Positions 1-64,000 of a stretch of 64,000 bases of DNA are shown here, one piece after another. A program made the position numbers and the translations under genes. The notes beneath the pieces are model-generated. The model was given only the letters and a program-made list of their open reading frames with translations. It made no database searches and was not told the origin of the DNA. How positions within the stretch are numbered: position 1 is the stretch's first letter; every line of letters starts with the position of its first letter. Source of the stretch: Alphaproteobacteria bacterium (GTDB lineage: Bacteria > Pseudomonadota > Alphaproteobacteria > SHNJ01); NCBI GenBank assembly GCA_004295055.1, contig SHNJ01000006.1:1-64000 (forward strand), in the 5' to 3' direction.

Positions 1-2300
1 TTTTTATTTTTTTTAATCGCTTCCCAAATAGGTTTCTTACAAGAGCCACAATAGAAAAGTTGAATAGTGGTTTCACACGAAAGAATAAATTCTTCGGCTT
101 CCTCTTTAGTAACTGGCTTGCCATGACTTCCTCTATTTGCCCAAGCCACTAAGAGATTTCTTGTATCCTCCCACTCAGGCTTAACAGCTCCAAGAGGCTC
201 GTATTTATCGCCTTGCCTTATTTGATAAGATGTAGATTTACTTATTATTTTATCTAAAAAAGGAGAGGCGGTTCTCATGTCATTTTTTTCCCCTTTTAAA
301 AAAGGCATTTCTAGATATATTTTCTCAGCCACAATTGGCATAAAAATATCCATATGCGATCGTGCGCGATTGATAGCAATTTCGGGATTTGTATTTAAGT
401 ATTCTTTTGCTTCCGCTATTAAACTTCCGGTCTGTGACCATGTAATTCCTTGTTCTGGCGATTGCCAAGGCATTAAATATTTAAATTCCCAATTTCCGCC
501 CTGTAACAAAGTTCTTAACTCCGTATACCATTCTCTGTCATGAGTAAAAATTAAGACTTGTCTATCGCTAAATTCTTCTTGTAGAAGCTTATGTATTTGA
601 CTTCTGTGATCACGGTCAAAGCTTATAACAACATCGTCAAGTACGATAGGCTTGTCGGCTTCTTTCCCTTGGTTAGCCAAAGCCAGAAAAATACAGAGTG
701 CTAAACTATTTCTATGGCCCTCGGAGAGCGTCAGTCTGGGCGAATCCTGTTTTTTGCCATAGAATTCTAGAGCTATATCTATACCCTTTATATTTTCTGG
801 CGGGATATATAATTTGATTTCTTTAATGGGTTTGTTGGGATGTAATAGTTCCCAATATTTCTGAATATCCGAGCTAATAGCGCTAATTCGGTCGTTAGTT
901 AGATTTTTTATATGATTTCTTATTTCCTGTTCAACAGCGATTAGGAAATTATGTGTATCAACGTAGTTATTTTTTATTGCAACTAGTTTATTCAGTTCAA
1001 TTCTAGATAGAGCTATTTTAGCAATATGTATGTCAGCAGAAAGTTTGGCTGCTTGAGGCGGCGCATCCTCGGCTTTCTTTTTGAGGACGTTATATACGAT
1101 TTTAAGATTGTTCTCTAAATACGCTAACTGCTCTTCTGTTATTTCTTTTTGCAATTCTTCTAGATTGTAATTCTTGATAGTAGCAATAATCGCTTTAATA
1201 TTTTCTTGAGAGGGGGCATTTAACCAATCTGATAAAATCGGCGCTGAAATTTCTTTTATTAAATTTTCCAGATTTTTGGCGAGCGTGGACAATATTTTAC
1301 GTTTCTGATTTAAGATAGAAAGAGCCAGCTCTAATCTCTTAATTTCTTTCCCAACTTGGTTTTTATATTCTTCGGTTGGTATTTCTTTGCCACAAGATGG
1401 GCATTCAATTTGCTCTAGACCACTAATCTTTTGAGCATATGTAGACGAGGATTGCAGAATTGAAAGCCTATCCTCAATGAAGGAGCCAAGATTTCCTAAT
1501 ACTGAGAAATCTATCTTCTTATAATCATCGACCGTTTGCAAATTACTCGTTTGGTATGCAGCTATGAATGCGGAATGTTCCTTTATAGAATTATTTGAAT
1601 TTTCTAACTTGGCCTCTAAATCGTCATTTAATTTTTGAGCAGCCTCTAATAGGTTTGTGGCTGTATAATCCGGGTAGCCATAATTCTTTATTAAGTTAAT
1701 AATATCATCCAATATTCCTTGGTCGTCTTTATCACCGAATATTTTTCTCCATTCATCTTCTACAAGGTTAATTTTCTGTGTTGTGCTGCTATTGTTAAAA
1801 TTTTTCTCAATAATTTTGGATATACCTTTTATATTCTCTGCGGCAATTTCTAGGAATTCCAGCCCTAACAAGGGCAGTAAAGTGTTATATTTTTCTGTCT
1901 TAGTTGAATTTATAAAATTGCTTAGATTGTTATGACGCAATACAATTCTATGTGTATCCCATTCCTCCACCCTTAGATTTTTCTCGTCATCTTTCTGAGC
2001 TGAGCCATTATCAGCAATTTGATACTGTACATAGCTATTGCTAAATGTAAGTTTAATAATAGCCTTTTTATCGGCGGGTTTTTTGGTGTTTATGAGGGCT
2101 TTTTCTTGTTTCGTGCCACTATATTCATTGCACAAATGATCCACTCTTCCTTCTTCTAAGCAATATTCAATTGCATCCACGAATGTAGACTTTCCAGAAC
2201 CATTATTTCCGTAGATAACTACTGACTTTTGTCGGGTCTCTAGGGATATTCGCTCTGCTGATCCCCTAAACCATTCCAAGCTTAAATTACTAATTCTCAT
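1..2300 (-). CDS. Rad50/SMC-like zinc-hook AAA ATPase, partial (C-terminus beyond window)
   Basis: An open frame runs without a stop from ATG at 2300 to the window edge, giving at least 766 residues. Seen: Walker A GNNGSGKST at residues 31-39; a long charged coiled-coil-like stretch interrupted by a CPSC zinc-hook motif at about residues 300-303; an ABC-type signature LTLSEGH near 523-529; a Walker B ending LDD near 554-556 with an SFD D-loop; and an H-loop histidine near 587. This order (ATPase half, coiled coil, zinc hook, coiled coil, ATPase half) is that of Rad50/SbcC and RloC-like proteins. About 180 residues follow the ATPase core, carrying NRGSHGK and a second CGSC pair close to the edge; I do not recognise this domain and it is not obviously the PrrC/RloC nuclease. 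Last gene of the AT-rich operon next to tRNA-Arg. ATPase fold sure; role (DNA repair or phage defence) inferred. Confidence 0.85.
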   Translation of the reverse strand, partial: MRISNLSLEWFRGSAERISLETRQKSVVIYGNNGSGKSTFVDAIEYCLEEGRVDHLCNEYSGTKQEKALINTKKPADKKAIIKLTFSNSYVQYQIADNGSAQKDDEKNLRVEEWDTHRIVLRHNNLSNFINSTKTEKYNTLLPLLGLEFLEIAAENIKGISKIIEKNFNNSSTTQKINLVEDEWRKIFGDKDDQGILDDIINLIKNYGYPDYTATNLLEAAQKLNDDLEAKLENSNNSIKEHSAFIAAYQTSNLQTVDDYKKIDFSVLGNLGSFIEDRLSILQSSSTYAQKISGLEQIECPSCGKEIPTEEYKNQVGKEIKRLELALSILNQKRKILSTLAKNLENLIKEISAPILSDWLNAPSQENIKAIIATIKNYNLEELQKEITEEQLAYLENNLKIVYNVLKKKAEDAPPQAAKLSADIHIAKIALSRIELNKLVAIKNNYVDTHNFLIAVEQEIRNHIKNLTNDRISAISSDIQKYWELLHPNKPIKEIKLYIPPENIKGIDIALEFYGKKQDSPRLTLSEGHRNSLALCIFLALANQGKEADKPIVLDDVVISFDRDHRSQIHKLLQEEFSDRQVLIFTHDREWYTELRTLLQGGNWEFKYLMPWQSPEQGITWSQTGSLIAEAKEYLNTNPEIAINRARSHMDIFMPIVAEKIYLEMPFLKGEKNDMRTASPFLDKIISKSTSYQIRQGDKYEPLGAVKPEWEDTRNLLVAWANRGSHGKPVTKEEAEEFILSCETTIQLFYCGSCKKPIWEAIKKNK

Positions 2301-2315
2301 AACGATCTCATTAAA

Positions 2316-2522
2316 TTATATTTTTAATATTTGAGATGCGAGACTTTGCAAGTCTCTGGGAGACAGGTTTTCCTTGCATAATTTTTCTTTAATTAAAGAG
2401 CTAATCAAAGGAGCCAAGTCTGTATTTTTTAGTTGAGAGTTTGCCACCGCATTCCTTATGCAATCTTCAATCCAGTTTGAAACAGGTAGATGCACAATTT
2501 TTGTGCTTTTCTCGGTCGTCAT
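2316..2522 (-). CDS. small unknown protein, 68 aa
   Basis: A 68-residue frame lies between the helix-turn-helix gene (6 bases upstream) and the zinc-hook ATPase (15 bases downstream), so it is probably co-transcribed and translated with both. The product is largely helical by composition, with charged and leucine-rich stretches, no signal peptide and no membrane segment. I recognise no family. Its size and position, directly before a large ATPase, would suit a small partner or regulator, but that is inference only. Tight spacing on both sides and the same AT-rich composition as its neighbours support it being real. Confidence 0.6.
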   Translation of the reverse strand: MTTEKSTKIVHLPVSNWIEDCIRNAVANSQLKNTDLAPLISSLIKEKLCKENLSPRDLQSLASQILKI

Positions 2523-2527
2523 TTGAA

Positions 2528-3274
2528 TTACTCCGAAGTATTCCTCTTTTTATTGCTCTGCGCCCATTTATTTAATTCCGCGATTTTATAGCGGATAGCC
2601 TTTTTTAATTTCACATATTCAGGTCCGTCGCCTTTGTAGCGCATTCCTTGTAATGTCCGATGCGAAATTCCAAGAAATTCGGCAGCGTCTTTTTCGTTAA
2701 TGTGTAAATCGGGATTCTTAAAATCGGGTTTTTTAGGTTTTTCTAATTTTTTGGATTTATTTAATGGCAGGATATTATTTTTGAATTTTTCTGGGTTATT
2801 GGATTTTCCCGTATTTTCTATATATTCCGGCTGGATATCGATAATTGGATTTATATCCTGTAATAACCGGATTCCTTCAAATTCCAATTTTTTATTTTTT
2901 AATTCAGACTTCTCCCAATCAATTTCACCATTTAAAAATAAATCCGGCGGAATTTTAAAGGGTTTATCGGTCATACGGCGCGGGGATTGGTAGCCATACG
3001 GAATTAAATCACCCCGTTTAATTTGGTCAGTAATATCAGCCCTAATAGCTGATAAAGCATTTTTATGGGATTGCAGGGTGGGGACTATTCCACCAATAAG
3101 CGCATTTAAACCGTTTAAAAGCTCCTGGGCATTATTAGCGGGTTTGATTTTTCCAGGATTAATATTATTTGCGGCCTTATATTTTTGAATTAATTGTGGC
3201 GCGGCGCATTGAAAGCAGGCTTCATTTAATGAAAGTCCGTTTAGAAAAGCATTTTCTGATATTTCGGCCAGCAT
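2528..3274 (-). CDS. helix-turn-helix protein (MerR/AlpA-like C-terminal domain)
   Basis: 248 residues. The C-terminal 60 residues (about 188-245) hold a helix-turn-helix of the HTH_17/AlpA excisionase type: INEKDAAEFLGISHRTLQGM, followed by the wing-like YKGDGPEYVKLKKAIRY and an ELNKWAQ end. The central part (about 88-135) has an IPYGYQSPRR...IPPDLF...IDWEKSEL segment that I associate with HTH proteins of plasmids and islands, linked to the HTH by a lysine- and proline-rich stretch. The ATG overlaps the stop of the preceding gene (TAATG), implying translational coupling. Such proteins usually bind DNA to regulate an element or its excision; the role here is inferred. Confidence 0.75.
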   Translation of the reverse strand: MLAEISENAFLNGLSLNEACFQCAAPQLIQKYKAANNINPGKIKPANNAQELLNGLNALIGGIVPTLQSHKNALSAIRADITDQIKRGDLIPYGYQSPRRMTDKPFKIPPDLFLNGEIDWEKSELKNKKLEFEGIRLLQDINPIIDIQPEYIENTGKSNNPEKFKNNILPLNKSKKLEKPKKPDFKNPDLHINEKDAAEFLGISHRTLQGMRYKGDGPEYVKLKKAIRYKIAELNKWAQSNKKRNTSE

Positions 3275-3630
3275 TAATTTTCAAAAAAATCCTTGCTTGA
3301 TAATACGGACCAAGACAAAGATTTAAGCGGCTTTAAAGGCTTGAGAGCTCGTAACCCCTTTAATGGCATTAATCGCCTTAATGATTTAAGTGGAGATAAT
3401 TGTTTGGTCGGGCGGCTGGGGCCAGATTTGGAATGCTCGGTCATAAACGCGGCTTGGCCTTTTTGATCATAAATCCAGCCATTGTCGAGCCATCCAAGAT
3501 GTTTTCCGGTAAAGGAATAAATAGAATCTTCGTAAATTACAGCAACTGGTTCCCCCGAAAATAAAAAGATGTGCTCATCATCTTCGGTATATGCCAATGC
3601 TTGTCCGGCGGAATTGTAAAATGTTGTCAT
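3274..3630 (-). CDS. 4-fold beta flower protein
   Basis: 118 residues from ATG at 3630, chosen over an in-frame ATG at 3681 because AGGAGAAGGG lies just upstream of 3630. The N-terminal 65 residues repeat a short beta motif four times (FYNSAGQALAY, IFLFSGEPVAVI, IYSFTGKHLGWL, WIYDQKGQAAF), which matches the family called 4-fold beta flower protein. The C-terminal part is a low-complexity tail of Pro-Leu-Lys repeats (PLKSL, PLKGL, PLKPLKSL). The molecular function of this family is not known to me. First gene of the AT-rich operon; its stop overlaps the start of the HTH gene. Confidence 0.75.
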   Translation of the reverse strand: MTTFYNSAGQALAYTEDDEHIFLFSGEPVAVIYEDSIYSFTGKHLGWLDNGWIYDQKGQAAFMTEHSKSGPSRPTKQLSPLKSLRRLMPLKGLRALKPLKPLKSLSWSVLSSKDFFEN

Positions 3631-3795
3631 TAACCCTTCTCCTGTATTTAAAATTATTGAGCAAAAATTCGAGATTTTCAACCCCGATATGCACTAATTA
3701 TTATCGACCTAAGGGAGAAGAATCGCGAGGGTACTTATTGGTAACTCTGGATTTTTTCGGATTTCGGCGGATTTGCAAAAAACCCTTGTAAAATA

Positions 3796-3872
3796 TGGCG
3801 CACCCGTGAGGATTCGAACCTCAAACCTTCTGATCCGTAGTCAGATGCTCTATCCAGTTGAGCTACGGGTGC
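3796..3872 (-). tRNA. tRNA-Arg (anticodon ACG)
   Basis: The reverse strand folds as a complete cloverleaf. The acceptor stem GCACCCG pairs with CGGGTGC, the D arm contains AGCTCAACTGGATAGAGC, the anticodon loop is CTACGGA with anticodon ACG, the T loop is GGTTCGAATCC, and CCA is encoded at the 3' end (3796-3798). ACG is read as ICG after deamination and decodes CGN arginine codons. Confidence 0.97.
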
Positions 3873-3945
3873 AATCCTGTCTTGCCACCCAATCACTTGT
3901 CCTGCGAAGCCCAACGGGCGAAGCGGGAAGCTACGGGTGCAATCC
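3861..3945. repeat. 17-base direct repeat of the tRNA-Arg 5' end with a palindrome between copies
   Basis: The 17 bases agctacgggtgcaatcc occur at 3861-3877, where they include the first 12 bases of tRNA-Arg, and again at 3929-3945 outside the gene. Between them lies a short imperfect palindrome, cctgcgaagccc with gggcgaagcggg. The arrangement could come from insertion of a small palindromic element with target duplication, or from a slipped duplication. Confidence 0.7.
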
Positions 3946-4298
3946 GTTTTCGGCGGACGGTAATCGGGGTAAAAACCCAACGCCCAGCCTTTGAAAGAGG
4001 CGTGAAGTTACCCACAAACACCTCTTTTGGCAAGTATTTTTATCATTTCCGCCAATCATCGTTGCGGAACGCCTTCAAAACGGCGCCGGTTCAATTCAAA
4101 ATCCGGTTTTTAACCACGCTTGGACCCCCCAAAATATCCGCTAAATAATCGTATTGGCTCGATTTTTCTGCTTTATCCCCCATGATCGGGCTTGTGGTTC
4201 CGGTATTGTTTGGTTAATATCGCCTTTGATTTTTGCGGCTGCCCTTAAGGGGGAGACCGCGCCTGTCTTTGTCCAAATATTTTCGCGAGAAATACACA
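3873..4298. other. intergenic region, no gene recognised
   Basis: About 425 bases separate tRNA-Arg from the lipoprotein gene. Apart from the direct repeat and palindrome at its start I see nothing coding. It must hold the tRNA promoter (reading left) and probably the lipoprotein promoter (reading right), but neither has a clear consensus. Confidence 0.5.
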
Positions 4299-5552
4299 AT
4301 GATTTCCCTTACCCGTTGGACCCCAAAATTGGCCATGATTGCCGCCTGCACGATGTTGGCCGGTTGCAGCAATATGTCCACCCCTTCTTGGTGGTATACA
4401 GATCAAACGCCACCATCGCAATTTACGCCGGCCGCCGCACCAAATGTTCCGGCGAACGCGTCTTATTACAATTATTCTCCTGCCGCCGCCTATGCTGCAT
4501 CGGGCACCGGCACCGGAATTGGCGAATTCGCGCCAATGCCGTATGTCGCGCCCACGTATGCCGGGCCGCAATTTAGCATGATCCCGCCGACCCCCGGTCC
4601 AATGACCGGCACCGAGGTTGGCATGAAGGTCGAAGCGATGCGCGGCGAGTTGTCGAATTTACAAGCCAATGTTCAAGCCAACAGCGACCAGTTTCGCCTG
4701 ATCCGTCAAGAAACCGAAGTTTTAAGCCAGGGCTATCACGGACTTGTCGCCGCAATCAGCGCGCGGTTGCAAGTTGGCACAACGCCAGGCAATCCGATTC
4801 TGGTGCAGCAATGGAACGAAGCGCAAACACAGCTCGATCATATCAATGAAAATGTCGGCAAATTGAATAACGTTGCGACCATGGTTGCGGCGAATTCCAG
4901 CGTCGCCAATTTTATGTTGGAGTCGGTAAAAACCGCGTACAGCATTTCGGGCGCGGTTGATGAAGATCACCGCCAATTACGCATTATGGAAGACGATATT
5001 AACCGCTCGCTGGTCATGGTAGAGCGTTTGTTGCGGGAATTAAGCGAAGACGTCGCTCGTCAAACCAGCTATGTCAGTTCCGAGCGCAGCAATTTGACCG
5101 CATTATCCATGGCGGTGAAGAATGGCGAATTGTATGGCACCAGCCTGTCGAACAAAGGAGCAATGTCTGCGCCAAGCATGATATTGCCGAGTGCCCGCCC
5201 TTTTGATTCCGCGGTGCAGCCGGTTATATCCCAAAGCTTAGTGGATAGCACCTCTGCACCGCTGGTCGTTATTCGTTTTGACCGTCCGAACGTTCCGTAT
5301 GAACGCGAACTATATACCGCGCTCAGCAAGGCTTTGGAACGTAAACCGGACGCGCAATTCAACGTGGTTTCCGTGTCGCCTGGCCGTGGCAATCCGGCAT
5401 TTCAAGCGCTGGGCACATCCAGTTCGCGTAAACAGGCAGAGCAAGTGATGCGTTCTTTGACCGATATGGGTTTGTCGCCAAAACGCATTACCATTTCCAG
5501 CAAAAGCAGCCCGTCGGTGGACGTAAACGAAGTGCATTTATACGTGCGCTAA
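4299..5552 (+). CDS. coiled-coil lipoprotein of unknown function
   Basis: 417 residues from ATG 4299. The N-terminus is a lipoprotein signal peptide with lipobox MLAGC, so the mature protein should be lipidated at that cysteine; an upstream in-frame start at 4233 would spoil the signal. Next comes a Pro/Ala/Tyr-rich linker, then a helical, coiled-coil-like part (about residues 95-290). The last 100 residues begin VVIRFDRPNVPYERELYTAL and end VNEVHLYVR, reminiscent of the periplasmic peptidoglycan-binding OmpA/SPOR-type folds, though I cannot assign either. A periplasmic or envelope-tethering role is inferred. It ends 12 bases before gpt. Confidence 0.75.
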   Translation: MISLTRWTPKLAMIAACTMLAGCSNMSTPSWWYTDQTPPSQFTPAAAPNVPANASYYNYSPAAAYAASGTGTGIGEFAPMPYVAPTYAGPQFSMIPPTPGPMTGTEVGMKVEAMRGELSNLQANVQANSDQFRLIRQETEVLSQGYHGLVAAISARLQVGTTPGNPILVQQWNEAQTQLDHINENVGKLNNVATMVAANSSVANFMLESVKTAYSISGAVDEDHRQLRIMEDDINRSLVMVERLLRELSEDVARQTSYVSSERSNLTALSMAVKNGELYGTSLSNKGAMSAPSMILPSARPFDSAVQPVISQSLVDSTSAPLVVIRFDRPNVPYERELYTALSKALERKPDAQFNVVSVSPGRGNPAFQALGTSSSRKQAEQVMRSLTDMGLSPKRITISSKSSPSVDVNEVHLYVR

Positions 5553-5564
5553 TTTCCAAGACCC

Positions 5565-6029
5565 ATGGCCGAATCCAGCACTTCCAAAAAAATATTTCCA
5601 GTATCGTGGGACGAAGTCCAACGCGATTGCCGCGCTTTGGCGTGGCGTGTGGCCGAACGCGGTCCATTCGATGGAATCGTGGTGGTGACGCGTGGCGGTC
5701 TTGTGCCTGCCGCCATTATTTCGCGGGTGTTGCAGGTGCGATATATCGATACGGTCTGTCTGGAAAGCTATGCGGCCGACCGCAGCCAATCCAATAAAGT
5801 AGAAATACTGAAAAAAATCAGCCATAGCGGCGAAAAATTATTGATCATCGATGATTTGGTCGATACCGGCGCTACGGCGAAGGTGATTCGCGAAATGTTG
5901 CCGAAGGCGCATTTCGCCACGGTGTATGCCAAGCCGCTGGGCAAACCATTGGTCGACACTTTTGTCACCGAAGTCAGCCAGGACACATGGATTCATTTGC
6001 CATGGGAAGAAGACACCAAGTTTTGGTAA
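5565..6029 (+). CDS. gpt: xanthine-guanine phosphoribosyltransferase
   Basis: 154 residues, the normal length of bacterial Gpt. It transfers phosphoribose from PRPP to xanthine or guanine in purine salvage. The PRPP-binding loop [13 protein letters not shown] is at residues 92-104, the RGG that contacts pyrophosphate at 43-45, and the C-terminal WIHLPWEED base-pocket segment at 142-150. The gene follows the lipoprotein by 12 bases and ends directly against the convergent panC. Confidence 0.93.
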
Positions 6030-6917
6030 TTAGGCGCCTTCGTTAATATCGATATTGTCTATCAACCGCACGTTGCCAAGCCATGCCGCGCCCAGGATGC
6101 GGCCGGATTTGGCTGGCGCGGTCAATGGTTGCAGCATGTCGTTGTCCGCAACGCCGATATAATCGATTTTATCAAATCCCGCCTTGCGCAATTCGGTCAT
6201 GATATCGACGCTGACTTTGCCGGGGTCTTCACCGGCGCGCAAACTTTTGGCCGCGGCTATCAGGCTTGCATAAAAAGCCGGCGCAATGGCCCGGTGTTCC
6301 GGCTTTAACAACATGTTCCGCGATGAACAGGCAAGCCCGTCTTTTTCGCGGATAGTAGGGCAGCCGATAATTTCAATCGGAATATTCAAATCCCGCACCA
6401 TGGCGCGGATGACTTGCAGTTGCTGAAAATCTTTCTCGCCAAAAAAAGCATGGGTTGGCGTGACCATATTGAATAATTTGCAAACGACAGTGCTCATCCC
6501 ATCGAAATGGCCTGGGCGGAAATTGCCTTCCCATCGGCCGGTAATATCGCCGACTTGCACTTTGGAATTATAGCCGCCGGGATAAACTTCTTTTACATCC
6601 GGATGAAATACCAAATCCGCCGCCGCATTGCGGCATCTTTCCATGTCCTGATCGATCAGGCGGGGATAATTGGCGAGATCGTCCGGACGGTTAAATTGGG
6701 TTGGGTTGACGAAAATACTGACCACTACGCGATCGCAGGTTTTTTTCGCTATTTCCACTAAACTCATATGCCCAACATGCAAAGCCCCCATGGTTGGCAC
6801 AAAACCGACGGTCAGATTTTGCTTTTGCCAGGCTTTGATATGTTGCCGCAATTGCGCAACGGTGGTGCAGGTAGCTGTATTGGTATTGCTGACGATATTG
6901 GCGGCAGTGGTCATCAT
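6030..6917 (-). CDS. panC: pantoate--beta-alanine ligase
   Basis: 295 residues. It joins pantoate and beta-alanine with ATP, the last step of pantothenate (vitamin B5) synthesis. The nucleotide-binding HVGH motif is at residues 47-50 after the PTMGALH signature; VSIFVNPTQF follows at about 67-76, and the KMSKS-equivalent loop appears as KDGLACSSRN. Last gene of panD-panB-panC, 9 bases after panB. Two adjacent ATG codons (6917, 6914) are both possible starts. Confidence 0.96.
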   Translation of the reverse strand: MMTTAANIVSNTNTATCTTVAQLRQHIKAWQKQNLTVGFVPTMGALHVGHMSLVEIAKKTCDRVVVSIFVNPTQFNRPDDLANYPRLIDQDMERCRNAAADLVFHPDVKEVYPGGYNSKVQVGDITGRWEGNFRPGHFDGMSTVVCKLFNMVTPTHAFFGEKDFQQLQVIRAMVRDLNIPIEIIGCPTIREKDGLACSSRNMLLKPEHRAIAPAFYASLIAAAKSLRAGEDPGKVSVDIMTELRKAGFDKIDYIGVADNDMLQPLTAPAKSGRILGAAWLGNVRLIDNIDINEGA

Positions 6918-6926
6918 ACGATCCTG

Positions 6927-7799
6927 TTATTTGGATTTTTTTGCGGTTTTATTTTTGGATTTAGCAATTTCGGCTTTCGGCTTAGTGCCAAAACAGTGTT
7001 CGGTCGACGGGAATTTGCGGGTACGTACTTCATCCGCATATTCTCCGGCTATTTTGCCAATCAAGGATTCCAGATTGGCGTATTGTTTGGCAAATCGCGG
7101 CACAAAATCATTGTTCATGCCAAGAACATCGTCGATCACCAATACTTGCCCATCGCATGCAGGCGAGGCGCCAATGCCGATCGTTGGAATATCGATCATG
7201 TTGGTAATGTCGCGCGCCACCGATTCCACCGTGGCTTCGATCACGACGCTGAATGCGCCGGCTTTTGCAACGGCTTTTGCGTCTTTCTTCAATTGAATGG
7301 CCGCATTATCGTTCGTGCCTTGCGCGCGATAACCGCCCAGCGATTGCACCGATTGCGGCAATAATCCAATATGACCCATCACCGCAATCCCGCGCGAGGT
7401 GAGGTATTGAATGGTATCGGCCATGATCTCGCCGCCTTCTAATTTAACCGCATCGCATCCGGTTTCCGCCATTACCCGTGCGGCGTTACGGTAAGCGGTT
7501 TCCTTCGATTCCTGATAACTGCCAAAAGGCATATCAATTACTACGCACGCCTGTTTGACGCCGCGCACAACGGCCGCGCCATGTTGGATCATCATATCCA
7601 ATGTGACCGGCATGGTGGTTTGGTATCCATACATAGTCATGCCAAGCGAATCGCCGACCAATAAAATATCGACGTGCGGATCCAGAATTTTTGCCATAGG
7701 CGTCGTGTATGCGGTCAATGTGACAATAGGCTGCTTGCCTTTTTGTGCGCGAATGGCTGGAACGGTTTTCTTGGAATGAAGTGCGGTAATTTTGCTCAT
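6927..7799 (-). CDS. panB: 3-methyl-2-oxobutanoate hydroxymethyltransferase
   Basis: 290 residues. It adds a hydroxymethyl group from methylene-tetrahydrofolate to alpha-ketoisovalerate, giving ketopantoate. Conserved stretches: [11 protein letters not shown] (48-58), DMPFGSY (89-95), KLEGG (119-123), GHIGLLPQS (142-150) and [12 protein letters not shown] (about 207-218). The last 20 residues are a lysine-rich tail ([16 protein letters not shown]) beyond the usual end. It lies 4 bases after panD and 9 before panC. Confidence 0.96.
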
Positions 7800-7803
7800 G
7801 ACG

Positions 7804-8205
7804 TTACGATGCTATGCGGATATTGGGTCCGCCAATTTCTTGGTTGGAGATGGAAGTCGTTTTGTTGTTTTCATCGACAAAAACCACTTTTGGCTTATGT
7901 TGAACGGCGTCGGATTCATCCATTTCTTCGAAGGTTGCGATAATGACGGTATCGCCTTTTTGCATTAAATGCGCGGCTGCGCCATTAATGCAAATCACGC
8001 CGCTATTTTTTTCGCCGCAAATGGCATAGGTCTGCAATCGCGTGCCGCGCGTAATGTTCCAAACATGTACTTGTTCATTTTCAATGATGTCGGCGGCAGC
8101 CATTAACTCGCTGCTCATGGTGACGCTGCCTTCATAATCCAGATTGGCTTCGGTCACCGTGGCGCGGTGAATTTTGGATTTAAACATCAGGCGCTTTTTA
8201 GCCAT
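7804..8205 (-). CDS. panD: aspartate 1-decarboxylase
   Basis: 133 residues. It makes beta-alanine from aspartate for panC. The self-cleavage site is the Gly-Ser pair in DYEGSVT (Gly26-Ser27); the new N-terminal serine becomes the pyruvoyl cofactor. NGAAAHL, involved in substrate binding, follows at about residues 73-79. Start preceded by GAGGAGG, a strong ribosome site. First gene of panDBC, so all three enzymes feeding pantothenate other than ketopantoate reductase are together. Confidence 0.96.
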
Positions 8206-8285
8206 ATAGCCTCCTCAGCAGTACAAGAAAAATAGCAGAACTAACCCTATAAATGAACTATATTATCGCCTTGCAAAAGCAAGAT

Positions 8286-9659
8286 TTAAGCATCCAGGGA
8301 CGGGCGCGGAGCAGGCAAAGTTAGCAAAAATACTGTGCCTTTGGACGACGTTTCCAGCAATTCAATGTCTCCATCATGGGCGCGCATTAAATCCCGCGCA
8401 ATGGTAAGGCCCAGCCCGGTGCCGCCCTTGCGGGTAGACCCTGCAAATGGCTGAAACAAGCGTTCCCGTGCCGTTGGTTTCAATCCTGGTCCATCGTCGG
8501 CAATGCGAATGGATGTGCCATTGTCATTTTGTTCGGCTGTCACGGTGATGTGTTTGGCGCCCGCTTCGAATGCGTTGCGAATCAGGTTGATAAATACGCG
8601 GAATAATTCATCGCGATCCGCATCGACGAATAAATCATTGGGGATTTGTATATCGATCAAATTGCTGTCGTCTTGCAAGCTGATGCTTTGCGCCACTTCC
8701 CGCGCCAAGCCATATAATGGAAACTTGCTGCGTTCGATTTGCGGAATGCCTTCTTTGGCAAATTGCAGTGTGTTTTCGCATAAATCCGTGGCGCGATCGA
8801 TCGAAGACAGCAATCGCGGCGTCAGTTTTTGCACATTCGGATCGTCAATCGCCGCAATCCGGTCCGATACCAATTGCGCGGTCGATAAAATATTGCGCAA
8901 GTCATGATTGATTTTAGTCACCGCCGCGCCCATCGCCGCCAATCGCGCTTTTTGGCGCAAAGCCATCCGTAAACCCTGCTGCATATGCGCCAATTCGCGT
9001 TCGGCAATGCCGATTTCATCTTGCCGGTTGCTGGGGTGGATGGCTTTGTCGGGGTTTTCAGGATCAAGGCGGAACGCGGTCATGGCGGCGGTGATGCGTT
9101 GCATCGGTCCAACCATATAAAATTGCAGGGCTGCAAAAACCAGAATAGCGGTAATTAATGCCACGTTGACCGACAACTGGATATTGCGGTTGGTGTATTC
9201 CGCCAAAGGCTGGCGGATTTCTTGTTCGCTGACCACGATGCCGATATCAATTGTGGCATCGGTTGACGGAGAACCGCTGACGCGCATGATGCGGGATTCC
9301 TCATCCCATAAGACATGGAATGCCAATTTAGCCAGTTCCAGAATTGGCGTGTCGTTCAACTTTATTTCATAGTCCGCCGGGGTTGGCGGACCAATGACCG
9401 TCTGGTCGCCGTAATACCGGGAATAGCTGATTGATATTACATCCAGATTTTTCAACAAATCCGGACGGTTTAGTTTGTTGCCGGCGGGAGCGTTCAGAAA
9501 AGTGCTGGCCAAGAATGCGCCATCGATTTTTTGCTGCAAGGTCAGTTGATAAGACCGGGCGATGGATGGGACCAGAATAATCGCCTCGCTGACGATTACA
9601 AAAGCAACCGTCAAAACCAGAACGCGCAACGAAAGACTGTCGAAAAAACCTTGATTCAT
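8286..9659 (-). CDS. membrane sensor histidine kinase (orphan)
   Basis: 457 residues. Membrane segments at about 11-31 and 163-183 bracket a 130-residue periplasmic sensor domain; a HAMP linker (184-236) follows. The dimerisation/phosphoacceptor box is KINHDLRNIL with His252. The ATPase domain shows N-box LIRNAFEAG (359-367), G1 DDGPGL (388-393) and G2 GGTGLGL (412-418). No response regulator is adjacent on either side, so its partner lies elsewhere. The ligand is unknown. Confidence 0.9.
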   Translation of the reverse strand: MNQGFFDSLSLRVLVLTVAFVIVSEAIILVPSIARSYQLTLQQKIDGAFLASTFLNAPAGNKLNRPDLLKNLDVISISYSRYYGDQTVIGPPTPADYEIKLNDTPILELAKLAFHVLWDEESRIMRVSGSPSTDATIDIGIVVSEQEIRQPLAEYTNRNIQLSVNVALITAILVFAALQFYMVGPMQRITAAMTAFRLDPENPDKAIHPSNRQDEIGIAERELAHMQQGLRMALRQKARLAAMGAAVTKINHDLRNILSTAQLVSDRIAAIDDPNVQKLTPRLLSSIDRATDLCENTLQFAKEGIPQIERSKFPLYGLAREVAQSISLQDDSNLIDIQIPNDLFVDADRDELFRVFINLIRNAFEAGAKHITVTAEQNDNGTSIRIADDGPGLKPTARERLFQPFAGSTRKGGTGLGLTIARDLMRAHDGDIELLETSSKGTVFLLTLPAPRPSLDA

Positions 9660-9717
9660 GAAATGATATATTCAGAATAATTGTTGAATTATGCCATAAA
9701 AACCGGGCTTTCGGAAA

Positions 9718-10638
9718 CTAATTGGCCGAAGGTGCTGTAAAATCAGCCCAAATGGCGCGGTGATCCGATCCTAAATAAGGACTTATGCCCATTTGTTGCA
9801 GCTTGAAATCGGGAGTTGCAAAAATATGGTCGATCGATAGACCAAGACCGGGAATGGTCAGCAGCCAGGTATTTTTTGCTGGTAAAGTATTGGCCAATTT
9901 TAACCCAGTGCCGCTTGCAAAATCGCGCATGGTATAGGACCATGGCGTCGCATTCCAATCGCCGGCAATGATTACGGGGTTCGTTTGCTTCTTCACCAAT
10001 GCGGCCAACATGGCGATATGTTTTTGGCGCATTCGAAAATGGTGCAGCTTCATTGGCGCGGGCGTATGAATTCCAATAACGGTGATGGGGCCGTACGGGG
10101 TTTGCAATTGCGCCAAGGCAGCCGGTGATCCGGGCATCGGCACGGCTTTTTTTACGGTTATCGGAAATTTGGAAAAAATCATTCCATGATAAAAATCCGC
10201 TTCCGGTTGTTGTACAACATATGGGTATATACCCAGCAAAGGTTTTAATGCCTCGGCCCAATCCGGCGTTCCTTCAACCAGAACAATGACATCGGCTTTG
10301 CTGGTTTGCAGGTATTCCAGGACTTGGCCGTATTTTTTATTTTCGTGCCACAAATTAAAACTCAATACCCGCAACGAAGCCTCTCCCGAGCCGCGGGGCA
10401 TGATCGGCACATGTTGAATGCACAATAAGGTGCCCGTAATAACGGCGACGGCAATCAATATTCCGCATAGGGGTTTGATATTATAAAACCAAGCAAAACC
10501 GGCTAAGGCAATGGCGGCGATTATGCCCAGAATCCACCAATGAACGCATAAATCGAAAATCCAGCCATAACGGTCGAAACAGCCTAGTGCCAGGGCTAAA
10601 ATTAGCGCAAAAGACAAGGATTTTAGGGCAAATTCCAT
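9718..10638 (-). CDS. membrane endonuclease/exonuclease/phosphatase-fold protein
   Basis: 306 residues. The first 85 residues are three hydrophobic segments; the rest is an EEP (DNase I-like) domain: VLSFNLWHEN at the start, EGTPDW carrying the metal-binding glutamate, IGIHTP, IIAGDWNATPW, and the terminal SIDHIF and GSDHRAIW with the catalytic histidines. Membrane-anchored EEP proteins of this form act on lipids, phosphate esters or nucleic acids; the substrate cannot be told. Divergent from rpmH, sharing a 130-base upstream region. Confidence 0.85.
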   Translation of the reverse strand: MEFALKSLSFALILALALGCFDRYGWIFDLCVHWWILGIIAAIALAGFAWFYNIKPLCGILIAVAVITGTLLCIQHVPIMPRGSGEASLRVLSFNLWHENKKYGQVLEYLQTSKADVIVLVEGTPDWAEALKPLLGIYPYVVQQPEADFYHGMIFSKFPITVKKAVPMPGSPAALAQLQTPYGPITVIGIHTPAPMKLHHFRMRQKHIAMLAALVKKQTNPVIIAGDWNATPWSYTMRDFASGTGLKLANTLPAKNTWLLTIPGLGLSIDHIFATPDFKLQQMGISPYLGSDHRAIWADFTAPSAN

Positions 10639-10660
10639 GATTTTAGATCTTTGAGGGCGG

Positions 10661-10689
10661 TTGACTTATAGGGCAAAAACCAGTATACC
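10661..10689 (+). promoter_or_regulatory. sigma-70-type promoter for rpmH-rnpA
   Basis: TTGACT at 10661-10666 and TATACC at 10684-10689 are separated by exactly 17 bases, a near-consensus housekeeping promoter about 80 bases before rpmH. It should drive rpmH-rnpA-yidD-yidC and probably onward to dapE. Confidence 0.7.
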
Positions 10690-10767
10690 AGCGAAGCTTA
10701 AAATATAGCAATTGCAACGTTTTGCACCTCCGCAAGGGTGGGGATGCATAGGTAGGGAGTTAATATT

Positions 10768-10905
10768 ATGCCAAAAAGAACATATCAGCCCAGCAAACTG
10801 GTGCGCAAACGCCGTCATGGTTTTCGTAAACGCATGGAAACCGTTGGTGGCCGTAAAGTATTGTCCGGTCGCCGCAAAAAAGGCCGCAAAACATTAAGCG
10901 CGTAA
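10768..10905 (+). CDS. rpmH: 50S ribosomal protein L34
   Basis: 45 residues, very basic, beginning [20 protein letters not shown] and ending KGRKTLSA: the complete L34 sequence, a component of the large ribosomal subunit. ATG preceded by a GGTAGGGAG ribosome site. It heads the conserved rpmH-rnpA-yidD-yidC cluster. Confidence 0.98.
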
Positions 10906-10967
10906 ATTCGCCTTAATAGGATGAGATATCATTGCAGGACCTGTTCCTGCAATTTTATTTAGGGCTC

Positions 10968-11336
10968 ATGAAAAAATCCGCCGCTTTAGCCATTAAACCT
11001 TGGACCAGCCTTCGGAAGAATGGCGAGTTTCAGGCGATTTATAAATCGGGATCGCGGTTTTTCACCAAGAATCTGGGTATTTTTGCTAAAGAACATACGC
11101 CTGATTCGCCGCCGCGGTTGGGTTATGTCGCCAGCGCCGCCAAGGTCGGTAACGCGGTTAAGCGCAATCGCGCCAAACGCCGTCTGCGCGCCCTGGCCAG
11201 AAAATGCCTTACCAATTGCGCCCCGTCCACGCATGATTATGTATTGGTGGCCACCAATTCCACAAATGCCTGCGATTTCGATGTGCTGGAAAAAGATTTA
11301 CAGACGGCGTTGCGCCGCTTAAAACTTAGTGTCTAG
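10968..11336 (+). CDS. rnpA: ribonuclease P protein component
   Basis: 122 residues from ATG 10968. An upstream in-frame start at 10932 would add 12 unconserved residues. The protein binds RNase P RNA and helps it mature tRNA 5' ends. The RNR signature [16 protein letters not shown] is at residues 59-74, and [18 protein letters not shown] at 14-31 is the usual N-terminal segment. 62 bases after rpmH. Confidence 0.96.
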
Positions 11337-11358
11337 AATCTATATTATCCTGGAATTC

Positions 11359-11589
11359 ATGTTATCCAAACTCGCCATTCTGCCGATCCGGTTTTATCAA
11401 TTGGTAATCTCGCCATTGATCGGCCCATGCTGCCGTTACCATCCAAGCTGTTCGGAATATGCCGCGCTGGCGATTGAAAAACATGGGGTTTGGCGCGGTG
11501 GTTATTTAATCATGCGCCGTTTGTTGCGCTGCCATCCCGGCGCGGCGCATGGATATGATCCGGTTCCAGATTTGACTGCAAAAAATTAA
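11359..11589 (+). CDS. yidD: membrane protein insertion efficiency factor YidD
   Basis: 76 residues from ATG 11359. A GTG at 11329 overlapping the rnpA stop would give 86 residues. Family hallmarks: [23 protein letters not shown], cysteine-rich, then RCHPG and a GYDPVP end. YidD is a small inner-face membrane protein assisting YidC. It sits between rnpA and yidC as in most bacteria, 12 bases before yidC. Confidence 0.95.
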
Positions 11590-11601
11590 AAAAGGTTTCT
11601 A

Positions 11602-13326
11602 ATGAAAAGCGAACAAAAAAATCTAGTTCTCGCCATTGTGTTGTCGGCCATTATTCTGGGCGTGTTTGAAATCGCCTTCAAGCCGACGATTGTCGCGCAG
11701 CAACGCGCTTATGTAGAAACCAGCAAACAAGAATATGTGGCGCATCAACAGGAAATAGAAAAAAACAGCCGGCCCGTGGTAGAACGGGCGGCGTCCATGA
11801 ATGCCGTTAAACGCGTTGCGTTTCATAATGGACGCATTTCGGGTTCGATCAATTTGCAAGGCGGCCGGATCGATGACGTGACTTTGACCAATTACCGGGA
11901 AACGGTCGATCCAACCAGCCCGAATATTGTCTTGCTGTCGCCGGAAAATACCAAGACCGGATATTATTCCGAATTTGGCTGGGTTAAAACCGGCGATGCC
12001 AATCCGGTTTTGCCGAATGGCGATACGATTTGGCGCGCCGATAAAACCGAACTGACGGCGGCACAGCCGGTGACTTTGACTTATGATAATGGCCAGGGTT
12101 TGGAATTTCAAAAAACCTATACGCTGGATCAGGATTATATGATCACGGTTACGCAAACCGTGCGCAACAAAGGCAATACGCCAGTATCTTTAGTTCCATA
12201 CGCATTGATCGCGCGTTACTATGAACATCATGGCCGCGATTTCTTTGTCTTGCACGAAGGTTTGTTGGGCGTGCTTGACGGCACATTGCAGGAAACAAGA
12301 TACAAAGATATCCGCGAAACGCAAAAACAAGAATTCACCTCGACCGGCGGCTGGCTGGGCATTACCGATAAATATTGGCTGGCGGCATTATCGCCAATGG
12401 CCGATCAACCGATCAAGGCGCGTTTTGCTTATAGCAAGGTCAAAAACGACGACCGCTATCAAACCGATTATACTCTGCCGGAACAAAAAATCGCGCCGGG
12501 GCAAAGTGCAACCGCGGTCAACCGGTTTTTCGCCGGCGCAAAAGAAGTCAAATTATTGGACCGGTATGAAAAAGAATCGAATATTCCGCGCTTTGATCTG
12601 GCGGTGGATTTCGGCTGGTATTATTTTCTGACCAAGCCGTTTTTCTTGCTGCTGCATTTCTTGTACACGCTGCTCGGAAATTTCGGCATCGCGATCCTGG
12701 TTTTGACCGTAATCGTCAAGGGCGTGATGTTTCCGCTTGCCAATAAATCCTATCATACGATGAATAAGATGAAGGAACTGCAGCCGGAGTTGATCAAATT
12801 GCGCGAAGAATACGGCCAGGATCCGCTGCGCCTGCAAAAGGAAATGGCGGCATTTTATCAGAAAAACCAAATCAACCCGCTGGCCGGATGCTTGCCGATT
12901 TTCATCCAGATTCCGGTATTTTTCTCGTTATATAAAGTATTGTTCGTTTCGATCGAAATGCGGCATCAGCCGTTTTTCGGCTGGATTCATGATTTATCGG
13001 CCCCAGATCCCACCACCATCTTTAATTTATTCGGTTTGATCGATTGGGCGCCGCCGGCTTATTTCTTATTCATCCCGCTGCATGTGGGAGCATGGCCGAT
13101 TATTATGGGCTTTACCATGTGGTTGCAACAAAGATTGAATCCGGCGCCAATGGATAGCGCGCAACGCGTGGTGTTCGGCCTGTTTCCATATTTGTTCACC
13201 TTTATGTTGTCGAGTTTCCCGGCCGGTCTTGTGATTTACTGGTCGTGGAGCAACTTGCTCGGCATCTTGCAGCAATACGCCATCAAGCGTCATAAAATAG
13301 GACCCGATGCCCACAAACCCGTCTAA
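11602..13326 (+). CDS. yidC: membrane protein insertase YidC
   Basis: 574 residues, the long Gram-negative form. N-terminal membrane segment at about 7-26, then a large periplasmic domain (about 60-335), then the conserved insertase core beginning near residue 340 (FGWYYFLTKPFF), with GNFGIAILVLTVIVKG, NPLAGCLPIFIQIPVFFSLYKVLF and the EMRHQPFFGWIHDLS loop. It inserts inner-membrane proteins with or without Sec. Its last 20 bases overlap the start of engB. Confidence 0.97.
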   Translation: MKSEQKNLVLAIVLSAIILGVFEIAFKPTIVAQQRAYVETSKQEYVAHQQEIEKNSRPVVERAASMNAVKRVAFHNGRISGSINLQGGRIDDVTLTNYRETVDPTSPNIVLLSPENTKTGYYSEFGWVKTGDANPVLPNGDTIWRADKTELTAAQPVTLTYDNGQGLEFQKTYTLDQDYMITVTQTVRNKGNTPVSLVPYALIARYYEHHGRDFFVLHEGLLGVLDGTLQETRYKDIRETQKQEFTSTGGWLGITDKYWLAALSPMADQPIKARFAYSKVKNDDRYQTDYTLPEQKIAPGQSATAVNRFFAGAKEVKLLDRYEKESNIPRFDLAVDFGWYYFLTKPFFLLLHFLYTLLGNFGIAILVLTVIVKGVMFPLANKSYHTMNKMKELQPELIKLREEYGQDPLRLQKEMAAFYQKNQINPLAGCLPIFIQIPVFFSLYKVLFVSIEMRHQPFFGWIHDLSAPDPTTIFNLFGLIDWAPPAYFLFIPLHVGAWPIIMGFTMWLQQRLNPAPMDSAQRVVFGLFPYLFTFMLSSFPAGLVIYWSWSNLLGILQQYAIKRHKIGPDAHKPV

Positions 13327-13957
13327 ACCATTCACGGCGGCGGAATATAAAGGCGGATTAACGCTTTTTTCCGCGCCGTGCAAATTTATGCGCGGTGTTT
13401 CTAAAATCGAGGATTTGCAACAATTGCGCTGGCCGGAAATCGCCTTTGCCGGACGCTCTAACGTTGGCAAATCGAGTTTATTGAATGCACTGGTGCGCAA
13501 TAAAACCATGGCGCGGGTATCCAACACGCCAGGCCGCACGCAGGAATTGAATTTTTTCAGCCTTGGCGACCGCTTGATCTTGGTCGATATGCCTGGATAT
13601 GGATATGCCAAGGTGCCGGTCGAATCGCGCAAACACTGGGATAAGTTCTTGCCGCAATACCTAATTGGCCGCGATCAATTGCGGGTGGTTTTTGTATTGG
13701 TCGATGCGCGCCATGGCATCAAAGAATCCGATATTCAGATGATGCAATTGCTGGATCAGACCGAAACGCCGTTTCAGGTGATTTTCACCAAAGGCGATCA
13801 AATCAAACGCGATGCCATCGGCGATTTGATGCAATCGGCGGCGGATGTGGCGGATGAATTTTCCACCATGCAATTGCCACCCATGCTGGTCAGCAGCAAA
13901 ACCAAAACCTGTATCGACGATTTGCAGGCGCATATTTACCGGATGGTAAAGTCCTAA
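13307..13957 (+). CDS. engB: ribosome biogenesis GTP-binding protein EngB/YsxC
   Basis: 216 residues. A TrmE-Era-type GTPase needed for large-subunit assembly. G1 GRSNVGKSS is at 49-57, the G2 threonine in SNTPGRTQELNFF, G3 DMPGYGYAK at 94-102, G4 TKGD at 161-164 and a G5 SSKTKT near the end. It overlaps the end of yidC by 20 bases, and its stop overlaps the start of the next gene. Confidence 0.96.
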   Translation: MPTNPSKPFTAAEYKGGLTLFSAPCKFMRGVSKIEDLQQLRWPEIAFAGRSNVGKSSLLNALVRNKTMARVSNTPGRTQELNFFSLGDRLILVDMPGYGYAKVPVESRKHWDKFLPQYLIGRDQLRVVFVLVDARHGIKESDIQMMQLLDQTETPFQVIFTKGDQIKRDAIGDLMQSAADVADEFSTMQLPPMLVSSKTKTCIDDLQAHIYRMVKS

Positions 13958-14655
13958 TGCCCAAAAACCGGCCGATGCAGGAGATTCAAAATTGGATTTT
14001 CGATCTCGATAATACCATCTATCCGGTCGACGCCAATATCCAGCAACAAGCCGACCAGCGCATGCCGCGCTATATCATGGATAAATTCGGCGTTGATTAC
14101 GATGCGGCGCGAAAAATCCAGAAAGATTTGTATTTGAAATATGGAACGACCTTATCCGGTTTGGTCGAGGAAAATAAAATCGATCCATATCATTATTGGA
14201 ATTATGTTTTCGATATCGATTATACCGGATTGAAACACGATCTGGCGCTGGCGGAATGCCTGTCCCGCCTGCCGGGCAAAAAATATATTTACAGCAATTC
14301 GCCGCGCTTTCACGCCGACAAAGTCTTGGGAACGATGGGAATAGCGGATTATTTTGACGGAGTTTTTGATTTGGCGGCGGCGGATTTCATTTCCAAGCCT
14401 CAGGCGGACAGTTATCGTAAAATGATTTCCTATTTCGGCCTTGACCCAAGCCAGTCTTTATTCATGGACGATGTGGCGCGCAATTTGGTTCCAGCGGCGC
14501 AATTGGGCATAACCACGGTTTATTTACAGCACGGAGCGCATCATCCGGATTTTGCAATTCCGATTCCGGACGATATTTTACCCTATATTCATTATCAAAC
14601 CGATGATATGCTGCAATTTCTGCAAAACGCTCTTTTAACTTTGGATAAAAAATAA
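13957..14655 (+). CDS. HAD-family pyrimidine 5'-nucleotidase
   Basis: 232 residues. The HAD phosphatase motif I is WIFDLDNTIYP (residues 13-23) with nucleophile Asp16 and Asp18; motif II is the IYSNSP segment; motif III is the lysine in SKPQ; motif IV is LFMDDVARN. The sequence resembles the SDT1/PHM8-like pyrimidine 5'-nucleotidases. Start and stop codons overlap those of engB and dapE, so it is part of the same transcript. Related genomes commonly have argB in this neighbourhood; it is absent here. Confidence 0.88.
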   Translation: MPKNRPMQEIQNWIFDLDNTIYPVDANIQQQADQRMPRYIMDKFGVDYDAARKIQKDLYLKYGTTLSGLVEENKIDPYHYWNYVFDIDYTGLKHDLALAECLSRLPGKKYIYSNSPRFHADKVLGTMGIADYFDGVFDLAAADFISKPQADSYRKMISYFGLDPSQSLFMDDVARNLVPAAQLGITTVYLQHGAHHPDFAIPIPDDILPYIHYQTDDMLQFLQNALLTLDKK

Positions 14656-15842
14656 TGACCGATCCCGTTCTTCTCACTCAAAAACTGGTACAGCAAGCCA
14701 GCATCACCCCATCGAAAAATGACGGCGCGCAGGAATTGAAATCCCGCACCGATGCGTTGAATATGTGCTTGGATTTATTGGAAGAACCGTTGAAGAAATT
14801 GGGGTTTGAATGCCACCGGATTGTGTTCGATCAGCCTGGATTTCCCAGCATTCCGAATTTATATGCCGAACGCGCGGGTAACGGCAAGCATTTGAATTTT
14901 ACCGGCCATGTCGATGTGGTTCCGCCCGGCGACGTATCGGCGTGGAAATTCAATCCGTTTGGCGGCGAAATTGCGGATGGTTTTTTATACGGCCGCGGCA
15001 CATCGGATATGAAAGGCAACATCGCGTCCTTTATTGCGGCGCTGGAAAAATTTATTCCTGCCAATCAGAATTCGGCACGCATCAGTTTGATTATTACCGG
15101 CGACGAGGAATCCTATGCCGTCAATGGCGTGCCAAAAATAGTTCCGTGGTTGAAACAACGCGGCATCGCATTCGATTATTGCCTGGTCGGCGAGCCGAGC
15201 AGCCCAAAAACCATGGGCGAAGAAATTAAAAATGGCCGCCGCGGCACCATGAATGCAACTTGCACCGTGCACGGCAAACAAGGCCATATCGCCTATCCCG
15301 AACGGTTCGATAATCCGGTTGTGCGCATGGGTAAATTTATCGCCGCATGCAGCGGCACGGATTTGGATAAGGGCAATGAATATTTCGCCCCATCCAGGTT
15401 GGAAGTAAACATCGTCGATCTGCCCAATCGCACCACCAATGTGGTTCCCAACAAAGTCACGTTCGGTTTTAACGTGCGTTGGAATTCGGAATGGACCAAG
15501 GAAACTTTATCGGCGCATTTGCGAAATCTTTGCGATCAACATTTGGGAACAGGGCAATATGATCTTGATATGGATTTTTCGGGCGGCGTCTATTTAACGC
15601 CCAAAGGCCCGTTTTTATCCGCGATCACCGATGCGGTTTGCGAAGTCACCGGCCGCACGCCAGAATGCACCACCGCTGGCGGCACATCCGACGGGCGCTT
15701 TGTGGTCGATATTTGCCCCTATGTCGTCGAATGCGGTGTAACATCGGAAACCATTCATCAAGTCGATGAGCGGGTAAAAGTGGATGATTTGAATAAGTTA
15801 GCCGATATTTACGAACGCGTATTAAAACGCCTATTCGCCTAA
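14655..15842 (+). CDS. dapE: succinyl-diaminopimelate desuccinylase
   Basis: 395 residues. An M20-family metallohydrolase that releases diaminopimelate for peptidoglycan and lysine. Metal ligands: His85 in FTGHVDVVPPG, Asp118 in GRGTSDMKG, catalytic Glu-Glu at 151-152 in TGDEES, then VGEPS and the C-terminal TAGGTSDGRF and IHQVDERV. The ATG overlaps the stop of the nucleotidase gene. Confidence 0.96.
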   Translation: MTDPVLLTQKLVQQASITPSKNDGAQELKSRTDALNMCLDLLEEPLKKLGFECHRIVFDQPGFPSIPNLYAERAGNGKHLNFTGHVDVVPPGDVSAWKFNPFGGEIADGFLYGRGTSDMKGNIASFIAALEKFIPANQNSARISLIITGDEESYAVNGVPKIVPWLKQRGIAFDYCLVGEPSSPKTMGEEIKNGRRGTMNATCTVHGKQGHIAYPERFDNPVVRMGKFIAACSGTDLDKGNEYFAPSRLEVNIVDLPNRTTNVVPNKVTFGFNVRWNSEWTKETLSAHLRNLCDQHLGTGQYDLDMDFSGGVYLTPKGPFLSAITDAVCEVTGRTPECTTAGGTSDGRFVVDICPYVVECGVTSETIHQVDERVKVDDLNKLADIYERVLKRLFA

Positions 15843-15887
15843 TTTATTAATTGTTTCTCTAAAAGATAGTTTCTACAATCCAAATCT

Positions 15888-16865
15888 ATGGACGGAACAG
15901 ATTTTTTATCGGATCGCGCCTTTGGCGTTGAAATCGAAGCGGTGGGTTTCGATCCATATCGCGCGAATTCTATTCTTATGGATTCATCGCGGCCCGTTTT
16001 ATTGCGCTGTGGCATGACCGCGCCGCAAACCCCGCCAGATAATCGTTTCGAGTTTTGGCAAATTATGCATGACGATACCGTCAAGGCCGGTTCACATTTG
16101 CCGCCGGATGCGGTGTTTGAATTGGCATCGCCAATATCCCAAGGCGCAAATGGATGGCAAGACATCGCCGAAGTCATGCAGGCCATGTTCGATCATGGCG
16201 CATTGGTCAATGATACCAGCAATTTGCAGGTTCAAATGGATTTGCGCGATGTTTGGGAAAATCCAGCTTTGCGGTTAGCCGTTAAAAAAGCGATCACCGA
16301 AATTTATATTGTTTTTGAACCAGGAATCGATTCCATTATTCGTCCGCGCCCATATCGCCATCGTTATTCCCGGCCATTGCGGGATTATTTCGAACCCGGC
16401 AAGGATGGACGCTTCGCCCTTCAATTGGTTTGTGATGAAATCAATCGGTGCAATGAAGATGATTTGGAAAAATTATTCACTTGGCCTAATGCAAAACCGG
16501 CTGTGAAATTCAGAGGTTACAAAACCGCAGAATATCGCGCCCATCAAGGTGTTTTGAATCCAGACCGCGCCCTGGGTTGGCTGGCGTTATGCCAAGGCAT
16601 TACCGAAGCTGGCATGCAGATAGCGCAGGGATTATCGAGCTTGGATTTAATGATGGAGTCCGCGCAAAATCCGACAACGCCGGATGAATCATTGATGTGC
16701 TTGTTGCAATTTATTGGGAAACCCGGCCTTTGGCCATTATTGCATGCGCCGGAAATGATGCCTCGGTCAGCGCCAGTTAGTATGAAACCTTTAAAAAATA
16801 CAACCCGTCCGGGGGCGCGGTTGGGCCCCCAACTTTTCGATCCTTCGCGTCCCGAACGCGGATAA
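15888..16865 (+). CDS. amidoligase-family protein with altered HxH motif
   Basis: 325 residues. Seen: FGVEIEAVGF (12-21), WQIMHDDTVKAG (57-68), ELASPI (78-83), a VNDTSNLQVQMD segment (107-118) and AEYRAHQGVLNP (214-225). These follow the order of the putative amidoligase family (glutamate-cysteine ligase/glutamine synthetase-like fold), which makes amide bonds using ATP. In typical members the third block reads roughly CGLHVHVD; here both histidines are glutamine, so metal binding or activity may differ. The gene lies 45 bases after dapE. Its last 89 bases run antisense into the end of truA, so the C-terminal 29 residues are probably not conserved. Substrate unknown. Confidence 0.75.
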   Translation: MDGTDFLSDRAFGVEIEAVGFDPYRANSILMDSSRPVLLRCGMTAPQTPPDNRFEFWQIMHDDTVKAGSHLPPDAVFELASPISQGANGWQDIAEVMQAMFDHGALVNDTSNLQVQMDLRDVWENPALRLAVKKAITEIYIVFEPGIDSIIRPRPYRHRYSRPLRDYFEPGKDGRFALQLVCDEINRCNEDDLEKLFTWPNAKPAVKFRGYKTAEYRAHQGVLNPDRALGWLALCQGITEAGMQIAQGLSSLDLMMESAQNPTTPDESLMCLLQFIGKPGLWPLLHAPEMMPRSAPVSMKPLKNTTRPGARLGPQLFDPSRPERG

Positions 16866-17514
16866 AATTTTCCACGCCCCATTTTCCCAATCCCACTTGG
16901 ACCAAAGATCCCGTGATATTGCGCACCATATGATGCAGGAATGAAGGGGCGCGGACAAACACGGAAATATTTTCGCCATCCCGTGCAACCGATATTTCAT
17001 GCAAAGTCTTGATGGGCGATTTCGCCTGGCATTCCGAATCGCGGAAAGTGCTGAAATCATGGGTGCCAACCAAATGCTGTGCGGCCTGTTGCATCGCTTC
17101 GGCATCCAACGGCAGCGGAATTTGCCAGGCGCGATTGCGATCGACCGCCAACGGCGCACGGCGGTTGACGATGCGGTAAATATAAGAACGTTCCTTGGCT
17201 GAAAATCGCGCATGAAAGTTTTCATCCACTTTTTCTGCCCCTAAAATGGCGATAGGGTGGGGGTGCAGATGAAAATTCAACGCCTCGGATATTTTAAAAG
17301 AATCCAAATCGCGCGCGCAATCGAAATGCGCCACCTGGCTCAACGCATGCACGCCGGCATCGGTGCGTCCCGCGCCGGTTACGGTAACGCGTTCCTGGCA
17401 GAATTTATAAATCGCTTCTTCCAAACAACCTTGCACCGATGTGCCGTTATTCTGCCGCTGCCATCCCACGAACGGCGTGCCGTCATATTCTATGATAATT
17501 TTATAGCGGTTCAT
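16777..17514 (-). CDS. truA: tRNA pseudouridine(38-40) synthase
   Basis: 245 residues. It makes pseudouridine in the anticodon arm of many tRNAs. The catalytic aspartate is Asp52 in GAGRTDAGVHA; DGTPFVGWQRQ at 11-21 and FLHHMVRNITGSLVQVG near 200 are the other signatures, and the end PPDGLYFLKVSY is the normal terminus. Third of def-fmt-truA on the minus strand, 32 bases after fmt. Its 3' end overlaps the amidoligase gene tail to tail. Confidence 0.96.
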   Translation of the reverse strand: MNRYKIIIEYDGTPFVGWQRQNNGTSVQGCLEEAIYKFCQERVTVTGAGRTDAGVHALSQVAHFDCARDLDSFKISEALNFHLHPHPIAILGAEKVDENFHARFSAKERSYIYRIVNRRAPLAVDRNRAWQIPLPLDAEAMQQAAQHLVGTHDFSTFRDSECQAKSPIKTLHEISVARDGENISVFVRAPSFLHHMVRNITGSLVQVGLGKWGVENFIRVRDAKDRKVGGPTAPPDGLYFLKVSY

Positions 17515-17546
17515 AAGGGCAGGGTTTTGGGGTTAGGGTTTTGGGT

Positions 17547-18473
17547 TTAAAGCAATACGGAATGCATCGGAATCTTAAATCCACGCAAGAATTCTTGTTT
17601 GGTCATGGGCTGTTTCCCAGGACGCTGTAATATAATGGGCGATAAAATTCCTTCGCCGGTTGCGATATTCAAATCATCGCTGATAACTGTGCCGGGTTTG
17701 TCGCCACGCAAATGATGAATATCGGCGCTGAAGATTTTAATCCGCTCTCCATTATATTCGAAATAGGCGCCGGGAAATGGCGCCAAGGCGCGGATTTGCC
17801 GTTCGATTTCGGCGGCGCTTTTATTCCAGTCGATTTTGGTTTCCGGTTTGGTGATTTTATGCGCGTAATTAGCGCGCGATTCATCTTGCGCTTGCGCCTT
17901 CATTTGCCCGGCCGCGATTTTCGGCAAATATTCGACAATCATTTCCGCAGCCAATTTGGTCAGTCTTTCGTGCAGCTCGCCAAAAATCATTTTGCTGTCG
18001 ATGGGAATGGATTTCTGAATAAAGACCGGACCGGTATCCAATCCTTTTTCCATCTGCATCAATCCAATGCCGGTTTCGGCATCGCCGGCCCAAATCGCCC
18101 GTTGAATCGGCGCCGCGCCGCGCCAGCGCGGCAATAACGATCCATGAATATTGATGCATCCCATTTTCGGCGCATCCAGAATCGCTTGCGGTAATAGCAA
18201 TCCATACGCCGCCACCACCGCAATATCCAAATTAAAATTTTTAAATTCAGCTTGAGTTTCCGCAGATTTCAGATTTTCCGGATGCAATACCGGAATACCT
18301 TGCGATTCGGCATATATTTGCACCGGCGATTTTTGCAATTGCTGACCGCGGCCCGATGGGCGCGGCGGCTGGGTATACACTGCCACAGGCCTTATGTCCG
18401 CTTCACATAATGCGGCCAGGGATTTTTGGGCAAATTCCGGCGTGCCCATGAAGGCGTAACGGATAGGGTTCAT
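17547..18473 (-). CDS. fmt: methionyl-tRNA formyltransferase
   Basis: 308 residues. It formylates initiator Met-tRNA using 10-formyl-tetrahydrofolate. FMGTPEFAQKSL opens the Rossmann-like domain; the catalytic signature INIHGSLLPRWRGAAPIQRA with asparagine and histidine is in the middle, and GLDTGPVF follows. The C-terminal domain starts near residue 205. Its start overlaps the stop of def by 4 bases. Confidence 0.97.
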   Translation of the reverse strand: MNPIRYAFMGTPEFAQKSLAALCEADIRPVAVYTQPPRPSGRGQQLQKSPVQIYAESQGIPVLHPENLKSAETQAEFKNFNLDIAVVAAYGLLLPQAILDAPKMGCINIHGSLLPRWRGAAPIQRAIWAGDAETGIGLMQMEKGLDTGPVFIQKSIPIDSKMIFGELHERLTKLAAEMIVEYLPKIAAGQMKAQAQDESRANYAHKITKPETKIDWNKSAAEIERQIRALAPFPGAYFEYNGERIKIFSADIHHLRGDKPGTVISDDLNIATGEGILSPIILQRPGKQPMTKQEFLRGFKIPMHSVLL

Positions 18474-19027
18474 AAGTCGTGCTTTGGATCGGGCGGGGAT
18501 TCCGCCAATTCGCGTTTCAGTTTGATCATTTTGCGCGTAATCATATCGCGTTTTAACTTCGATAAATAATCGACGAACAAAACCCCGTTCAAATGATCCA
18601 ATTCATGTTGAATGCAAGTCGCCAGCAATCCGTCCGCATCGATTTCCCGGTTTTTGCCGGCAACATCCATATAGCGTAATTTGACGCGCGAAGGCCGTTC
18701 GATTTCGGCGTGAATGCCGGGGATGGATAAACATCCTTCTTCGTAAATTCTTGTATCTTCGGATTTCCAGATAATTTCCGGATTGATCATTTTCATGGGA
18801 TCGGAAATCTTGCCGTCTTCCGCGCCACCGCGCTCGCCGAGATCAATAGTCACCAACCGCTCGCCGACGCCAATTTGCGGCGCGGCCAGGCCAATGCCCG
18901 GCGCGTCATACATGGTGGCCAGCATATTGTCCAATAACCGCTCGGTTTCCTTGGTTATTTTGGCAACCGGCTTTGCAACCGCGCGCAGTATCGGATCCGG
19001 CATAATTAAGATTGGCAGTAAAGTCAT
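18470..19027 (-). CDS. def: peptide deformylase
   Basis: 185 residues. It removes the formyl group that fmt puts on nascent chains. Motif 1 GIGLAAPQIG (44-53), motif 2 EGCLSIPG (97-104, metal ligand Cys99) and motif 3 QHELDHLNG (140-148, His141 and His145 with catalytic Glu142) are all intact. First gene of def-fmt-truA; overlaps fmt. Confidence 0.97.
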   Translation of the reverse strand: MTLLPILIMPDPILRAVAKPVAKITKETERLLDNMLATMYDAPGIGLAAPQIGVGERLVTIDLGERGGAEDGKISDPMKMINPEIIWKSEDTRIYEEGCLSIPGIHAEIERPSRVKLRYMDVAGKNREIDADGLLATCIQHELDHLNGVLFVDYLSKLKRDMITRKMIKLKRELAESPPDPKHDL

Positions 19028-19090
19028 GGATTATGATATAAGGGTAAATCGAAACCCTGGCAACTGGATAGGCGCGAAAGAGGCTGGCAA

Positions 19091-20107
19091 ATGACGATCA
19101 ATTTGATGTTTTTGGCTCTGTTGGCGGCAATTGCGGCCCTTGCGTTCGCAGTATTGCGCGGTAAAAAACCGGATGCCGAAATCTCCGGCAAAATCAGCCT
19201 TTTGGCCGAGCAGCAAGCCACATTACAGCGCGTTTTATCCGAACAATTGCAGGGCCAGGAACGCAATATCAGCAAGGGCCTTGAAGACCGTTTGACCGAT
19301 TTGAAAACCCGCATGGCGGTATTCGATGCGGCGCAGGAAAAAATTTCGCAATTATCGGCGCAGGTTGTCAGCTTGCAAGATGTGCTGGCGCATAATTATA
19401 CCCGCGGCATGTTCGGCGAAGTGCAGTTGCAAAATTTGCTGGAATCGGTGCTGCCTTCCTCCGCTTTTGCGATTCAGCATATGATGCCATCCGGCGCCCG
19501 CGTCGATTTTTTATTGCATATGCCGTACCCGCCGGGACCGATCGGCATTGATGCGAAATTTCCGCTCGATGCCTATCGCTCCATGAAAGATGCGGCGAAT
19601 GACGACGAATTGAAAATCGCGCGTAAAAGTTTTACCCAAAGCATCAAGCGCAAGATCGACGATATCGCGCAAAAATATATTGTCACCGGCCACACCGCCG
19701 ATTCCGCATTGATGTTTATTCCATCGGAATCGGTATTCGCCGAATTGCACAGCAATTTCGAAGATTTGCTGGAATATTCCTATTCGCAGCGCGTATGGAT
19801 CGTATCGCCGACCACCATGATGGCGACATTGAATACGCTGCGTGCGATCATGCGCGATGTAAAAATGCGCGAACAAGCCAATTTGATTCAGGCGGAAGTA
19901 AAATTGCTGTTCGACGATATTGCGCGGCTGCAAGATAGAATGGGCAAGTTGCAAAATTATTTCGGGCAGAGCGAGGAAGCCTTGCGCCAAATGGGCGTCA
20001 GCGTGGATAAAATTTCCCGCCGCGGCCATAAAATTGTCGATGTTGAAACATCATTGCCCGAAAATCAGGAATCCCAGCCTATTGCGGTTTTAAAAGTGGT
20101 TGAGTAA
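19091..20107 (+). CDS. rmuC: DNA recombination protein RmuC
   Basis: 338 residues, on the short side for the family. A membrane segment at 3-18 is followed by a coiled coil (about 30-100), then the RmuC core: [37 protein letters not shown] (a PD-(D/E)xK-like nuclease block) and [14 protein letters not shown], with [13 protein letters not shown]. The family limits DNA inversions and rearrangements. It is divergent from def with about 60 bases between. Confidence 0.93.
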
Positions 20108-20172
20108 TAAACCCTTGGATTTGTGCGGGTTTTGTGCTAATACGGAAACGTTATTACAACGGGAGCCATAGT

Positions 20173-21135
20173 ATGGAAGCATTTATTTTTGTATTGGTCT
20201 TTGTCGCTTTAGTCATGGTGCTGGTATATGCCAGTGTTAAACCCGTCCCCCAAGGCCGGCAATTTACCGTCGAGCGATTCGGCCGGTATATTCGCACCTT
20301 GGAACCAGGCTTAAATTTCATTATGCCGTTCGTGGACCGTGTTGGCGCGCGCATCAGCATGATGGAAACCGTACTGGATGTTCCGGAACAAGAAGTCATT
20401 ACCAAAGACAACGCGATGGTCAAGGCCGATGGCGTGGTATTCTTTCAGGTATTGGATGCCGCCAAGGCCGCTTACGAAGTCAACGATCTCGCCAACGCCA
20501 TTTTGAATTTGGTCATGACCAATATCCGTACCGTGATGGGTTCGATGGATTTGGACGAATTATTGTCGCAACGCGACCGGATCAATGTGCAATTGATGCG
20601 CGTTGTGGACGAGGCGACCGCGCCATGGGGCGTGAAAATTACCCGCGTTGAAATTAAAGATATCTCGCCGCCACGCGATCTGGTGGATGCGATGGCGCGG
20701 CAAATGAAGGCCGAACGCGATAAACGCGCGTCGATCCTGGATGCCGAAGGCCAGCGCCAAGCCGATATCTTGCGCGCCGAAGGCGAAAAACAGTCTATGA
20801 TTCTGGCGTCCGAAGGCCGCAAAGAAGCGGCATTCCGCGACGCAGAGGCACGCGAACGCGCGGCGGACGCCGAAGCGCATGCGACTATGTCGGTCAGCGA
20901 AGCCATCAATCGCGGCTCTGTCCATGCGGTCAATTATTTCGTCGCGCAGAAATATATCGATGCGCTTGGCGCAATGGCCAGCGCCAACAACCAAAAAGTT
21001 ATTTTCATGCCGCTCGAGGCCAGCGGCGTGATCGGCGCGTTGGGCGGCATTACCGAGATCGTCAAAAATTCGATGCAACAACAGGCGGCGAATCAAGACG
21101 GCAGCGTCAAAGAAAATTTATTTAAAAGCGGATAA
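20173..21135 (+). CDS. SPFH/band 7 membrane protein (QmcA-like)
   Basis: 320 residues from ATG 20173 (ribosome site GGGAG upstream); an in-frame ATG at 20134 lacks one. N-terminal membrane anchor at about 3-22, then the SPFH domain with [42 protein letters not shown] and the helical flotillin-like tail rich in Ala, Glu and Arg (about 180-260). Such proteins form membrane scaffolds with NfeD partners and help membrane protein quality control; nfeD follows after 3 bases. Confidence 0.92.
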
Positions 21136-21138
21136 TTC

Positions 21139-21579
21139 ATGGATCTGATTTCCGAACATATTCATTGGGGCTGGTTTACGCTGGCCGCCATTTTGATTAT
21201 TATGGAAGTCGTCTCGCCGACATTCTTTTTTATTTGGCCGGGAATTGCCGCGGCGTGTATCGGCGTTTTGGCGATAATATCGCCGGACATGGGATTAACC
21301 CCGCGGCTTGCCGTTTTTGCCATTCTTACTTTTGTTTTTGCCGCCGGTTGGAAGGCTTATATCAAAAAATATCCAACGCAAAGCGACGATCCAAATTTGA
21401 ATAACCGCGCCGCGCAATTGATTGGCCGAACCGGCATTGTAATCGAAGCGATCAAGGATGGCCGTGGCCGGGTGCGGGTCGGCGATGGTGCCTGGATCGC
21501 CGAAGGCCCGGATTGCCCGGAACAGACCGTTGTAACCATTGAAAGCGCCCAATCGACCACACTTCGGGTTCGGAAATAA
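21139..21579 (+). CDS. NfeD-family membrane protein
   Basis: 146 residues of the short (YbbK-like) type. Three hydrophobic segments fill residues 10-72, followed by an OB-fold beta barrel domain (about 85-146) with the typical LIGRTGIVIEAIKDGRGRVRVGDGAWIAEG run. It is the usual partner of SPFH proteins. The gene begins 3 bases after the SPFH gene. Confidence 0.92.
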   Translation: MDLISEHIHWGWFTLAAILIIMEVVSPTFFFIWPGIAAACIGVLAIISPDMGLTPRLAVFAILTFVFAAGWKAYIKKYPTQSDDPNLNNRAAQLIGRTGIVIEAIKDGRGRVRVGDGAWIAEGPDCPEQTVVTIESAQSTTLRVRK

Positions 21580-21630
21580 CACATAAAAATCAATAAGTTA
21601 CATAAATAATCCAGGGATTGTTGCGCCCCT

Positions 21631-21673
21631 GAAATTATACTATTTCCTTTTTAAGGAAACTTTGTATAATTTC
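21631..21673. terminator. long stem-loop downstream of nfeD
   Basis: GAAATTATAC (21631-21640) is perfectly complementary to GTATAATTTC (21664-21673), and an inner TTTCC/GGAAA pair stacks within. It could end the SPFH-nfeD transcript or be a leader structure of the next gene, 24 bases downstream. No T tract is present. Confidence 0.45.
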
Positions 21674-21696
21674 TCAAAACAATAGGGAGAAATAGC

Positions 21697-22242
21697 ATGG
21701 GTAGCGATAGCGCGGCAACCACCGGAATATATCATTTTGAAGAAGGTATGGCTTTAAGAAACCAGGCAATGCGGCCGTTGGCAAATAAATTGCGCAGACA
21801 GATTGCAGCACAGGGCGGCCGTGATTTTGTCTTCAGCCCAGATTACAGCTTAATATTATACAAAAGTGATGGCATCTGGCATAGGCAAGAAGTGTATGGC
21901 AACCCGGAGCCTGCTAAGGTGGGATTACCCGAAGACATAGAGCGGCTTGACGGTATTATTGCCGCTCGGCGTATGAGAGTTTGGACAATCGGCGTTGTAG
22001 CGACTGCTGCGGCTATAGTGGCCACTACCGTTTCGGTCTTTTTCTATACAGCCGCGCAAGAAGAACAATCTAAATTATGGAATAACCAGCCGTTACCGGC
22101 ATTGCCAACCACCGGAAATGGTTGGAAGGTCGGCGGTTATGATCCTTTATCGGGTCAATATAATCCCGGTTCAAATTTCGGCAGCGACGCTGCAAATCCA
22201 GATCCGTTGACTAAACTAAACGAACTTCAAAGAACGCGGTAA
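21697..22242 (+). CDS. unknown single-pass membrane protein
   Basis: 181 residues, ATG preceded by AGGGAGAAATAGC. An N-terminal cytoplasmic part of about 87 residues contains FVFSPDYSLILYKSDGIWHRQEVYG. One membrane segment follows at about 90-112 (VWTIGVVATAAAIVATTVSVFFY), then a Gly/Pro/Asn-rich tail. I recognise no family. Isolated gene between nfeD and the convergent recR. Confidence 0.6.
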   Translation: MGSDSAATTGIYHFEEGMALRNQAMRPLANKLRRQIAAQGGRDFVFSPDYSLILYKSDGIWHRQEVYGNPEPAKVGLPEDIERLDGIIAARRMRVWTIGVVATAAAIVATTVSVFFYTAAQEEQSKLWNNQPLPALPTTGNGWKVGGYDPLSGQYNPGSNFGSDAANPDPLTKLNELQRTR

Positions 22243-22274
22243 TTTAGATCGGTGTTTTTTTGCTATCAGGTAAA

Positions 22275-22293
22275 CGCGGAGCTTAGCTCCGCG
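22275..22293. terminator. G+C-rich hairpin between convergent genes
   Basis: CGCGGAGC and GCTCCGCG are perfectly complementary around a TTA loop, 33 bases past the stop of the membrane-protein gene and before the recR stop on the other strand. No strong T tract follows on either side, so bidirectional termination is likely but not proven. Confidence 0.45.
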
Positions 22294-22347
22294 CGCGAAC
22301 TAATTGACCTTTTAAAGTTGGAATATCGTAAATCTAAAACCCTTGAT

Positions 22348-22941
22348 TTAAAAAGGTCTGCGTGCGGCCAGCGCTGTGGTCAAGGTGCCTTCGTCCAAAT
22401 AATCCAGCTCGCCGCCCATCGGCACGCCGTATGCCAGGCGGGAGATTTTAACGTTCAATCCCTGCAACCGGTCGGTTAAATAATGCGCGGTGGTTTGTCC
22501 GGCAATCGTCGCATTGGTCGCCAGAATCACTTCGCGGATATTGCCGTGTTCCACCCGCTCGATCAATTTTTGAATATGCAAATCGTCGGGACCAATTCCA
22601 TCCAGCGCCGACAAGGTTCCGCCCAGAATATGATAAAGACCTTGATAGGCATGCGCGCGTTCGATGGCCCATAAATCCGCCACTTCTTCGACAACGCAAA
22701 TCGATCCTTGATCGCGGCGCTGATCTTGGCAAAGGCTGCATGGATCGATGGTGTCGACATTGCCGCAAATTTTACAAGATCCGATATGGTCATTGGCATA
22801 TTGCATAGAAGCGATTAACGGCTCCAGCAATGTTTCGCGCTTTTTCAATAAATGCAACGCCGCGCGCCGCGCCGACCGCGGTCCAAGACCGGGCAGTTTG
22901 GCCAGCAAAGCGATCAATTTTTCTAATTCAGGCGATTGCAT
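22348..22941 (-). CDS. recR: recombination protein RecR
   Basis: 197 residues. With RecF and RecO it loads RecA at gaps. [17 protein letters not shown] is the N-terminal helix-hairpin-helix (12-28); the zinc finger is [16 protein letters not shown] (about 57-72); the Toprim domain starts [14 protein letters not shown] and the end is Walker-B-like. Third gene of dnaX-ybaB-recR. Confidence 0.97.
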
Positions 22942-22943
22942 GA

Positions 22944-23264
22944 TTAGAACGGCAATTTCATGCCAGGCGGCAGGTTCAATCCGCCGGTGATTTTACCCAT
23001 CTCGTCGGCCAGGTTTTTTTCGACTTTGTTTTTGGCGTCGGTATAGGCCGCGACCACTAAATCTTCGATCATGCCGACATCGCCCGCGGTAACAAGCGTT
23101 GGATCGATTTTAACGCGGCGGCATTCGGCCTTGCCGTTCAAGGTCACTTGTACCACGCCGCCGCCGGATGCGCCGGTGGTTTCAACATCGGCCATGCGTT
23201 CCTGCAAGGCCTGGATTTTGCTTTGCACTTGTTGCGCTTGCTTGATCATACCGGCAATATTCAT
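22944..23264 (-). CDS. ybaB: nucleoid-associated protein YbaB/EbfC
   Basis: 106 residues. A small DNA-binding dimer; the family signature [19 protein letters not shown] is at residues 6-24, then [22 protein letters not shown] and LEDLVVAA-like ([18 protein letters not shown]). It overlaps the end of dnaX by 4 bases and ends 2 bases before recR. Confidence 0.96.
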
Positions 23265-25003
23265 GATAAAAGACCCTCATCATCCATGGTTTCAGATTCG
23301 GCTGTTGCCGTTGGCGTTTGTTCGGCGCGTTCGCGTACCGATATTATTTTCGCACCCGGAAATTGCTTGATCACCGCCATTACGGTCGGATGCTGCTCCA
23401 TTTGCTCGACCAGGGCCAGTTGTTTGGCTTGGTCTTGTTGTTGCAAGCTTGGCGCGCCTTTATCTTGCGATACTAAAATCATCCAACGCTGGCCGGTCCA
23501 TTCGCCCAATAATTTTCCAACCTGATTTACGAAATTCGGCTGGCGGACTTTTTCGCCGACGCGCAATTCGATTTTGCCTGGCGCAAAATTCACCAAATGG
23601 CTGTTATGGTATAAATCGTGATACAAAATCATTTCGCGTTTTTCGGCGAATAATTGCACCGCATCGCGATAAGAATGTAATTGCAAACTGGATTCGACGC
23701 CAATCGTTGGCGCCAAGGCTAAATTGCGATCGCTAGCCACCGCGCGCGTCGAAACCGGCGCGGATGTAATCGCCGCCGATGTATAAGATCCACCGCCGCC
23801 GCTTGGGTTCGATGGCGGCGTATTGGCGGTCACGCTTGGCGCTGGCGCATTCGCCGCGCCGGATTCCAGCAATTGCGATACGCTTGGGATATCGGCCGCA
23901 TGGCATAGGCGGATCAACACCATTTCAAGGGCGATGGCCGGATTTGGCGCGGTTTGAATTTCCGAAATGCCTTTTAACAGCATTTGCCAGGCGCGGGTTA
24001 ATGGCGCAATGCCGATTTGTTCGGCGATCGCCTGGCGTTTTTTACGCTCGGTATCTGAAATCATCGCGCCATATTCGCCCGTCACCTTGGCGCGGGTGAT
24101 GGCGTGGGTGGCGCGCAACAATTCTTGCGCAAGCATGAGTGCATCCGCGCCGGCATTGTATAATTTTTGGCAAAGGGAAAGGGCTTCCGCCACTTTTGCC
24201 GACAAAGCCATATCCAATAATTCGTAAATCTCGCTGTGATCCGCAAGGCCCAGCATGCCGCGCACCTGATCGGCATTTACGGCGCCGGACGCATGCGCCA
24301 TCGCTTGATCCAATAATGACAATCCATCGCGCACCGATCCATCGGCGGCTTGCGCCAGCAAAGCGGCGGCGCCATCATCCAATGTGCAGGATTCTTTTTG
24401 CGCGATGTTTTGCAAGTGCTTCGCCAGCCCTTCGGCGTCCAAACGCCGCAAATCGAAACGCTGGCAACGCGATAAAACCGTGACCGGGACTTTGTTGATC
24501 TCGGTTGTCGCAAAGATGAATTTCACCGATTCCGGCGGTTCTTCCAATGTTTTCAATAACGCGTTGAATGCGTTTTTCGACAACATATGGACTTCGTCGA
24601 TAATATAAATTTTAAAACGGGCCGAGGTAGGGCGGTACCGCACGCCATCGATAATTTCACGAATATCGTCAACACCGGTGCGCGATGCGGCGTCCATTTC
24701 CATCACATCGATATGCCGGTCATTGCCAATCGCCACGCAATTTTCGCATGTGCCGCATGGGGTAATGGTCGGGCCTTTTTCGCAATTCAAGGCACGGGCG
24801 ATAATGCGGGCGGTGGTGGTTTTGCCGATGCCGCGCACGCCGGTTAGGATGAACGCATGCGCGATCCGGCCAGTTTGAATGGCGTTGGATAGGGTTTTGA
24901 CCAGAACTTCCTGGCCGATCAATTCATCGAAATTTTTCGGGCGGTATTTGCGCGCCAGAACGCGGTATTCTTTTTGATTTTCGATTTCTGGAAAAAGACT
25001 CAT
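23261..25003 (-). CDS. dnaX: DNA polymerase III subunit gamma/tau
   Basis: 580 residues from ATG 25003 (MSLFPEIENQ). The frame stays open 69 codons further upstream, but that part is the SRP RNA gene, so the internal ATG is the true start. ATPase of the clamp loader: ARKYRPKNFDELIGQE, Walker A GVRGIGKTTT, four-cysteine zinc module (NCEK...CGTCENC), Walker B IIDEVHMLSKNAFNALLKTLEEPP, sensor ATTEINKVPVTVLSRCQRF. Domain III and a variable Pro/Ala-rich tau linker follow, then a polymerase-binding end. First of dnaX-ybaB-recR. Confidence 0.95.
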   Translation of the reverse strand: MSLFPEIENQKEYRVLARKYRPKNFDELIGQEVLVKTLSNAIQTGRIAHAFILTGVRGIGKTTTARIIARALNCEKGPTITPCGTCENCVAIGNDRHIDVMEMDAASRTGVDDIREIIDGVRYRPTSARFKIYIIDEVHMLSKNAFNALLKTLEEPPESVKFIFATTEINKVPVTVLSRCQRFDLRRLDAEGLAKHLQNIAQKESCTLDDGAAALLAQAADGSVRDGLSLLDQAMAHASGAVNADQVRGMLGLADHSEIYELLDMALSAKVAEALSLCQKLYNAGADALMLAQELLRATHAITRAKVTGEYGAMISDTERKKRQAIAEQIGIAPLTRAWQMLLKGISEIQTAPNPAIALEMVLIRLCHAADIPSVSQLLESGAANAPAPSVTANTPPSNPSGGGGSYTSAAITSAPVSTRAVASDRNLALAPTIGVESSLQLHSYRDAVQLFAEKREMILYHDLYHNSHLVNFAPGKIELRVGEKVRQPNFVNQVGKLLGEWTGQRWMILVSQDKGAPSLQQQDQAKQLALVEQMEQHPTVMAVIKQFPGAKIISVRERAEQTPTATAESETMDDEGLLS

Positions 25004-25025
25004 GGCTAACCCTGCTGTTGATCCA

Positions 25026-25110
25026 GTCCGCCTTCGCCAAGGCTTTGGCGGACACCCACACTTTATGTTTGCTTCGTGTGGCCTTGCCACCCGAAGCCGC
25101 AACGCGGCGT
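25026..25110. repeat. palindromic repeat between ffs and dnaX
   Basis: GTCCGCCTTCGCC at 25026 pairs with GGCTTTGGCGGAC ending at 25053, allowing one G-T pair. A second hairpin, CCACAC...GTGTGG, and a third pairing (CCACCCGAAGCCGC with GCGGCGTAGGGTGG) follow towards the SRP RNA. The first palindrome resembles those near tRNA-Leu (43.2 kb) and tRNA-Arg (3.9 kb). The ffs-proximal hairpins could also end the SRP RNA transcript. Confidence 0.55.
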
Positions 25111-25113
25111 AGG

Positions 25114-25210
25114 GTGGAAAGCCGATCACAACAGGCTGAAATTCGTTACGGTTGCTGCCTCTCGGCCCTGGCCGGGTTAGCGATACAAGTCTTCGCAACC
25201 GACTTTCCAC
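25114..25210 (-). ncRNA. ffs: bacterial signal recognition particle RNA (small, 4.5S type)
   Basis: The minus strand contains the conserved helix 8 region: GGCCAGGGCCGAGAGGCAGCAACC, with the GGAG-type tetraloop neighbourhood and the asymmetric AGCA loop that binds Ffh. The ends pair: GGAAAGTCGG at the 5' side with CCGGCTTTCC-like sequence at the 3' side. Length about 97 bases and location just upstream of dnaX are as in other alphaproteobacteria. End positions are good to a few bases. Confidence 0.9.
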
Positions 25211-25343
25211 CTATTTACATAGCAGATTTTCCCGCAAAGCCAACGCCTGAATCGAAATATCCAGGCTTTTCAACCGAATATCGTTCTTGCAAAGGATACA
25301 ATCATGGATTAAAGGAATATCATTGAAATAAGGGAGAATAATC

Positions 25344-26234
25344 ATGGCCAAAGCGGTTTGGAGAATAGTTGCTGCATTGGGTATCGCAGGTGGAATTGCC
25401 AGTGTTCCAGTTATTGGTCATATGCGCGAAGAACAGGCGAAGCAAGTCGCTTTGGACAATAGTCGCCAAGAAGCAATTAAGGCTGCTTATTCAGCCTACA
25501 AAATATTAAAACTTCAAACCCAAAATGCTCGTGATCATCATTGGCTGGTGGCCTATGAAGCGGTTGATGGCGGACTGCGAATGGATGCGATGCCAACTAC
25601 GCAGGCTTTGGATGATTATGCTATAGAACAAAAATATAAAATTGAAAAAATGCTGGAAGTATTGCCGGACGGTTTTGCATTGGTAAGTACCGATCCATAT
25701 TATGCTGAATGGAGCGGACGCCCATTGGAAGCTGTTCGCGCGGATGTAGTTACTGCGATCAAAGAAGCGCAAACACAATTTGTCCAGGCAGTGCATGATG
25801 TGGTCGCGGGTAATACGCCGCATCCCACCGATTACGATCAACTCAATAATTTAATTGGTCATACGGATCGCGCTCTACGCTATTTGCAAAACGGTACTGT
25901 AGATTTAACTTCCGTAAAGGGTGAGAATGTAACCGCACGAATCATAGCCTATAACCAGGCTTTGAATTTCAGTATGGCGAAATTGATTCTTGCTGAAATC
26001 CCCAGCATGACAAGTCCGGCACATTTGCATCATGTGACATTGCCTTTGAAAGAGCATTTAAAAGCCGCTGGTGGTTTGGGTCTTTCAGCGCTATTCCCAG
26101 GCGAATCTTTGACCGACGATCAGGCTTATGAGCGGATTCGGGCAATTGCGGATAAAACCGAAGCAGCATTGCCGAAAACAGCGCCTGTTGATGCGGCTGC
26201 CATAAAAGCAATCGAAAATACTAACACGCGCTAA
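25344..26234 (+). CDS. unknown exported or membrane-anchored protein
   Basis: 296 residues, ATG preceded by AAGGGAG. Residues 5-25 are hydrophobic and could be a signal peptide or anchor with no clear cleavage site; the rest is predominantly helical and alanine-rich, ending in an Ala/Thr/Asn tail. No recognised motif. It stands alone, convergent with kdsB, which ends 2 bases away. A periplasmic location is inferred only from the N-terminus. Confidence 0.6.
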   Translation: MAKAVWRIVAALGIAGGIASVPVIGHMREEQAKQVALDNSRQEAIKAAYSAYKILKLQTQNARDHHWLVAYEAVDGGLRMDAMPTTQALDDYAIEQKYKIEKMLEVLPDGFALVSTDPYYAEWSGRPLEAVRADVVTAIKEAQTQFVQAVHDVVAGNTPHPTDYDQLNNLIGHTDRALRYLQNGTVDLTSVKGENVTARIIAYNQALNFSMAKLILAEIPSMTSPAHLHHVTLPLKEHLKAAGGLGLSALFPGESLTDDQAYERIRAIADKTEAALPKTAPVDAAAIKAIENTNTR

Positions 26235-26235
26235 T

Positions 26236-26970
26236 TTATTTTATCAATCTCCGCGCCAATTCTAGATCTTCCGGCGTGTCGATGGCAATCGGCACCCGGT
26301 CGACCAGCGCCACGTCAATGCGCAATCCCAATTCCAGGGCGCGCAATTGTTCCAGTTTCTCGCGGCTCTCCAGCGCGCTTGGCGGCGAGGCGATAAATTT
26401 TTCCAATGCCTTGCGGCGATAGGCGTAAATGCCGATATGATGCCAATGTTCACCGGCGCCATGCGGAATCAGGCTGCGCGAAAAATACAGCGCCCGGCCG
26501 CTGTGTTTGCCATATTGGTGCATGGCGATTTTGACGACGTTCGGTTTTTCCGCCTCGTTCAGGTTTGGAATGCGCGCGGCGGCGGTTGCGATGTCGACCT
26601 TGGAATCTTGCATCAAATTTAAAATCGCTTGCAAGGTGTGCGGATCGATGTCCGGCAAATCGCCTTGCAGGTTGATAATTACCTCATGCAGCCCGGTTGG
26701 ATCGGCCGATTGAATCGCGGCCCAGATCCGGTCCGATCCCGATGGCAGGGCAGGGTCCGTTAAGATCGCCTTGCCTTTTACCTTAGTAATTACATCAACA
26801 ATTTCTTTGTCCCCTGCCGCAACGACAACCGGGCCTAAATCGGCCGCCAAGGCGCGGTCATAGACGCGCACAATCATCGGTTTGCCGTTAATATCGGCCA
26901 ATGGCTTGTTCGGCAGGCGCGTTGCGGCCAGCCGGGCGGGGATAATAATAATCGGGTTTAAATTCTGCAT
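26236..26970 (-). CDS. kdsB: 3-deoxy-manno-octulosonate cytidylyltransferase
   Basis: 244 residues. It activates Kdo with CTP before transfer to lipid A. IIPARLAATRLPNKPLADINGKPM at the start is the nucleotide-binding signature; PSGSDRIWAAI, VINLQGDLPDI and HIGIYAYRRKAL are the other conserved blocks. Together with kdsD and the lpt genes it shows a Kdo-containing LPS. Confidence 0.96.
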   Translation of the reverse strand: MQNLNPIIIIPARLAATRLPNKPLADINGKPMIVRVYDRALAADLGPVVVAAGDKEIVDVITKVKGKAILTDPALPSGSDRIWAAIQSADPTGLHEVIINLQGDLPDIDPHTLQAILNLMQDSKVDIATAAARIPNLNEAEKPNVVKIAMHQYGKHSGRALYFSRSLIPHGAGEHWHHIGIYAYRRKALEKFIASPPSALESREKLEQLRALELGLRIDVALVDRVPIAIDTPEDLELARRLIK

Positions 26971-27095
26971 GGACGGGCAGATTATACCAGTACGCGGAAA
27001 ATCACAATTTTGTTTATATAATCCATGGATTTCATCGGCAAAATTCGCTATAAAACCCTTAATCTTTTCAAGGAAATAGATTTCAAAGGTTTTTT

Positions 27096-27626
27096 ATGGA
27101 AAACAATAAAATTTTAGCCGCCATTTTGTGCGCCGCTCTTTTGTTTATGATCACCGGATTCATTTCCGAAGGTTTGTCGGAACCGGAACATTTAAAGGAA
27201 AACGCTTACAAAATCGAAGTGGCGGAAACGGCAAGTTCGGGCGGCGTGGCCGAAGCGCCGAAAGAATTGCCGCCGATCGCGCCATTATTGGCCGCGGCCA
27301 GTGCGGCGGATGGCATGGGTATTTCCAAAAAATGCGCCGCTTGCCATAATTTTGATAAAGGCGGCCCGAATAAGGTCGGCCCGAATTTGTGGGGTATCGT
27401 CAATAACAAACATGCTCATGCCGAAGGATTCGCCTATTCCGACGCAATCAAAGGTTTGCCGGGCGTTTGGGATTATGAAAGCCTGAACAAGTTTTTACAC
27501 AAACCCGCCAAATACGCGCCGGGCACAAAAATGAATTTCGCCGGGATTTCGTCGGATAAAGACCGCGCGAATTTAATCGCATATTTGCGCAGCCTGTCGG
27601 ATAACCCGGCCCCTTTACCAAAATAA
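27096..27626 (+). CDS. membrane-anchored class I cytochrome c
   Basis: 176 residues. An uncleaved N-terminal anchor at about 7-24 is followed by an Ala/Pro/Glu-rich linker to residue 72 and a cytochrome c domain. Haem is bound by CAACH (80-84), with GPNLWG downstream and Met in GTKMNFAG as the likely sixth ligand. This is the layout of CycM/cytochrome c552 proteins that pass electrons to terminal oxidases in alphaproteobacteria. Confidence 0.92.
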   Translation: MENNKILAAILCAALLFMITGFISEGLSEPEHLKENAYKIEVAETASSGGVAEAPKELPPIAPLLAAASAADGMGISKKCAACHNFDKGGPNKVGPNLWGIVNNKHAHAEGFAYSDAIKGLPGVWDYESLNKFLHKPAKYAPGTKMNFAGISSDKDRANLIAYLRSLSDNPAPLPK

Positions 27627-27631
27627 TACAG

Positions 27632-27784
27632 CTACCCTCCCCTTGAGGGAGGGTCAAAATTTGTTTACAAATTTTGGGGTGGGGATTTCCACCTGCTTAA
27701 TTTAAAGTTACCTTATAATATCACTACCGCGTCCCCACCCCAAACCCGCTTCGCGGCTTTGACCCTCCCTCAAGGGGAGGGTAG
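27632..27784. repeat. MITE-like palindromic element, copy 1
   Basis: The outer arms CTACCCTCCCCTTGAGGGAG and CTCCCTCAAGGGGAGGGTAG are perfect inverted copies; inner arms TTTTGGGGTGGGGA and TCCCCACCCCAAA also pair. About 150 bases in all, no coding. The same architecture recurs at 29744-29898 and 51164-51320. It fills the gap between the cytochrome gene and yejA. Confidence 0.9.
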
Positions 27785-27805
27785 TTAAAGTTTAAGAGGT
27801 ATTTT

Positions 27806-29734
27806 ATGTATCGTTTACTTGGCATCATTATCGCTTTGTTGATTACATCTCCGACCATTGCCGCCGATTTTTATACGCCGGTTCATGCGATTGCGATGCA
27901 AGGCAAACCAAAATATCCGGCCGATTTTAAGCATTTCGATTACGTCAATGCCGAGGCGCCAAAAAATGGATTGGTGAAACTCGCCGCCGTCGGCACATTC
28001 GATAATTTGAATCCGTTTATTCTAAAGGGCGTTGCGGCGACCGGCGCTGGCATGCTGTTCGATTCATTGCTGGAATCTTCCGCCGATGAAGCGTTTACGG
28101 AATATGGTTTGTTGGCCGAATCGGTGGAAATGCCGGAAAACCGGGCTTGGGTTATTTTCAATCTGCGGCCTGAGGCAAAATTCAGCGATGGCACATCGGT
28201 AACGGCGGACGATGTCGCCTTTACTTTTGAGACTTTGAAAACCAAGGGCAATCCGTTGTACCGCGTCTATTACGCCAATGTCAGCAAAGTCGATATACTG
28301 GGCCCACGCAAAGTAAAATTCACTTTTGGCAAGGATTCGAATCGCGAATTGCCGTTGATTGTCGGCCAAATGCAAGTTTTGTCAAAGACCTATTATACCG
28401 CGCATAAATTTGATGAAACGACTCTGGTGGCGCCGCTGGGCAGCGGCCCATACAAAGTCGAATCGGTCGATCCCGGCCGGTCGATCACATTCGCGCGCGA
28501 TCCGAATTATTGGGGCAAAAATTTACCGATCAATAAAGGCCGCTACAATTTCGAACGCATCCGGTATGACTATTATCGCGATGGCCAGGTCGCGCTCGAA
28601 GCGTTCAAAGCCGGAGAATATGATTTTCGTCAGGAAAACGTGGCCAAGGATTGGGCGACCGCTTATGATTTTCCGGCGCTTTCCTATGGACTTGTGAAAA
28701 AAGAAGAAATTCCGCACGAAATTCCAACCGGCATGCAGGGGTTTGCGATGAATACGCGCCGCGCCCTGTTTTCCGATCCTGCGGTACGCCAGGCGCTGGG
28801 CTATGCCTTCGATTTTGAATGGAGCAATAAGGCGCTGTTTTTCGGATCGTATACGCGCACCCGCAGTTATTTTTCAAATTCGGAACTGGCGTCGGTCGGA
28901 TTGCCGTCGGCCGACGAAATCAAGGTTTTGGAAAAATACCGCGCCGTTTTGCCCGAAGAAGTATTCACCAAAGAATATGTGCCGCCGATGAACGATGGCA
29001 GCGGCAATATTCGTAATAACCTGAAAATCGCGCAAAAACTGCTGGCGGATGCCGGCTGGGAAATGAAAGACGGCGTTCTGATGAAAGACGGAAAGAAATT
29101 CGAATTCGAAGTCATCAGCAATACGCCGATGTTCGAACGGATTTTATTGCCGTTCAAAAATAACCTGCAAAAACTGGGCATTACCGCGAATATCCGTACC
29201 ATCGATTCCGCGCAGTATCAAAAACGGATGGAAGATTTCGATTATGACATGACCGTGATTGTGATTCCGCAATCTTTGTCGCCAGGCAATGAACAGCGCA
29301 ATTTCTGGTCGTCCAGCGCGGCCGATACGCGCGGCAGCGATAATTATATGGGCATTAAGAATCCGGCTGTGGACGAGCTGGTTGAAAAAATCATCGCCGC
29401 CACGACGCGCGAGGAATTGATTACCTATACCCGCGCGCTCGACCGGATTTTATTGTGGGGTTATTATGTGATCCCGAATTGGCATATTCGCACGCATCGT
29501 GTCGCGTATTGGGACAAATTTTCCGCCCCATCGGTGCGGCCAAAATATGCCTTGGGATTTTTGGATACTTGGTGGATCGACGCGGATAAACAAGCCAAGC
29601 TGGAAACCCAAAAACAAAACCCCGGCAAGACCTTGATGCCGTCCGAGGAAGGCAAAAGCCGCAAAGGCGCCTGGCTGCTCGTGGCATTATTGGCTCTGTT
29701 GGGTTTGGCGTTTATTTACAATAGGCGAAGGTAG
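27806..29734 (+). CDS. yejA: peptide ABC transporter substrate-binding protein with C-terminal membrane tail
   Basis: 642 residues. Signal peptide about 1-20 (cleavage after TIAA), then a family 5 (SBP_bac_5/OppA-like) fold: FDNLNPFILKG, WVIFNLRPEAKFSDGTSVTADDVAFTF, YGSGPYKV-like LGSGPYKVES and GMQGFAMNTRR. It matches YejA, the binding protein of the peptide/microcin C importer. Oddly the last 25 residues are a hydrophobic segment ending YNRRR after a basic KSRKGAW, so the protein may be held in the membrane rather than free in the periplasm. Followed by yejBEF. Confidence 0.93.
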   Translation: MYRLLGIIIALLITSPTIAADFYTPVHAIAMQGKPKYPADFKHFDYVNAEAPKNGLVKLAAVGTFDNLNPFILKGVAATGAGMLFDSLLESSADEAFTEYGLLAESVEMPENRAWVIFNLRPEAKFSDGTSVTADDVAFTFETLKTKGNPLYRVYYANVSKVDILGPRKVKFTFGKDSNRELPLIVGQMQVLSKTYYTAHKFDETTLVAPLGSGPYKVESVDPGRSITFARDPNYWGKNLPINKGRYNFERIRYDYYRDGQVALEAFKAGEYDFRQENVAKDWATAYDFPALSYGLVKKEEIPHEIPTGMQGFAMNTRRALFSDPAVRQALGYAFDFEWSNKALFFGSYTRTRSYFSNSELASVGLPSADEIKVLEKYRAVLPEEVFTKEYVPPMNDGSGNIRNNLKIAQKLLADAGWEMKDGVLMKDGKKFEFEVISNTPMFERILLPFKNNLQKLGITANIRTIDSAQYQKRMEDFDYDMTVIVIPQSLSPGNEQRNFWSSSAADTRGSDNYMGIKNPAVDELVEKIIAATTREELITYTRALDRILLWGYYVIPNWHIRTHRVAYWDKFSAPSVRPKYALGFLDTWWIDADKQAKLETQKQNPGKTLMPSEEGKSRKGAWLLVALLALLGLAFIYNRRR

Positions 29735-29743
29735 AGATTCTAA

Positions 29744-29898
29744 GCTGCCCTCCCCTTGAGGGAGGGCGCAAAATTTCACCAGAAATTTTGGGGTGGGGAC
29801 TTCGGTTTATGCCAGTTAGATTATCGATAATATTTTTCACCGCATCCCCACCCCAAACCCGCATCGCGGCTTTGACCCTCCCTCAAGGGGAGGGTCGT
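29744..29898. repeat. MITE-like palindromic element, copy 2
   Basis: GCCCTCCCCTTGAGGGAGGGC at the left and GACCCTCCCTCAAGGGGAGG at the right are inverted, with TTTTGGGGTGGGGA and TCCCCACCCCAAA inside. It lies between yejA and yejB, so it must be transcribed with the transporter operon unless yejB has its own promoter. Confidence 0.9.
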
Positions 29899-29986
29899 TA
29901 GAAGTGCAATCACATGTTTAATTGAAATCCTTATAAAATGGTCGTTTATCTTTACCCCTGACCATTCTCTCCGCTACACTCTTTAT

Positions 29987-31093
29987 ATGCTCGCCTATAT
30001 CATCCGCCGCCTGCTGTTGATCATCCCGACTTTGGTGGGGATTATGATCATAAATTTTGCCGTGATTCAGGCGGCGCCGGGCGGCCCGGTTGAACAATTA
30101 ATCGCGCAATTGCAAGGCAAGAATATGGGCGCTACCGCCCGTATTTCCGGCGGCACCGGCGAGACGCTGAATCAGCATTCCGGCGGCGGAAATTCCACCG
30201 GCCAGACGGCCAAATACCGCGGCGCGCAGGGGCTTGATCCCGAATTGATCGCGGAAATCGAGAAAATGTACGGATTCGATAAGCCGCCGATGCAGCGTTT
30301 TCTGGATATGATGGCGAAATACGCCGTATTCGATTTTGGCGAAAGTTTTTTCCGCAATCAGAAGGTCACCGATCTTGTGATCGATAAAATGCCGACATCG
30401 ATCACGCTGGGGCTTTGGACAACGTTGCTCGTTTATTTGATTTCAATCCCGCTGGGCATCGCCAAGGCAACGCGTGCGGGAACGCCATTCGATACCTGGA
30501 CCAGTATTGTGGTGATTATCGGCTATGCTATTCCCAGTTTTCTGTTCGCCATTTTATTGGTGGTTTTGTTTTCCGGCGGCAGCTTCTTTTCGCTCTTCCC
30601 GCTTCGGGGGCTTACGTCCGAAAACTGGGCGCAGATGAACTGGTTTGAACAAATTATCGACTATGCCTGGCATATTACCTTGCCGATTGTGGCGCTGGTT
30701 ATCGGCGGATTCGCAAGCCTGACCATGTTGACCAAAAATTCTTTTATCGAGGAAATCAATAAACAGTATGTCACCACCGCGCGCGCCAAAGGCTGTACCG
30801 AAAACCGCGTTCTGTACGGACATGTGTTTCGCAATGCGATGCTGATTGTGGTCGCCGGTTTTCCCGCGGCGTTCATTTCCATTCTTTTTACCGGATCGTT
30901 GTTGATTGAAATTATTTTCTCGCTCGATGGGCTGGGTTTGCTTGGGTTCGAGGCCGCGATTAACCGCGATTATCCCGTCATGTTCGGCACGCTGTATTTC
31001 TTTACATTGCTTGGGTTATTAATGAATATTCTGGGCGACGTTCTATATACCGTTATCGATCCGCGCATCGATTTTGAGCGGAGGGCGATGTGA
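29987..31093 (+). CDS. yejB: peptide ABC transporter permease
   Basis: 368 residues. First segment [23 protein letters not shown] is typical of OppB/DppB permeases, then a 60-residue periplasmic insert, five further membrane segments, and the EAA loop [22 protein letters not shown] that contacts the ATPase. The end reads [13 protein letters not shown], the usual DppB terminus. Start of yejE overlaps the stop (GTGA). Confidence 0.94.
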
Positions 31094-32124
31094 AGCCTCT
31101 CTCGCCTTTAACCAAGCGGCGCTTGATCGGTTTCCGGCGCAATAAATTGGGCTATTACAGCCTATGGGTGTTTTTATTTTTATTTATATTATCGCTGTTC
31201 GCGGAATTTATCGCTAACGATAAGCCGTTAGTTTTATCCTATAAAGGCCAATTGCATTTTCCGGTGGTGCAGACCTATACCGACCAATATTTTGGCGGCG
31301 ATTTCACCACCGAAGCCGATTACCGCGATCCAGCGCTGCAAACATTGATCGAGGCCGGTGGCGGGTGGATGATTTGGCCGCCAATTCCATTCCATTACGA
31401 TACGGTCAATTATAACTTAACCGCACCCGCGCCGACGCCGCCATCATGGGAAAACTGGCTCGGAACCGACGATCAGGCGCGCGATGTGATGGCGCGTTTA
31501 ATATATGGTTTTCGCATTTCGGTTTTATTCGGCCTGACCCTGACCATTCTAAGTTCTGTCGTTGGCGTCGCCGCCGGTGCTGTGCAAGGATATTTTGGCG
31601 GTAAAACCGACCTGTTGTTTCAGCGTTTTATTGAAATCTGGGGTGGATTGCCAGTCTTATATTTGCTGATTATTTTATCCAGCGTGGTGGTGCCGAATTT
31701 CTGGTGGTTGCTGGGATTAATGTTATTGTTTTCCTGGATGAATTTGGTCGGCGTGGTGCGCGCTGAATTTTACCGCACCCGCAATTTCGATTATGTCCGC
31801 GCCGCACGGGCGCTTGGGGTTTCCGACACAACTATTATGTGGCGCCATATTCTGCCAAATGCGATGGTGGCGACGCTGACATTCTTGCCGTTCGTTTTGA
31901 ACGCATCGATCACAACCTTGACATCGTTGGATTTTCTGGGTTTTGGCTTGCCGCCGGGATCGGCTTCGCTGGGCGAGCTATTGTCGCAGGGAAAAAACAA
32001 TTTACAGGCCCCATGGCTGGGCATGACCGCGTTTTTAACGCTGGCTTTTATTCTAACTTTGCTGATTTTTATCGGCGAAGCGGTGCGCGATGCGTTTGAC
32101 CCTCGTAAAATATGGGGTTCATGA
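31090..32124 (+). CDS. yejE: peptide ABC transporter permease
   Basis: 344 residues from a GTG start overlapping the yejB stop. Membrane segment at about 22-37, then the extended periplasmic loop of YejE (about 40-120, with [10 protein letters not shown]), the [25 protein letters not shown] block, and the EAA loop [21 protein letters not shown]. Ends [16 protein letters not shown]. Overlaps yejF by 4 bases. Confidence 0.94.
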
Positions 32125-33719
32125 TGGCGGAAAACCGGATTCTATCTATTGAAAACCTGCAATTGGAATTTACCCACGGTAAAAAAACCGCGCGCGTGCT
32201 GAATGGAATCAATTTGCACATTAATCGCGGGGAAACCGTTGCCTTTGTCGGGGAAAGCGGATCGGGAAAATCGGTTTGCGCATTGTCCATTCTACAATTG
32301 CTGCGCGCTGCGCATTATCCGGCCGGAAAGATTATCTGGCAGGGGAACAAGGATTTATTGCATGCGCCGGAACAGGAAATGCAAAAAATCCGGGGCAACC
32401 GTATTGCAATGATTTTTCAGGAACCGATGACGGCGCTGAATCCGCTGCATACGGTCGGGCGGCAAATCGCGGAATCCATTTCCCTGCATCAGATTTTATC
32501 GCCGCAGAAAGCTGCCGAAAGGATAAAGGAATTGCTGACTTTAACCGGCCTTACCGACACGGCGCGGTTTATGGCGGCTTATCCGCATGAATTGTCGGGC
32601 GGCCAGCGCCAGCGTATTTTGATCGCGATGGCGTTAGCGAATAATCCCGATCTACTGATCGCGGACGAGCCGACGACGGCTTTGGACGTAACGGTGCAGG
32701 AACAAATACTTTCCTTGTTGCGGGAATTGCAGCAAAAACTGGGCATGGCGTTATTGCTGATCACCCATGATTTAAACATGGTTCGGCGCATGGCCAAACG
32801 CGTATATATCCTTAAAAACGGCGAAGTGGCCGAAGGCGGCGAGGTGGCCAATATTTTTGCATCGCCGCAACATCCCTATACCAAGTTATTGCTGAATTCG
32901 ACGCCAAAAGGCGCGCCGATTCCCCGTGCGCAAGCCGCCGATGAGTTGTTGCGCGCCGAAAATCTGCGCGTTTGGTTTCCAATCAAAAAAGGCGTGTTTA
33001 AAAAGACGGTCGGCCATGTCAAGGCGGTTGACGGTATTAATTTCACTCTGCGCGCCGGGCAGACATTGGGCGTCGTGGGGGAAAGCGGATCGGGCAAAAC
33101 CACGCTAGGCCTTGCGATTTTACGTTTGATTCAGTCAGATGGAAAAATCGTTTATATGGGCCAGGATTTACAGCAAAAAAATTCGGGGCAATTGCGGCCT
33201 TTGCGTAAAAACATGCAAATCGTGTTTCAGGATCCTTTTGGCGCGCTAAGTCCGCGCATGACGGTCGGGCAAATTGTCGGCGAAGGGCTTGGCGTGCATG
33301 AACCGAATCTAACCGAGGCGGAGCGCGGACGGATGATTGCCGACGCTTTAATTCGGGTTGGATTGAATGTGGAATCCATGGATCGGTATCCGCATGAATT
33401 TTCCGGCGGACAGCGGCAACGTATTTCGATTGCGCGCGCGCTGGTATTGAAACCGAAATTGGTGATTTTAGACGAACCCACTTCGGCGCTGGATATGACC
33501 ACTCAGGCGCAAATTGTCGATCTGCTGCGCGATTTACAGCGGGAAAACGCGCTAACTTATATTTTGATTAGTCATGATTTGCGGGTTGTTAAGGCTTTGT
33601 CGCACGACATTCTGGTTTTGCGCGGCGGCCTGGCCATAGAAGCAGGAACGGCAACACAAATTTTAGACGATCCTAAAACCGATTATACCAAGGCGTTAAT
33701 GAAAGCGGCTTTTGTATAG
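32121..33719 (+). CDS. yejF: peptide ABC transporter ATPase, duplicated domains
   Basis: 532 residues from ATG 32121, which overlaps the yejE stop (ATGA); an in-frame ATG nine bases earlier is also possible. Two complete ABC domains: GESGSGKSV and GESGSGKTT as Walker [10 protein letters not shown] and FSGGQRQRI as signatures, [12 protein letters not shown] and [12 protein letters not shown] as Walker B, with the oligopeptide-transporter C-terminal segment after the first ([13 protein letters not shown]). Powers YejBE. Confidence 0.95.
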
Positions 33720-33787
33720 GGTTTTGGGTATTGGGTTCCGGGTTTTGGGTTAAAAAATAGTTTTCCTAAACCCAAACCCCAAACCCC
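33719..33787. repeat. A-tract-loop hairpin repeat, copy 1
   Basis: GGGTTTTGGG repeats read into a TTAAAAAATA centre and out into CCTAAACCCAAACCCC. The arms pair imperfectly, giving a long hairpin just past the yejF stop; it may end that transcript. A half-site of the same G-rich sequence lies at 17519-17550 between fmt and truA. Confidence 0.65.
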
Positions 33788-33791
33788 ACTT

Positions 33792-34169
33792 CTAGGCCGC
33801 TTCGCGGATGTGATAGGCGCTTTTTGCAATTTGATCTTGCGCCGTTTTAATCACTTCGGCGAGACCGTTCAGATAGGTCATGCCGTCCGGCGTGCGTTGC
33901 ACCAAAACGCTGCGTTTATTGGTTTCATCGCGCATACGTCCAATTAAATTCAGTTCCGTCAACCGGTCCAAGGCGCGGGTGATGGCGGGTTTGGTGATGT
34001 TCAAATCGGCGGCCAATCCACGCACCGTATGCGGCGGCGGCGTTACATATACGGTCAATAATACGGCGAGTTGGCGCGCGGTTAAATCCGGGCTGTCTTT
34101 GCGGACGCCTTCGGATGTGATTAAACGCAATAGATCTAACGCTCCTGCATTATTTAAATTGGATTGCAT
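33792..34169 (-). CDS. MarR-family transcriptional regulator
   Basis: 125 residues. LTARQLAVLLTVYVTPPPHTVRGLAADLNITKPAITRALDRLTELNLIGRMRDETNKRSV is a winged helix-turn-helix of the MarR type (about 28-88): recognition helix ITKPAITRAL and wing RDETNKRSVLV. The rest is the helical dimer interface. It may regulate its divergent or neighbouring genes, but no operator is apparent. Confidence 0.85.
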   Translation of the reverse strand: MQSNLNNAGALDLLRLITSEGVRKDSPDLTARQLAVLLTVYVTPPPHTVRGLAADLNITKPAITRALDRLTELNLIGRMRDETNKRSVLVQRTPDGMTYLNGLAEVIKTAQDQIAKSAYHIREAA

Positions 34170-34221
34170 AAAAATTTCCTTGGATTTGAAAAAGAGGTAA
34201 GTATTTGAAAAGTGGGCTCAA

Positions 34222-35637
34222 TTAACCATGTTTAAAGCGCGCTTGCAATAAGGAAAACAATCCACGGATGGTCATTGCCTCGCCGCCCTGTGGCCGGCCT
34301 GCACGGTCATTCGCATTCCAGGCATAAAGATCCAAATGAATCCATGGAGTGCCGGGCAAAACGAATTCTTGTAAAAATAATGCGGCGGTGATGCAGCCGG
34401 CGAAAGATGAATTGGAAGAATTGTTTATGTCGGCGATTTTGGAATCCAGCATCGTGCGATAATTCTTCCAAAGCGGCATCGGCCACATCGGATCGTCATT
34501 GTCGCGGCCAAATCGAATCGCATCGACCAGTAGTGCATCGTCATTACTGAAAAGGGCGGGTAGTTCCGGCCCAAGCGCCACGCGCGCCGCGCCGGTTAAT
34601 GTCGAAAAATCAATCATCATATCGGGTTTTGCTTGCGACCCTTCCCACAAACAGTCCGCCATCACCAAACGTCCTTCGGCATCGGTATTGCCGATTTCAA
34701 CGGTCATACCCTGGCGTGATTTGATAATATCCAGTGGACGAAATGCGTTGCTGGCGATGCTGTTTTCCACAGCCGCGATCATCACGCGCAGATTCACCGG
34801 CAAATTCAATTGCATGATCATGTGGGCGAGACCCAACGCATGCGCCGCGCCGCCCATATCCTTTTTCATAATCAGCATATTGGCGTCGTTCTTGATATCG
34901 AGTCCGCCAGTATCGAAACAAACGCCTTTGCCGACCAAAACCAGCTTTTTATGTTTCGGGTTTCCCCAGGTCAGGTCGATCAAGCGCGGTTCTTGCGGCC
35001 CGGCGCGGCCAACCGTATGGATCAGGGGATAATTCTGCGCCAGTAATTGATCGCCAACGGTGATTTTGATTCTTCCGCCATGTTGCCGCGCCATATTGGT
35101 TGCAATCATGCCTAAGTTTTCTGGGCCCATATCCTCGGCTGGGGTGTTGACCATATCGCGGATTAAATAAATTGCCTGCGCGGTGGCGGACAATTTTGCG
35201 GCATCCATTTTTTTCGGTGCAACCAAATTGGCCGGCAATTTTTTCGCTTTTTTATAGCGGGTGAATTGATACGCGCCCATCGACCATCCCAGACATAAAT
35301 CGGATAATTGCGCCGGTGTAAAATCGTTTTGATTGGCGATAGCATAAGATCCGCCGGGCAGGGACATCGGCAATCCTGAAATGCTCCAGACCGATAATTC
35401 ATCGTAACTGACAATCGCGCCGGCTACATCCCCCTTGGCGCCAGGCAACGTCGCCATCGCAAGTCCGCCAGGCTGGTAATTCATGTTCGCCAGCCAATTT
35501 TGCGCGGCTTTGTTTTGCTTTTTCAGCCAGGATTTGTAATCGGCTTTGGATACAACATGCAAAGGTTTTGCCTTGGATGCGCTGGATACGATCCCATTTG
35601 GCAAATGCGTGGCGGATTCGGCGGATAATTTTTTCAT
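34222..35637 (-). CDS. M17 leucyl aminopeptidase family protein
   Basis: 471 residues. The M17 catalytic domain carries the metal-binding lysine and aspartate in LVGKGVCFDTGGLDIK and the signature NTDAEGRLVMADCL, with DFSTLTGAARVALG and GRPQGGEAMTIRGL. The shorter N-terminal domain is of the PepB-like/'leucyl aminopeptidase family' type rather than full PepA. It clips N-terminal residues from peptides, matching the peptide importer upstream. 52 bases before the MarR gene, same strand. Confidence 0.92.
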   Translation of the reverse strand: MKKLSAESATHLPNGIVSSASKAKPLHVVSKADYKSWLKKQNKAAQNWLANMNYQPGGLAMATLPGAKGDVAGAIVSYDELSVWSISGLPMSLPGGSYAIANQNDFTPAQLSDLCLGWSMGAYQFTRYKKAKKLPANLVAPKKMDAAKLSATAQAIYLIRDMVNTPAEDMGPENLGMIATNMARQHGGRIKITVGDQLLAQNYPLIHTVGRAGPQEPRLIDLTWGNPKHKKLVLVGKGVCFDTGGLDIKNDANMLIMKKDMGGAAHALGLAHMIMQLNLPVNLRVMIAAVENSIASNAFRPLDIIKSRQGMTVEIGNTDAEGRLVMADCLWEGSQAKPDMMIDFSTLTGAARVALGPELPALFSNDDALLVDAIRFGRDNDDPMWPMPLWKNYRTMLDSKIADINNSSNSSFAGCITAALFLQEFVLPGTPWIHLDLYAWNANDRAGRPQGGEAMTIRGLFSLLQARFKHG

Positions 35638-35848
35638 GAAAAATTCTTTTCACAGGGGTATGAAGACTAGAAATACTTTGCATAATTTAGGCAATCATTT
35701 CAAATATTTGTGTCATATCCCAAATATTATCATCATGGGGCATGATCTGGCCGCCATTCTTGCCTTGAAATTACCGGAATTTTCACCACATAATAAGTGT
35801 AATAAGGTTTATAGTTATAAAACTTATAAAGCAAAGGAACGGCGAGAC

Positions 35849-36124
35849 ATGAGCAATCCCTTCGATGAATTGGAATTCCTGGATGATGCAGACGATATGG
35901 AGCTTGCGCCAGAAGCGCCAGTAACGCGCGTTACCGCTCCCAAAATCGATCTAAGCCGCTTGGGTGTCAATCACGTTGCCTATGTAAAGCCGGGGGTTGT
36001 GAATGGGGTCAATGGTTTTACCATTTATGCCGCCGACGGCACGCCCGTCGCCATGGCCGCCGACCGCGTGATGGCGGACGCCGCCATTATGCAAAGCAAT
36101 ATGCATCAGGTCAGCGTCCACTAA
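35849..36124 (+). CDS. DUF1150 family protein
   Basis: 91 residues from ATG 35849. The frame is open further left but that part runs antisense to the aminopeptidase start. HVAYVKPGVVNGVNGFTIYAADGTPVAMAADRVMADAAIMQSNMHQVSVH is the DUF1150 signature, split here only for description; it is typical of alphaproteobacteria and often next to a small heat-shock gene, which is missing here. Function unknown. Confidence 0.88.
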   Translation: MSNPFDELEFLDDADDMELAPEAPVTRVTAPKIDLSRLGVNHVAYVKPGVVNGVNGFTIYAADGTPVAMAADRVMADAAIMQSNMHQVSVH

Positions 36125-36133
36125 TCTTTTGAT

Positions 36134-36586
36134 TTAATTCGCCGCTTTGGCGAATACCGATTGGATTCCGGCGCCGTTTTTGGCTTGGCGCAGTTCGGTT
36201 TTCGCGCCTTCGTCCTTGAACACTTTGGCGATTTGCGACAGCGCCTTCAAATGGTCGGCACCGGCCGATTCCGGCGCCAGCAAGGTGAAAATCAAATCGA
36301 CCGGTTTTTCATCGACCGATTCGAAATCGACTGGCGTCGATAAACGCACGAACACACCGTGAATTTTATTCAGATTCGGAAAACGGCTGTGCGGGATGGC
36401 AACGCCATCGCCGGTGCCGGTGGTGCCTAAACGCTCGCGCTGCAACAACGCATCAAAAATTTCTTTCTCATGCAAGCCGGATTTTTTCGCGCCATAGGCG
36501 GCTATTTTTTCCAGCAACTCGCGCTTACTGCTGGCTTCGATATCAACCACAATCGAATCCGGCGATAAAATATTGGAAATATTCAT
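36134..36586 (-). CDS. ptsN: PTS IIA-Ntr nitrogen regulatory protein
   Basis: 150 residues from ATG 36586 (a GTG one codon upstream is less likely). EIIA fold with the phosphorylated histidine in GVAIPHSRFPN, and VDLIFTLLAPE downstream. It is the last phospho-carrier of the nitrogen PTS and regulates potassium, stress and nitrogen metabolism. Its position at the end of rpoN-hpf-ptsN is the classic one. Confidence 0.95.
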   Translation of the reverse strand: MNISNILSPDSIVVDIEASSKRELLEKIAAYGAKKSGLHEKEIFDALLQRERLGTTGTGDGVAIPHSRFPNLNKIHGVFVRLSTPVDFESVDEKPVDLIFTLLAPESAGADHLKALSQIAKVFKDEGAKTELRQAKNGAGIQSVFAKAAN

Positions 36587-36610
36587 CACGATACCTTTGT
36601 TATATTTATT

Positions 36611-37222
36611 TTAGCTGGCTTTCGCGGCCGGCTTTTTGCCGGTGGCCGTGTTGCTGGGATCGATCCAGCCGATATTGCCGTCCGGACGGCGGTAAATCAC
36701 GTTCATGCCGCCATTGGATTTATTTTTAAACACAATCGCCGGGTAACCGGACAAATCCATGCGCATTACCGCCTCGCTGACGGTCAAGGTTTCGATTTGG
36801 GTGGTCATTTCCGCGATTACCAATGGCTGTTCCGGCGCTTCGTCCTGGGATTTTTCGTGGCCGGCGCCAGCCAATACGAATTTCTGTGCTTCGATCATTT
36901 CCGCCATTTCTTCGTGGGTCGGCGCGCTGCGCGTGTCTTTCAGCTTATTTTTATAACGGCGCAGGCGGCCATTGACGCGGCTTAACGCCATATCGAAAGC
37001 GATATAGGCATCGTCCGCTTCGCCATGGCCTTGTACCATGATGTTACGGCCAACATGAACCTGGATATCGGTTTGAAAGCCATGATTGTGTTTGTCGAAT
37101 ACGATATGCGCTTCGATAGCGCGGCTGAAATATTTTTCAGCGACTTCTTGCAATTTGCTGGTGGCGTGGTCACGCAGCGATTCACCCACATTCATATGGC
37201 GGCCAGTAACGGAAATTTTCAT
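36611..37222 (-). CDS. hpf: ribosome hibernation-promoting factor, long form
   Basis: 203 residues. The N-terminal domain (1-100) is the S30AE ribosome-binding fold (MKISVTGRHMNVGESLRDHATSKL); a linker leads to the C-terminal dimerisation domain (about 145-203) ending VIYRRPDGNIGWIDPS. Long HPF alone makes 100S dimers in stationary phase. Between rpoN and ptsN. Confidence 0.95.
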   Translation of the reverse strand: MKISVTGRHMNVGESLRDHATSKLQEVAEKYFSRAIEAHIVFDKHNHGFQTDIQVHVGRNIMVQGHGEADDAYIAFDMALSRVNGRLRRYKNKLKDTRSAPTHEEMAEMIEAQKFVLAGAGHEKSQDEAPEQPLVIAEMTTQIETLTVSEAVMRMDLSGYPAIVFKNKSNGGMNVIYRRPDGNIGWIDPSNTATGKKPAAKAS

Positions 37223-37361
37223 ATTTTAGAACCCTATGGTTATTGGAAATTATATTATCGTAAGGTTTTGCCTCAACGCCACAATGGCGCTATTCCTCTG
37301 AAACCTAATGTCCCGGGTTGCGTTCGTCAAGTCGAAACGACCATGATTAAGTAATTGATTT

Positions 37362-38882
37362 TTATGCCTTTAATGCAGCACGGCGGCGGCGATCCGCACT
37401 CGATGGTATATTCATTTGCTCGCGGTATTTGGCAATTGTGCGCCGCGCCACGTCAATTCCTTCGGCATGAAGCATGGCGACGATCTTGTCGTCCGATAAT
37501 GGTTTTTGCGGCGGTTCGGCTTCGATCAGGGTTTTGATCTTGTGCCGCACGCTTTCCGATGCCATGGCCATTTTGCCATCGCCGCCGGAAACCGCCGCGC
37601 TGAAAAAATACCGCAATTCGAAAATGCCGCGCGGGGTTGCCATATATTTGTTGGTGGTCACCCGGCTGATGGTGGATTCGTGCATTCCAACCGCTTCGGC
37701 GATTTCGCGGCGGACCAGCGGACGCAGATATTCGATGCCATAATTGAAAAACGCTTCCTGGTGGCGCACGATTTCGCTGGAAACTTTTAAAATCGTTTGC
37801 GCGCGTTGGTGCATTGCCTTGACCAGCCAGTTGGCGGCTTGGAATTTATCGGACAGATATTTTTTTTCTTCCTTGCTGCGCGCGCCCTTTTTAACCTGGG
37901 TATAATAGCGGTTATTGATCAAAACCCGCGGCAAGGTTTCGGAATTCAACTCCACATGCCATCCCCCGCCTTTTTGCTGGCGCAAATAAATATCGGGAAT
38001 TAGCGTATGCGCTTCCTCGCGCTTGAAATTCTCGCCCGGCTTTGGATTCAGTTCCTTGATTTCGGCGATCATGTCTTTTAAATCGTCCGGCTCGCACCCG
38101 ACCAGTTTTTGCAATTCGGCGATTTTATGCGATCCCAGCAAATCCAAATGCGCCAGGAATTTTTGCATCATCGGGTCCAGGCGGTTTTTTTCCCGCAATT
38201 GCAACGACAGGCATTCGGCCAAATTGCGCGCGAACACCCCTGGCGGATCAAATTGCTGCAAGCGCAGCAAGGTGAATGTCACGCGTTCGATGGTACATTC
38301 TAGGGCCTTGGCAACGCTGTCCAAATCGCCGCGAAAATAACCGGCGTCATCCAGCATGTCGACCAAATAGGCGGCGATAATCCGGTCGCCGGCATCGTCC
38401 AGATCGACCGCGATTTGATCCAGCAAATGATCGCGCAAACTCACTTCGTGGGCCAATTTATCCTGAAAACTGTAATCATCGTCGGAAAAATTATGGCTGG
38501 CGCCGCTGCCTTCCCAAGACGCCAGATTGATGCCGGTGGCATCGTTGGCGCCTTCGCCTTCCCAATCATTTTCATAATTGCCGCTGGAAGACGCTTCGGA
38601 ATCGAAATTCTTATCGGTGCCGATTTCCGCGGTTGTTCCCACGGGCGCCGGAATGTCGCCGCCGCCCTGATCCATCGGATTTTCGGCCAAGGCCTGTAAA
38701 TTATTGTCTTCGGCAATTTCGCCTTCGCCGTCGGATTTTTCCAGTAATGGATTTTGTTCCAGTTGCTGTTCGACAAATTCCATCAGTTCCAGATTATTCA
38801 TCTGTAACATTTCGATCGCCTGCTGCAATTGCGGCGTGATCGTCTGGACTTGTTGTCCACGAATGTCGAGGCGTTGTTTCAT
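37362..38882 (-). CDS. rpoN: RNA polymerase sigma-54 factor
   Basis: 506 residues. Region I is glutamine- and leucine-rich (TPQLQQAIEMLQMNNLELMEFVEQQLEQNPLLE), region II acidic and variable (about 48-140), and region III carries the core- and DNA-binding parts: VGMHESTISRVTTNKYMATPRGIFELRYFFS and the RpoN box ARRTIAKYREQM near the end. It recognises -24/-12 promoters with activator ATPases. Followed by hpf after 140 bases. Confidence 0.97.
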   Translation of the reverse strand: MKQRLDIRGQQVQTITPQLQQAIEMLQMNNLELMEFVEQQLEQNPLLEKSDGEGEIAEDNNLQALAENPMDQGGGDIPAPVGTTAEIGTDKNFDSEASSSGNYENDWEGEGANDATGINLASWEGSGASHNFSDDDYSFQDKLAHEVSLRDHLLDQIAVDLDDAGDRIIAAYLVDMLDDAGYFRGDLDSVAKALECTIERVTFTLLRLQQFDPPGVFARNLAECLSLQLREKNRLDPMMQKFLAHLDLLGSHKIAELQKLVGCEPDDLKDMIAEIKELNPKPGENFKREEAHTLIPDIYLRQQKGGGWHVELNSETLPRVLINNRYYTQVKKGARSKEEKKYLSDKFQAANWLVKAMHQRAQTILKVSSEIVRHQEAFFNYGIEYLRPLVRREIAEAVGMHESTISRVTTNKYMATPRGIFELRYFFSAAVSGGDGKMAMASESVRHKIKTLIEAEPPQKPLSDDKIVAMLHAEGIDVARRTIAKYREQMNIPSSADRRRRAALKA

Positions 38883-38883
38883 A

Positions 38884-38969
38884 TCAGGTTTCAGGTGTCC
38901 GGTATCAGGTTCCAGGTGTCAGAATCGGGCATTTTTTAAACCCGGCACCTGGCACCTGATACCCGAAAC
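38884..38969. repeat. A-tract-loop hairpin repeat, copy 2
   Basis: TCAGGTTTCAGGTGTCCGG and CAGGTTCCAGGTGTCAG on the left face GGCACCTGGCACCTGATACC on the right around ATTTTTTAAA. The arms are built of CAGGTNNC units. It fills the gap between lptB and rpoN. Confidence 0.75.
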
Positions 38970-38973
38970 TTTA

Positions 38974-39759
38974 CTATAGGCTAAACCGGTCGCCTAAATA
39001 AACCCTGCGCACGTTCTGGTCGTTGACAATTTCATTTGGCGTGCCTTCCATCAACACGCTGCCAGAATGGATAATATAGGCCCGGTCAACGATATCCAGC
39101 GTTTCCCGCACATTGTGATCGGTAATCAGGACGCCAAGGCCGCGTTTTTTCAAATGCAGGATCAATTCGCGGATATCATGCACCGCAATAGGATCGATAC
39201 CGGCCAATGGTTCGTCCAGCAAAATGAAAGACGGCTTGCTGGCAAGCGCCCGGGCAATTTCGGTACGCCGGCGTTCACCGCCAGACAGGGCCATGGCCGG
39301 CGAGCGGCGGATATGCTGGATCGAAAATTCCGAAAGCAGGCTTTCCAGCATTTGTTCGCGTGCTTCGATATCGGGTTCCGAAATTTCCAGAATCGAGCGG
39401 ATATTGTCTTCGACCGAAAGTCCGCGGAAAATAGACGCTTCTTGCGGCAAATAACTGATGCCTTTGCGAGCCCGGCGATACATCGGCAAAAATGTAATAT
39501 CCTCGCCATTTAGGCGGATATGTCCGGTGTCCGGTTTAATCAGGCCGGAAATAATATAAAAACAAGTCGTTTTACCGGCGCCATTGGGGCCAAGCAGCCC
39601 GACAATCTCGCCATGCTTCAATTTGATTTTGATGTTGCGCAGAACCTGGCGGCCTTTATACGCCTTGGACAAATTGTCTATTTCCAAACCTTGATTGTTG
39701 GCAACCAGACGCGGCGTCTCGCCGTTTTTTTTCTGCTTATGGTTTTTATTCTTAGCCAT
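38974..39759 (-). CDS. lptB: LPS export ABC transporter ATPase
   Basis: 261 residues. Walker A GPNGAGKTT, Q-loop in YLPQEASIF, signature ALSGGERRRTEIARAL, Walker B FILLDEPLAGID and H-loop in ITDHNVRETL. The 20-residue N-terminal lysine-rich stretch (KNKNHKQKKNGE) precedes the domain. It powers extraction of LPS from the inner membrane with LptFG, which are not in the window. 6 bases after lptA. Confidence 0.97.
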   Translation of the reverse strand: MAKNKNHKQKKNGETPRLVANNQGLEIDNLSKAYKGRQVLRNIKIKLKHGEIVGLLGPNGAGKTTCFYIISGLIKPDTGHIRLNGEDITFLPMYRRARKGISYLPQEASIFRGLSVEDNIRSILEISEPDIEAREQMLESLLSEFSIQHIRRSPAMALSGGERRRTEIARALASKPSFILLDEPLAGIDPIAVHDIRELILHLKKRGLGVLITDHNVRETLDIVDRAYIIHSGSVLMEGTPNEIVNDQNVRRVYLGDRFSL

Positions 39760-39765
39760 GAATCG

Positions 39766-40608
39766 TTAAAAAGTTCCCGCTTTTTTGGCGCGGTCCGGAA
39801 TAACCAGTGCGCGTACCCTTTTTATACCCTGGCCGCCATCTTTGCTGCCCAGCAGGCGGCTTACGCCGGTTTTGGTATTCATCTCGGCATAATCGCCCTG
39901 CAATTGGTTGGGGCCTTGGGTTAATTTAACATTGCTTTTCAAGGTTGCAAGCCCTTGCGCCATATCATAGGTGGCTTCATCGGCAGTGGCCAGATTGCCA
40001 TCCGACTGCACTTTTACATTGCCTTTGGCGTCGATGCGGTGAATGCTTAGTTTATTGGCGTCGCCGTTGCCGGTGAAATGCGCCGATATCGCATCGGCGG
40101 ACAACCGGTTCTTGGCTTGTTCCACAACCGCGTTTCCGCGCGCAACCGCCAGATTTTTACTTTGCCAGAATTCGATGCGTTCCTGGGCGGTTAATTTGGC
40201 GGTCGGCGACAGCAATTGCATTGTCTTGCCCGTCATTACAAACGCGCCTTGATCCAGATCGTAATAAGCTTCGTCGGCGATAACTTTGTTTTGCTGTACG
40301 GTAATGCGCACATTCCCCGATGCTTCCAGTTTATATAATTCAAAACTGCCATTGCCTTCGCCGCCGCGATAATAGCCGCGCAATTCATCGGCGATCACGT
40401 CCATATCGCCGCTGCTGGCGTGAGCATTGCCACGGGCAATATAAACATTTTCTTTCTTATGCCATTCCAGGCCGTTATCGGCTTCGATTTGAATCGGACT
40501 TTTTTGATTGGGGGAAATGAAACCAAGTCCTTGCGCCGGCTGCGCCAGCACGGCGCTGGCGTAAAGCGCCATCAATCCTGCAAATAAATATGAAGCGAAT
40601 TTATTCAT
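39766..40608 (-). CDS. lptA: LPS transport periplasmic protein LptA (OstA-like)
   Basis: 280 residues, longer than E. coli LptA. Signal peptide about 1-22 (ends VLAQPAQ). Three or more OstA-type repeats follow, each running through A-x-G-N-[AV] and TADEATYD or IADEAYYD patterns; these form the beta-jellyroll bridge between membranes. Its start overlaps the lptC stop by 4 bases. Confidence 0.92.
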   Translation of the reverse strand: MNKFASYLFAGLMALYASAVLAQPAQGLGFISPNQKSPIQIEADNGLEWHKKENVYIARGNAHASSGDMDVIADELRGYYRGGEGNGSFELYKLEASGNVRITVQQNKVIADEAYYDLDQGAFVMTGKTMQLLSPTAKLTAQERIEFWQSKNLAVARGNAVVEQAKNRLSADAISAHFTGNGDANKLSIHRIDAKGNVKVQSDGNLATADEATYDMAQGLATLKSNVKLTQGPNQLQGDYAEMNTKTGVSRLLGSKDGGQGIKRVRALVIPDRAKKAGTF

Positions 40609-41312
40609 GAAGTTTTGGTGTTTGGTTTAATCTTGCCTTTAGGTAGCAAATTTACCTTCACTTTGCCACGTAAAATCACCTGATTGCCGTCATCTTTGGC
40701 TTCAAAACCGGATGCCGTGAAAGATCCTTGCGGACTGCGCCCGGAAATCGCACTATCGCTCCACAAGATGCCTTGCGCAAAATCGGCGTACGCCACATCG
40801 CTTTTAATTTCATAACCGCTATTGGTGCGGATTACGATATCGCCTTGGGTCGACATGCCGTGGCGATTGCGCCAGTAAGTCGATTTGTTGGCGGAAACGA
40901 AAATAGTGGTGTTGTTTTGCGATTGAATATCGATTTTCAAATCTTTTAAATTGATGGCATTAGCGTTTTCCGGCGATGGCGCAGCCGCCGCCGCACGAAT
41001 TGTATAGGATAATCCGTTATTGGTGGTGCCGGTATAACGCGGCCCAACGATCAAGGACGCTTGCGGCGCTTCTTCCATAACGTTTTCGGTGGTCAGGCTG
41101 AAACGATTTTCATTTTCGATCAGATTCGGCCAGACGGTGATGGTCAGCAAAATCGCAACTGCCAGGGCCGGCAAAACAATTTTCAGCCAATATACGATTT
41201 CCGAATAATGGCTGCCGCCCAACAATACCTGGGCGCGCGGCGTGTATTCGAACCGCGCCGGTTTCTGGCCGGCTGTTTTCGACGCGGGTTTTTGCTTTAA
41301 TGGACGAGCCAT
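40605..41312 (-). CDS. lptC: LPS export protein LptC
   Basis: 235 residues from ATG 41312, which shares a base with the kdsD stop (TAATG). The N-terminal cytoplasmic part is basic, one membrane segment lies at about 44-62 (YWLKIVLPALAVAILLTITVWP), and a periplasmic jellyroll follows with the repeated AKSGYEIKSDVAYADFAQGILWSDSAI-type strands, described here by its SAISGRSPQGSF core. It hands LPS from LptFG to LptA. Confidence 0.88.
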   Translation of the reverse strand: MARPLKQKPASKTAGQKPARFEYTPRAQVLLGGSHYSEIVYWLKIVLPALAVAILLTITVWPNLIENENRFSLTTENVMEEAPQASLIVGPRYTGTTNNGLSYTIRAAAAAPSPENANAINLKDLKIDIQSQNNTTIFVSANKSTYWRNRHGMSTQGDIVIRTNSGYEIKSDVAYADFAQGILWSDSAISGRSPQGSFTASGFEAKDDGNQVILRGKVKVNLLPKGKIKPNTKTS

Positions 41313-42322
41313 TACATCACTCCGGCGCGCAAGCAATCGTGAATATGGATAATGCCTTGCAATTCATCGTCATCGATCACGAATAAAGTCGTGATCGATT
41401 TTTGATTCATAATTCCCAACGCCTCCGCTGCCAGTGCCTTTGACGAAATCGTGCGCGGGTTCGGCGTCATCACTTCGGTGGCGGAAAGGGTCAGGAAATT
41501 GTCGCTCATATGGCGGCGCATATCGCCATCGGTAATGACGCCCAGCAATTTGCCGCGCTTGTCGATAACTCCGGCGCATCCGAATTTTTTGGAACTGATG
41601 GTAATCAAAACGCTGCTCATCAAATCTTCCGGCTTTACCAGCGGCAATTCGGCGCCGGTATGCATTAATTTTTCAACTCTCATCAAGCGTTGACCTAGTT
41701 TTCCGCCCGGATGGATTTCGCGGAATTGTTCCGGTGAAAATCCTTTTTGTTCCAGCAGGCAGACCGCCAGCGCATCGCCCAGGGCCAGGCTCATGGTTGT
41801 CGATGTGGTTGGAGCCAATCCCATCGGACATGCCTCGGCAGCGTCGGGCAATTGCAATACGACATCGGCCGCCGAACCCAGGCTGCTTTGCAGATTTTTG
41901 GTTATGGCAATCACCGGAATAGCAAACCGTTTGGCATAGGCGATAATGTCGCCCAATTCGGGCGCTTCGCCGGAATTGGAAATTGCCAGCACCGCATCGT
42001 CCGATGTAATCATACCTAAATCGCCGTGGCTGGCCTCGCCGGGGTGTACATACTGCGCCGGGGTTCCAGTCGATGCAAAAGTGGCCGCCAGTTTGCGCGC
42101 CACATGGCCGGATTTGCCAATGCCGGTGACAATGACCCGGCCTTTGGTTTTCATCAATAAACTGATGGTGGCGGCAAAATTCTGATTTAGCGTTTTTTGT
42201 AATTCGGCAAGACCGGCAATTTCGGTTTGAATAACGGTCTGGGCTCGTTCTAAAACCGAGCCGCTCATCGCATCGTTGGCGACGATCAATTTCAAAGCCT
42301 GGCTACTTGGTTTTTGGCCCAT
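41312..42322 (-). CDS. kdsD: arabinose-5-phosphate isomerase
   Basis: 336 residues. SIS domain with VTGIGKSGHVARKLAATFASTGTPAQYVHPGEASHGDLG (about 64-104, given for its GKSGH and EASHGD motifs) and two CBS domains (about 215-330). It turns ribulose 5-phosphate to arabinose 5-phosphate, the first step to Kdo. Head of a long minus-strand run through lptC, lptA, lptB, rpoN, hpf and ptsN. Confidence 0.95.
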   Translation of the reverse strand: MGQKPSSQALKLIVANDAMSGSVLERAQTVIQTEIAGLAELQKTLNQNFAATISLLMKTKGRVIVTGIGKSGHVARKLAATFASTGTPAQYVHPGEASHGDLGMITSDDAVLAISNSGEAPELGDIIAYAKRFAIPVIAITKNLQSSLGSAADVVLQLPDAAEACPMGLAPTTSTTMSLALGDALAVCLLEQKGFSPEQFREIHPGGKLGQRLMRVEKLMHTGAELPLVKPEDLMSSVLITISSKKFGCAGVIDKRGKLLGVITDGDMRRHMSDNFLTLSATEVMTPNPRTISSKALAAEALGIMNQKSITTLFVIDDDELQGIIHIHDCLRAGVM

Positions 42323-42386
42323 TTTCTACCTTTACGCCTTTATATAGTAATCGTTGATTGCGGTTTAAATCCGGTCGTTCCCTAAG

Positions 42387-42415
42387 TTATTGATATTTAT
42401 ATATATTATCAATAA
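42387..42415. promoter_or_regulatory. AT-only inverted repeat upstream of kdsD
   Basis: TTATTGATA (42387-42395) and TATCAATAA (42407-42415) are a perfect 9-base inverted repeat with an 11-base AT spacer, 65 bases before kdsD on its promoter side. It could be a protein-binding site or the terminator of the RNase D transcript that reads into it. Confidence 0.4.
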
Positions 42416-42446
42416 TTTCGCCCAACATAACAGGCAGGGCAAGATT

Positions 42447-42518
42447 ATGCCTGAAACCGGACCAAAGGTCAAGAAACTGCGCTTTTTTGGAAATAGAAGG
42501 TTAATTTTAAAAAATTAG
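42447..42518 (+). CDS. possible 23-residue peptide (uncertain)
   Basis: ATG 42447 is preceded by GCAGGGCAAG and opens a 23-codon frame with a basic product (KVKKLRFF, NRRLILKN) ending where the RNase D gene ends on the other strand. It is too short to be judged by sequence and may be chance. Confidence 0.12.
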   Translation: MPETGPKVKKLRFFGNRRLILKN

Positions 42519-43147
42519 ACCCGGTCGCTGGAATGATGGGCGAACAGGGCGTTGGTGTTAATGCCCTCGGCTTCGATCAGGCCGTTATTGACAACCGTAT
42601 CGAAGGCGCGTTCCGCAACATTCAACAATCCATCGCGTTTCAATAATTCGGTCAGACGATCCATCAAATCATGCAAATGTAAAACATCGGTAACGGCGTA
42701 TTTCAATTGCGCGTCGGTCAATTTTTTCGCGCCCCAATCGGATTTTTGTTTTTCCTTGTTTACTTCGATGCCCAAAATATCCTTGCAAATATCGTTCAAT
42801 CCATGGCTGTCGGTAAAACGCCGCGCCAGTTTGCTGGCGATTTTAGTATCGAAAATCGGGCCGGTTTCGGCGCCCAGATAATATTTTAAATAGGCAATGT
42901 CGGTTTGCCCGAAATGAAAAATTTTCAAGGTCTTTTTATCTTGCAGTAATTTTTTTAAATTCGGCGCATTGTATTGATTCGCCGCGAATTGCACCAAATG
43001 CGCCTTGCCTTTGCGGCCCTGCAATTGCACCAGGCACAGCCGGTCGCGGCCGACTTTTAACCCCATCATTTCGCAATCAACGGCAACTGGACCGTTAAAT
43101 TTGACGGTGGGTGGCAAATCATTTTGGTGCAGGGTGAAATTAGTCAT
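42515..43147 (-). CDS. rnd: RNase D-like 3'-5' exonuclease
   Basis: 210 residues, a short RNase D with the DEDDy nuclease domain only. AVDCEMMGL (22-30) holds the first Asp and Glu; HFGQTDIAYL the second metal site; YAVTDVLHLHDL the last catalytic Asp and Tyr. The HRDC domains of E. coli Rnd are absent, as in other short alphaproteobacterial forms. It trims structured RNAs, probably tRNA 3' ends; a tRNA gene lies just upstream. Confidence 0.9.
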   Translation of the reverse strand: MTNFTLHQNDLPPTVKFNGPVAVDCEMMGLKVGRDRLCLVQLQGRKGKAHLVQFAANQYNAPNLKKLLQDKKTLKIFHFGQTDIAYLKYYLGAETGPIFDTKIASKLARRFTDSHGLNDICKDILGIEVNKEKQKSDWGAKKLTDAQLKYAVTDVLHLHDLMDRLTELLKRDGLLNVAERAFDTVVNNGLIEAEGINTNALFAHHSSDRV

Positions 43148-43196
43148 AAGGATCCTTATAGAAATTAAGCAGCGGTTTTCCCAGCCGTAACCTTTG

Positions 43197-43275
43197 ATTG
43201 CGCCAGTCCGCCTACGTTCCTTTGGAACTTCGGCGCGGCAGCCTTCGACTTATGTTAATTAAAACGGACGAAGGC
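43197..43275. repeat. palindromic repeat next to tRNA-Leu
   Basis: AGTCCGCCTACGTTCC and GGAACTTCGGCG pair, and CAGCCTTCG pairs with CGAAGGCTG further right, flanking acttatgttaattaaaacgga. The block resembles the palindrome between ffs and dnaX (shared GTCCGCCT and cttatgtt). It lies directly downstream of tRNA-Leu and may end its transcript. Confidence 0.55.
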
Positions 43276-43360
43276 TGGTGCCCAGAAGAGGACTCGAACC
43301 TCCATGATGTTACTCACTGGTACCTGAAACCAGCGCGTCTACCAATTCCGCCATCTGGGC
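43276..43360 (-). tRNA. tRNA-Leu (anticodon CAG)
   Basis: The reverse strand is an 85-base class II tRNA: acceptor GCCCAGA pairs with TCTGGGC, D arm TGGCGGAATTGGTAGACGC, anticodon loop TTCAGGT with CAG, long variable arm TGAGTAACATCA, T loop GGTTCGAGTCC, and encoded CCA. It reads CTG leucine codons. Confidence 0.97.
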
Positions 43361-43394
43361 GTGCGCGGAATGTCGCGCAAATAAGGGGTTATTG

Positions 43395-44174
43395 TCAAGC
43401 GGCTTTACTATGCTGGCGTTGACGGATTTCTTGAATTTTTCGGGTAATATGCGCCGGAGCCCCGATATCCCGGCCTTGGCGGGCTAAATGTTCCCGGCGC
43501 GCTTCTTTTTTTGCAATCCGGGGTTCCAAATTTGTTTGCCGTGCAGAAGATCGGGTATAGAGCCGTTGATAATCAAACAGCCTGCCAAATTCTATAAGGC
43601 GCGAATCTAAATCCACAAGATTTCCGGTTGCACCCACCGGCATCATCAAATCAGCCACCGTTTTGGCCGGAGTTAAAGCGGATTCCAATTCTAGAAAATC
43701 GTGCAAGCGGCAGCTTGATTTGTCCTGAGTTGAGGGTATCAAACGGACTTGATCGTCCGGAGTTACGGAAACATCGATAGAAATTCCCGTCACTGTCCGT
43801 AAATCGCGGCAATATTTTAATATTTTTTGAATGCTGATGGTTGGCATGCCGGTTAAAAAAGGTTCAATTCCGGCAGGGGAGATAGGATCGATCCATAGCC
43901 GGATTTTATTATTTAGCAGGATCGTAAATTTTACACGATGCTCGATGGCTTCCAATCCGGTCTGCGCATCTAGAAAAATATTTTGTGCGCCAGAGTATAA
44001 AGCGCCGTGGCATTTTATTTGTTCCGCGGCCATCTCGCCGTATCTTTCCATGAAACCGGCCCTATGCATCCGGCGGGTTATCAAATTTTTTAAAGCCAGA
44101 ATTTCTTCGGGACGGCCGGGAATATCCGGCAGCTCCATCAAAAGATCGCGTGTTCCTAAGATGTGGACGCTCAT
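43395..44174 (-). CDS. unknown protein, 259 aa
   Basis: No family recognised. The protein is soluble, without signal peptide or membrane segment. The middle (about 75-140) has a beta-rich stretch (HRVKFTILLNNKIRLWIDPISPAGIEPFLTG) that is only noted for its appearance. The last 60 residues are strongly basic and helical (AKKEARREHLARQGRD, ITRKIQEIRQRQ), which could bind nucleic acid. Alone, upstream of tRNA-Leu on the same strand and divergent from the NDUFA9 gene. Confidence 0.6.
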   Translation of the reverse strand: MSVHILGTRDLLMELPDIPGRPEEILALKNLITRRMHRAGFMERYGEMAAEQIKCHGALYSGAQNIFLDAQTGLEAIEHRVKFTILLNNKIRLWIDPISPAGIEPFLTGMPTISIQKILKYCRDLRTVTGISIDVSVTPDDQVRLIPSTQDKSSCRLHDFLELESALTPAKTVADLMMPVGATGNLVDLDSRLIEFGRLFDYQRLYTRSSARQTNLEPRIAKKEARREHLARQGRDIGAPAHITRKIQEIRQRQHSKAA

Positions 44175-44349
44175 GGTTTGTTCCCTAAAATTTCTTGTGC
44201 GCGTTTTAATGGGGCGCTTTGCTTAATATACAAAACCAATAAGAATATACCTTATAGCAATACGATTGTAAAACCGGCGCAAAACGATTGTTATTTTATA
44301 AAATAAAGGCTAAATAAGAAATAGTTTCAATTACTTAATAAGTGGCATC

Positions 44350-45312
44350 ATGTCTTCTCACACCCATTCCAAAATCGTCGTTTTCGGCGGCTCCGGTTTT
44401 ATCGGCCGTTATGTGGTGAAACGTTTGGCTGCGCTTGGCGCGGTGATTGCCGTGCCGACGCGCAATGTCGAAAAAGCCAAATTTTTACGCACGTTCGGCG
44501 ATGTCGGTCAGATCGCGCCGATTGCATGCGAGATAAGCAACGAGGCTTCGTTGCGCGCGGTAATAAAAAATGCGGATGCGGTAATTAATCTGCCGGGCAT
44601 TTTATTCGAAAGCGGCAAAAGCAAATTCGATTCGGTGCATCATAAAATTCCGATGAACATCGCGGCGATCTCCCGCGAGTGCGGCGTGAAAACGCTGGTG
44701 CATATTTCGGCGATCGGCGCGGATGAGAATTCCAATTCCGCCTATGCGCGCAGCAAGGCGAAGGGAGAGCGCGCCGTGGCGCGCGAATATTCCGGCGCGG
44801 TGATTTTGCGGCCCAGCATTGTGTTCGGCCCGGAAGACAACTTTTTCAATCTGTTTGCCGGCATGGCGCAATTGTTCCACATGCTGCCATTGATCGGCGG
44901 CGGCCAGACAAAATTCCAGCCCGTTTATGTCGGCGATGTTGCCGATGCGGTTGTTGCCGCGATATTCAACGATGCCGCGCGCGGCAAAATTTACGAATTG
45001 GGCGGCCCCAAAATTTACACTTTTGCGGAATTGATGCAAATTATGCTGCGGCAAACGGGACAAAAAGCCTGTTTGATTTCGGTGCCGTTCTGGTGGGCAA
45101 AGGTCAAGGCCGCGTTCTTGCAGCTAATGCCAAGGCCGCTTTTGACCATTGATCAGGTGCGCATGCTGGAAAAAGACAATCTGGTCGGCGGTTCGGTTTT
45201 AAAATTAAAAGATCTTGGCATAACGCCAACCGCGCTCGAAGTGATTCTGCCTTCGTATCTGGACCGCTATAAAACCGGCGGACGGATGGGGAACACCGAT
45301 CAGGCGGCCTAG
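44350..45312 (+). CDS. complex I NDUFA9-family NAD(P)-binding protein
   Basis: 320 residues. Extended short-chain dehydrogenase fold: VFGGSGFIGRYVVKRLA is the nucleotide loop (9-25), then DADAVINLPGIL and HISAIGADENSNSAYARSKAKGERAV with the Tyr-xxx-Lys-like YARSK. The sequence is of the mitochondrial complex I subunit NDUFA9 type found in alphaproteobacteria. A role in complex I assembly or quinone chemistry is presumed from family. Ends 4 bases into the convergent uppP. Confidence 0.88.
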   Translation: MSSHTHSKIVVFGGSGFIGRYVVKRLAALGAVIAVPTRNVEKAKFLRTFGDVGQIAPIACEISNEASLRAVIKNADAVINLPGILFESGKSKFDSVHHKIPMNIAAISRECGVKTLVHISAIGADENSNSAYARSKAKGERAVAREYSGAVILRPSIVFGPEDNFFNLFAGMAQLFHMLPLIGGGQTKFQPVYVGDVADAVVAAIFNDAARGKIYELGGPKIYTFAELMQIMLRQTGQKACLISVPFWWAKVKAAFLQLMPRPLLTIDQVRMLEKDNLVGGSVLKLKDLGITPTALEVILPSYLDRYKTGGRMGNTDQAA

Positions 45313-46106
45313 GCGAACCACAATAAAATAACCGCGCCTAAGGCGATGCGGTAAATCGAAAATATTTTTAAAGACGTGTGCTGCAACAGCCGCATCATAA
45401 ACGCGATCGCTAAAAAACCAAACACGAAGGACAGTCCGATTCCCATGGCCAGTTCGTTGATGGGAACGGGGCCAGCATATTCCATCAAATCCTTTCCCGC
45501 CAGCAGCGCGGCGCCGCCGATGGTTGGAATCGCAAGCAACATTGAAAATCGCGCCGATTCGAACCGATTCAATCCCAAAAATCGCGCGGTGGTAATGGTA
45601 ATGCCGGAACGGCTGACGCCCGGAATAATGGCCAGCGCCTGCGCCAGGCCAATCATCATGACGCTGCGCCAGTTCAGATGATCGACTTTGTGAATGGTTT
45701 TTCCAAATTGATCGGCGATGCCCATCAATATGCCGAATACGATTAAATTTATGGCGATGAAATGCGGCGAACGCAAACCGTCCGGATAAAAATGTTTATA
45801 GATAAGGCCAAAAATAACTGCCGGTATTGTGGCGACAATTAAATATACCGCGACGCGAATTCCCAAATTGACCTTGCGGTTTAAAAACCAGTCGATCGTA
45901 TCGCCGATAATCATCGCCACGTCACGGCGGAAATAGCAAAGCACCGCCAGCAATGTGCCGAAATGCACGGCGATATCGAAATGCAGTCCTTGATCCGGCC
46001 AGCCGGTAAAAAAGGGAACCAGAATCAAATGCCCCGAACTGCTGACCGGCAGGAATTCCGTCAGACCTTGAACCGCGGCAAGAACTAAAATTTGCAGAAA
46101 ACTCAT
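45309..46106 (-). CDS. uppP: undecaprenyl-diphosphatase
   Basis: 265 residues, all hydrophobic segments. LAAVQGLTEFLPVSSSGHLIL (10-30) is the active-site block with catalytic glutamate and serines, and GVSRSGITITTARFLG is the second (about 160-175). It recycles undecaprenyl carrier lipid for peptidoglycan and gives bacitracin resistance. Alone on its strand. Confidence 0.96.
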   Translation of the reverse strand: MSFLQILVLAAVQGLTEFLPVSSSGHLILVPFFTGWPDQGLHFDIAVHFGTLLAVLCYFRRDVAMIIGDTIDWFLNRKVNLGIRVAVYLIVATIPAVIFGLIYKHFYPDGLRSPHFIAINLIVFGILMGIADQFGKTIHKVDHLNWRSVMMIGLAQALAIIPGVSRSGITITTARFLGLNRFESARFSMLLAIPTIGGAALLAGKDLMEYAGPVPINELAMGIGLSFVFGFLAIAFMMRLLQHTSLKIFSIYRIALGAVILLWFA

Positions 46107-46236
46107 AAGGCACCGTACATGAAATATCTATTCTAAGCCATAACCCCAGTTTCGTATAATCCTCAACTATAAAGAATATTATGGCAAAAATATTTTTTAC
46201 TCTGTACCAGTTGGGGATTACGCTATACCCTAAGGA

Positions 46237-46905
46237 ATGCGCACTTTATACCATATCTGGCTGTCCCCTTTTTGCCGCAAGGTCCGTTTTTATATGGCGG
46301 AAAAATCCTTGCCGTTTGAATTGAAGGTGGAAAAAATTTGGGAACGGCGCACGGAATTTTTTACGCTCAATCCCGCCGGCGAGGTTCCGGTTTTGGTCGA
46401 TCAAGACGGCAAGGCGATTGTCGATGCCAACGCGATTTGCGAATATCTCGAAGAAACTTACGCCAGTCCAAATTTATTGGGCCACGATCCGCATGCGCGT
46501 GCGGAAACGCGCCGCCTGATTGCGTGGTTCGACGGAAAATTCAACCGCGAGGTTAGCGCCTATCTGGTCGATGAAAAAATGATGAAACGTTTTGTGGGTT
46601 TGGGCGAACCGAACTCGCACGCGATCCGCGCCGGCAAGGCGAATATCGGCCACCATCTCGATTATATTTCTTACTTGATCGAACGGCGCAACTGGCTGGC
46701 AGGAGATCAGTTTACTTTGGCGGATATTGCGGCGGCGGCGCATTTGTCCTGTATCGATTATTTGGGCGATGTGCCGTGGGACAATCATCCTGTCGCCAAG
46801 CAATGGTATATGCGGATTAAATCGCGCCCGGCGTTTCGCGGACTTCTGGCGGATCATATTCCCGGCGTGCCGCCGCCCAAACACTACGCGCAGTTGGATT
46901 TTTAA
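46237..46905 (+). CDS. glutathione S-transferase family protein
   Basis: 222 residues. Thioredoxin-like N-terminal domain (LYHIWLSPFCRKVRFYMAEKSL, with NPAGEVPVLVDQDG and the cis-proline before VPVL, then ANAICEYLEE for glutathione), and an all-helical C-terminal domain with the N-capping FTLADIAAAAHL. Substrate unknown; it may serve detoxification. Convergent with the small membrane protein gene, overlapping by 4 bases. Confidence 0.92.
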   Translation: MRTLYHIWLSPFCRKVRFYMAEKSLPFELKVEKIWERRTEFFTLNPAGEVPVLVDQDGKAIVDANAICEYLEETYASPNLLGHDPHARAETRRLIAWFDGKFNREVSAYLVDEKMMKRFVGLGEPNSHAIRAGKANIGHHLDYISYLIERRNWLAGDQFTLADIAAAAHLSCIDYLGDVPWDNHPVAKQWYMRIKSRPAFRGLLADHIPGVPPPKHYAQLDF

Positions 46906-47315
46906 CGCGAAGCGATAGGTGTAATATTTTCTCGCCGCAACTGAGTTAGCAATTCGTTGAAACCAATTTTCCCCGGGCTGCTGGTCATAAATATCGGATG
47001 CGATTTATAAAAATCCGTATCGCTAATCAATCTTTGTTGATTTGGATTGAGCGCTCCGTTCAGCACTTTCCCGGGAACAACCTGACCGTTTGGCAGCGGG
47101 TTAAGTCTAATCAGGTAGTTTTGTGAATAATGATGACCAGTCCAGTTTGCATAAAGGCTGTATCCCAGAACGTACTGCGGATCGCGAGTTTGATAAAGAT
47201 AAAGGCTGGTATGCGGTTCGGGGGCACTATACCACTTTAATGCTGGAACAAGTCCGCAGTATCCGGCCAGAGCAGAAATAAAAATCCATAATGCTTGCTT
47301 ATACTTCTTTCGCAT
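46902..47315 (-). CDS. unknown membrane-anchored protein, 137 aa
   Basis: ATG 47315 overlaps the stop of the hydrolase gene (TGATG), so the two are coupled. An N-terminal hydrophobic stretch follows a basic start (about 9-26), so it is exported or anchored; the rest is soluble with many Tyr, Asn and Leu, no recognised motif. Possibly a partner of the hydrolase, by position only. Confidence 0.55.
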   Translation of the reverse strand: MRKKYKQALWIFISALAGYCGLVPALKWYSAPEPHTSLYLYQTRDPQYVLGYSLYANWTGHHYSQNYLIRLNPLPNGQVVPGKVLNGALNPNQQRLISDTDFYKSHPIFMTSSPGKIGFNELLTQLRRENITPIASR

Positions 47316-48112
47316 CACCGGATGATATCCTCAATCGATTTAAAAATCCAGTCTATGTCCTGCGGACGGCTTAGCCGGTGATCGCCATCTTTGATCAGAT
47401 GAATTTGCACATTGTCGCTTTCGACTTTTTCAGAAATGCGGCGTGAAAATTCCCAAGGCACATCGACATCGTTCATGCCATGAATCAACCGGACCGGGCA
47501 GGCGACGGGCAGCGTTTCGCGCGCCAGCAATAAATGCTTGCGACCATCTTCGATCAATTGTTTGGTGAATGGTGTTGGTTCCGTATCGTATTTTGGTGGT
47601 TCGTAAAACACGCCGTCTTTCAATAATTTTTCGCGGGCGCCTTCGCTGATGACGTTCCAAATCAATTCTTCGGTGAAATCCGGCGCGCTGGCGATGCCAA
47701 CCAGACCGGCGACACGTTCCGGACGCAGCAAGGCAAGATGCAATGTAATCCATCCGCCCATGCTCGATCCTACAAGAATTTTTTTACCCACCGTGTGGTT
47801 GTCCAGAATATACAATGCGTCTTTGATCCATTGGCCGATCGTACCATCGATAAATTTTCCATCCGACTGTCCGTGACCACTGTAATCAAATCGCGTCAAT
47901 CCATGTCCGGTTTTTTGCGCCCATTCTGCTAACGCCGTCGCTTTGCTGCCATTCATGTCGGACCGGAAGCCGGTTAAAAATAAAATGCCTGGCTGTGATT
48001 GTTTTGCCGCAATGGCGGAAATCGTTTGGTAAGCGAGGCGATGAGGTTGCGCCGCTGCATATTGCACATTCTGGTTTAGGGCCGTTTTTAGTTGATAGTT
48101 TGGATTATTCAT
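47315..48112 (-). CDS. alpha/beta hydrolase
   Basis: 265 residues from ATG 48112 (a GTG at 48115 is the alternative). ILFLTGFRSDMNGSKATAL gives the oxyanion region, RFDYSGHGQSDG follows, and the nucleophile elbow is GSSMGGW. The acid is likely Asp in INDVDVPW-like HGMNDVDVPWEF and the base His in DGDHRLSR. It resembles the short ABHD-type esterases of alphaproteobacteria. Substrate unknown. Confidence 0.88.
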   Translation of the reverse strand: MNNPNYQLKTALNQNVQYAAAQPHRLAYQTISAIAAKQSQPGILFLTGFRSDMNGSKATALAEWAQKTGHGLTRFDYSGHGQSDGKFIDGTIGQWIKDALYILDNHTVGKKILVGSSMGGWITLHLALLRPERVAGLVGIASAPDFTEELIWNVISEGAREKLLKDGVFYEPPKYDTEPTPFTKQLIEDGRKHLLLARETLPVACPVRLIHGMNDVDVPWEFSRRISEKVESDNVQIHLIKDGDHRLSRPQDIDWIFKSIEDIIR

Positions 48113-48179
48113 CACTATTCCCGCATTTTTATGTCATTCCAGGCGGATAAGCTTATACACCAAAAAGCCTTTTTATGCT

Positions 48180-49367
48180 ATGTCTAAGCGCATGAAATTG
48201 GCGATCTCGAAACAGGCTCCAACGGTTTTACAAATTTTACCGGCACTGATCAGCGGCGGTGTAGAACGCGGCACGGTCGATATGGCCGCATATATTGTGC
48301 AGCAGGGATGGAATGCAATCGTAGTATCGTCGGGCGGGCCGATGGCGCATGAAGTCGAACGGGCCGGCGGCAAGCACATTGCTCTGCCGGTGGATTCCAA
48401 AAATCCGTTGCAAATTTTGTGGAATGCGCGCGTGCTGGCGAAAATCATCCGCGACCGCAATGTCAGCATTATCCATGCGCGCTCGCGCGCGCCTGCTTGG
48501 AGCGCGTTCAAGGCCGCGCGCAAAACCGGCACGCCGTTTGTGACCTCGTTTCATGGCGCTTATAATTTTACCGGCAAGGTCAAGCGTTGGTACAACAGCA
48601 TCATGACGCGCGGCGCGCGCGTGATCGCGGTGTCGCATTTTATAGAATCGCATATTGCCGCGAATTACGATATCGATCCGGATAAAATCGATGTCGTGCC
48701 GCGCGGCATTGATTTATTGCGGTTCGATCCCGTGCGCGTGCATCGCGATCGCGTGATCAAGCTTGCCGGCGAATGGAATATTCCCGACGACAAGCCGATC
48801 ATCATGTTGCCTGGCCGCATTAGCCGCTGGAAAGGCCAGCGCGAATTGCTGATGGCGTTATCGAAATTGCCGCATAAAAATTTTTACTGCTTGTTCGTGG
48901 GATCGGATCATGGCCATGAATCGTACCGCCAGGAAATCGAACGTCTGGTGAGCGAATTGCAATTGGAAGGCCTGGTAAAATGGGTCGGCGAATGTAAGGA
49001 CATGCCCGCCGCGTATTTATTGGCCGATGTTGTGGTGTCGGCCAGCATTGAACCAGAGGCGTTCGGCCGCGTGGTGGTCGAAGCGCAAGCGATGGGCCGC
49101 CCGGTGATCGCGACCAACCATGGCGGTTCGGCAGAAACGATTATCGATGGCGAAACCGGTTTGTTGTATCCGGCGGACGATATCAATGCGCTGTCGCAAA
49201 TGATCGGCAAGGTTCTGACTTTAAACGCCCAGGCCCGGGAACGTCTGGCGGAAACGCAAATGGCGCATGCGCGCGCGCATTACAGCCGCGAACAAATGTG
49301 CGAAGGCGAATTCGCCGTTTATAAAAAAGTTTTGTCTAAGGCCCGTAAAAAATCCAACGCAGCATAG
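48180..49367 (+). CDS. glycosyltransferase family 4
   Basis: 395 residues, GT-B fold. The N-terminal half has ISGGVERGTVDMAAYI and HARSRAPAWSAF; the C-terminal half has the nucleotide-sugar site PGRISRWKGQRELLMAL and the E-x7-E motif EPEAFGRVVVEAQAMGRPVIATNHGG. It is likely to build LPS core or capsule. Its partner GT9 gene is 2 kb further on, separated by two binding-protein genes. Confidence 0.92.
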   Translation: MSKRMKLAISKQAPTVLQILPALISGGVERGTVDMAAYIVQQGWNAIVVSSGGPMAHEVERAGGKHIALPVDSKNPLQILWNARVLAKIIRDRNVSIIHARSRAPAWSAFKAARKTGTPFVTSFHGAYNFTGKVKRWYNSIMTRGARVIAVSHFIESHIAANYDIDPDKIDVVPRGIDLLRFDPVRVHRDRVIKLAGEWNIPDDKPIIMLPGRISRWKGQRELLMALSKLPHKNFYCLFVGSDHGHESYRQEIERLVSELQLEGLVKWVGECKDMPAAYLLADVVVSASIEPEAFGRVVVEAQAMGRPVIATNHGGSAETIIDGETGLLYPADDINALSQMIGKVLTLNAQARERLAETQMAHARAHYSREQMCEGEFAVYKKVLSKARKKSNAA

Positions 49368-49376
49368 GAGATCATC

Positions 49377-50255
49377 ATGCGCAATCATCTTCTTACTCTC
49401 GCCATAGCCGTTATCATGTGCTGGCTACTGGTGCAGGCGACCTTGCCCAAGATCAATGAATTTCTTCCGGAGCACGTGGCAAAAGAAAGCGCTTTCGACC
49501 GCGTGATGCGCAGTCAAGCGCTGCATTGCGGTTATGGCGTTTGGGCGCCGATTATGATTAAAGACGCCAATACCGGCGCAATGTCCGGGATTTTTTACGA
49601 CTATATGGATGCGATGGGTAAATCGCTGAATTTGAAAATTCAGTGGACCGAAGTTTCTTGGAGCGATTTTGCAGCCGATCTCGCATCCGGTAAGATCGAC
49701 GCGATGTGCGCCGGAATCTGGCCGACAGGTACGAAATCGCGCGCCATGGATTTCACCGCGCCGATTTATTATGTGGCGATTCACACATTTGCGCGCGCCG
49801 ACGATACGCGGTTCGATCACGCGCTGGATAAAATAAACAGCAAAGATATCACTATTGCTTCGATGGATGGAGAGATATCGAATATCATCGCCTCGGCGGA
49901 TTTTAAAGACGCGAAATTATTATCCTTGCCTTCCAACGCGTCGCAACCGCAGATTTTGTTGAACGTCGCAACCGGCAAGGCGGATGTTACATTTCAAGAC
50001 GCCGCGACCGGACAGGATTTTATGAACGCGAATCCCGGCAAGGTGAAAATGGTGCCGGGCGGCGAATTCATCCGTACTTTCGGCAATACCATTGCCGTCG
50101 CCAAAGGGCAGGATGAATTGAAAGATATGCTGAATACCGCGTCGGCGGAATTGTTGCAAAGCGGCGTTGTGGATGGCATTATTAAAAAATATGAAAAATA
50201 CCCGGGATCTTTCTACCGCGTCGCCAAACCCTATCAGCCGCCTGAAATAAAATAG
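49377..50255 (+). CDS. membrane-anchored solute-binding protein (SBP_bac_3)
   Basis: 292 residues. An N-terminal hydrophobic anchor (about 5-23) without an evident cleavage site precedes a family 3 amino-acid-type binding domain: LHCGYGVWAPIMIKDANTGAMSGIFYDYMDAMGKSL and IDAMCAGIWPT. The protein resembles its downstream neighbour throughout, so the two are a tandem duplication. No permease or ATPase is adjacent, so it may sense a ligand rather than import one. 9 bases after the GT4 gene. Confidence 0.85.
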   Translation: MRNHLLTLAIAVIMCWLLVQATLPKINEFLPEHVAKESAFDRVMRSQALHCGYGVWAPIMIKDANTGAMSGIFYDYMDAMGKSLNLKIQWTEVSWSDFAADLASGKIDAMCAGIWPTGTKSRAMDFTAPIYYVAIHTFARADDTRFDHALDKINSKDITIASMDGEISNIIASADFKDAKLLSLPSNASQPQILLNVATGKADVTFQDAATGQDFMNANPGKVKMVPGGEFIRTFGNTIAVAKGQDELKDMLNTASAELLQSGVVDGIIKKYEKYPGSFYRVAKPYQPPEIK

Positions 50256-50266
50256 GAAAAAATATC

Positions 50267-51151
50267 ATGATGAAACCGCATCTGTTGACGCTCGCTTTGG
50301 CGGTGATTATCGCCTGGCTGATGATGCAATCGTTTCAGAGCGTCACGATGAAGCACAGCCGCGGCGCGGAAAATAATGCCTATGAGCGCGTTATCAAATC
50401 CGGCACGTTGCGTTGCGCCTATAGTTTATGGGAACCGGCGGTAATGCGCGATCCCAATACCGGCGAAATGTCCGGCCTGATTTACGATTTCATGCAAGAA
50501 GTCGGCAAGGCTCTGAATATCAAGGTGGAATATAATTTGGAAGTGCCATGGGATTCCGTTCCAACCGCCTTAAAAACCAACAAGGCCGATGCGCATTGCG
50601 CCGGTATTTGGGCAACCGCCGCGCGCGGCCGGGTGATGGCGTTCAGCAATCCATTATTTTTCTCGCCGGTAGTGGCGTTTGCTCGCGCCGATGATGGGCG
50701 GTTCAATTTCAATCTCGATAATATCAACAAGCCCGATATTACTATTGCGATTTCGGATGACGATATTACCACTGAAATTTATTCGCATGATTTCCCAAAC
50801 GCCAAAAAATATGAATTGCCTTTATTCTCGCCTCCCGAAGAATTGTTTTTAGCCATTGCTTCGCGCAAGGCCGATGTCACCATCAATAATCCATCGCGTT
50901 TGCAGACTTTTAATAAAAATAATCCCGATCAAGTTAAAGTCATTCCGAATTACACGCCGTTGCGGATTTTTCCAAATGTAGTGGCGGTCGATATTCGCGA
51001 AGTGGAATTGCAAAATATGTTAAACACAGCCATCGAACAATTATTGAACAGCCGTGCCATGGAAAAAATCGCCGCCAAATATAAGGCCAAAGGTTTCGAT
51101 ATGAGTTTCATGGTCCCTGCCAACCGCGGCTATTCGTGGGAGGGACATTGA
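50267..51151 (+). CDS. membrane-anchored solute-binding protein (SBP_bac_3), paralogue
   Basis: 294 residues, 11 bases after its paralogue. The same layout: hydrophobic anchor at about 5-20, then LRCAYSLWEPAVMRDPNTGEMSGLIYDFMQEVGKAL and ADAHCAGIWAT. Binding-site side chains differ between the two, suggesting different ligands. A palindromic MITE-like element follows at once. Confidence 0.85.
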   Translation: MMKPHLLTLALAVIIAWLMMQSFQSVTMKHSRGAENNAYERVIKSGTLRCAYSLWEPAVMRDPNTGEMSGLIYDFMQEVGKALNIKVEYNLEVPWDSVPTALKTNKADAHCAGIWATAARGRVMAFSNPLFFSPVVAFARADDGRFNFNLDNINKPDITIAISDDDITTEIYSHDFPNAKKYELPLFSPPEELFLAIASRKADVTINNPSRLQTFNKNNPDQVKVIPNYTPLRIFPNVVAVDIREVELQNMLNTAIEQLLNSRAMEKIAAKYKAKGFDMSFMVPANRGYSWEGH

Positions 51152-51163
51152 TATTATATAATA

Positions 51164-51320
51164 AGCTACCCTCCCCTTGAGGGAGGGTCAAAAATGCGAT
51201 AGCATTTTTGGGGTGGGGACATGATGGTGAATATTACGAATCACTTTATTGTTTAAATAGAAATCCCCACCCCAAAATTTCTGACGAAATTTTGCGCCCT
51301 CCCTCAAGGGGAGGGCAGCT
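51164..51320. repeat. MITE-like palindromic element, copy 3
   Basis: AGCTACCCTCCCCTTGAGGG at the left and CCCTCAAGGGGAGGGCAGCT at the right are inverted apart from one base; the inner arms TTTTTGGGGTGGGGA and TCCCCACCCCAAAATTT pair. Same family as at 27632 and 29744. Confidence 0.9.
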
Positions 51321-51355
51321 AAAAAAGAAAGATCTGCAATTGTTTGGAACAAACC

Positions 51356-52345
51356 ATGCCTAATAAAATCCTCGTCATCAAACACTCCGCCCTTGGCGAT
51401 TTTGTGCTCGCCACCGGGCCGATGAAGGCAATCCGTGCGCATCATCCGAACGCGCATATCACGTTGCTGACCACTAAAACATTCGCTGGGTGGGGGCGGG
51501 ATTGCGGCTGGTTCAACGATGTAATCATCGATTCGCGGCCGCCAATTTCAAAATTCAAACAATGGCTTGATTTACGCGCCGATGTGCGTGGGCGCCAATT
51601 CGACATGGTGTATGATTTGCAAACATCCAGCCGGACCAATTTGTATTTTTATTTTTGGCAGCCACATAAGATGCAATGGAATGGCGCGGCAAAATTAGCC
51701 TCGCACCCGCATACCAATCCACGCCGTGCGGAAATGCACACTACCGACCGCCACCGCGAACAATTGGCGCTGTCCGGTATTGCCAATGTACCGCCACCCA
51801 ATTTGGATTGGATGCGCGCCGATATTTCCAAATTTAATTTGAATCGGCCTTATGTACTTCTCGTTCCGGGCGGTTCTGCGCACCGGCCGCAAAAACGCTG
51901 GCCGGTCGAATACTATATAAAGGCGGTGGAATTTATTAACGCGAACGGAGTCATACCGGTATTGCTGGGCGCTACCGCCGATTTGGATGTGGTGGAACCG
52001 ATTGCCGCCGCTTGTCCCTATGCCGTGAACCTTTTGAATAAAACCAATTTTGCCGAAATCGTCGAATTGGGACGGCATGCCGCCGCCGCCATTGGCAACG
52101 ATACCGGGCCAATGCATATGGTCGCCCCGACCGGTTGCCCGTCGATTGTGCTGTTTTCCCATGATTCGGACCCCGCCCGTTGCGCCCCAAAAGGGCCTGG
52201 AACAGGCCAAAATGTTACAATTTTGCGCGAATTTCACTTGAAAGACTTGCAACCAGACGCAGTTCTTGCCATTCTAGGCCCCTTATTAACTAATAATCAG
52301 AGGCACAATGGCGTCCACAGCGCAAGCAGCGCAGCAAACGCGTAA
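51356..52345 (+). CDS. glycosyltransferase family 9 (heptosyltransferase-like)
   Basis: 329 residues from ATG 51356. [27 protein letters not shown] is the GT9 opening; [21 protein letters not shown] binds the donor and [22 protein letters not shown] is the C-terminal signature. GT9 enzymes add heptose or related sugars to the LPS core. The last 38 bases overlap the start of thrS. Confidence 0.92.
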
Positions 52346-54275
52346 TATGATTAAAATTACTTTACCCGACGGCAATGTTCGGGAATATCCTGCGTCAACC
52401 ACCGGTTTCGATATTGCGAGTTCCATTTCCAAGTCATTGGCGAAAAACGCCGTGACGATCAAGGTCAATGGCGAAATGTGGGATTTGTCCCGCGCGATCG
52501 AAAAAGACGCCAAGATTCAAATCATCACCAGAGATTCCGAAGAAGCGCTTGGCGTTATCCGCCACGATTGCGCGCACATCATGGCCGAAGCGGTGCAGGA
52601 ATTATTCCCAGACACCCAGGTCACCATCGGCCCCAATGTCGAAAATGGATTTTATTACGATTTCTACCGCGAAAAACCATTCACCATGGATGATTTTCCA
52701 GCCATTGAAAAACGCATGAAGGAAATCGTCGCGCGCGATGAACAAATTGTGCGCGAAGTTTGGGATAGAAACGAAGCCATTAAATTCTTCGAGAAAAAAG
52801 GCGAGAAATTCAAAGCCGAAATTATCCGCGATTTGCCGGAAACCGAAACCATCACTTGCTATCGCCAAGGAAATTTTATCGATCTTTGCCGTGGTCCGCA
52901 TATGTCGTCGACATCGAAAACCGGCACGGCATTTAAATTGATGAAGGTTGCCGGCGCATACTGGCGCGGCGATCACCGCAAAGAACAATTGCAACGTATT
53001 TACGCCACCGCCTGGGCGGATCAAAAACAATTGGATGCGCATTTGCACCAATTGGCCGAAGCTGAACGCCGCGACCACCGCAAATTGGGGCGCGAAATGC
53101 AGCTGTTCCACTTGCAGGAAGAAGCGGTGGGCAGCATTTTCTGGCATCCAAAAGGCTGGACCATGTACCGGATTTTGGAAAATTACATCCGCGACCGGAT
53201 TACGCCAGCCGGCTATGTCGAGGTTAACACGCCGACTTTGGTCGACCGTTCTTTATGGGAAGCATCCGGGCACTGGGAAAAATTCCGCGAAAATATGTTT
53301 ACGATCAATGTCGAGGAAGACAAAATTCTCGCCTTGAAACCGATGAACTGTCCGTGCCATGTGCAGATTTTCAAGCAAGGCATCAAATCGTACCGCGATC
53401 TGCCGCTGCGTATGGCGGAATTCGGTTCTTGCCACCGCAATGAATCTTCCGGTTCGATGCACGGCATTATGCGCATCCGCGCCTTTAAACAGGATGACGC
53501 GCATATTTTCTGCACACCCGATCAGATTATTTCCGAATCCCAGGCATTCTGTTCTTTGTTGCTGGATGTTTATAAGGATTTTGGTTTCAACGACGTGCGC
53601 GTAAAATTCTCCGACCGTCCGGCAATCCGCGCCGGATCGGATGCGATTTGGGACCGCGCCGAAGCCGCATTGAAATCCGCGGTCGAAGCCGCCGGATTGC
53701 CATATACGTTGAATCCGGGCGAAGGCGCATTTTACGGGCCGAAACTGGAATTCGTATTGCGCGACGCTATTGGCCGCGACTGGCAGTGCGGCACATTGCA
53801 AGTCGATTTCGTTTTGCCGGAACGCCTTGATGCCGAATATGTCGGCGAAGACGGGCAAAAACACCGCCCTGTTATGCTTCATCGCGCGATTTTGGGATCG
53901 CTCGAACGCTTCATCGGTATTTTGATCGAGCAATATGCGGGCCGTTTGCCGTTGTGGCTGGCCCCAACTCAAATTGTGATTGCAACCATCGTATCGGATG
54001 CCGATCATTTTGCCGAAGAAATCGAAGGCAAATTGTTCAAAATGGGCATGCGCGCCGAAGCGGATTTGCGTAACGAATCGATCAATTACAAAGTGCGCGA
54101 ACATTCCTTGGCCAAGGTGCCGGTGATGTTGGTGCTTGGCAAGCGCGAGGCGATGGAACGCAAAGTCACCATCCGTTATCTTGGCGGCGATGGCCAGGAT
54201 AAGCAAGAAACCCTTGGCGTTGATGAGGCATTGGATAAATTGAAATCCCTTGCCGTTCCGCCGCACAAGAAATAG
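52308..54275 (+). CDS. thrS: threonine--tRNA ligase
   Basis: 655 residues. TGS domain (about 14-75), editing domain with the HDCAH motif (87-91) and later Cys/His, catalytic core with [23 protein letters not shown], motif 2 [10 protein letters not shown], and the C-terminal anticodon domain. The ATG at 52308, with AGAGG 6 bases before it, lies inside the GT9 gene; ATG 52347 just after the GT9 stop has no ribosome site. Confidence 0.96.
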
Positions 54276-54357
54276 GTTCCAGGTTTCAGGTATCGGGTGT
54301 CAGGTTAAAAAATATCTGATGCCTGGCACCTGATACCCGGCGCCTGAAACCTAACCT
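54274..54357. repeat. A-tract-loop hairpin repeat, copy 3
   Basis: TAGGTTCCAGGTTTCAGGTA and GGTGTCAGG lead to TTAAAAAATA and out through CCTGGCACCTGATACC and GCGCCTGAAACCTAACCTA. The arms are long and nearly complementary. It sits between thrS and the infC leader. Confidence 0.8.
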
Positions 54358-54370
54358 ATGGAGACTGACG

Positions 54371-55051
54371 ATCAATAAACCACCTTTTCAAAACCGTCCT
54401 TATCGCCCCGCTGGAACCGGCGGCGGCCCACGTCCACCGGGATCCGGATTTTCCGGCCCACGCCCCAATTCATCGGGCCCACGTCCGCCGCGATTCAATC
54501 GCGAGGAAGAAGGCAACAGGGATCGCGATGGCGGCAAGGATGACGGTTACCGCATCAATGGACGCATTCGCGCTCCGGAAGTACGCTTGATCGGGCCTGA
54601 AGGCGAAATGATCGGTGTTTTATCGTCCCGCGATGCGGTGTTAAAGGCGCAGGAATTTGGTTTAGACCTGGTTGAAATTTCGCCGAACGCGAATCCGCCG
54701 GTCTGTAAAATCATGGATTTCGGCAAGTTCAAATACGAAGAACAGAAAAAGAAAAAAGAAGCCAAGAAGAAACAGAAAGTCATTGAGATCAAGGAAATGA
54801 AATTGCGGCCGCAAATCGATCCGCACGATCTTGAAATCAAAATCAAGCATATGCGCGAATTTTTGGGCGAAGGCGACAAGGTAAAAGTATCGATGCGTCT
54901 GCGCGGCCGCGAGGCGGCGGCGAACGCGAAACTGGCCCAGGCGGTATTCGCCAAAATTCAAACCGATCTTGCCGGCATCGGCAAAGCCGAATCCGAACCT
55001 AAATCCGAAATGGGCGGCATGATCGTGATGATGGTCGTTCCGGAAAAATAA
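54371..55051 (+). CDS. infC: translation initiation factor IF-3, probable ATC start
   Basis: 226 residues if initiated at ATC 54371, 7 bases after GGAG. No in-frame ATG precedes the conserved domain: only TTG 54587 or CTG 54365 are alternatives, and TTG 54587 would remove the start of the N-terminal domain. infC genes are known for non-ATG (ATT, ATC) starts, which IF-3 itself discriminates against, giving feedback. A Pro/Arg/Gly-rich extension of about 55 residues precedes INGRIRAPEVRLIGPEGEMIGVLSSRDA; the C-terminal domain ends GGMIVMMVVPEK. Between thrS and rpmI. Confidence 0.9.
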   Translation: MNKPPFQNRPYRPAGTGGGPRPPGSGFSGPRPNSSGPRPPRFNREEEGNRDRDGGKDDGYRINGRIRAPEVRLIGPEGEMIGVLSSRDAVLKAQEFGLDLVEISPNANPPVCKIMDFGKFKYEEQKKKKEAKKKQKVIEIKEMKLRPQIDPHDLEIKIKHMREFLGEGDKVKVSMRLRGREAAANAKLAQAVFAKIQTDLAGIGKAESEPKSEMGGMIVMMVVPEK

Positions 55052-55058
55052 TCCTGGC

Positions 55059-55424
55059 TTAGACTTTCAACAAATCCAGCAATGTCGATTGGGTGGATTG
55101 CGCCGAGCCTAGGTTTTTGTACAGCGCCAGTTTCGATTGATCGCTGGGCGATGCGAAGGCGGCGAGATCCGCCGATTCCTGCGCCGGTAAATATTGCGCT
55201 TGCAATAAATCCTGCACCGCATATTGCGCGCTTTGCGGGTTGAATAACGCCGCGCGGCTTAATGTTTGATTGGCTTGCGAGATTTTAAATGTGTCCGCGG
55301 ATTTTTTCTGCAATTCGCGTTCGGCGGCGAAATCGTCCTGTGTTGGCGCAATTTTGCTCACCACCGATTGGACAGGCTTGGAATTGTATAAATTCAACGC
55401 GGAAAAGGGCGCGATATTGGTCAT
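55059..55424 (-). CDS. unknown protein, 121 aa
   Basis: Rich in Ala, Gln, Ser and Leu, probably helical, no signal peptide or membrane segment. The N-terminal stretch (APFSALNLYNSKPVQSVV) and C-terminal LLDLLKV are the only notable parts. Family not recognised. Convergent with infC, 7 bases from its end; interrupts the usual infC-rpmI order. Confidence 0.55.
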   Translation of the reverse strand: MTNIAPFSALNLYNSKPVQSVVSKIAPTQDDFAAERELQKKSADTFKISQANQTLSRAALFNPQSAQYAVQDLLQAQYLPAQESADLAAFASPSDQSKLALYKNLGSAQSTQSTLLDLLKV

Positions 55425-55534
55425 TCATACTCCCCGGCATTCTTATTATTATTTATTCTTTTATTATACGCCAAAGAGTTAAAGATTTGGCTAAAACCAA
55501 ACACCCAATAACACGTTGATTTTTATAGAATTTA

Positions 55535-56275
55535 TTAGGCGCTGCGGTCTGGCCGTCCATTGGGGCCTTTGCCTCTGAACACAGCGACCAATGCGGCATG
55601 ATCCGCAAAACGCAATCCACGCGGACTGGCGGGTGTTGATGCTGCCGCTGGTTTTAGCGGTTTTGGTTCCATGGCATAGGTTATCGTCAGTCTTCGGTGA
55701 GTCGAAGTTTCGCCGGATGTCAAATTTGGATCAACCCGCCTATTTGGTCGATGAATGACTTGGCGCGCTTTTGCACTGGATAGGCGTACCAATGCAGCCA
55801 ATTCTGAAACATCGGCATCCAAAATATTCAGGGAATTTAACCGTTCTAATAATTCATTGCGCGTGGCTGGAACGCCGGGTTCGGTTAAATGTTCCCGCAA
55901 CTCCGCCCTGCTAAAATTTTCAATAATGCTTTCGGCAGAATCGGAAGGCGCATAACCGATATGCAGAGAATCGTCATCCATATGAATCTGATCTGTGGAA
56001 GCTGAAGGTGCGTCGGTAAGATATTCCTTGGCCAAATTCCATGGATCTTGATTGTGATCCAGCCTGTTTCGCTCCATAACCCCAAATTGGATTTTTCCAT
56101 CATGGTCTATATAGATGACCTGAATGTCCCGGTCCTGGGGATTGTCGTGGGTTAACAGCCAGCCGCATATTGATTTGGTTTGTTTGTTCCAGCGGATCAC
56201 AGGGCTGAATCCCAGATCATCCAGGTAGCCTGTTTCCTTGCTTTGCAACATAGCGATACTGTTTTGGCGGCTCAT
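55535..56275 (-). CDS. unknown protein, 246 aa
   Basis: No recognised domain. Soluble, with an acidic middle (about 95-115) and a proline-rich end (KPLKPAAASTPASP). The first 70 residues contain WNKQTKSICGWLLTHDNPQDRDIQVIYIDHDGKIQFGV, described here only for the WLLTHD and YIDHDGK blocks. It may be lineage-specific. It is divergent from rpmI-rplT and, with the 121-residue gene, splits infC from rpmI. Confidence 0.55.
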   Translation of the reverse strand: MSRQNSIAMLQSKETGYLDDLGFSPVIRWNKQTKSICGWLLTHDNPQDRDIQVIYIDHDGKIQFGVMERNRLDHNQDPWNLAKEYLTDAPSASTDQIHMDDDSLHIGYAPSDSAESIIENFSRAELREHLTEPGVPATRNELLERLNSLNILDADVSELAALVRLSSAKARQVIHRPNRRVDPNLTSGETSTHRRLTITYAMEPKPLKPAAASTPASPRGLRFADHAALVAVFRGKGPNGRPDRSA

Positions 56276-56580
56276 TTATTCTCTCACCCTTATTCCATTT
56301 ATATATTTGATATTTAATGATATTTTCTCCATAAGGAGTATATATATTTCTTTACAGGAAATATAAGTCATTTATAAAGATATATCAAGAAATATTAACG
56401 ATATAACAGCATAACAAGGTCAAAAACCGAAATGGGGCGAAATCGTATTTATTTGCATTTTCAAGGATTTCTGCTATAAACCCGCTTTCCGCGCCGATTT
56501 GTGCAGATGGGCTGCCCGGCCGGAAATAAGTTAATTAAGGCAGGTCGGCGCCTCGGCGCCGCCACAATAAGGAGAATGAA
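56276..56580. other. rpmI leader and intergenic region
   Basis: About 305 bases without a gene. The left part is AT-rich; a promoter is at 56453-56480. The transcribed leader of about 95 bases holds the G+C-rich inverted GGCGCC-TC-GGCGCC (56547-56560) just before the AAGGAG ribosome site of rpmI and could fold as an L20-responsive leader, as ribosomal-protein operons of this type are often self-regulated; not shown here. Confidence 0.5.
56453..56480 (+). promoter_or_regulatory. sigma-70-type promoter for rpmI-rplT
   Basis: TTGCAT (56453-56458) and TATAAA (56475-56480) with a 16-base spacer, about 100 bases before rpmI. Confidence 0.6.
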
Positions 56581-56790
56581 ATGCCCAAATTAAAGACCAA
56601 GAGTGGTCTGAAACGCCGTTTTCGCGTATCAGCCAATGGAAAAGTCAAAACCGCACAAGTAGGCAAACGTCACGGCATGCGCAAACGCTCGCGCCGGATG
56701 AAACGCAATGCACGCGGCACGGAAGTATTGAAAACTCCGGGCGTAAAAGTGTTCTTGCGCATGGCGCCGTACATCAAGCATTTGCAATAG
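56581..56790 (+). CDS. rpmI: 50S ribosomal protein L35
   Basis: 69 residues, very basic: [20 protein letters not shown] at the start and the [10 protein letters not shown] end of L35. AAGGAG lies 8 bases before the ATG. Followed by rplT after 30 bases. Confidence 0.97.
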
Positions 56791-56820
56791 CGCCTAACCG
56801 AAATTTAAAGGAGATTTTCC

Positions 56821-57177
56821 ATGACACGTTCTTTGCCAAAAGTCGCATCGCGTATGCGCCGCAAAAAAGTTTTAAAACGCGCCAAAGGTTATTATGGCCG
56901 TAAGAAAAATACCATCAAAGCAGCACGCCAGCAGGTTGAAAAATCCGGCCAGTATGCCTATAACGACCGCCGTTTGAAAAAACGCGACTTCCGCGCCTTG
57001 TGGATCGCGCGTATCAACGCCGGTTGCCGCGAATTGGGCTTTACCTATGGCCGCTTGATCGATGGTTTGAAAAAATCCGGTATCGAAGTAAACCGCAAAA
57101 TGCTGGCTGAAATGGCCGTGCATAATCCAGCGGCGTTTAAATCGGTTGTGGATCAGGCCAAAACCGCTTCTAAGTAA
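56821..57177 (+). CDS. rplT: 50S ribosomal protein L20
   Basis: 118 residues. [17 protein letters not shown] near the start, [13 protein letters not shown] (about 53-65) and the end [19 protein letters not shown] are L20 signatures. It binds 23S rRNA early in assembly. AAGGAG before the ATG. Confidence 0.98.
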
Positions 57178-57181
57178 AAAT

Positions 57182-57342
57182 CTTCCTCCCCCTTGTGGGG
57201 AGGATAGATATTCTTAGCCGCGAAGCGGATTAGAATATCTTGGTGGGGGTATTCCTGATGATGGACTCTTACCCCCACCCAAGTTAAACTAAATTGCTTT
57301 GCAATTAAGTTTAACTATCCCTCCCCACAAGGGGGAGGGAAA
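57182..57342. repeat. MITE-like palindromic element, diverged copy
   Basis: CTTCCTCCCCCTTGTGGGGAGG at the left pairs with CCTCCCCACAAGGGGGAGGG at the right. Inner TTGGTGGGGGT pairs with ACCCCCACCCAA, and small hairpins (AGATATTCT...AGAATATCT; AGTTAAAC...GTTTAACT) lie within. The design equals that of the 27.6-51.2 kb elements but with TTGTGGGG instead of TTGAGGGA at the tip. Confidence 0.85.
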
Positions 57343-57360
57343 AAAGAGCGATAGTTGATA

Positions 57361-58440
57361 ATGTCCGATTATACCTCCCTGAAAAACGAATTGGTTGCCG
57401 CAATTAACAATGCGGCCGATCTGGCGCAGCTTGAGAATATTCGCGTTAATGAGCTTGGCAAAAAAGGCCGACTGGCCGAAGCGATGAGCGGCCTTGGCAA
57501 AATGTCGCCCGACGAACGCAAAAAAGTCGGCGCCGAATTGAATGTCGTCAAGCAAGAAATCAACGATGCGTTTGCCGCGCGCAAATCGACATTGGAACAA
57601 GGCGCGTTGACCGCAAAATTGGCATCTGAAAAAATTGATATTACTTTGCCTGCGCCAACAGCCGCGCCGGGGAAAATTCATCCTATCGCCCAGGTAATCG
57701 ATGAGGTTACCGCCATCTTTGCCGCGCAAGGATTTGTTGTGGCGGAAGGCCCGGATATCGATACGCAAGATAATAATTTTACCGCGCTGAATATTCCAGA
57801 ATCGCATCCGGCGCGGCAAATGCACGATACGTTTTATTTGAACGCTAAGGATGAAAAGGGTTTGGATTTATTGCTGCGCACGCATACATCGACCGTGCAA
57901 ATCCGCACCATGACCAAGCAAAAACCGCCCTTGCGCATTCTGGCGCCTGGCCGCACATTCCGCAGCGATTCCGATATGACCCACACACCGATGTTCCACC
58001 AGATCGAAGGCTTTGTGGTGGATGAATCGACGCATTTCGGCCATTTAAAGGGCTGTTTAATCGAATTCGTGCGCGCGTTTTTCGAATTATCGGATGTGCC
58101 GGTGCGTTTTCGCCCATCGTTTTTCCCATTCACCGAACCGTCGGCGGAAATGGATATCGGCTGCTCGCGCAAGGATGGCGGATTGAAAATTGGCGCTGGC
58201 GATTCGTGGCTTGAAATTCTGGGATGCGGCATGATTCATCCAAAAGTTTTGGAAAATTGCGGCATTGATTCCAAAAAATACCAAGGTTTCGCGTTCGGCA
58301 TGGGCGTCGAACGGTTGGCGATGTTGAAATACGGCATCCCCGATTTGCGCAGCTTTTTTGGCGGCGATTCGCGTTGGCTGGATCATTATGGATTTTCCGC
58401 GCTCGACGTGCCTTCAATGGCTGGGGGGTTATCGCGATGA
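57361..58440 (+). CDS. pheS: phenylalanine--tRNA ligase alpha subunit
   Basis: 359 residues from ATG 57361; a TTG two codons earlier is less likely. N-terminal coiled coil (1-90), then the class II core: [19 protein letters not shown], motif 2 around [29 protein letters not shown], and motif 3 [21 protein letters not shown]. Joins pheT through an intervening 111-residue gene, overlapping it by 4 bases. Confidence 0.97.
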
Positions 58441-58772
58441 AACTGACCGATTTATCAAAGGGCACGGTTGACACAATTGCACGCCTATTGTGCATGGGCA
58501 ATAAGGGATTGCATGAAGGGGTGAATGTCGCTTTGTCGCAAATTGCTACGATTCGCTCTTTGCCAAAGCCAGAACAAGAGGAAATCCGTAAAGATCTTAT
58601 TTCGGCAATTATGTTGATTGCCAATTGGGAAGGAAACTTGCTGGAAATGAATTTGGAAAAACGGCGCGCCGTTTTTCGCGCCTTGCCGGATTTTATTGCG
58701 GTCGAGAAAGGCCGCAAGCAAGTATTGCGCGCTATGTGGGATCAATATAGCCGGCAGGAGATTGCGATATGA
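58437..58772 (+). CDS. unknown 111-residue protein between pheS and pheT
   Basis: ATG 58437 overlaps the pheS stop (ATGA), and its own stop overlaps the pheT start (ATGA), so all three are translated in series. The product is soluble and helical ([41 protein letters not shown]), with no signal peptide; no family recognised. pheS and pheT are normally adjacent, so a gene here is unusual. It could act with the enzyme, but position is the only evidence. Confidence 0.7.
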
Positions 58773-61264
58773 AATTCACTTTATCCTGGCTGAAAGAACA
58801 TCTCGATACCGATGCGGATTTAAAAACCATCACCGACAAATTGACGGCAATTGGGCTTGAGGTTGAAGATGTAGTCGATAACTCCAAGGCCCTCGCGCCA
58901 TTTATTATCGCCTATGTCGAATCGGCGGAACAACATCCCAATGCCGACCGGTTAAAAGTTTGCAAGGTCAATGATAATCACCAAACCTATCAAATTGTTT
59001 GCGGCGCGCCGAATGCGCGCGCTGGCATGAAGGCGGTTTTATCGCTGCCCGGCATGGTGATTCCATCGACGGGAGAGGCCTTGAAAAAAGGCGCGATTCG
59101 CGGCGTGGAATCCCAAGGCATGATGTGCTCGGCCGCGGAGTTGGGCCTGGGCGTGGACAGCGCCGGGATTATCGAATTGCCGGCGGATGCGCCGGTGGGT
59201 GCGCCATACGCCAAAACCTATGGCCTGGATGATGCAGTAATTGAAATTAATTTAACGCCGAACCGGGCGGATTGTACCGGCATTTACGGCATTGCGCGCG
59301 ATTTGGCGGCTGCGGGTTTAGGCAAATTAAAACCGATTTCCATGCCGAAAATAAATCCGGCAAACGGACAAAAATGGGATGTTAAAATTGAAACGCCGGA
59401 TTGCCCGCAATTTGCGTCGTGCCTGATCAAGGGCGTGAAAAACGCCTCTTCGCCGGAATGGCTGCAAAGTAAATTGCGCGCCATTGGCTTGCGCCCCATT
59501 TCGGCGTTGGTCGATATCACCAATTATTTTACCATTGTTTATGGCCGCCCGATGCACGTATTCGATGTGGCAAAATTGCGTGGCGCGATGCGCGTGCACC
59601 CGGCGAAAGGCGGCGAGAAAATTGCCGCGCTGAATGACAAGGAATATCAGTTGCAGCCTGGTATGACCGCGATTTCCGATGATTCCGGCGTAATCAGCGT
59701 TGCGGGCATTGTTGGCGGCGCATCGACCGGCGTCGATGAAAATACCAAAGACGTATTGCTCGAAGTGGCATTGTGGAATCCTGATCGTATCGCCGAAACG
59801 GGCCGCAAATTGGAATGCATTACCGATGCGCGGTATCGTTTTGAACGCGGCGTCGATCCCGAATTTGTAAAACCATCGCTGGATTTGGCGACCAAAATGA
59901 TTTTGGATTTATGCGGCGGCAATGCTGGCGAGCCGGTTGTTACCGGAAAAACGCCGGAATATAAACGGCAAATTGAATTCCGCGCCTCGCGCATTAAATC
60001 GCTGGGCGGCGCGGATTTGCCTGCATCTTCGGCGCAAGATATTTTGGCAAAATTGGGTTTCCAAGTTGCGGATAGCGGTAAAGAAATTTGGGCCATCACC
60101 CCGCCATCCTGGCGCGGCGATGTGCATGGCGAGGCCGATATTGTCGAAGAAATTATTCGCCTGATCGGGTTCGATAATATTCCAGCCGCATCCTTGCCGA
60201 TGGGCAAGATAGAGGCAGGACAGGCCTTAAGCGCCTCGCAAAAAAGAATTGCCTTGGCGCGGCGCGCCTTGGCGGTGCGGGGAATGTTGCAATCCACCTC
60301 GTTTGCCTTTGTTTCGCGTGAACAAGCGGAATTGTTCGGCGATATAAAAACCGAATTGACGCTGAAGAATCCCATTGCTTCCGATTTAAATTATATGCGC
60401 CCCAGCATTTTGCCGTCCTTATTGCAGATGGTGAAATCGAACGCGGATCGCAGCAATCCGGATTTGGCGATATTTGAAATTGGTCCGCAATATGCGGGTG
60501 TAAAGCCGGAAGATCAAAAAATTGTGGCTGCCGCCATCCGCAGCGGCGTAACCCCACGCCATTGGCAGGAAAAATCGCGCAAGGTTAATGCGTTCGATGC
60601 CAAGGCGGATGCGTTGGCCTTATTGGCGGAATTGGGCGTCGATGCGTCCAAAGGACAAATCACGGCCGGCGCGCCGGAATGGTATCATCCTGGCCAATCG
60701 GGCGTCGTTAAATTTGGCCCGAATATTTTGGCGCAATTCGGCGTGCTGCATCCAAAAATATTGGCGCATTACGATATAAAATTGCCAGTGGTTGCGGCAG
60801 AAATATTTCTGGAAAATATTCCAGCGCCAAAATCCAAAAGCGGCAAGGCGCGCACATTGCTGAAATTATCACCATTTCAACCGGTTTCGCGCGATTTCGC
60901 ATTTTTGGTAGATCAATCGGTTTCGGCCGATGCGGTGATACGCGCCGCGCGCGATGCGGATAAAAATTTGATCGTCGATGTTTATGTATTTGATGAATTT
61001 AGATTTAAAAAAGATGCTGCAATAAAAGACTTGGAAACAGAAAAAGCAATTGCTGAAGCTAGTCAATACCCTATAATTGATATGTCGGATTCAGAATTCA
61101 ATAGTGTCGCTAAAGATAAGAAGTTTACGGCGGTTAAATCTATTGCCATTGCTGTGACCATGCAGCCAGCCGATAAGACCCTGACCGATGCGGAAATCGA
61201 AGCGGTTTGTAAAAAAATCGTCGATTCGGTGATCGCCGCGACGGGCGGAACGCTTAGAACTTGA
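58769..61264 (+). CDS. pheT: phenylalanine--tRNA ligase beta subunit with in-frame insertion
   Basis: 831 residues. EMAP/tRNA-binding domain at about 40-150 (HPNADRLKVCKVN), then B5, B3/4 with the editing site, and the C-terminal FDX-ACB anticodon domain (about 700-831). Within the last, between VDVYVFDEF (residue 744) and KSIAIAVTMQP (from 790), about 45 residues replace the roughly 10-residue loop usual in the family; their DNA (61001-61135) is much more AT-rich than its surroundings. The frame is intact. Start overlaps the small gene before; stop overlaps the acetyltransferase start. Confidence 0.95.
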   Translation: MKFTLSWLKEHLDTDADLKTITDKLTAIGLEVEDVVDNSKALAPFIIAYVESAEQHPNADRLKVCKVNDNHQTYQIVCGAPNARAGMKAVLSLPGMVIPSTGEALKKGAIRGVESQGMMCSAAELGLGVDSAGIIELPADAPVGAPYAKTYGLDDAVIEINLTPNRADCTGIYGIARDLAAAGLGKLKPISMPKINPANGQKWDVKIETPDCPQFASCLIKGVKNASSPEWLQSKLRAIGLRPISALVDITNYFTIVYGRPMHVFDVAKLRGAMRVHPAKGGEKIAALNDKEYQLQPGMTAISDDSGVISVAGIVGGASTGVDENTKDVLLEVALWNPDRIAETGRKLECITDARYRFERGVDPEFVKPSLDLATKMILDLCGGNAGEPVVTGKTPEYKRQIEFRASRIKSLGGADLPASSAQDILAKLGFQVADSGKEIWAITPPSWRGDVHGEADIVEEIIRLIGFDNIPAASLPMGKIEAGQALSASQKRIALARRALAVRGMLQSTSFAFVSREQAELFGDIKTELTLKNPIASDLNYMRPSILPSLLQMVKSNADRSNPDLAIFEIGPQYAGVKPEDQKIVAAAIRSGVTPRHWQEKSRKVNAFDAKADALALLAELGVDASKGQITAGAPEWYHPGQSGVVKFGPNILAQFGVLHPKILAHYDIKLPVVAAEIFLENIPAPKSKSGKARTLLKLSPFQPVSRDFAFLVDQSVSADAVIRAARDADKNLIVDVYVFDEFRFKKDAAIKDLETEKAIAEASQYPIIDMSDSEFNSVAKDKKFTAVKSIAIAVTMQPADKTLTDAEIEAVCKKIVDSVIAATGGTLRT

Positions 61265-61806
61265 TGATTGCCAAGCCATTATCGCAAATTGAAACAGAAC
61301 GCTTATTGCTACGCCCTGTTACGGCCAATGATGCGCCGGAAATTTATTCCAAATGGGGCAGCAGTGCGATTGTCGCCAAATACATGAGCTGGAAATGCGG
61401 CATTCCGGCGGAAACCGAAAAATTCCTGCGTTATGCCGAGACGGCCTGGAACACGGGCGAGGAATATACCTGGGTGATTGCGTTGAAATCCGCGCCAAAG
61501 GACTTGATCGGGTCGTTCGGAATCCGGGTACGGGCGGATGATGCCGATTTTGGATATTTATTAATGCCTGAGTTCTGGGGCCGGGGTTATATCGCCGAGG
61601 CAGGGCAGCCAATCATCGATTGGTGCTGGAAATTGCCCCATATAAAACGCATATGGGCGGTGCATCATGCCGACAATCCAAATTCCGGCCGGGTAATGCG
61701 AAAATTAGGGCTAGGGCTAGAGTCTATTTGCAAAAATAACAAAATTTACCCGCAAATCAGCGATACTATTTTGCAGGATGAATGTTTGTATTCTATTGTA
61801 AAATAA
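61264..61806 (+). CDS. GNAT-family N-acetyltransferase
   Basis: 180 residues from ATG 61264, overlapping the pheT stop (TGATG). [25 protein letters not shown] is the RimJ/RimL-type opening; the acetyl-CoA site lies in the [25 protein letters not shown] stretch, and [18 protein letters not shown] is the conserved last motif. Substrate unknown; such enzymes acetylate protein N-termini or small amines. Confidence 0.9.
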
Positions 61807-61822
61807 GCTAAAACTACCGCCC

Positions 61823-63625
61823 ATGACGCACGATTTATCGAAAATTAGAAACTTTTCCATTATTGCCCATATCGATCACGGCAAATCGACTTTAGCCGAC
61901 CGTTTGATCCAATATTGCGGCGGCTTGACCGACCGGGAAATGACCGATCAGGTTCTGGATAATATGGATATCGAAAAAGAACGCGGTATTACCATCAAGG
62001 CGCAAACCGTGCGTTTGAATTACAAGGCCGATGACGGCATTACCTATCAGTTGAATTTGATGGATACCCCAGGCCACGTGGATTTTGCTTACGAAGTATC
62101 GCGCTGTCTCGCCGCTTGCGAAGGATCGTTGCTGGTGGTCGATTCCACTCAAGGGGTCGAGGCGCAAACGTTGGCCAACGTGTACCAAGCCATCGATGCC
62201 GGTCATGAAATTATTCCGGTGGTCAATAAAATCGATTTGCCGGCGGCCGATGTTGAAAAAGTAAAAACCCAGATCGAGGATATTATAGGCATCGATGCAT
62301 CGGACGCCGTGCCGATTTCCGCCAAGGCAGGGATTGGGATCAAAGAAACGCTGGAAGCAATTGTTAAACGTTTGCCAGCGCCAAAGGGCGATGTAAACGC
62401 GCCGTTAAAGGCGATGCTGATCGATTCGTGGTACGATCCTTATTGGGGCGTTGTGACATTGGTGCGCGTGCGCGAAGGCGTTTTGAAAAAAGGCCAGAAA
62501 ATCCGTTTTATGTCGAATAATGCGGCCTATTCGCTGGATCGTCTCGGTATTTTCACGCCAAAAAATGTCGAGAAAGACGCGTTATATCCTGGGGAAGTCG
62601 GATTTTTCACCGCTGGCATTAAAACCATTTCCGATACCAAGATCGGCGATACGATTACGGATGATAAAACCCCAACCGCGGAACCGCTGCCCGGATTTAA
62701 GCCCAGCATTCCTGTGGTTTGGTGCGGCCTTTATCCGACCGATGCCGGAGAATTTGAAAAACTGCGCGATTCCTTGGCGAAATTGCGCCTGAATGACGCC
62801 AGCTTTCATTTTGAACAGGAAACATCGCAGGCGCTGGGATTCGGATTCCGCTGTGGTTTCCTTGGATTGCTGCATTTGGAAATTATTCAGGAACGGCTGG
62901 AACGCGAATTTAATCTGGATCTGATTACCACCGCTCCATCGGTTATTTACAAAGTCTACATGACCGACGGAACATACAAGGAATTGCATAATCCTGCCGA
63001 TTATCCCGATGCGACCAAATTAGAAAAAATTGAGGAGCCTTGGATCAAGGCGACGATCATGACGCCGGATGAATATCTGGGCGGGATTTTGCAGTTATGC
63101 AACGACCGTCGCGGCGAACAAGTGGATTTAACTTATGTCGGGCCACGCGCGATGGCGGTTTACCGTTTGCCGCTGAATGAAGTGGTGTTCGATTTTTATG
63201 ACCGTTTGAAGTCTATTTCACGCGGTTATGCCAGCTTTGACTATCAAATCGAAGATTACAAACCGGAAGATTTGGTGAAAATGACTATTCTGGTCAATGG
63301 CGATCCGGTCGACGCGTTGGCCATCATCGTGCACCGCGCTCGCGCCGAAAAACGCGGCCGGGTATTGTGCGAAAAATTAAAAGAATTGATCCCGCGGCAA
63401 ATGTTCCAGGTTGCGATTCAAGCGGCCATCGGCGGGAAAATCGTGGCGCGCGAAACTATTTCCGCGATGCGCAAAGACGTGTTGTGGCGTTGTTATGGCG
63501 GCGATATTACGCGTAAACGCAAACTGCTGGAAAAGCAAAAAGAAGGCAAAAAACGCATGCGCCAGGTGGGTAACGTCGAAATCCCGCAATCCGCCTTTAT
63601 CGCCGCGCTGAAACTGGACGATTGA
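61823..63625 (+). CDS. lepA: elongation factor 4 (LepA)
   Basis: 600 residues. Translational GTPase: G1 [14 protein letters not shown] (14-27), G2 [13 protein letters not shown]3 DTPGHVDF, G4 NKIDLP, and the LepA-specific C-terminal domain with [20 protein letters not shown] and the end [16 protein letters not shown]. It acts on stalled or mis-translocated ribosomes. 16 bases after the acetyltransferase gene. Confidence 0.98.
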
Positions 63626-63628
63626 TCT

Positions 63629-63919
63629 ATGCCGCCGCAGAAACCGCCGCATATCCTGAATGCCGCTTCGAATTTGCTGGGAATTTGCTTTATTTTGATT
63701 ACCGGCATTAAATTGACGGCGCGGGATGTAAACACTCTGGCGGATGAAATAACCGTGTTCGCGGCATTTTGTTTTTTATCCAGCTGTATTTTATCTTATT
63801 CCGCGATGCGGTCTGAAAGAAATTCCAGCCGGTTTGAAGATTTTGCCGATCACGCTTTTATGCTGGGCTTGATTATCTTGTTTATAGCCGTATTTATTTT
63901 CGCAGGCGGCATATTATAA
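63629..63919 (+). CDS. small unknown membrane protein, 96 aa
   Basis: Three hydrophobic segments (about 15-30, 42-60 and 76-95) with little outside them; no recognised family. It begins 3 bases after the lepA stop, so it is probably co-transcribed. It overlaps the end of a convergent gene by 6 bases. Confidence 0.6.
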   Translation: MPPQKPPHILNAASNLLGICFILITGIKLTARDVNTLADEITVFAAFCFLSSCILSYSAMRSERNSSRFEDFADHAFMLGLIILFIAVFIFAGGIL

Positions 63920-64000
63920 AAGATTGTTATAAACTTTCATAATGCCTTCCACCCCTAATAAAACAACGGTGGCATTGAACGCCAGCGCCATTGCTCCGAC
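63914..64000 (-). CDS. C-terminal end of an unknown gene, partial
   Basis: A minus-strand frame is open from the window edge to TAA at 63914 and encodes 28 residues, hydrophobic in part (LAFNATVVLLGVEGIMKVYNNLL). A convergent gene would suit the spacing, but so short a fragment cannot be identified. Confidence 0.3.
   Translation of the reverse strand, partial: VGAMALAFNATVVLLGVEGIMKVYNNLL

Follow-up and report, generated by a model that had tools for sequence, protein, structure and literature searches.

A candidate two-gene anti-phage unit, a small protein and a Rad50-like ATPase with a HEPN-like C-terminal domain, on a tRNA-Arg-integrated island

As reported, the anticodon nuclease (ACNase) RloC carries a catalytic triad, Arg-x3-Glu-x36-52-His, in which the His is often preceded by Ser (PMC2610378). 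In LmuB, the ATPase of Lamassu, the Walker B Glu is replaced by Gln to give Asp-Gln (PMC10586767), and in PARIS, the ATPase AriA belongs to the OLD family and is partnered by a TOPRIM nuclease (PMC12839542). Here, we analyzed a 64,000-nucleotide stretch of alphaproteobacterial DNA (the window), which begins with a minus-strand operon encoding a Rad50-like ATPase. We propose, at a probability of roughly 0.55, that the core of this operon is a two-gene anti-phage unit, composed of a small helical partner and a Rad50/RloC-like ATPase with a HEPN RNase, on a defense island integrated at tRNA-Arg.

An earlier note, made from the window alone, described four minus-strand ORFs with touching or near-touching ends, and all four are present; likewise, each motif that it listed for the ATPase (Walker A, CPSC hook, signature, Walker B, H-loop, NRGSHGK, and CGSC) was found in the translation, with TH as the H-loop. 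In Pfam, the operon matches Bflower (E 4e-35), HTH_17 (2e-9), and, in the ATPase, SMC_N/AAA_23. The features of the locus, in window coordinates, are as follows.

3796..3872, minus strand: intact tRNA-Arg(ACG), the integration site
3796..3844, minus strand: 49-bp att repeat, identical to C17:110187-110235 (L009 10188-10236) at the opposite island end
3733..3747, no strand: 15-bp word ACTTATTGGTAACTC, with a second copy just 5' of the integrase gene (L009 10356-10370)
3274..3630, minus strand: 4-fold beta flower protein (Pfam Bflower), ATG start, AGGAG upstream
2528..3274, minus strand: 248-aa protein with a C-terminal HTH_17 (AlpA/excisionase-like) domain
2316..2522, minus strand: 68-aa partner protein, three helices predicted at low confidence, position kept across relatives
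1..2300, minus strand: Rad50/SMC-like ATPase ending in a HEPN-like domain and a zinc ribbon, last 18 codons on C17 (L009 18454-18633)
2184..2210, minus strand: Walker A GNNGSGKST, residues 31-39, from the translation, conserved in relatives
1392..1403, minus strand: zinc hook CPSC, residues 300-303; C-P-x-C invariant in alignment A5
714..728, minus strand: ABC signature LSEGH, residues 525-529
633..647, minus strand: Walker B IVLDD, residues 552-556; Asp-Asp rather than Asp-Glu, invariant in relatives
66..527, minus strand: predicted C-terminal HEPN-like helical domain, residues 592-745, from motif and predicted fold
360..362, minus strand: Arg647, which opens the R-x3-E/D...H triad, invariant in alignment A8
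348-350, minus strand: D651 of the triad
123..137, minus strand: N722-R-G-S-H726, the N-x-x-S-H motif, with the His invariant in alignment A8
39..50, minus strand: CGSC, residues 751-754, first half of the zinc ribbon, the second half (CNC) lying on C17

The window opens at the edge of its contig. A neighboring contig of the same genome, C17, shares a 138-bp overlap with it (126 bp exact) and supplies the rest of the island; based on this overlap and the att symmetry, C17 and the window contig, C6, appear to be joined. Window bases 1-12 show four mismatches against C17, probably an assembly-end error. With C17, the ATPase reaches 780 aa and gains the second half of its zinc ribbon (CGSC...CNC). 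The earlier note had suspected an island in the AT-rich segment ending at tRNA-Arg and advised extending the contig leftward for an integrase and a second tRNA 3' end; both were found through C17. The island spans 12,104 bp at 37.8% GC between flanks of 46-50% GC, and the GC fraction shifts from about 0.35 before the tRNA to about 0.50 past it. A 49-bp sequence from the 3' part of tRNA-Arg(ACG) bounds it on both sides in identical copies. Together with the integrase, this repeat identifies a tRNA-integrated genomic island, and the repeated 15-bp word is a possible integrase arm site. In the sister genome G001 (a 57%-complete assembly), where an empty site was sought, the contig stops exactly at the repeat edge, and the left-flank gene is missing. 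In addition to the integrase and the minus-strand operon, the island carries an HNH protein, a type III R-M system (Mod and Res; PADLOC MTase_III E 2e-140 for Mod), and an Mrr-like nuclease (Pfam Mrr_cat 1e-24). The operon may have five genes, since this nuclease begins 21 nt past the ATPase stop.

To define the conserved unit, we compared the operon with loci encoding related ATPases. An ORF of about 53-80 aa touches or overlaps the ATPase start in 18/21 relatives, compared with 3/56 control ATPases (Fisher p 9e-12), and a separately annotated small protein occupies this position in 14 of the 15 listed plasmid relatives. The pair ranges from Alphaproteobacteria to haloarchaea. Thus, of the four-gene combination singled out by the earlier note, the small ORF and the ATPase do recur together, whereas the beta flower and HTH genes do not: the four-gene unit was rejected because no homologue of either (P0003, HTH; P0004, Bflower) lies beside the ATPase in the other loci fetched, and those Bflower homologues that exist elsewhere are few or lie among unrelated genes. 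The HTH_17 protein is probably an island gene outside the conserved unit. Collectively, these comparisons of gene order support the small ORF and the ATPase as the conserved unit. The correspondence between the small proteins is positional only. Sequence searches of the 68-aa protein against those of relatives did not establish homology (hmmsearch E 1.6 to 4.3, scores no better than those of unrelated window ORFs; hhalign probability 0.8%), and its low-confidence predicted fold yielded no useful structural match.

The ATPase resembles RloC and PrrC in its Rad50-like head with a CxxC zinc hook, the CPSC here matching the coiled-coil CxxC of an RloC-type ABC ATPase, in its C-terminal R-x3-E/D...S-H residues, and in its link to restriction systems. 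However, the motif spacing is longer: the window has R-x3-D-x74-H, and the relatives have R-x3-E/D-x63-83-N-x-x-[STV]-H. The window Asp in place of Glu is shared by its closest complete relative, L063. The protein further differs from RloC/PrrC in its C-terminal zinc ribbon, its small partner gene, and the absence of a profile-level AAA_13 match over the C terminus; in Pfam, the AAA_13 match covers only part of the ATPase. It is highly improbable that this is a plain RloC anticodon nuclease with an upstream ORF present by chance, as the heads, hook, and R-x3-E/D...SH residues might suggest, given the spacing of 63-83 rather than 36-52, the zinc ribbon, the position of the small ORF, conserved far above controls, and an AAA_13 match that is only partial, against 3e-135 for a true AAA_13 neighbor.

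Across ten C-terminal domains with 14-33% identity to that of the window, just eight columns are fully conserved, including the motif Arg, the motif His, and two Cys. A profile comparison shows sister clade 2 to be homologous to the window clade, with E 3e-42 across 726 columns and the motif regions in register. RNx4H, which falls within the canonical HEPN motif Rx4-6H (PMC3710099), is present in L221 and in each of the nine clade-2 proteins examined, while proteins of the window clade carry just the RloC-like variant. The structure model of the C-terminal domain is of moderate quality (pLDDT 74.7). In Foldseek, all of its function-named matches at probability ≥0.6 are HEPN proteins, namely the HEPN-MNT toxins 5yep and 7bxo, Csm6, and the archaeal HEPN 1wol, with a best E of 0.16 and none reaching 0.001; the remaining matches are 2q00/2jpu, an unnamed Sulfolobus protein. 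Pfam HEPN families gave no match above cut-off (best DUF4145, E 0.013), and the C-terminal profile matched neither one RloC-type protein in hhalign nor any PDB sequence. The motif and the predicted fold thus speak for the extra effector domain that the earlier note had suggested with RloC among its comparisons.

The neighbors of the relatives provide the genomic context. The relatives are carried on plasmids and integrated islands, and they are found inside a BREX-5 operon, between pglX and pglZ, and next to DUF499/DUF1156, RloC-type AAA_13, type III Res, R-M, DarT, and TIR genes. In eight loci (L042, L064, L065, L066, L068, L070, L110, and L177), the gene directly upstream of the small gene encodes a GIY-YIG-like protein of 150-181 aa, which gives the order GIY-YIG, small protein, ATPase. 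Phage records gave no match, and viral contigs only distant ATPases. A phylum profile search matched 198/398 genomes, which yields no prevalence because nearly all matches are short stretches of generic ATPase heads. This context favors the defense role that the earlier note had raised. The pair is absent from the defense catalogues searched, and no description of it was found in a literature search whose coverage excluded the 2020 ABC ATPase classification and most subscription papers. The pair is probably an uncatalogued phage-defense system.

An alternative, which we consider unlikely, is a Lamassu/ABC-three-component-like system, in which the small protein is the middle component, the ATPase is the sensor, a separate nuclease is the effector, and the C-terminal domain only binds nucleic acid or a partner. 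The placement of a small gene ahead of an SMC-like ATPase recalls the Lamassu/ABC-3C order (LmuA, LmuC, LmuB), the top PADLOC match of the window ATPase is LmuB (1e-26, 92 bits, residues 1-613), and 9/9 relatives match an LmuB model; the upstream GIY-YIG proteins of several relatives and the window Mrr are candidate effectors. However, the HEPN-like domain and zinc ribbon lie past the end of the LmuB model (PDLC03859), and the Walker B is Asp-Asp rather than the Asp-Gln of LmuB. LmuA was not recognized, and the small proteins do not match LmuC; the window Mrr matches Mrr_cat instead. Moreover, the R...H motif is retained in L063 and in many plasmid copies even though these lack a neighboring nuclease gene. 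Less probable still is an SbcC/Rad50-like ATPase for DNA-end processing or repair that aids the persistence of mobile elements rather than acting as a defense effector. The zinc hook, the Rad50-like heads, and the plasmid and island locations fit such a role, whereas the operon lacks an Mre11/SbcD partner, relatives sit within BREX-5 and next to R-M genes, and the protein has a C-terminal R...H motif and zinc ribbon, Rad50 and SbcC being without the C region of RloC (PMC2610378).

For the proposed two-gene anti-phage unit, we suggest the following mechanism. Two ATPases would join via their zinc hooks, and the heads with the small partner would sense DNA ends, some other mark of infection, or a breakdown of the island-encoded restriction system. 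The resulting head change would free the C-terminal HEPN-type ribonuclease, whose R...D/E...H residues would cleave an essential RNA. By analogy with RloC and PrrC, tRNA is the likeliest target, and the cleavage would halt translation in the infected cell; the zinc ribbon may hold nucleic acid. In this scheme, the RNase activity, the choice of tRNA, the trigger, and what the small protein does are inferred. Similar to PARIS (AriA/AriB) and other BREX-embedded ATPase modules, an ATPase and a partner occur within or beside BREX or R-M systems; in contrast to PARIS, the ATPase here is Rad50-like and has a HEPN-like domain. Possibly, the pair acts as a back-up when restriction is blocked, as with PARIS-type modules. 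More tentatively, this architecture, in which a Rad50-like ATPase with an integral HEPN RNase and zinc ribbon is paired with a small helical protein, might represent an unnamed anti-phage system widespread in bacteria and archaea that, in addition, associates with GIY-YIG nucleases, BREX-5, and DUF499 systems to serve as a back-up suicide module.

If this is true, the ATPase-ribonuclease design of RloC/PrrC and the small-protein/SMC-ATPase order of Lamassu would be united in one compact unit that spans Alphaproteobacteria to haloarchaea and also occurs within BREX. Two genes, two catalytic residues, and one zinc ribbon would then form a defined test set for how Rad50-like ATPases convert infection to RNA cleavage.

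The earlier note placed a minus-strand operon of four genes on an island at a tRNA-Arg gene, and all four ORFs were confirmed, as were the distances between them and the motifs that the note had named. GC content climbs from approximately 0.35 to 0.50 at tRNA-Arg(ACG). Leftward extension into C17, a neighbouring contig of the same genome, bore out the island and yielded an integrase and a second copy of the tRNA 3' part (L009 is the fetched stretch of C17).

Window 3796-3872, minus strand: tRNA-Arg(ACG)
L009 10188-10236: att repeat of 49 bp, a perfect copy of the tRNA 3' part, equal to window 3796-3844

The 12,104 bp between both 49-bp copies have a GC content of 37.8% and hold the integrase, an HNH protein, type III Mod and Res, an Mrr-like protein and the operon; this segment is an integrated defence island. 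Separately, a partial second copy of the tRNA-Arg 3' end (18-19 bp, L009 10063-10080) lies 125 bp left of the att repeat and is possibly a remnant of another integration, and a 17-bp copy of the tRNA 5' end (AGCTACGGGTGCAATCC) lies at window 3929-3945, 68 bp from the intact gene. In the sister genome G001, the final 28 bases of contig C174 (L181 3277-3304) are identical to window 3845-3872, and the contig stops exactly where the 49-bp repeat begins, as if the site were repeated or occupied there too. A Pelagimonas relative has the same kind of site, with tRNA-Arg(ACG) approximately 500 bp away (L071 10894-10970). Three more HTH_17-type proteins on C6, the contig of the window (68373, 87749 and 103587), possibly mark other mobile elements.

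Since the window begins at the edge of C6, of which it covers the first 64 kb, the ATPase runs past the end of the contig, not merely that of the window. When the genome was searched at the protein level, residues 722-765 of the ATPase turned up again at the extreme end of C17. The last 138 bases of C17 differ from the window's first 138 only at positions 5, 9, 11 and 12. Read through into C17, the ATPase is complete at 780 residues with the terminus CGSC...CNCGTIRWKI, and its C-terminus resembles those of relatives, such as that at locus L063 (RCDCGKVRWKIE). Because of this agreement, we accept the C17 version of the overlap and treat the opening dozen bases of the window as an assembly-end error. 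From the overlap and the matching att sites, we infer that C17 and C6 are adjacent.

In plasmid relatives, a gene of 58-78 codons overlaps the ATPase start, usually by four bases, and a genome scan added relatives from Acidobacteriota, Bathyarchaeota, Desulfobacterota, Bacteroidota, Melainabacteria, Chloroflexota and Alphaproteobacteria. At the ATPase start, 18 of 21 relatives have an ORF of 55-80 codons, versus 3 of the 56 other SMC-like ATPases that served as the control from the same scan (Fisher p 9e-12, only descriptive because loci were assigned to clades after the alignments were seen). Within clade 1b of the window-type ATPases (clade 1), the small proteins are clearly homologous, with 28-49% identity to that of L065. 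No sequence tie was found between these small proteins and the 68-aa protein of the window, which we regard as their counterpart by position. The four-gene combination did not hold as a unit, as neither the beta flower gene nor the HTH gene turned up next to the ATPase in other loci. HTH_17/AlpA-like proteins are common on islands; on both grounds, these two are probably island genes. Pfam and NCBIfam contain no family for the small protein or for the ATPase C-terminal region, PADLOC likewise lacks one for the small protein, and a literature search of partial coverage found no description of the pair.

The heads, hook and H-loop of the ATPase are Rad50/SMC-like. Past the H-loop lies a domain of approximately 155 residues, followed by a zinc ribbon; eight columns of this region are invariant across ten sequences (14-33% identity to the window protein), namely W, N, R, N, R, H, C and C. 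Wherever it was found among clade-1 and haloarchaeal proteins, the pattern that includes the R and H reads R-x3-E/D-x63-83-N-x-x-[STV]-H. In RloC, the defining triad is Arg-x3-Glu-x36-52-His, often with Ser preceding His, and mutating each triad residue abolishes the tRNase activity (PMC2610378); the triad Glu is replaced by Asp in the window protein and L063. The sister clade 2, homologous to clade 1 along its length (hhalign E 3e-42), has, in place of the clade-1 pattern, RNx4H, which falls within the canonical HEPN motif Rx4-6H (PMC3710099). A structure was also predicted for the domain (pLDDT 74.7); its higher-probability named PDB matches are HEPN proteins, although none of its matches is significant by E-value. 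Collectively, the R...H motif, the comparison with RloC and clade 2, and these structural matches make a HEPN domain likely but not proven.

The strongest alternative is a Lamassu-like arrangement in which the nuclease is a protein of its own. It is favoured by the gene order at eight loci (L064, L065, L066, L068, L070, L110, L177 and L042), where the small gene is immediately preceded by that of a GIY-YIG-like protein of 150-181 aa, assigned by Pfam matches below threshold (E 0.0003 to 0.03), and by the PADLOC search, in which the ATPase matched LmuB best. Against it, searches found neither LmuA nor LmuC, and the ATPase lacks the Walker B substitution of LmuB. In L070 and L177, the GIY-YIG-like gene is preceded by a small protein that we read as KTSC-like, that of L177 having no Pfam match at 1e-5. 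We regard the eight loci as carrying the module of small gene and ATPase in an extended form of three to four genes. On Halorhabdus tiamatea pHTIA (L220 1027-9670), this pair sits between pglX and pglZ within the BREX-5 operon, and in Halobacterium noricense it adjoins DUF499 and DUF1156 genes; loci centred on DUF499 have been described as BREX-related (PMC12839542). Other relatives lie near a restriction endonuclease, an N6 methylase, HipA and DUF262, DarT and TIR, an RloC-type AAA_13 protein or type III Res, and some copies, such as L223 and L014, lack any obvious neighbour of that kind; all of these contexts come from loci picked because they were search matches.

We suggest that the Rad50-like heads and hook would form a dimer sensing DNA or its ends and that the HEPN-like domain would cleave RNA. 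By analogy with PrrC in PrrI (PMC3710099), the location of the pair within restriction loci points to a back-up suicide response, in which the small protein may keep the complex inactive or couple it to the trigger.
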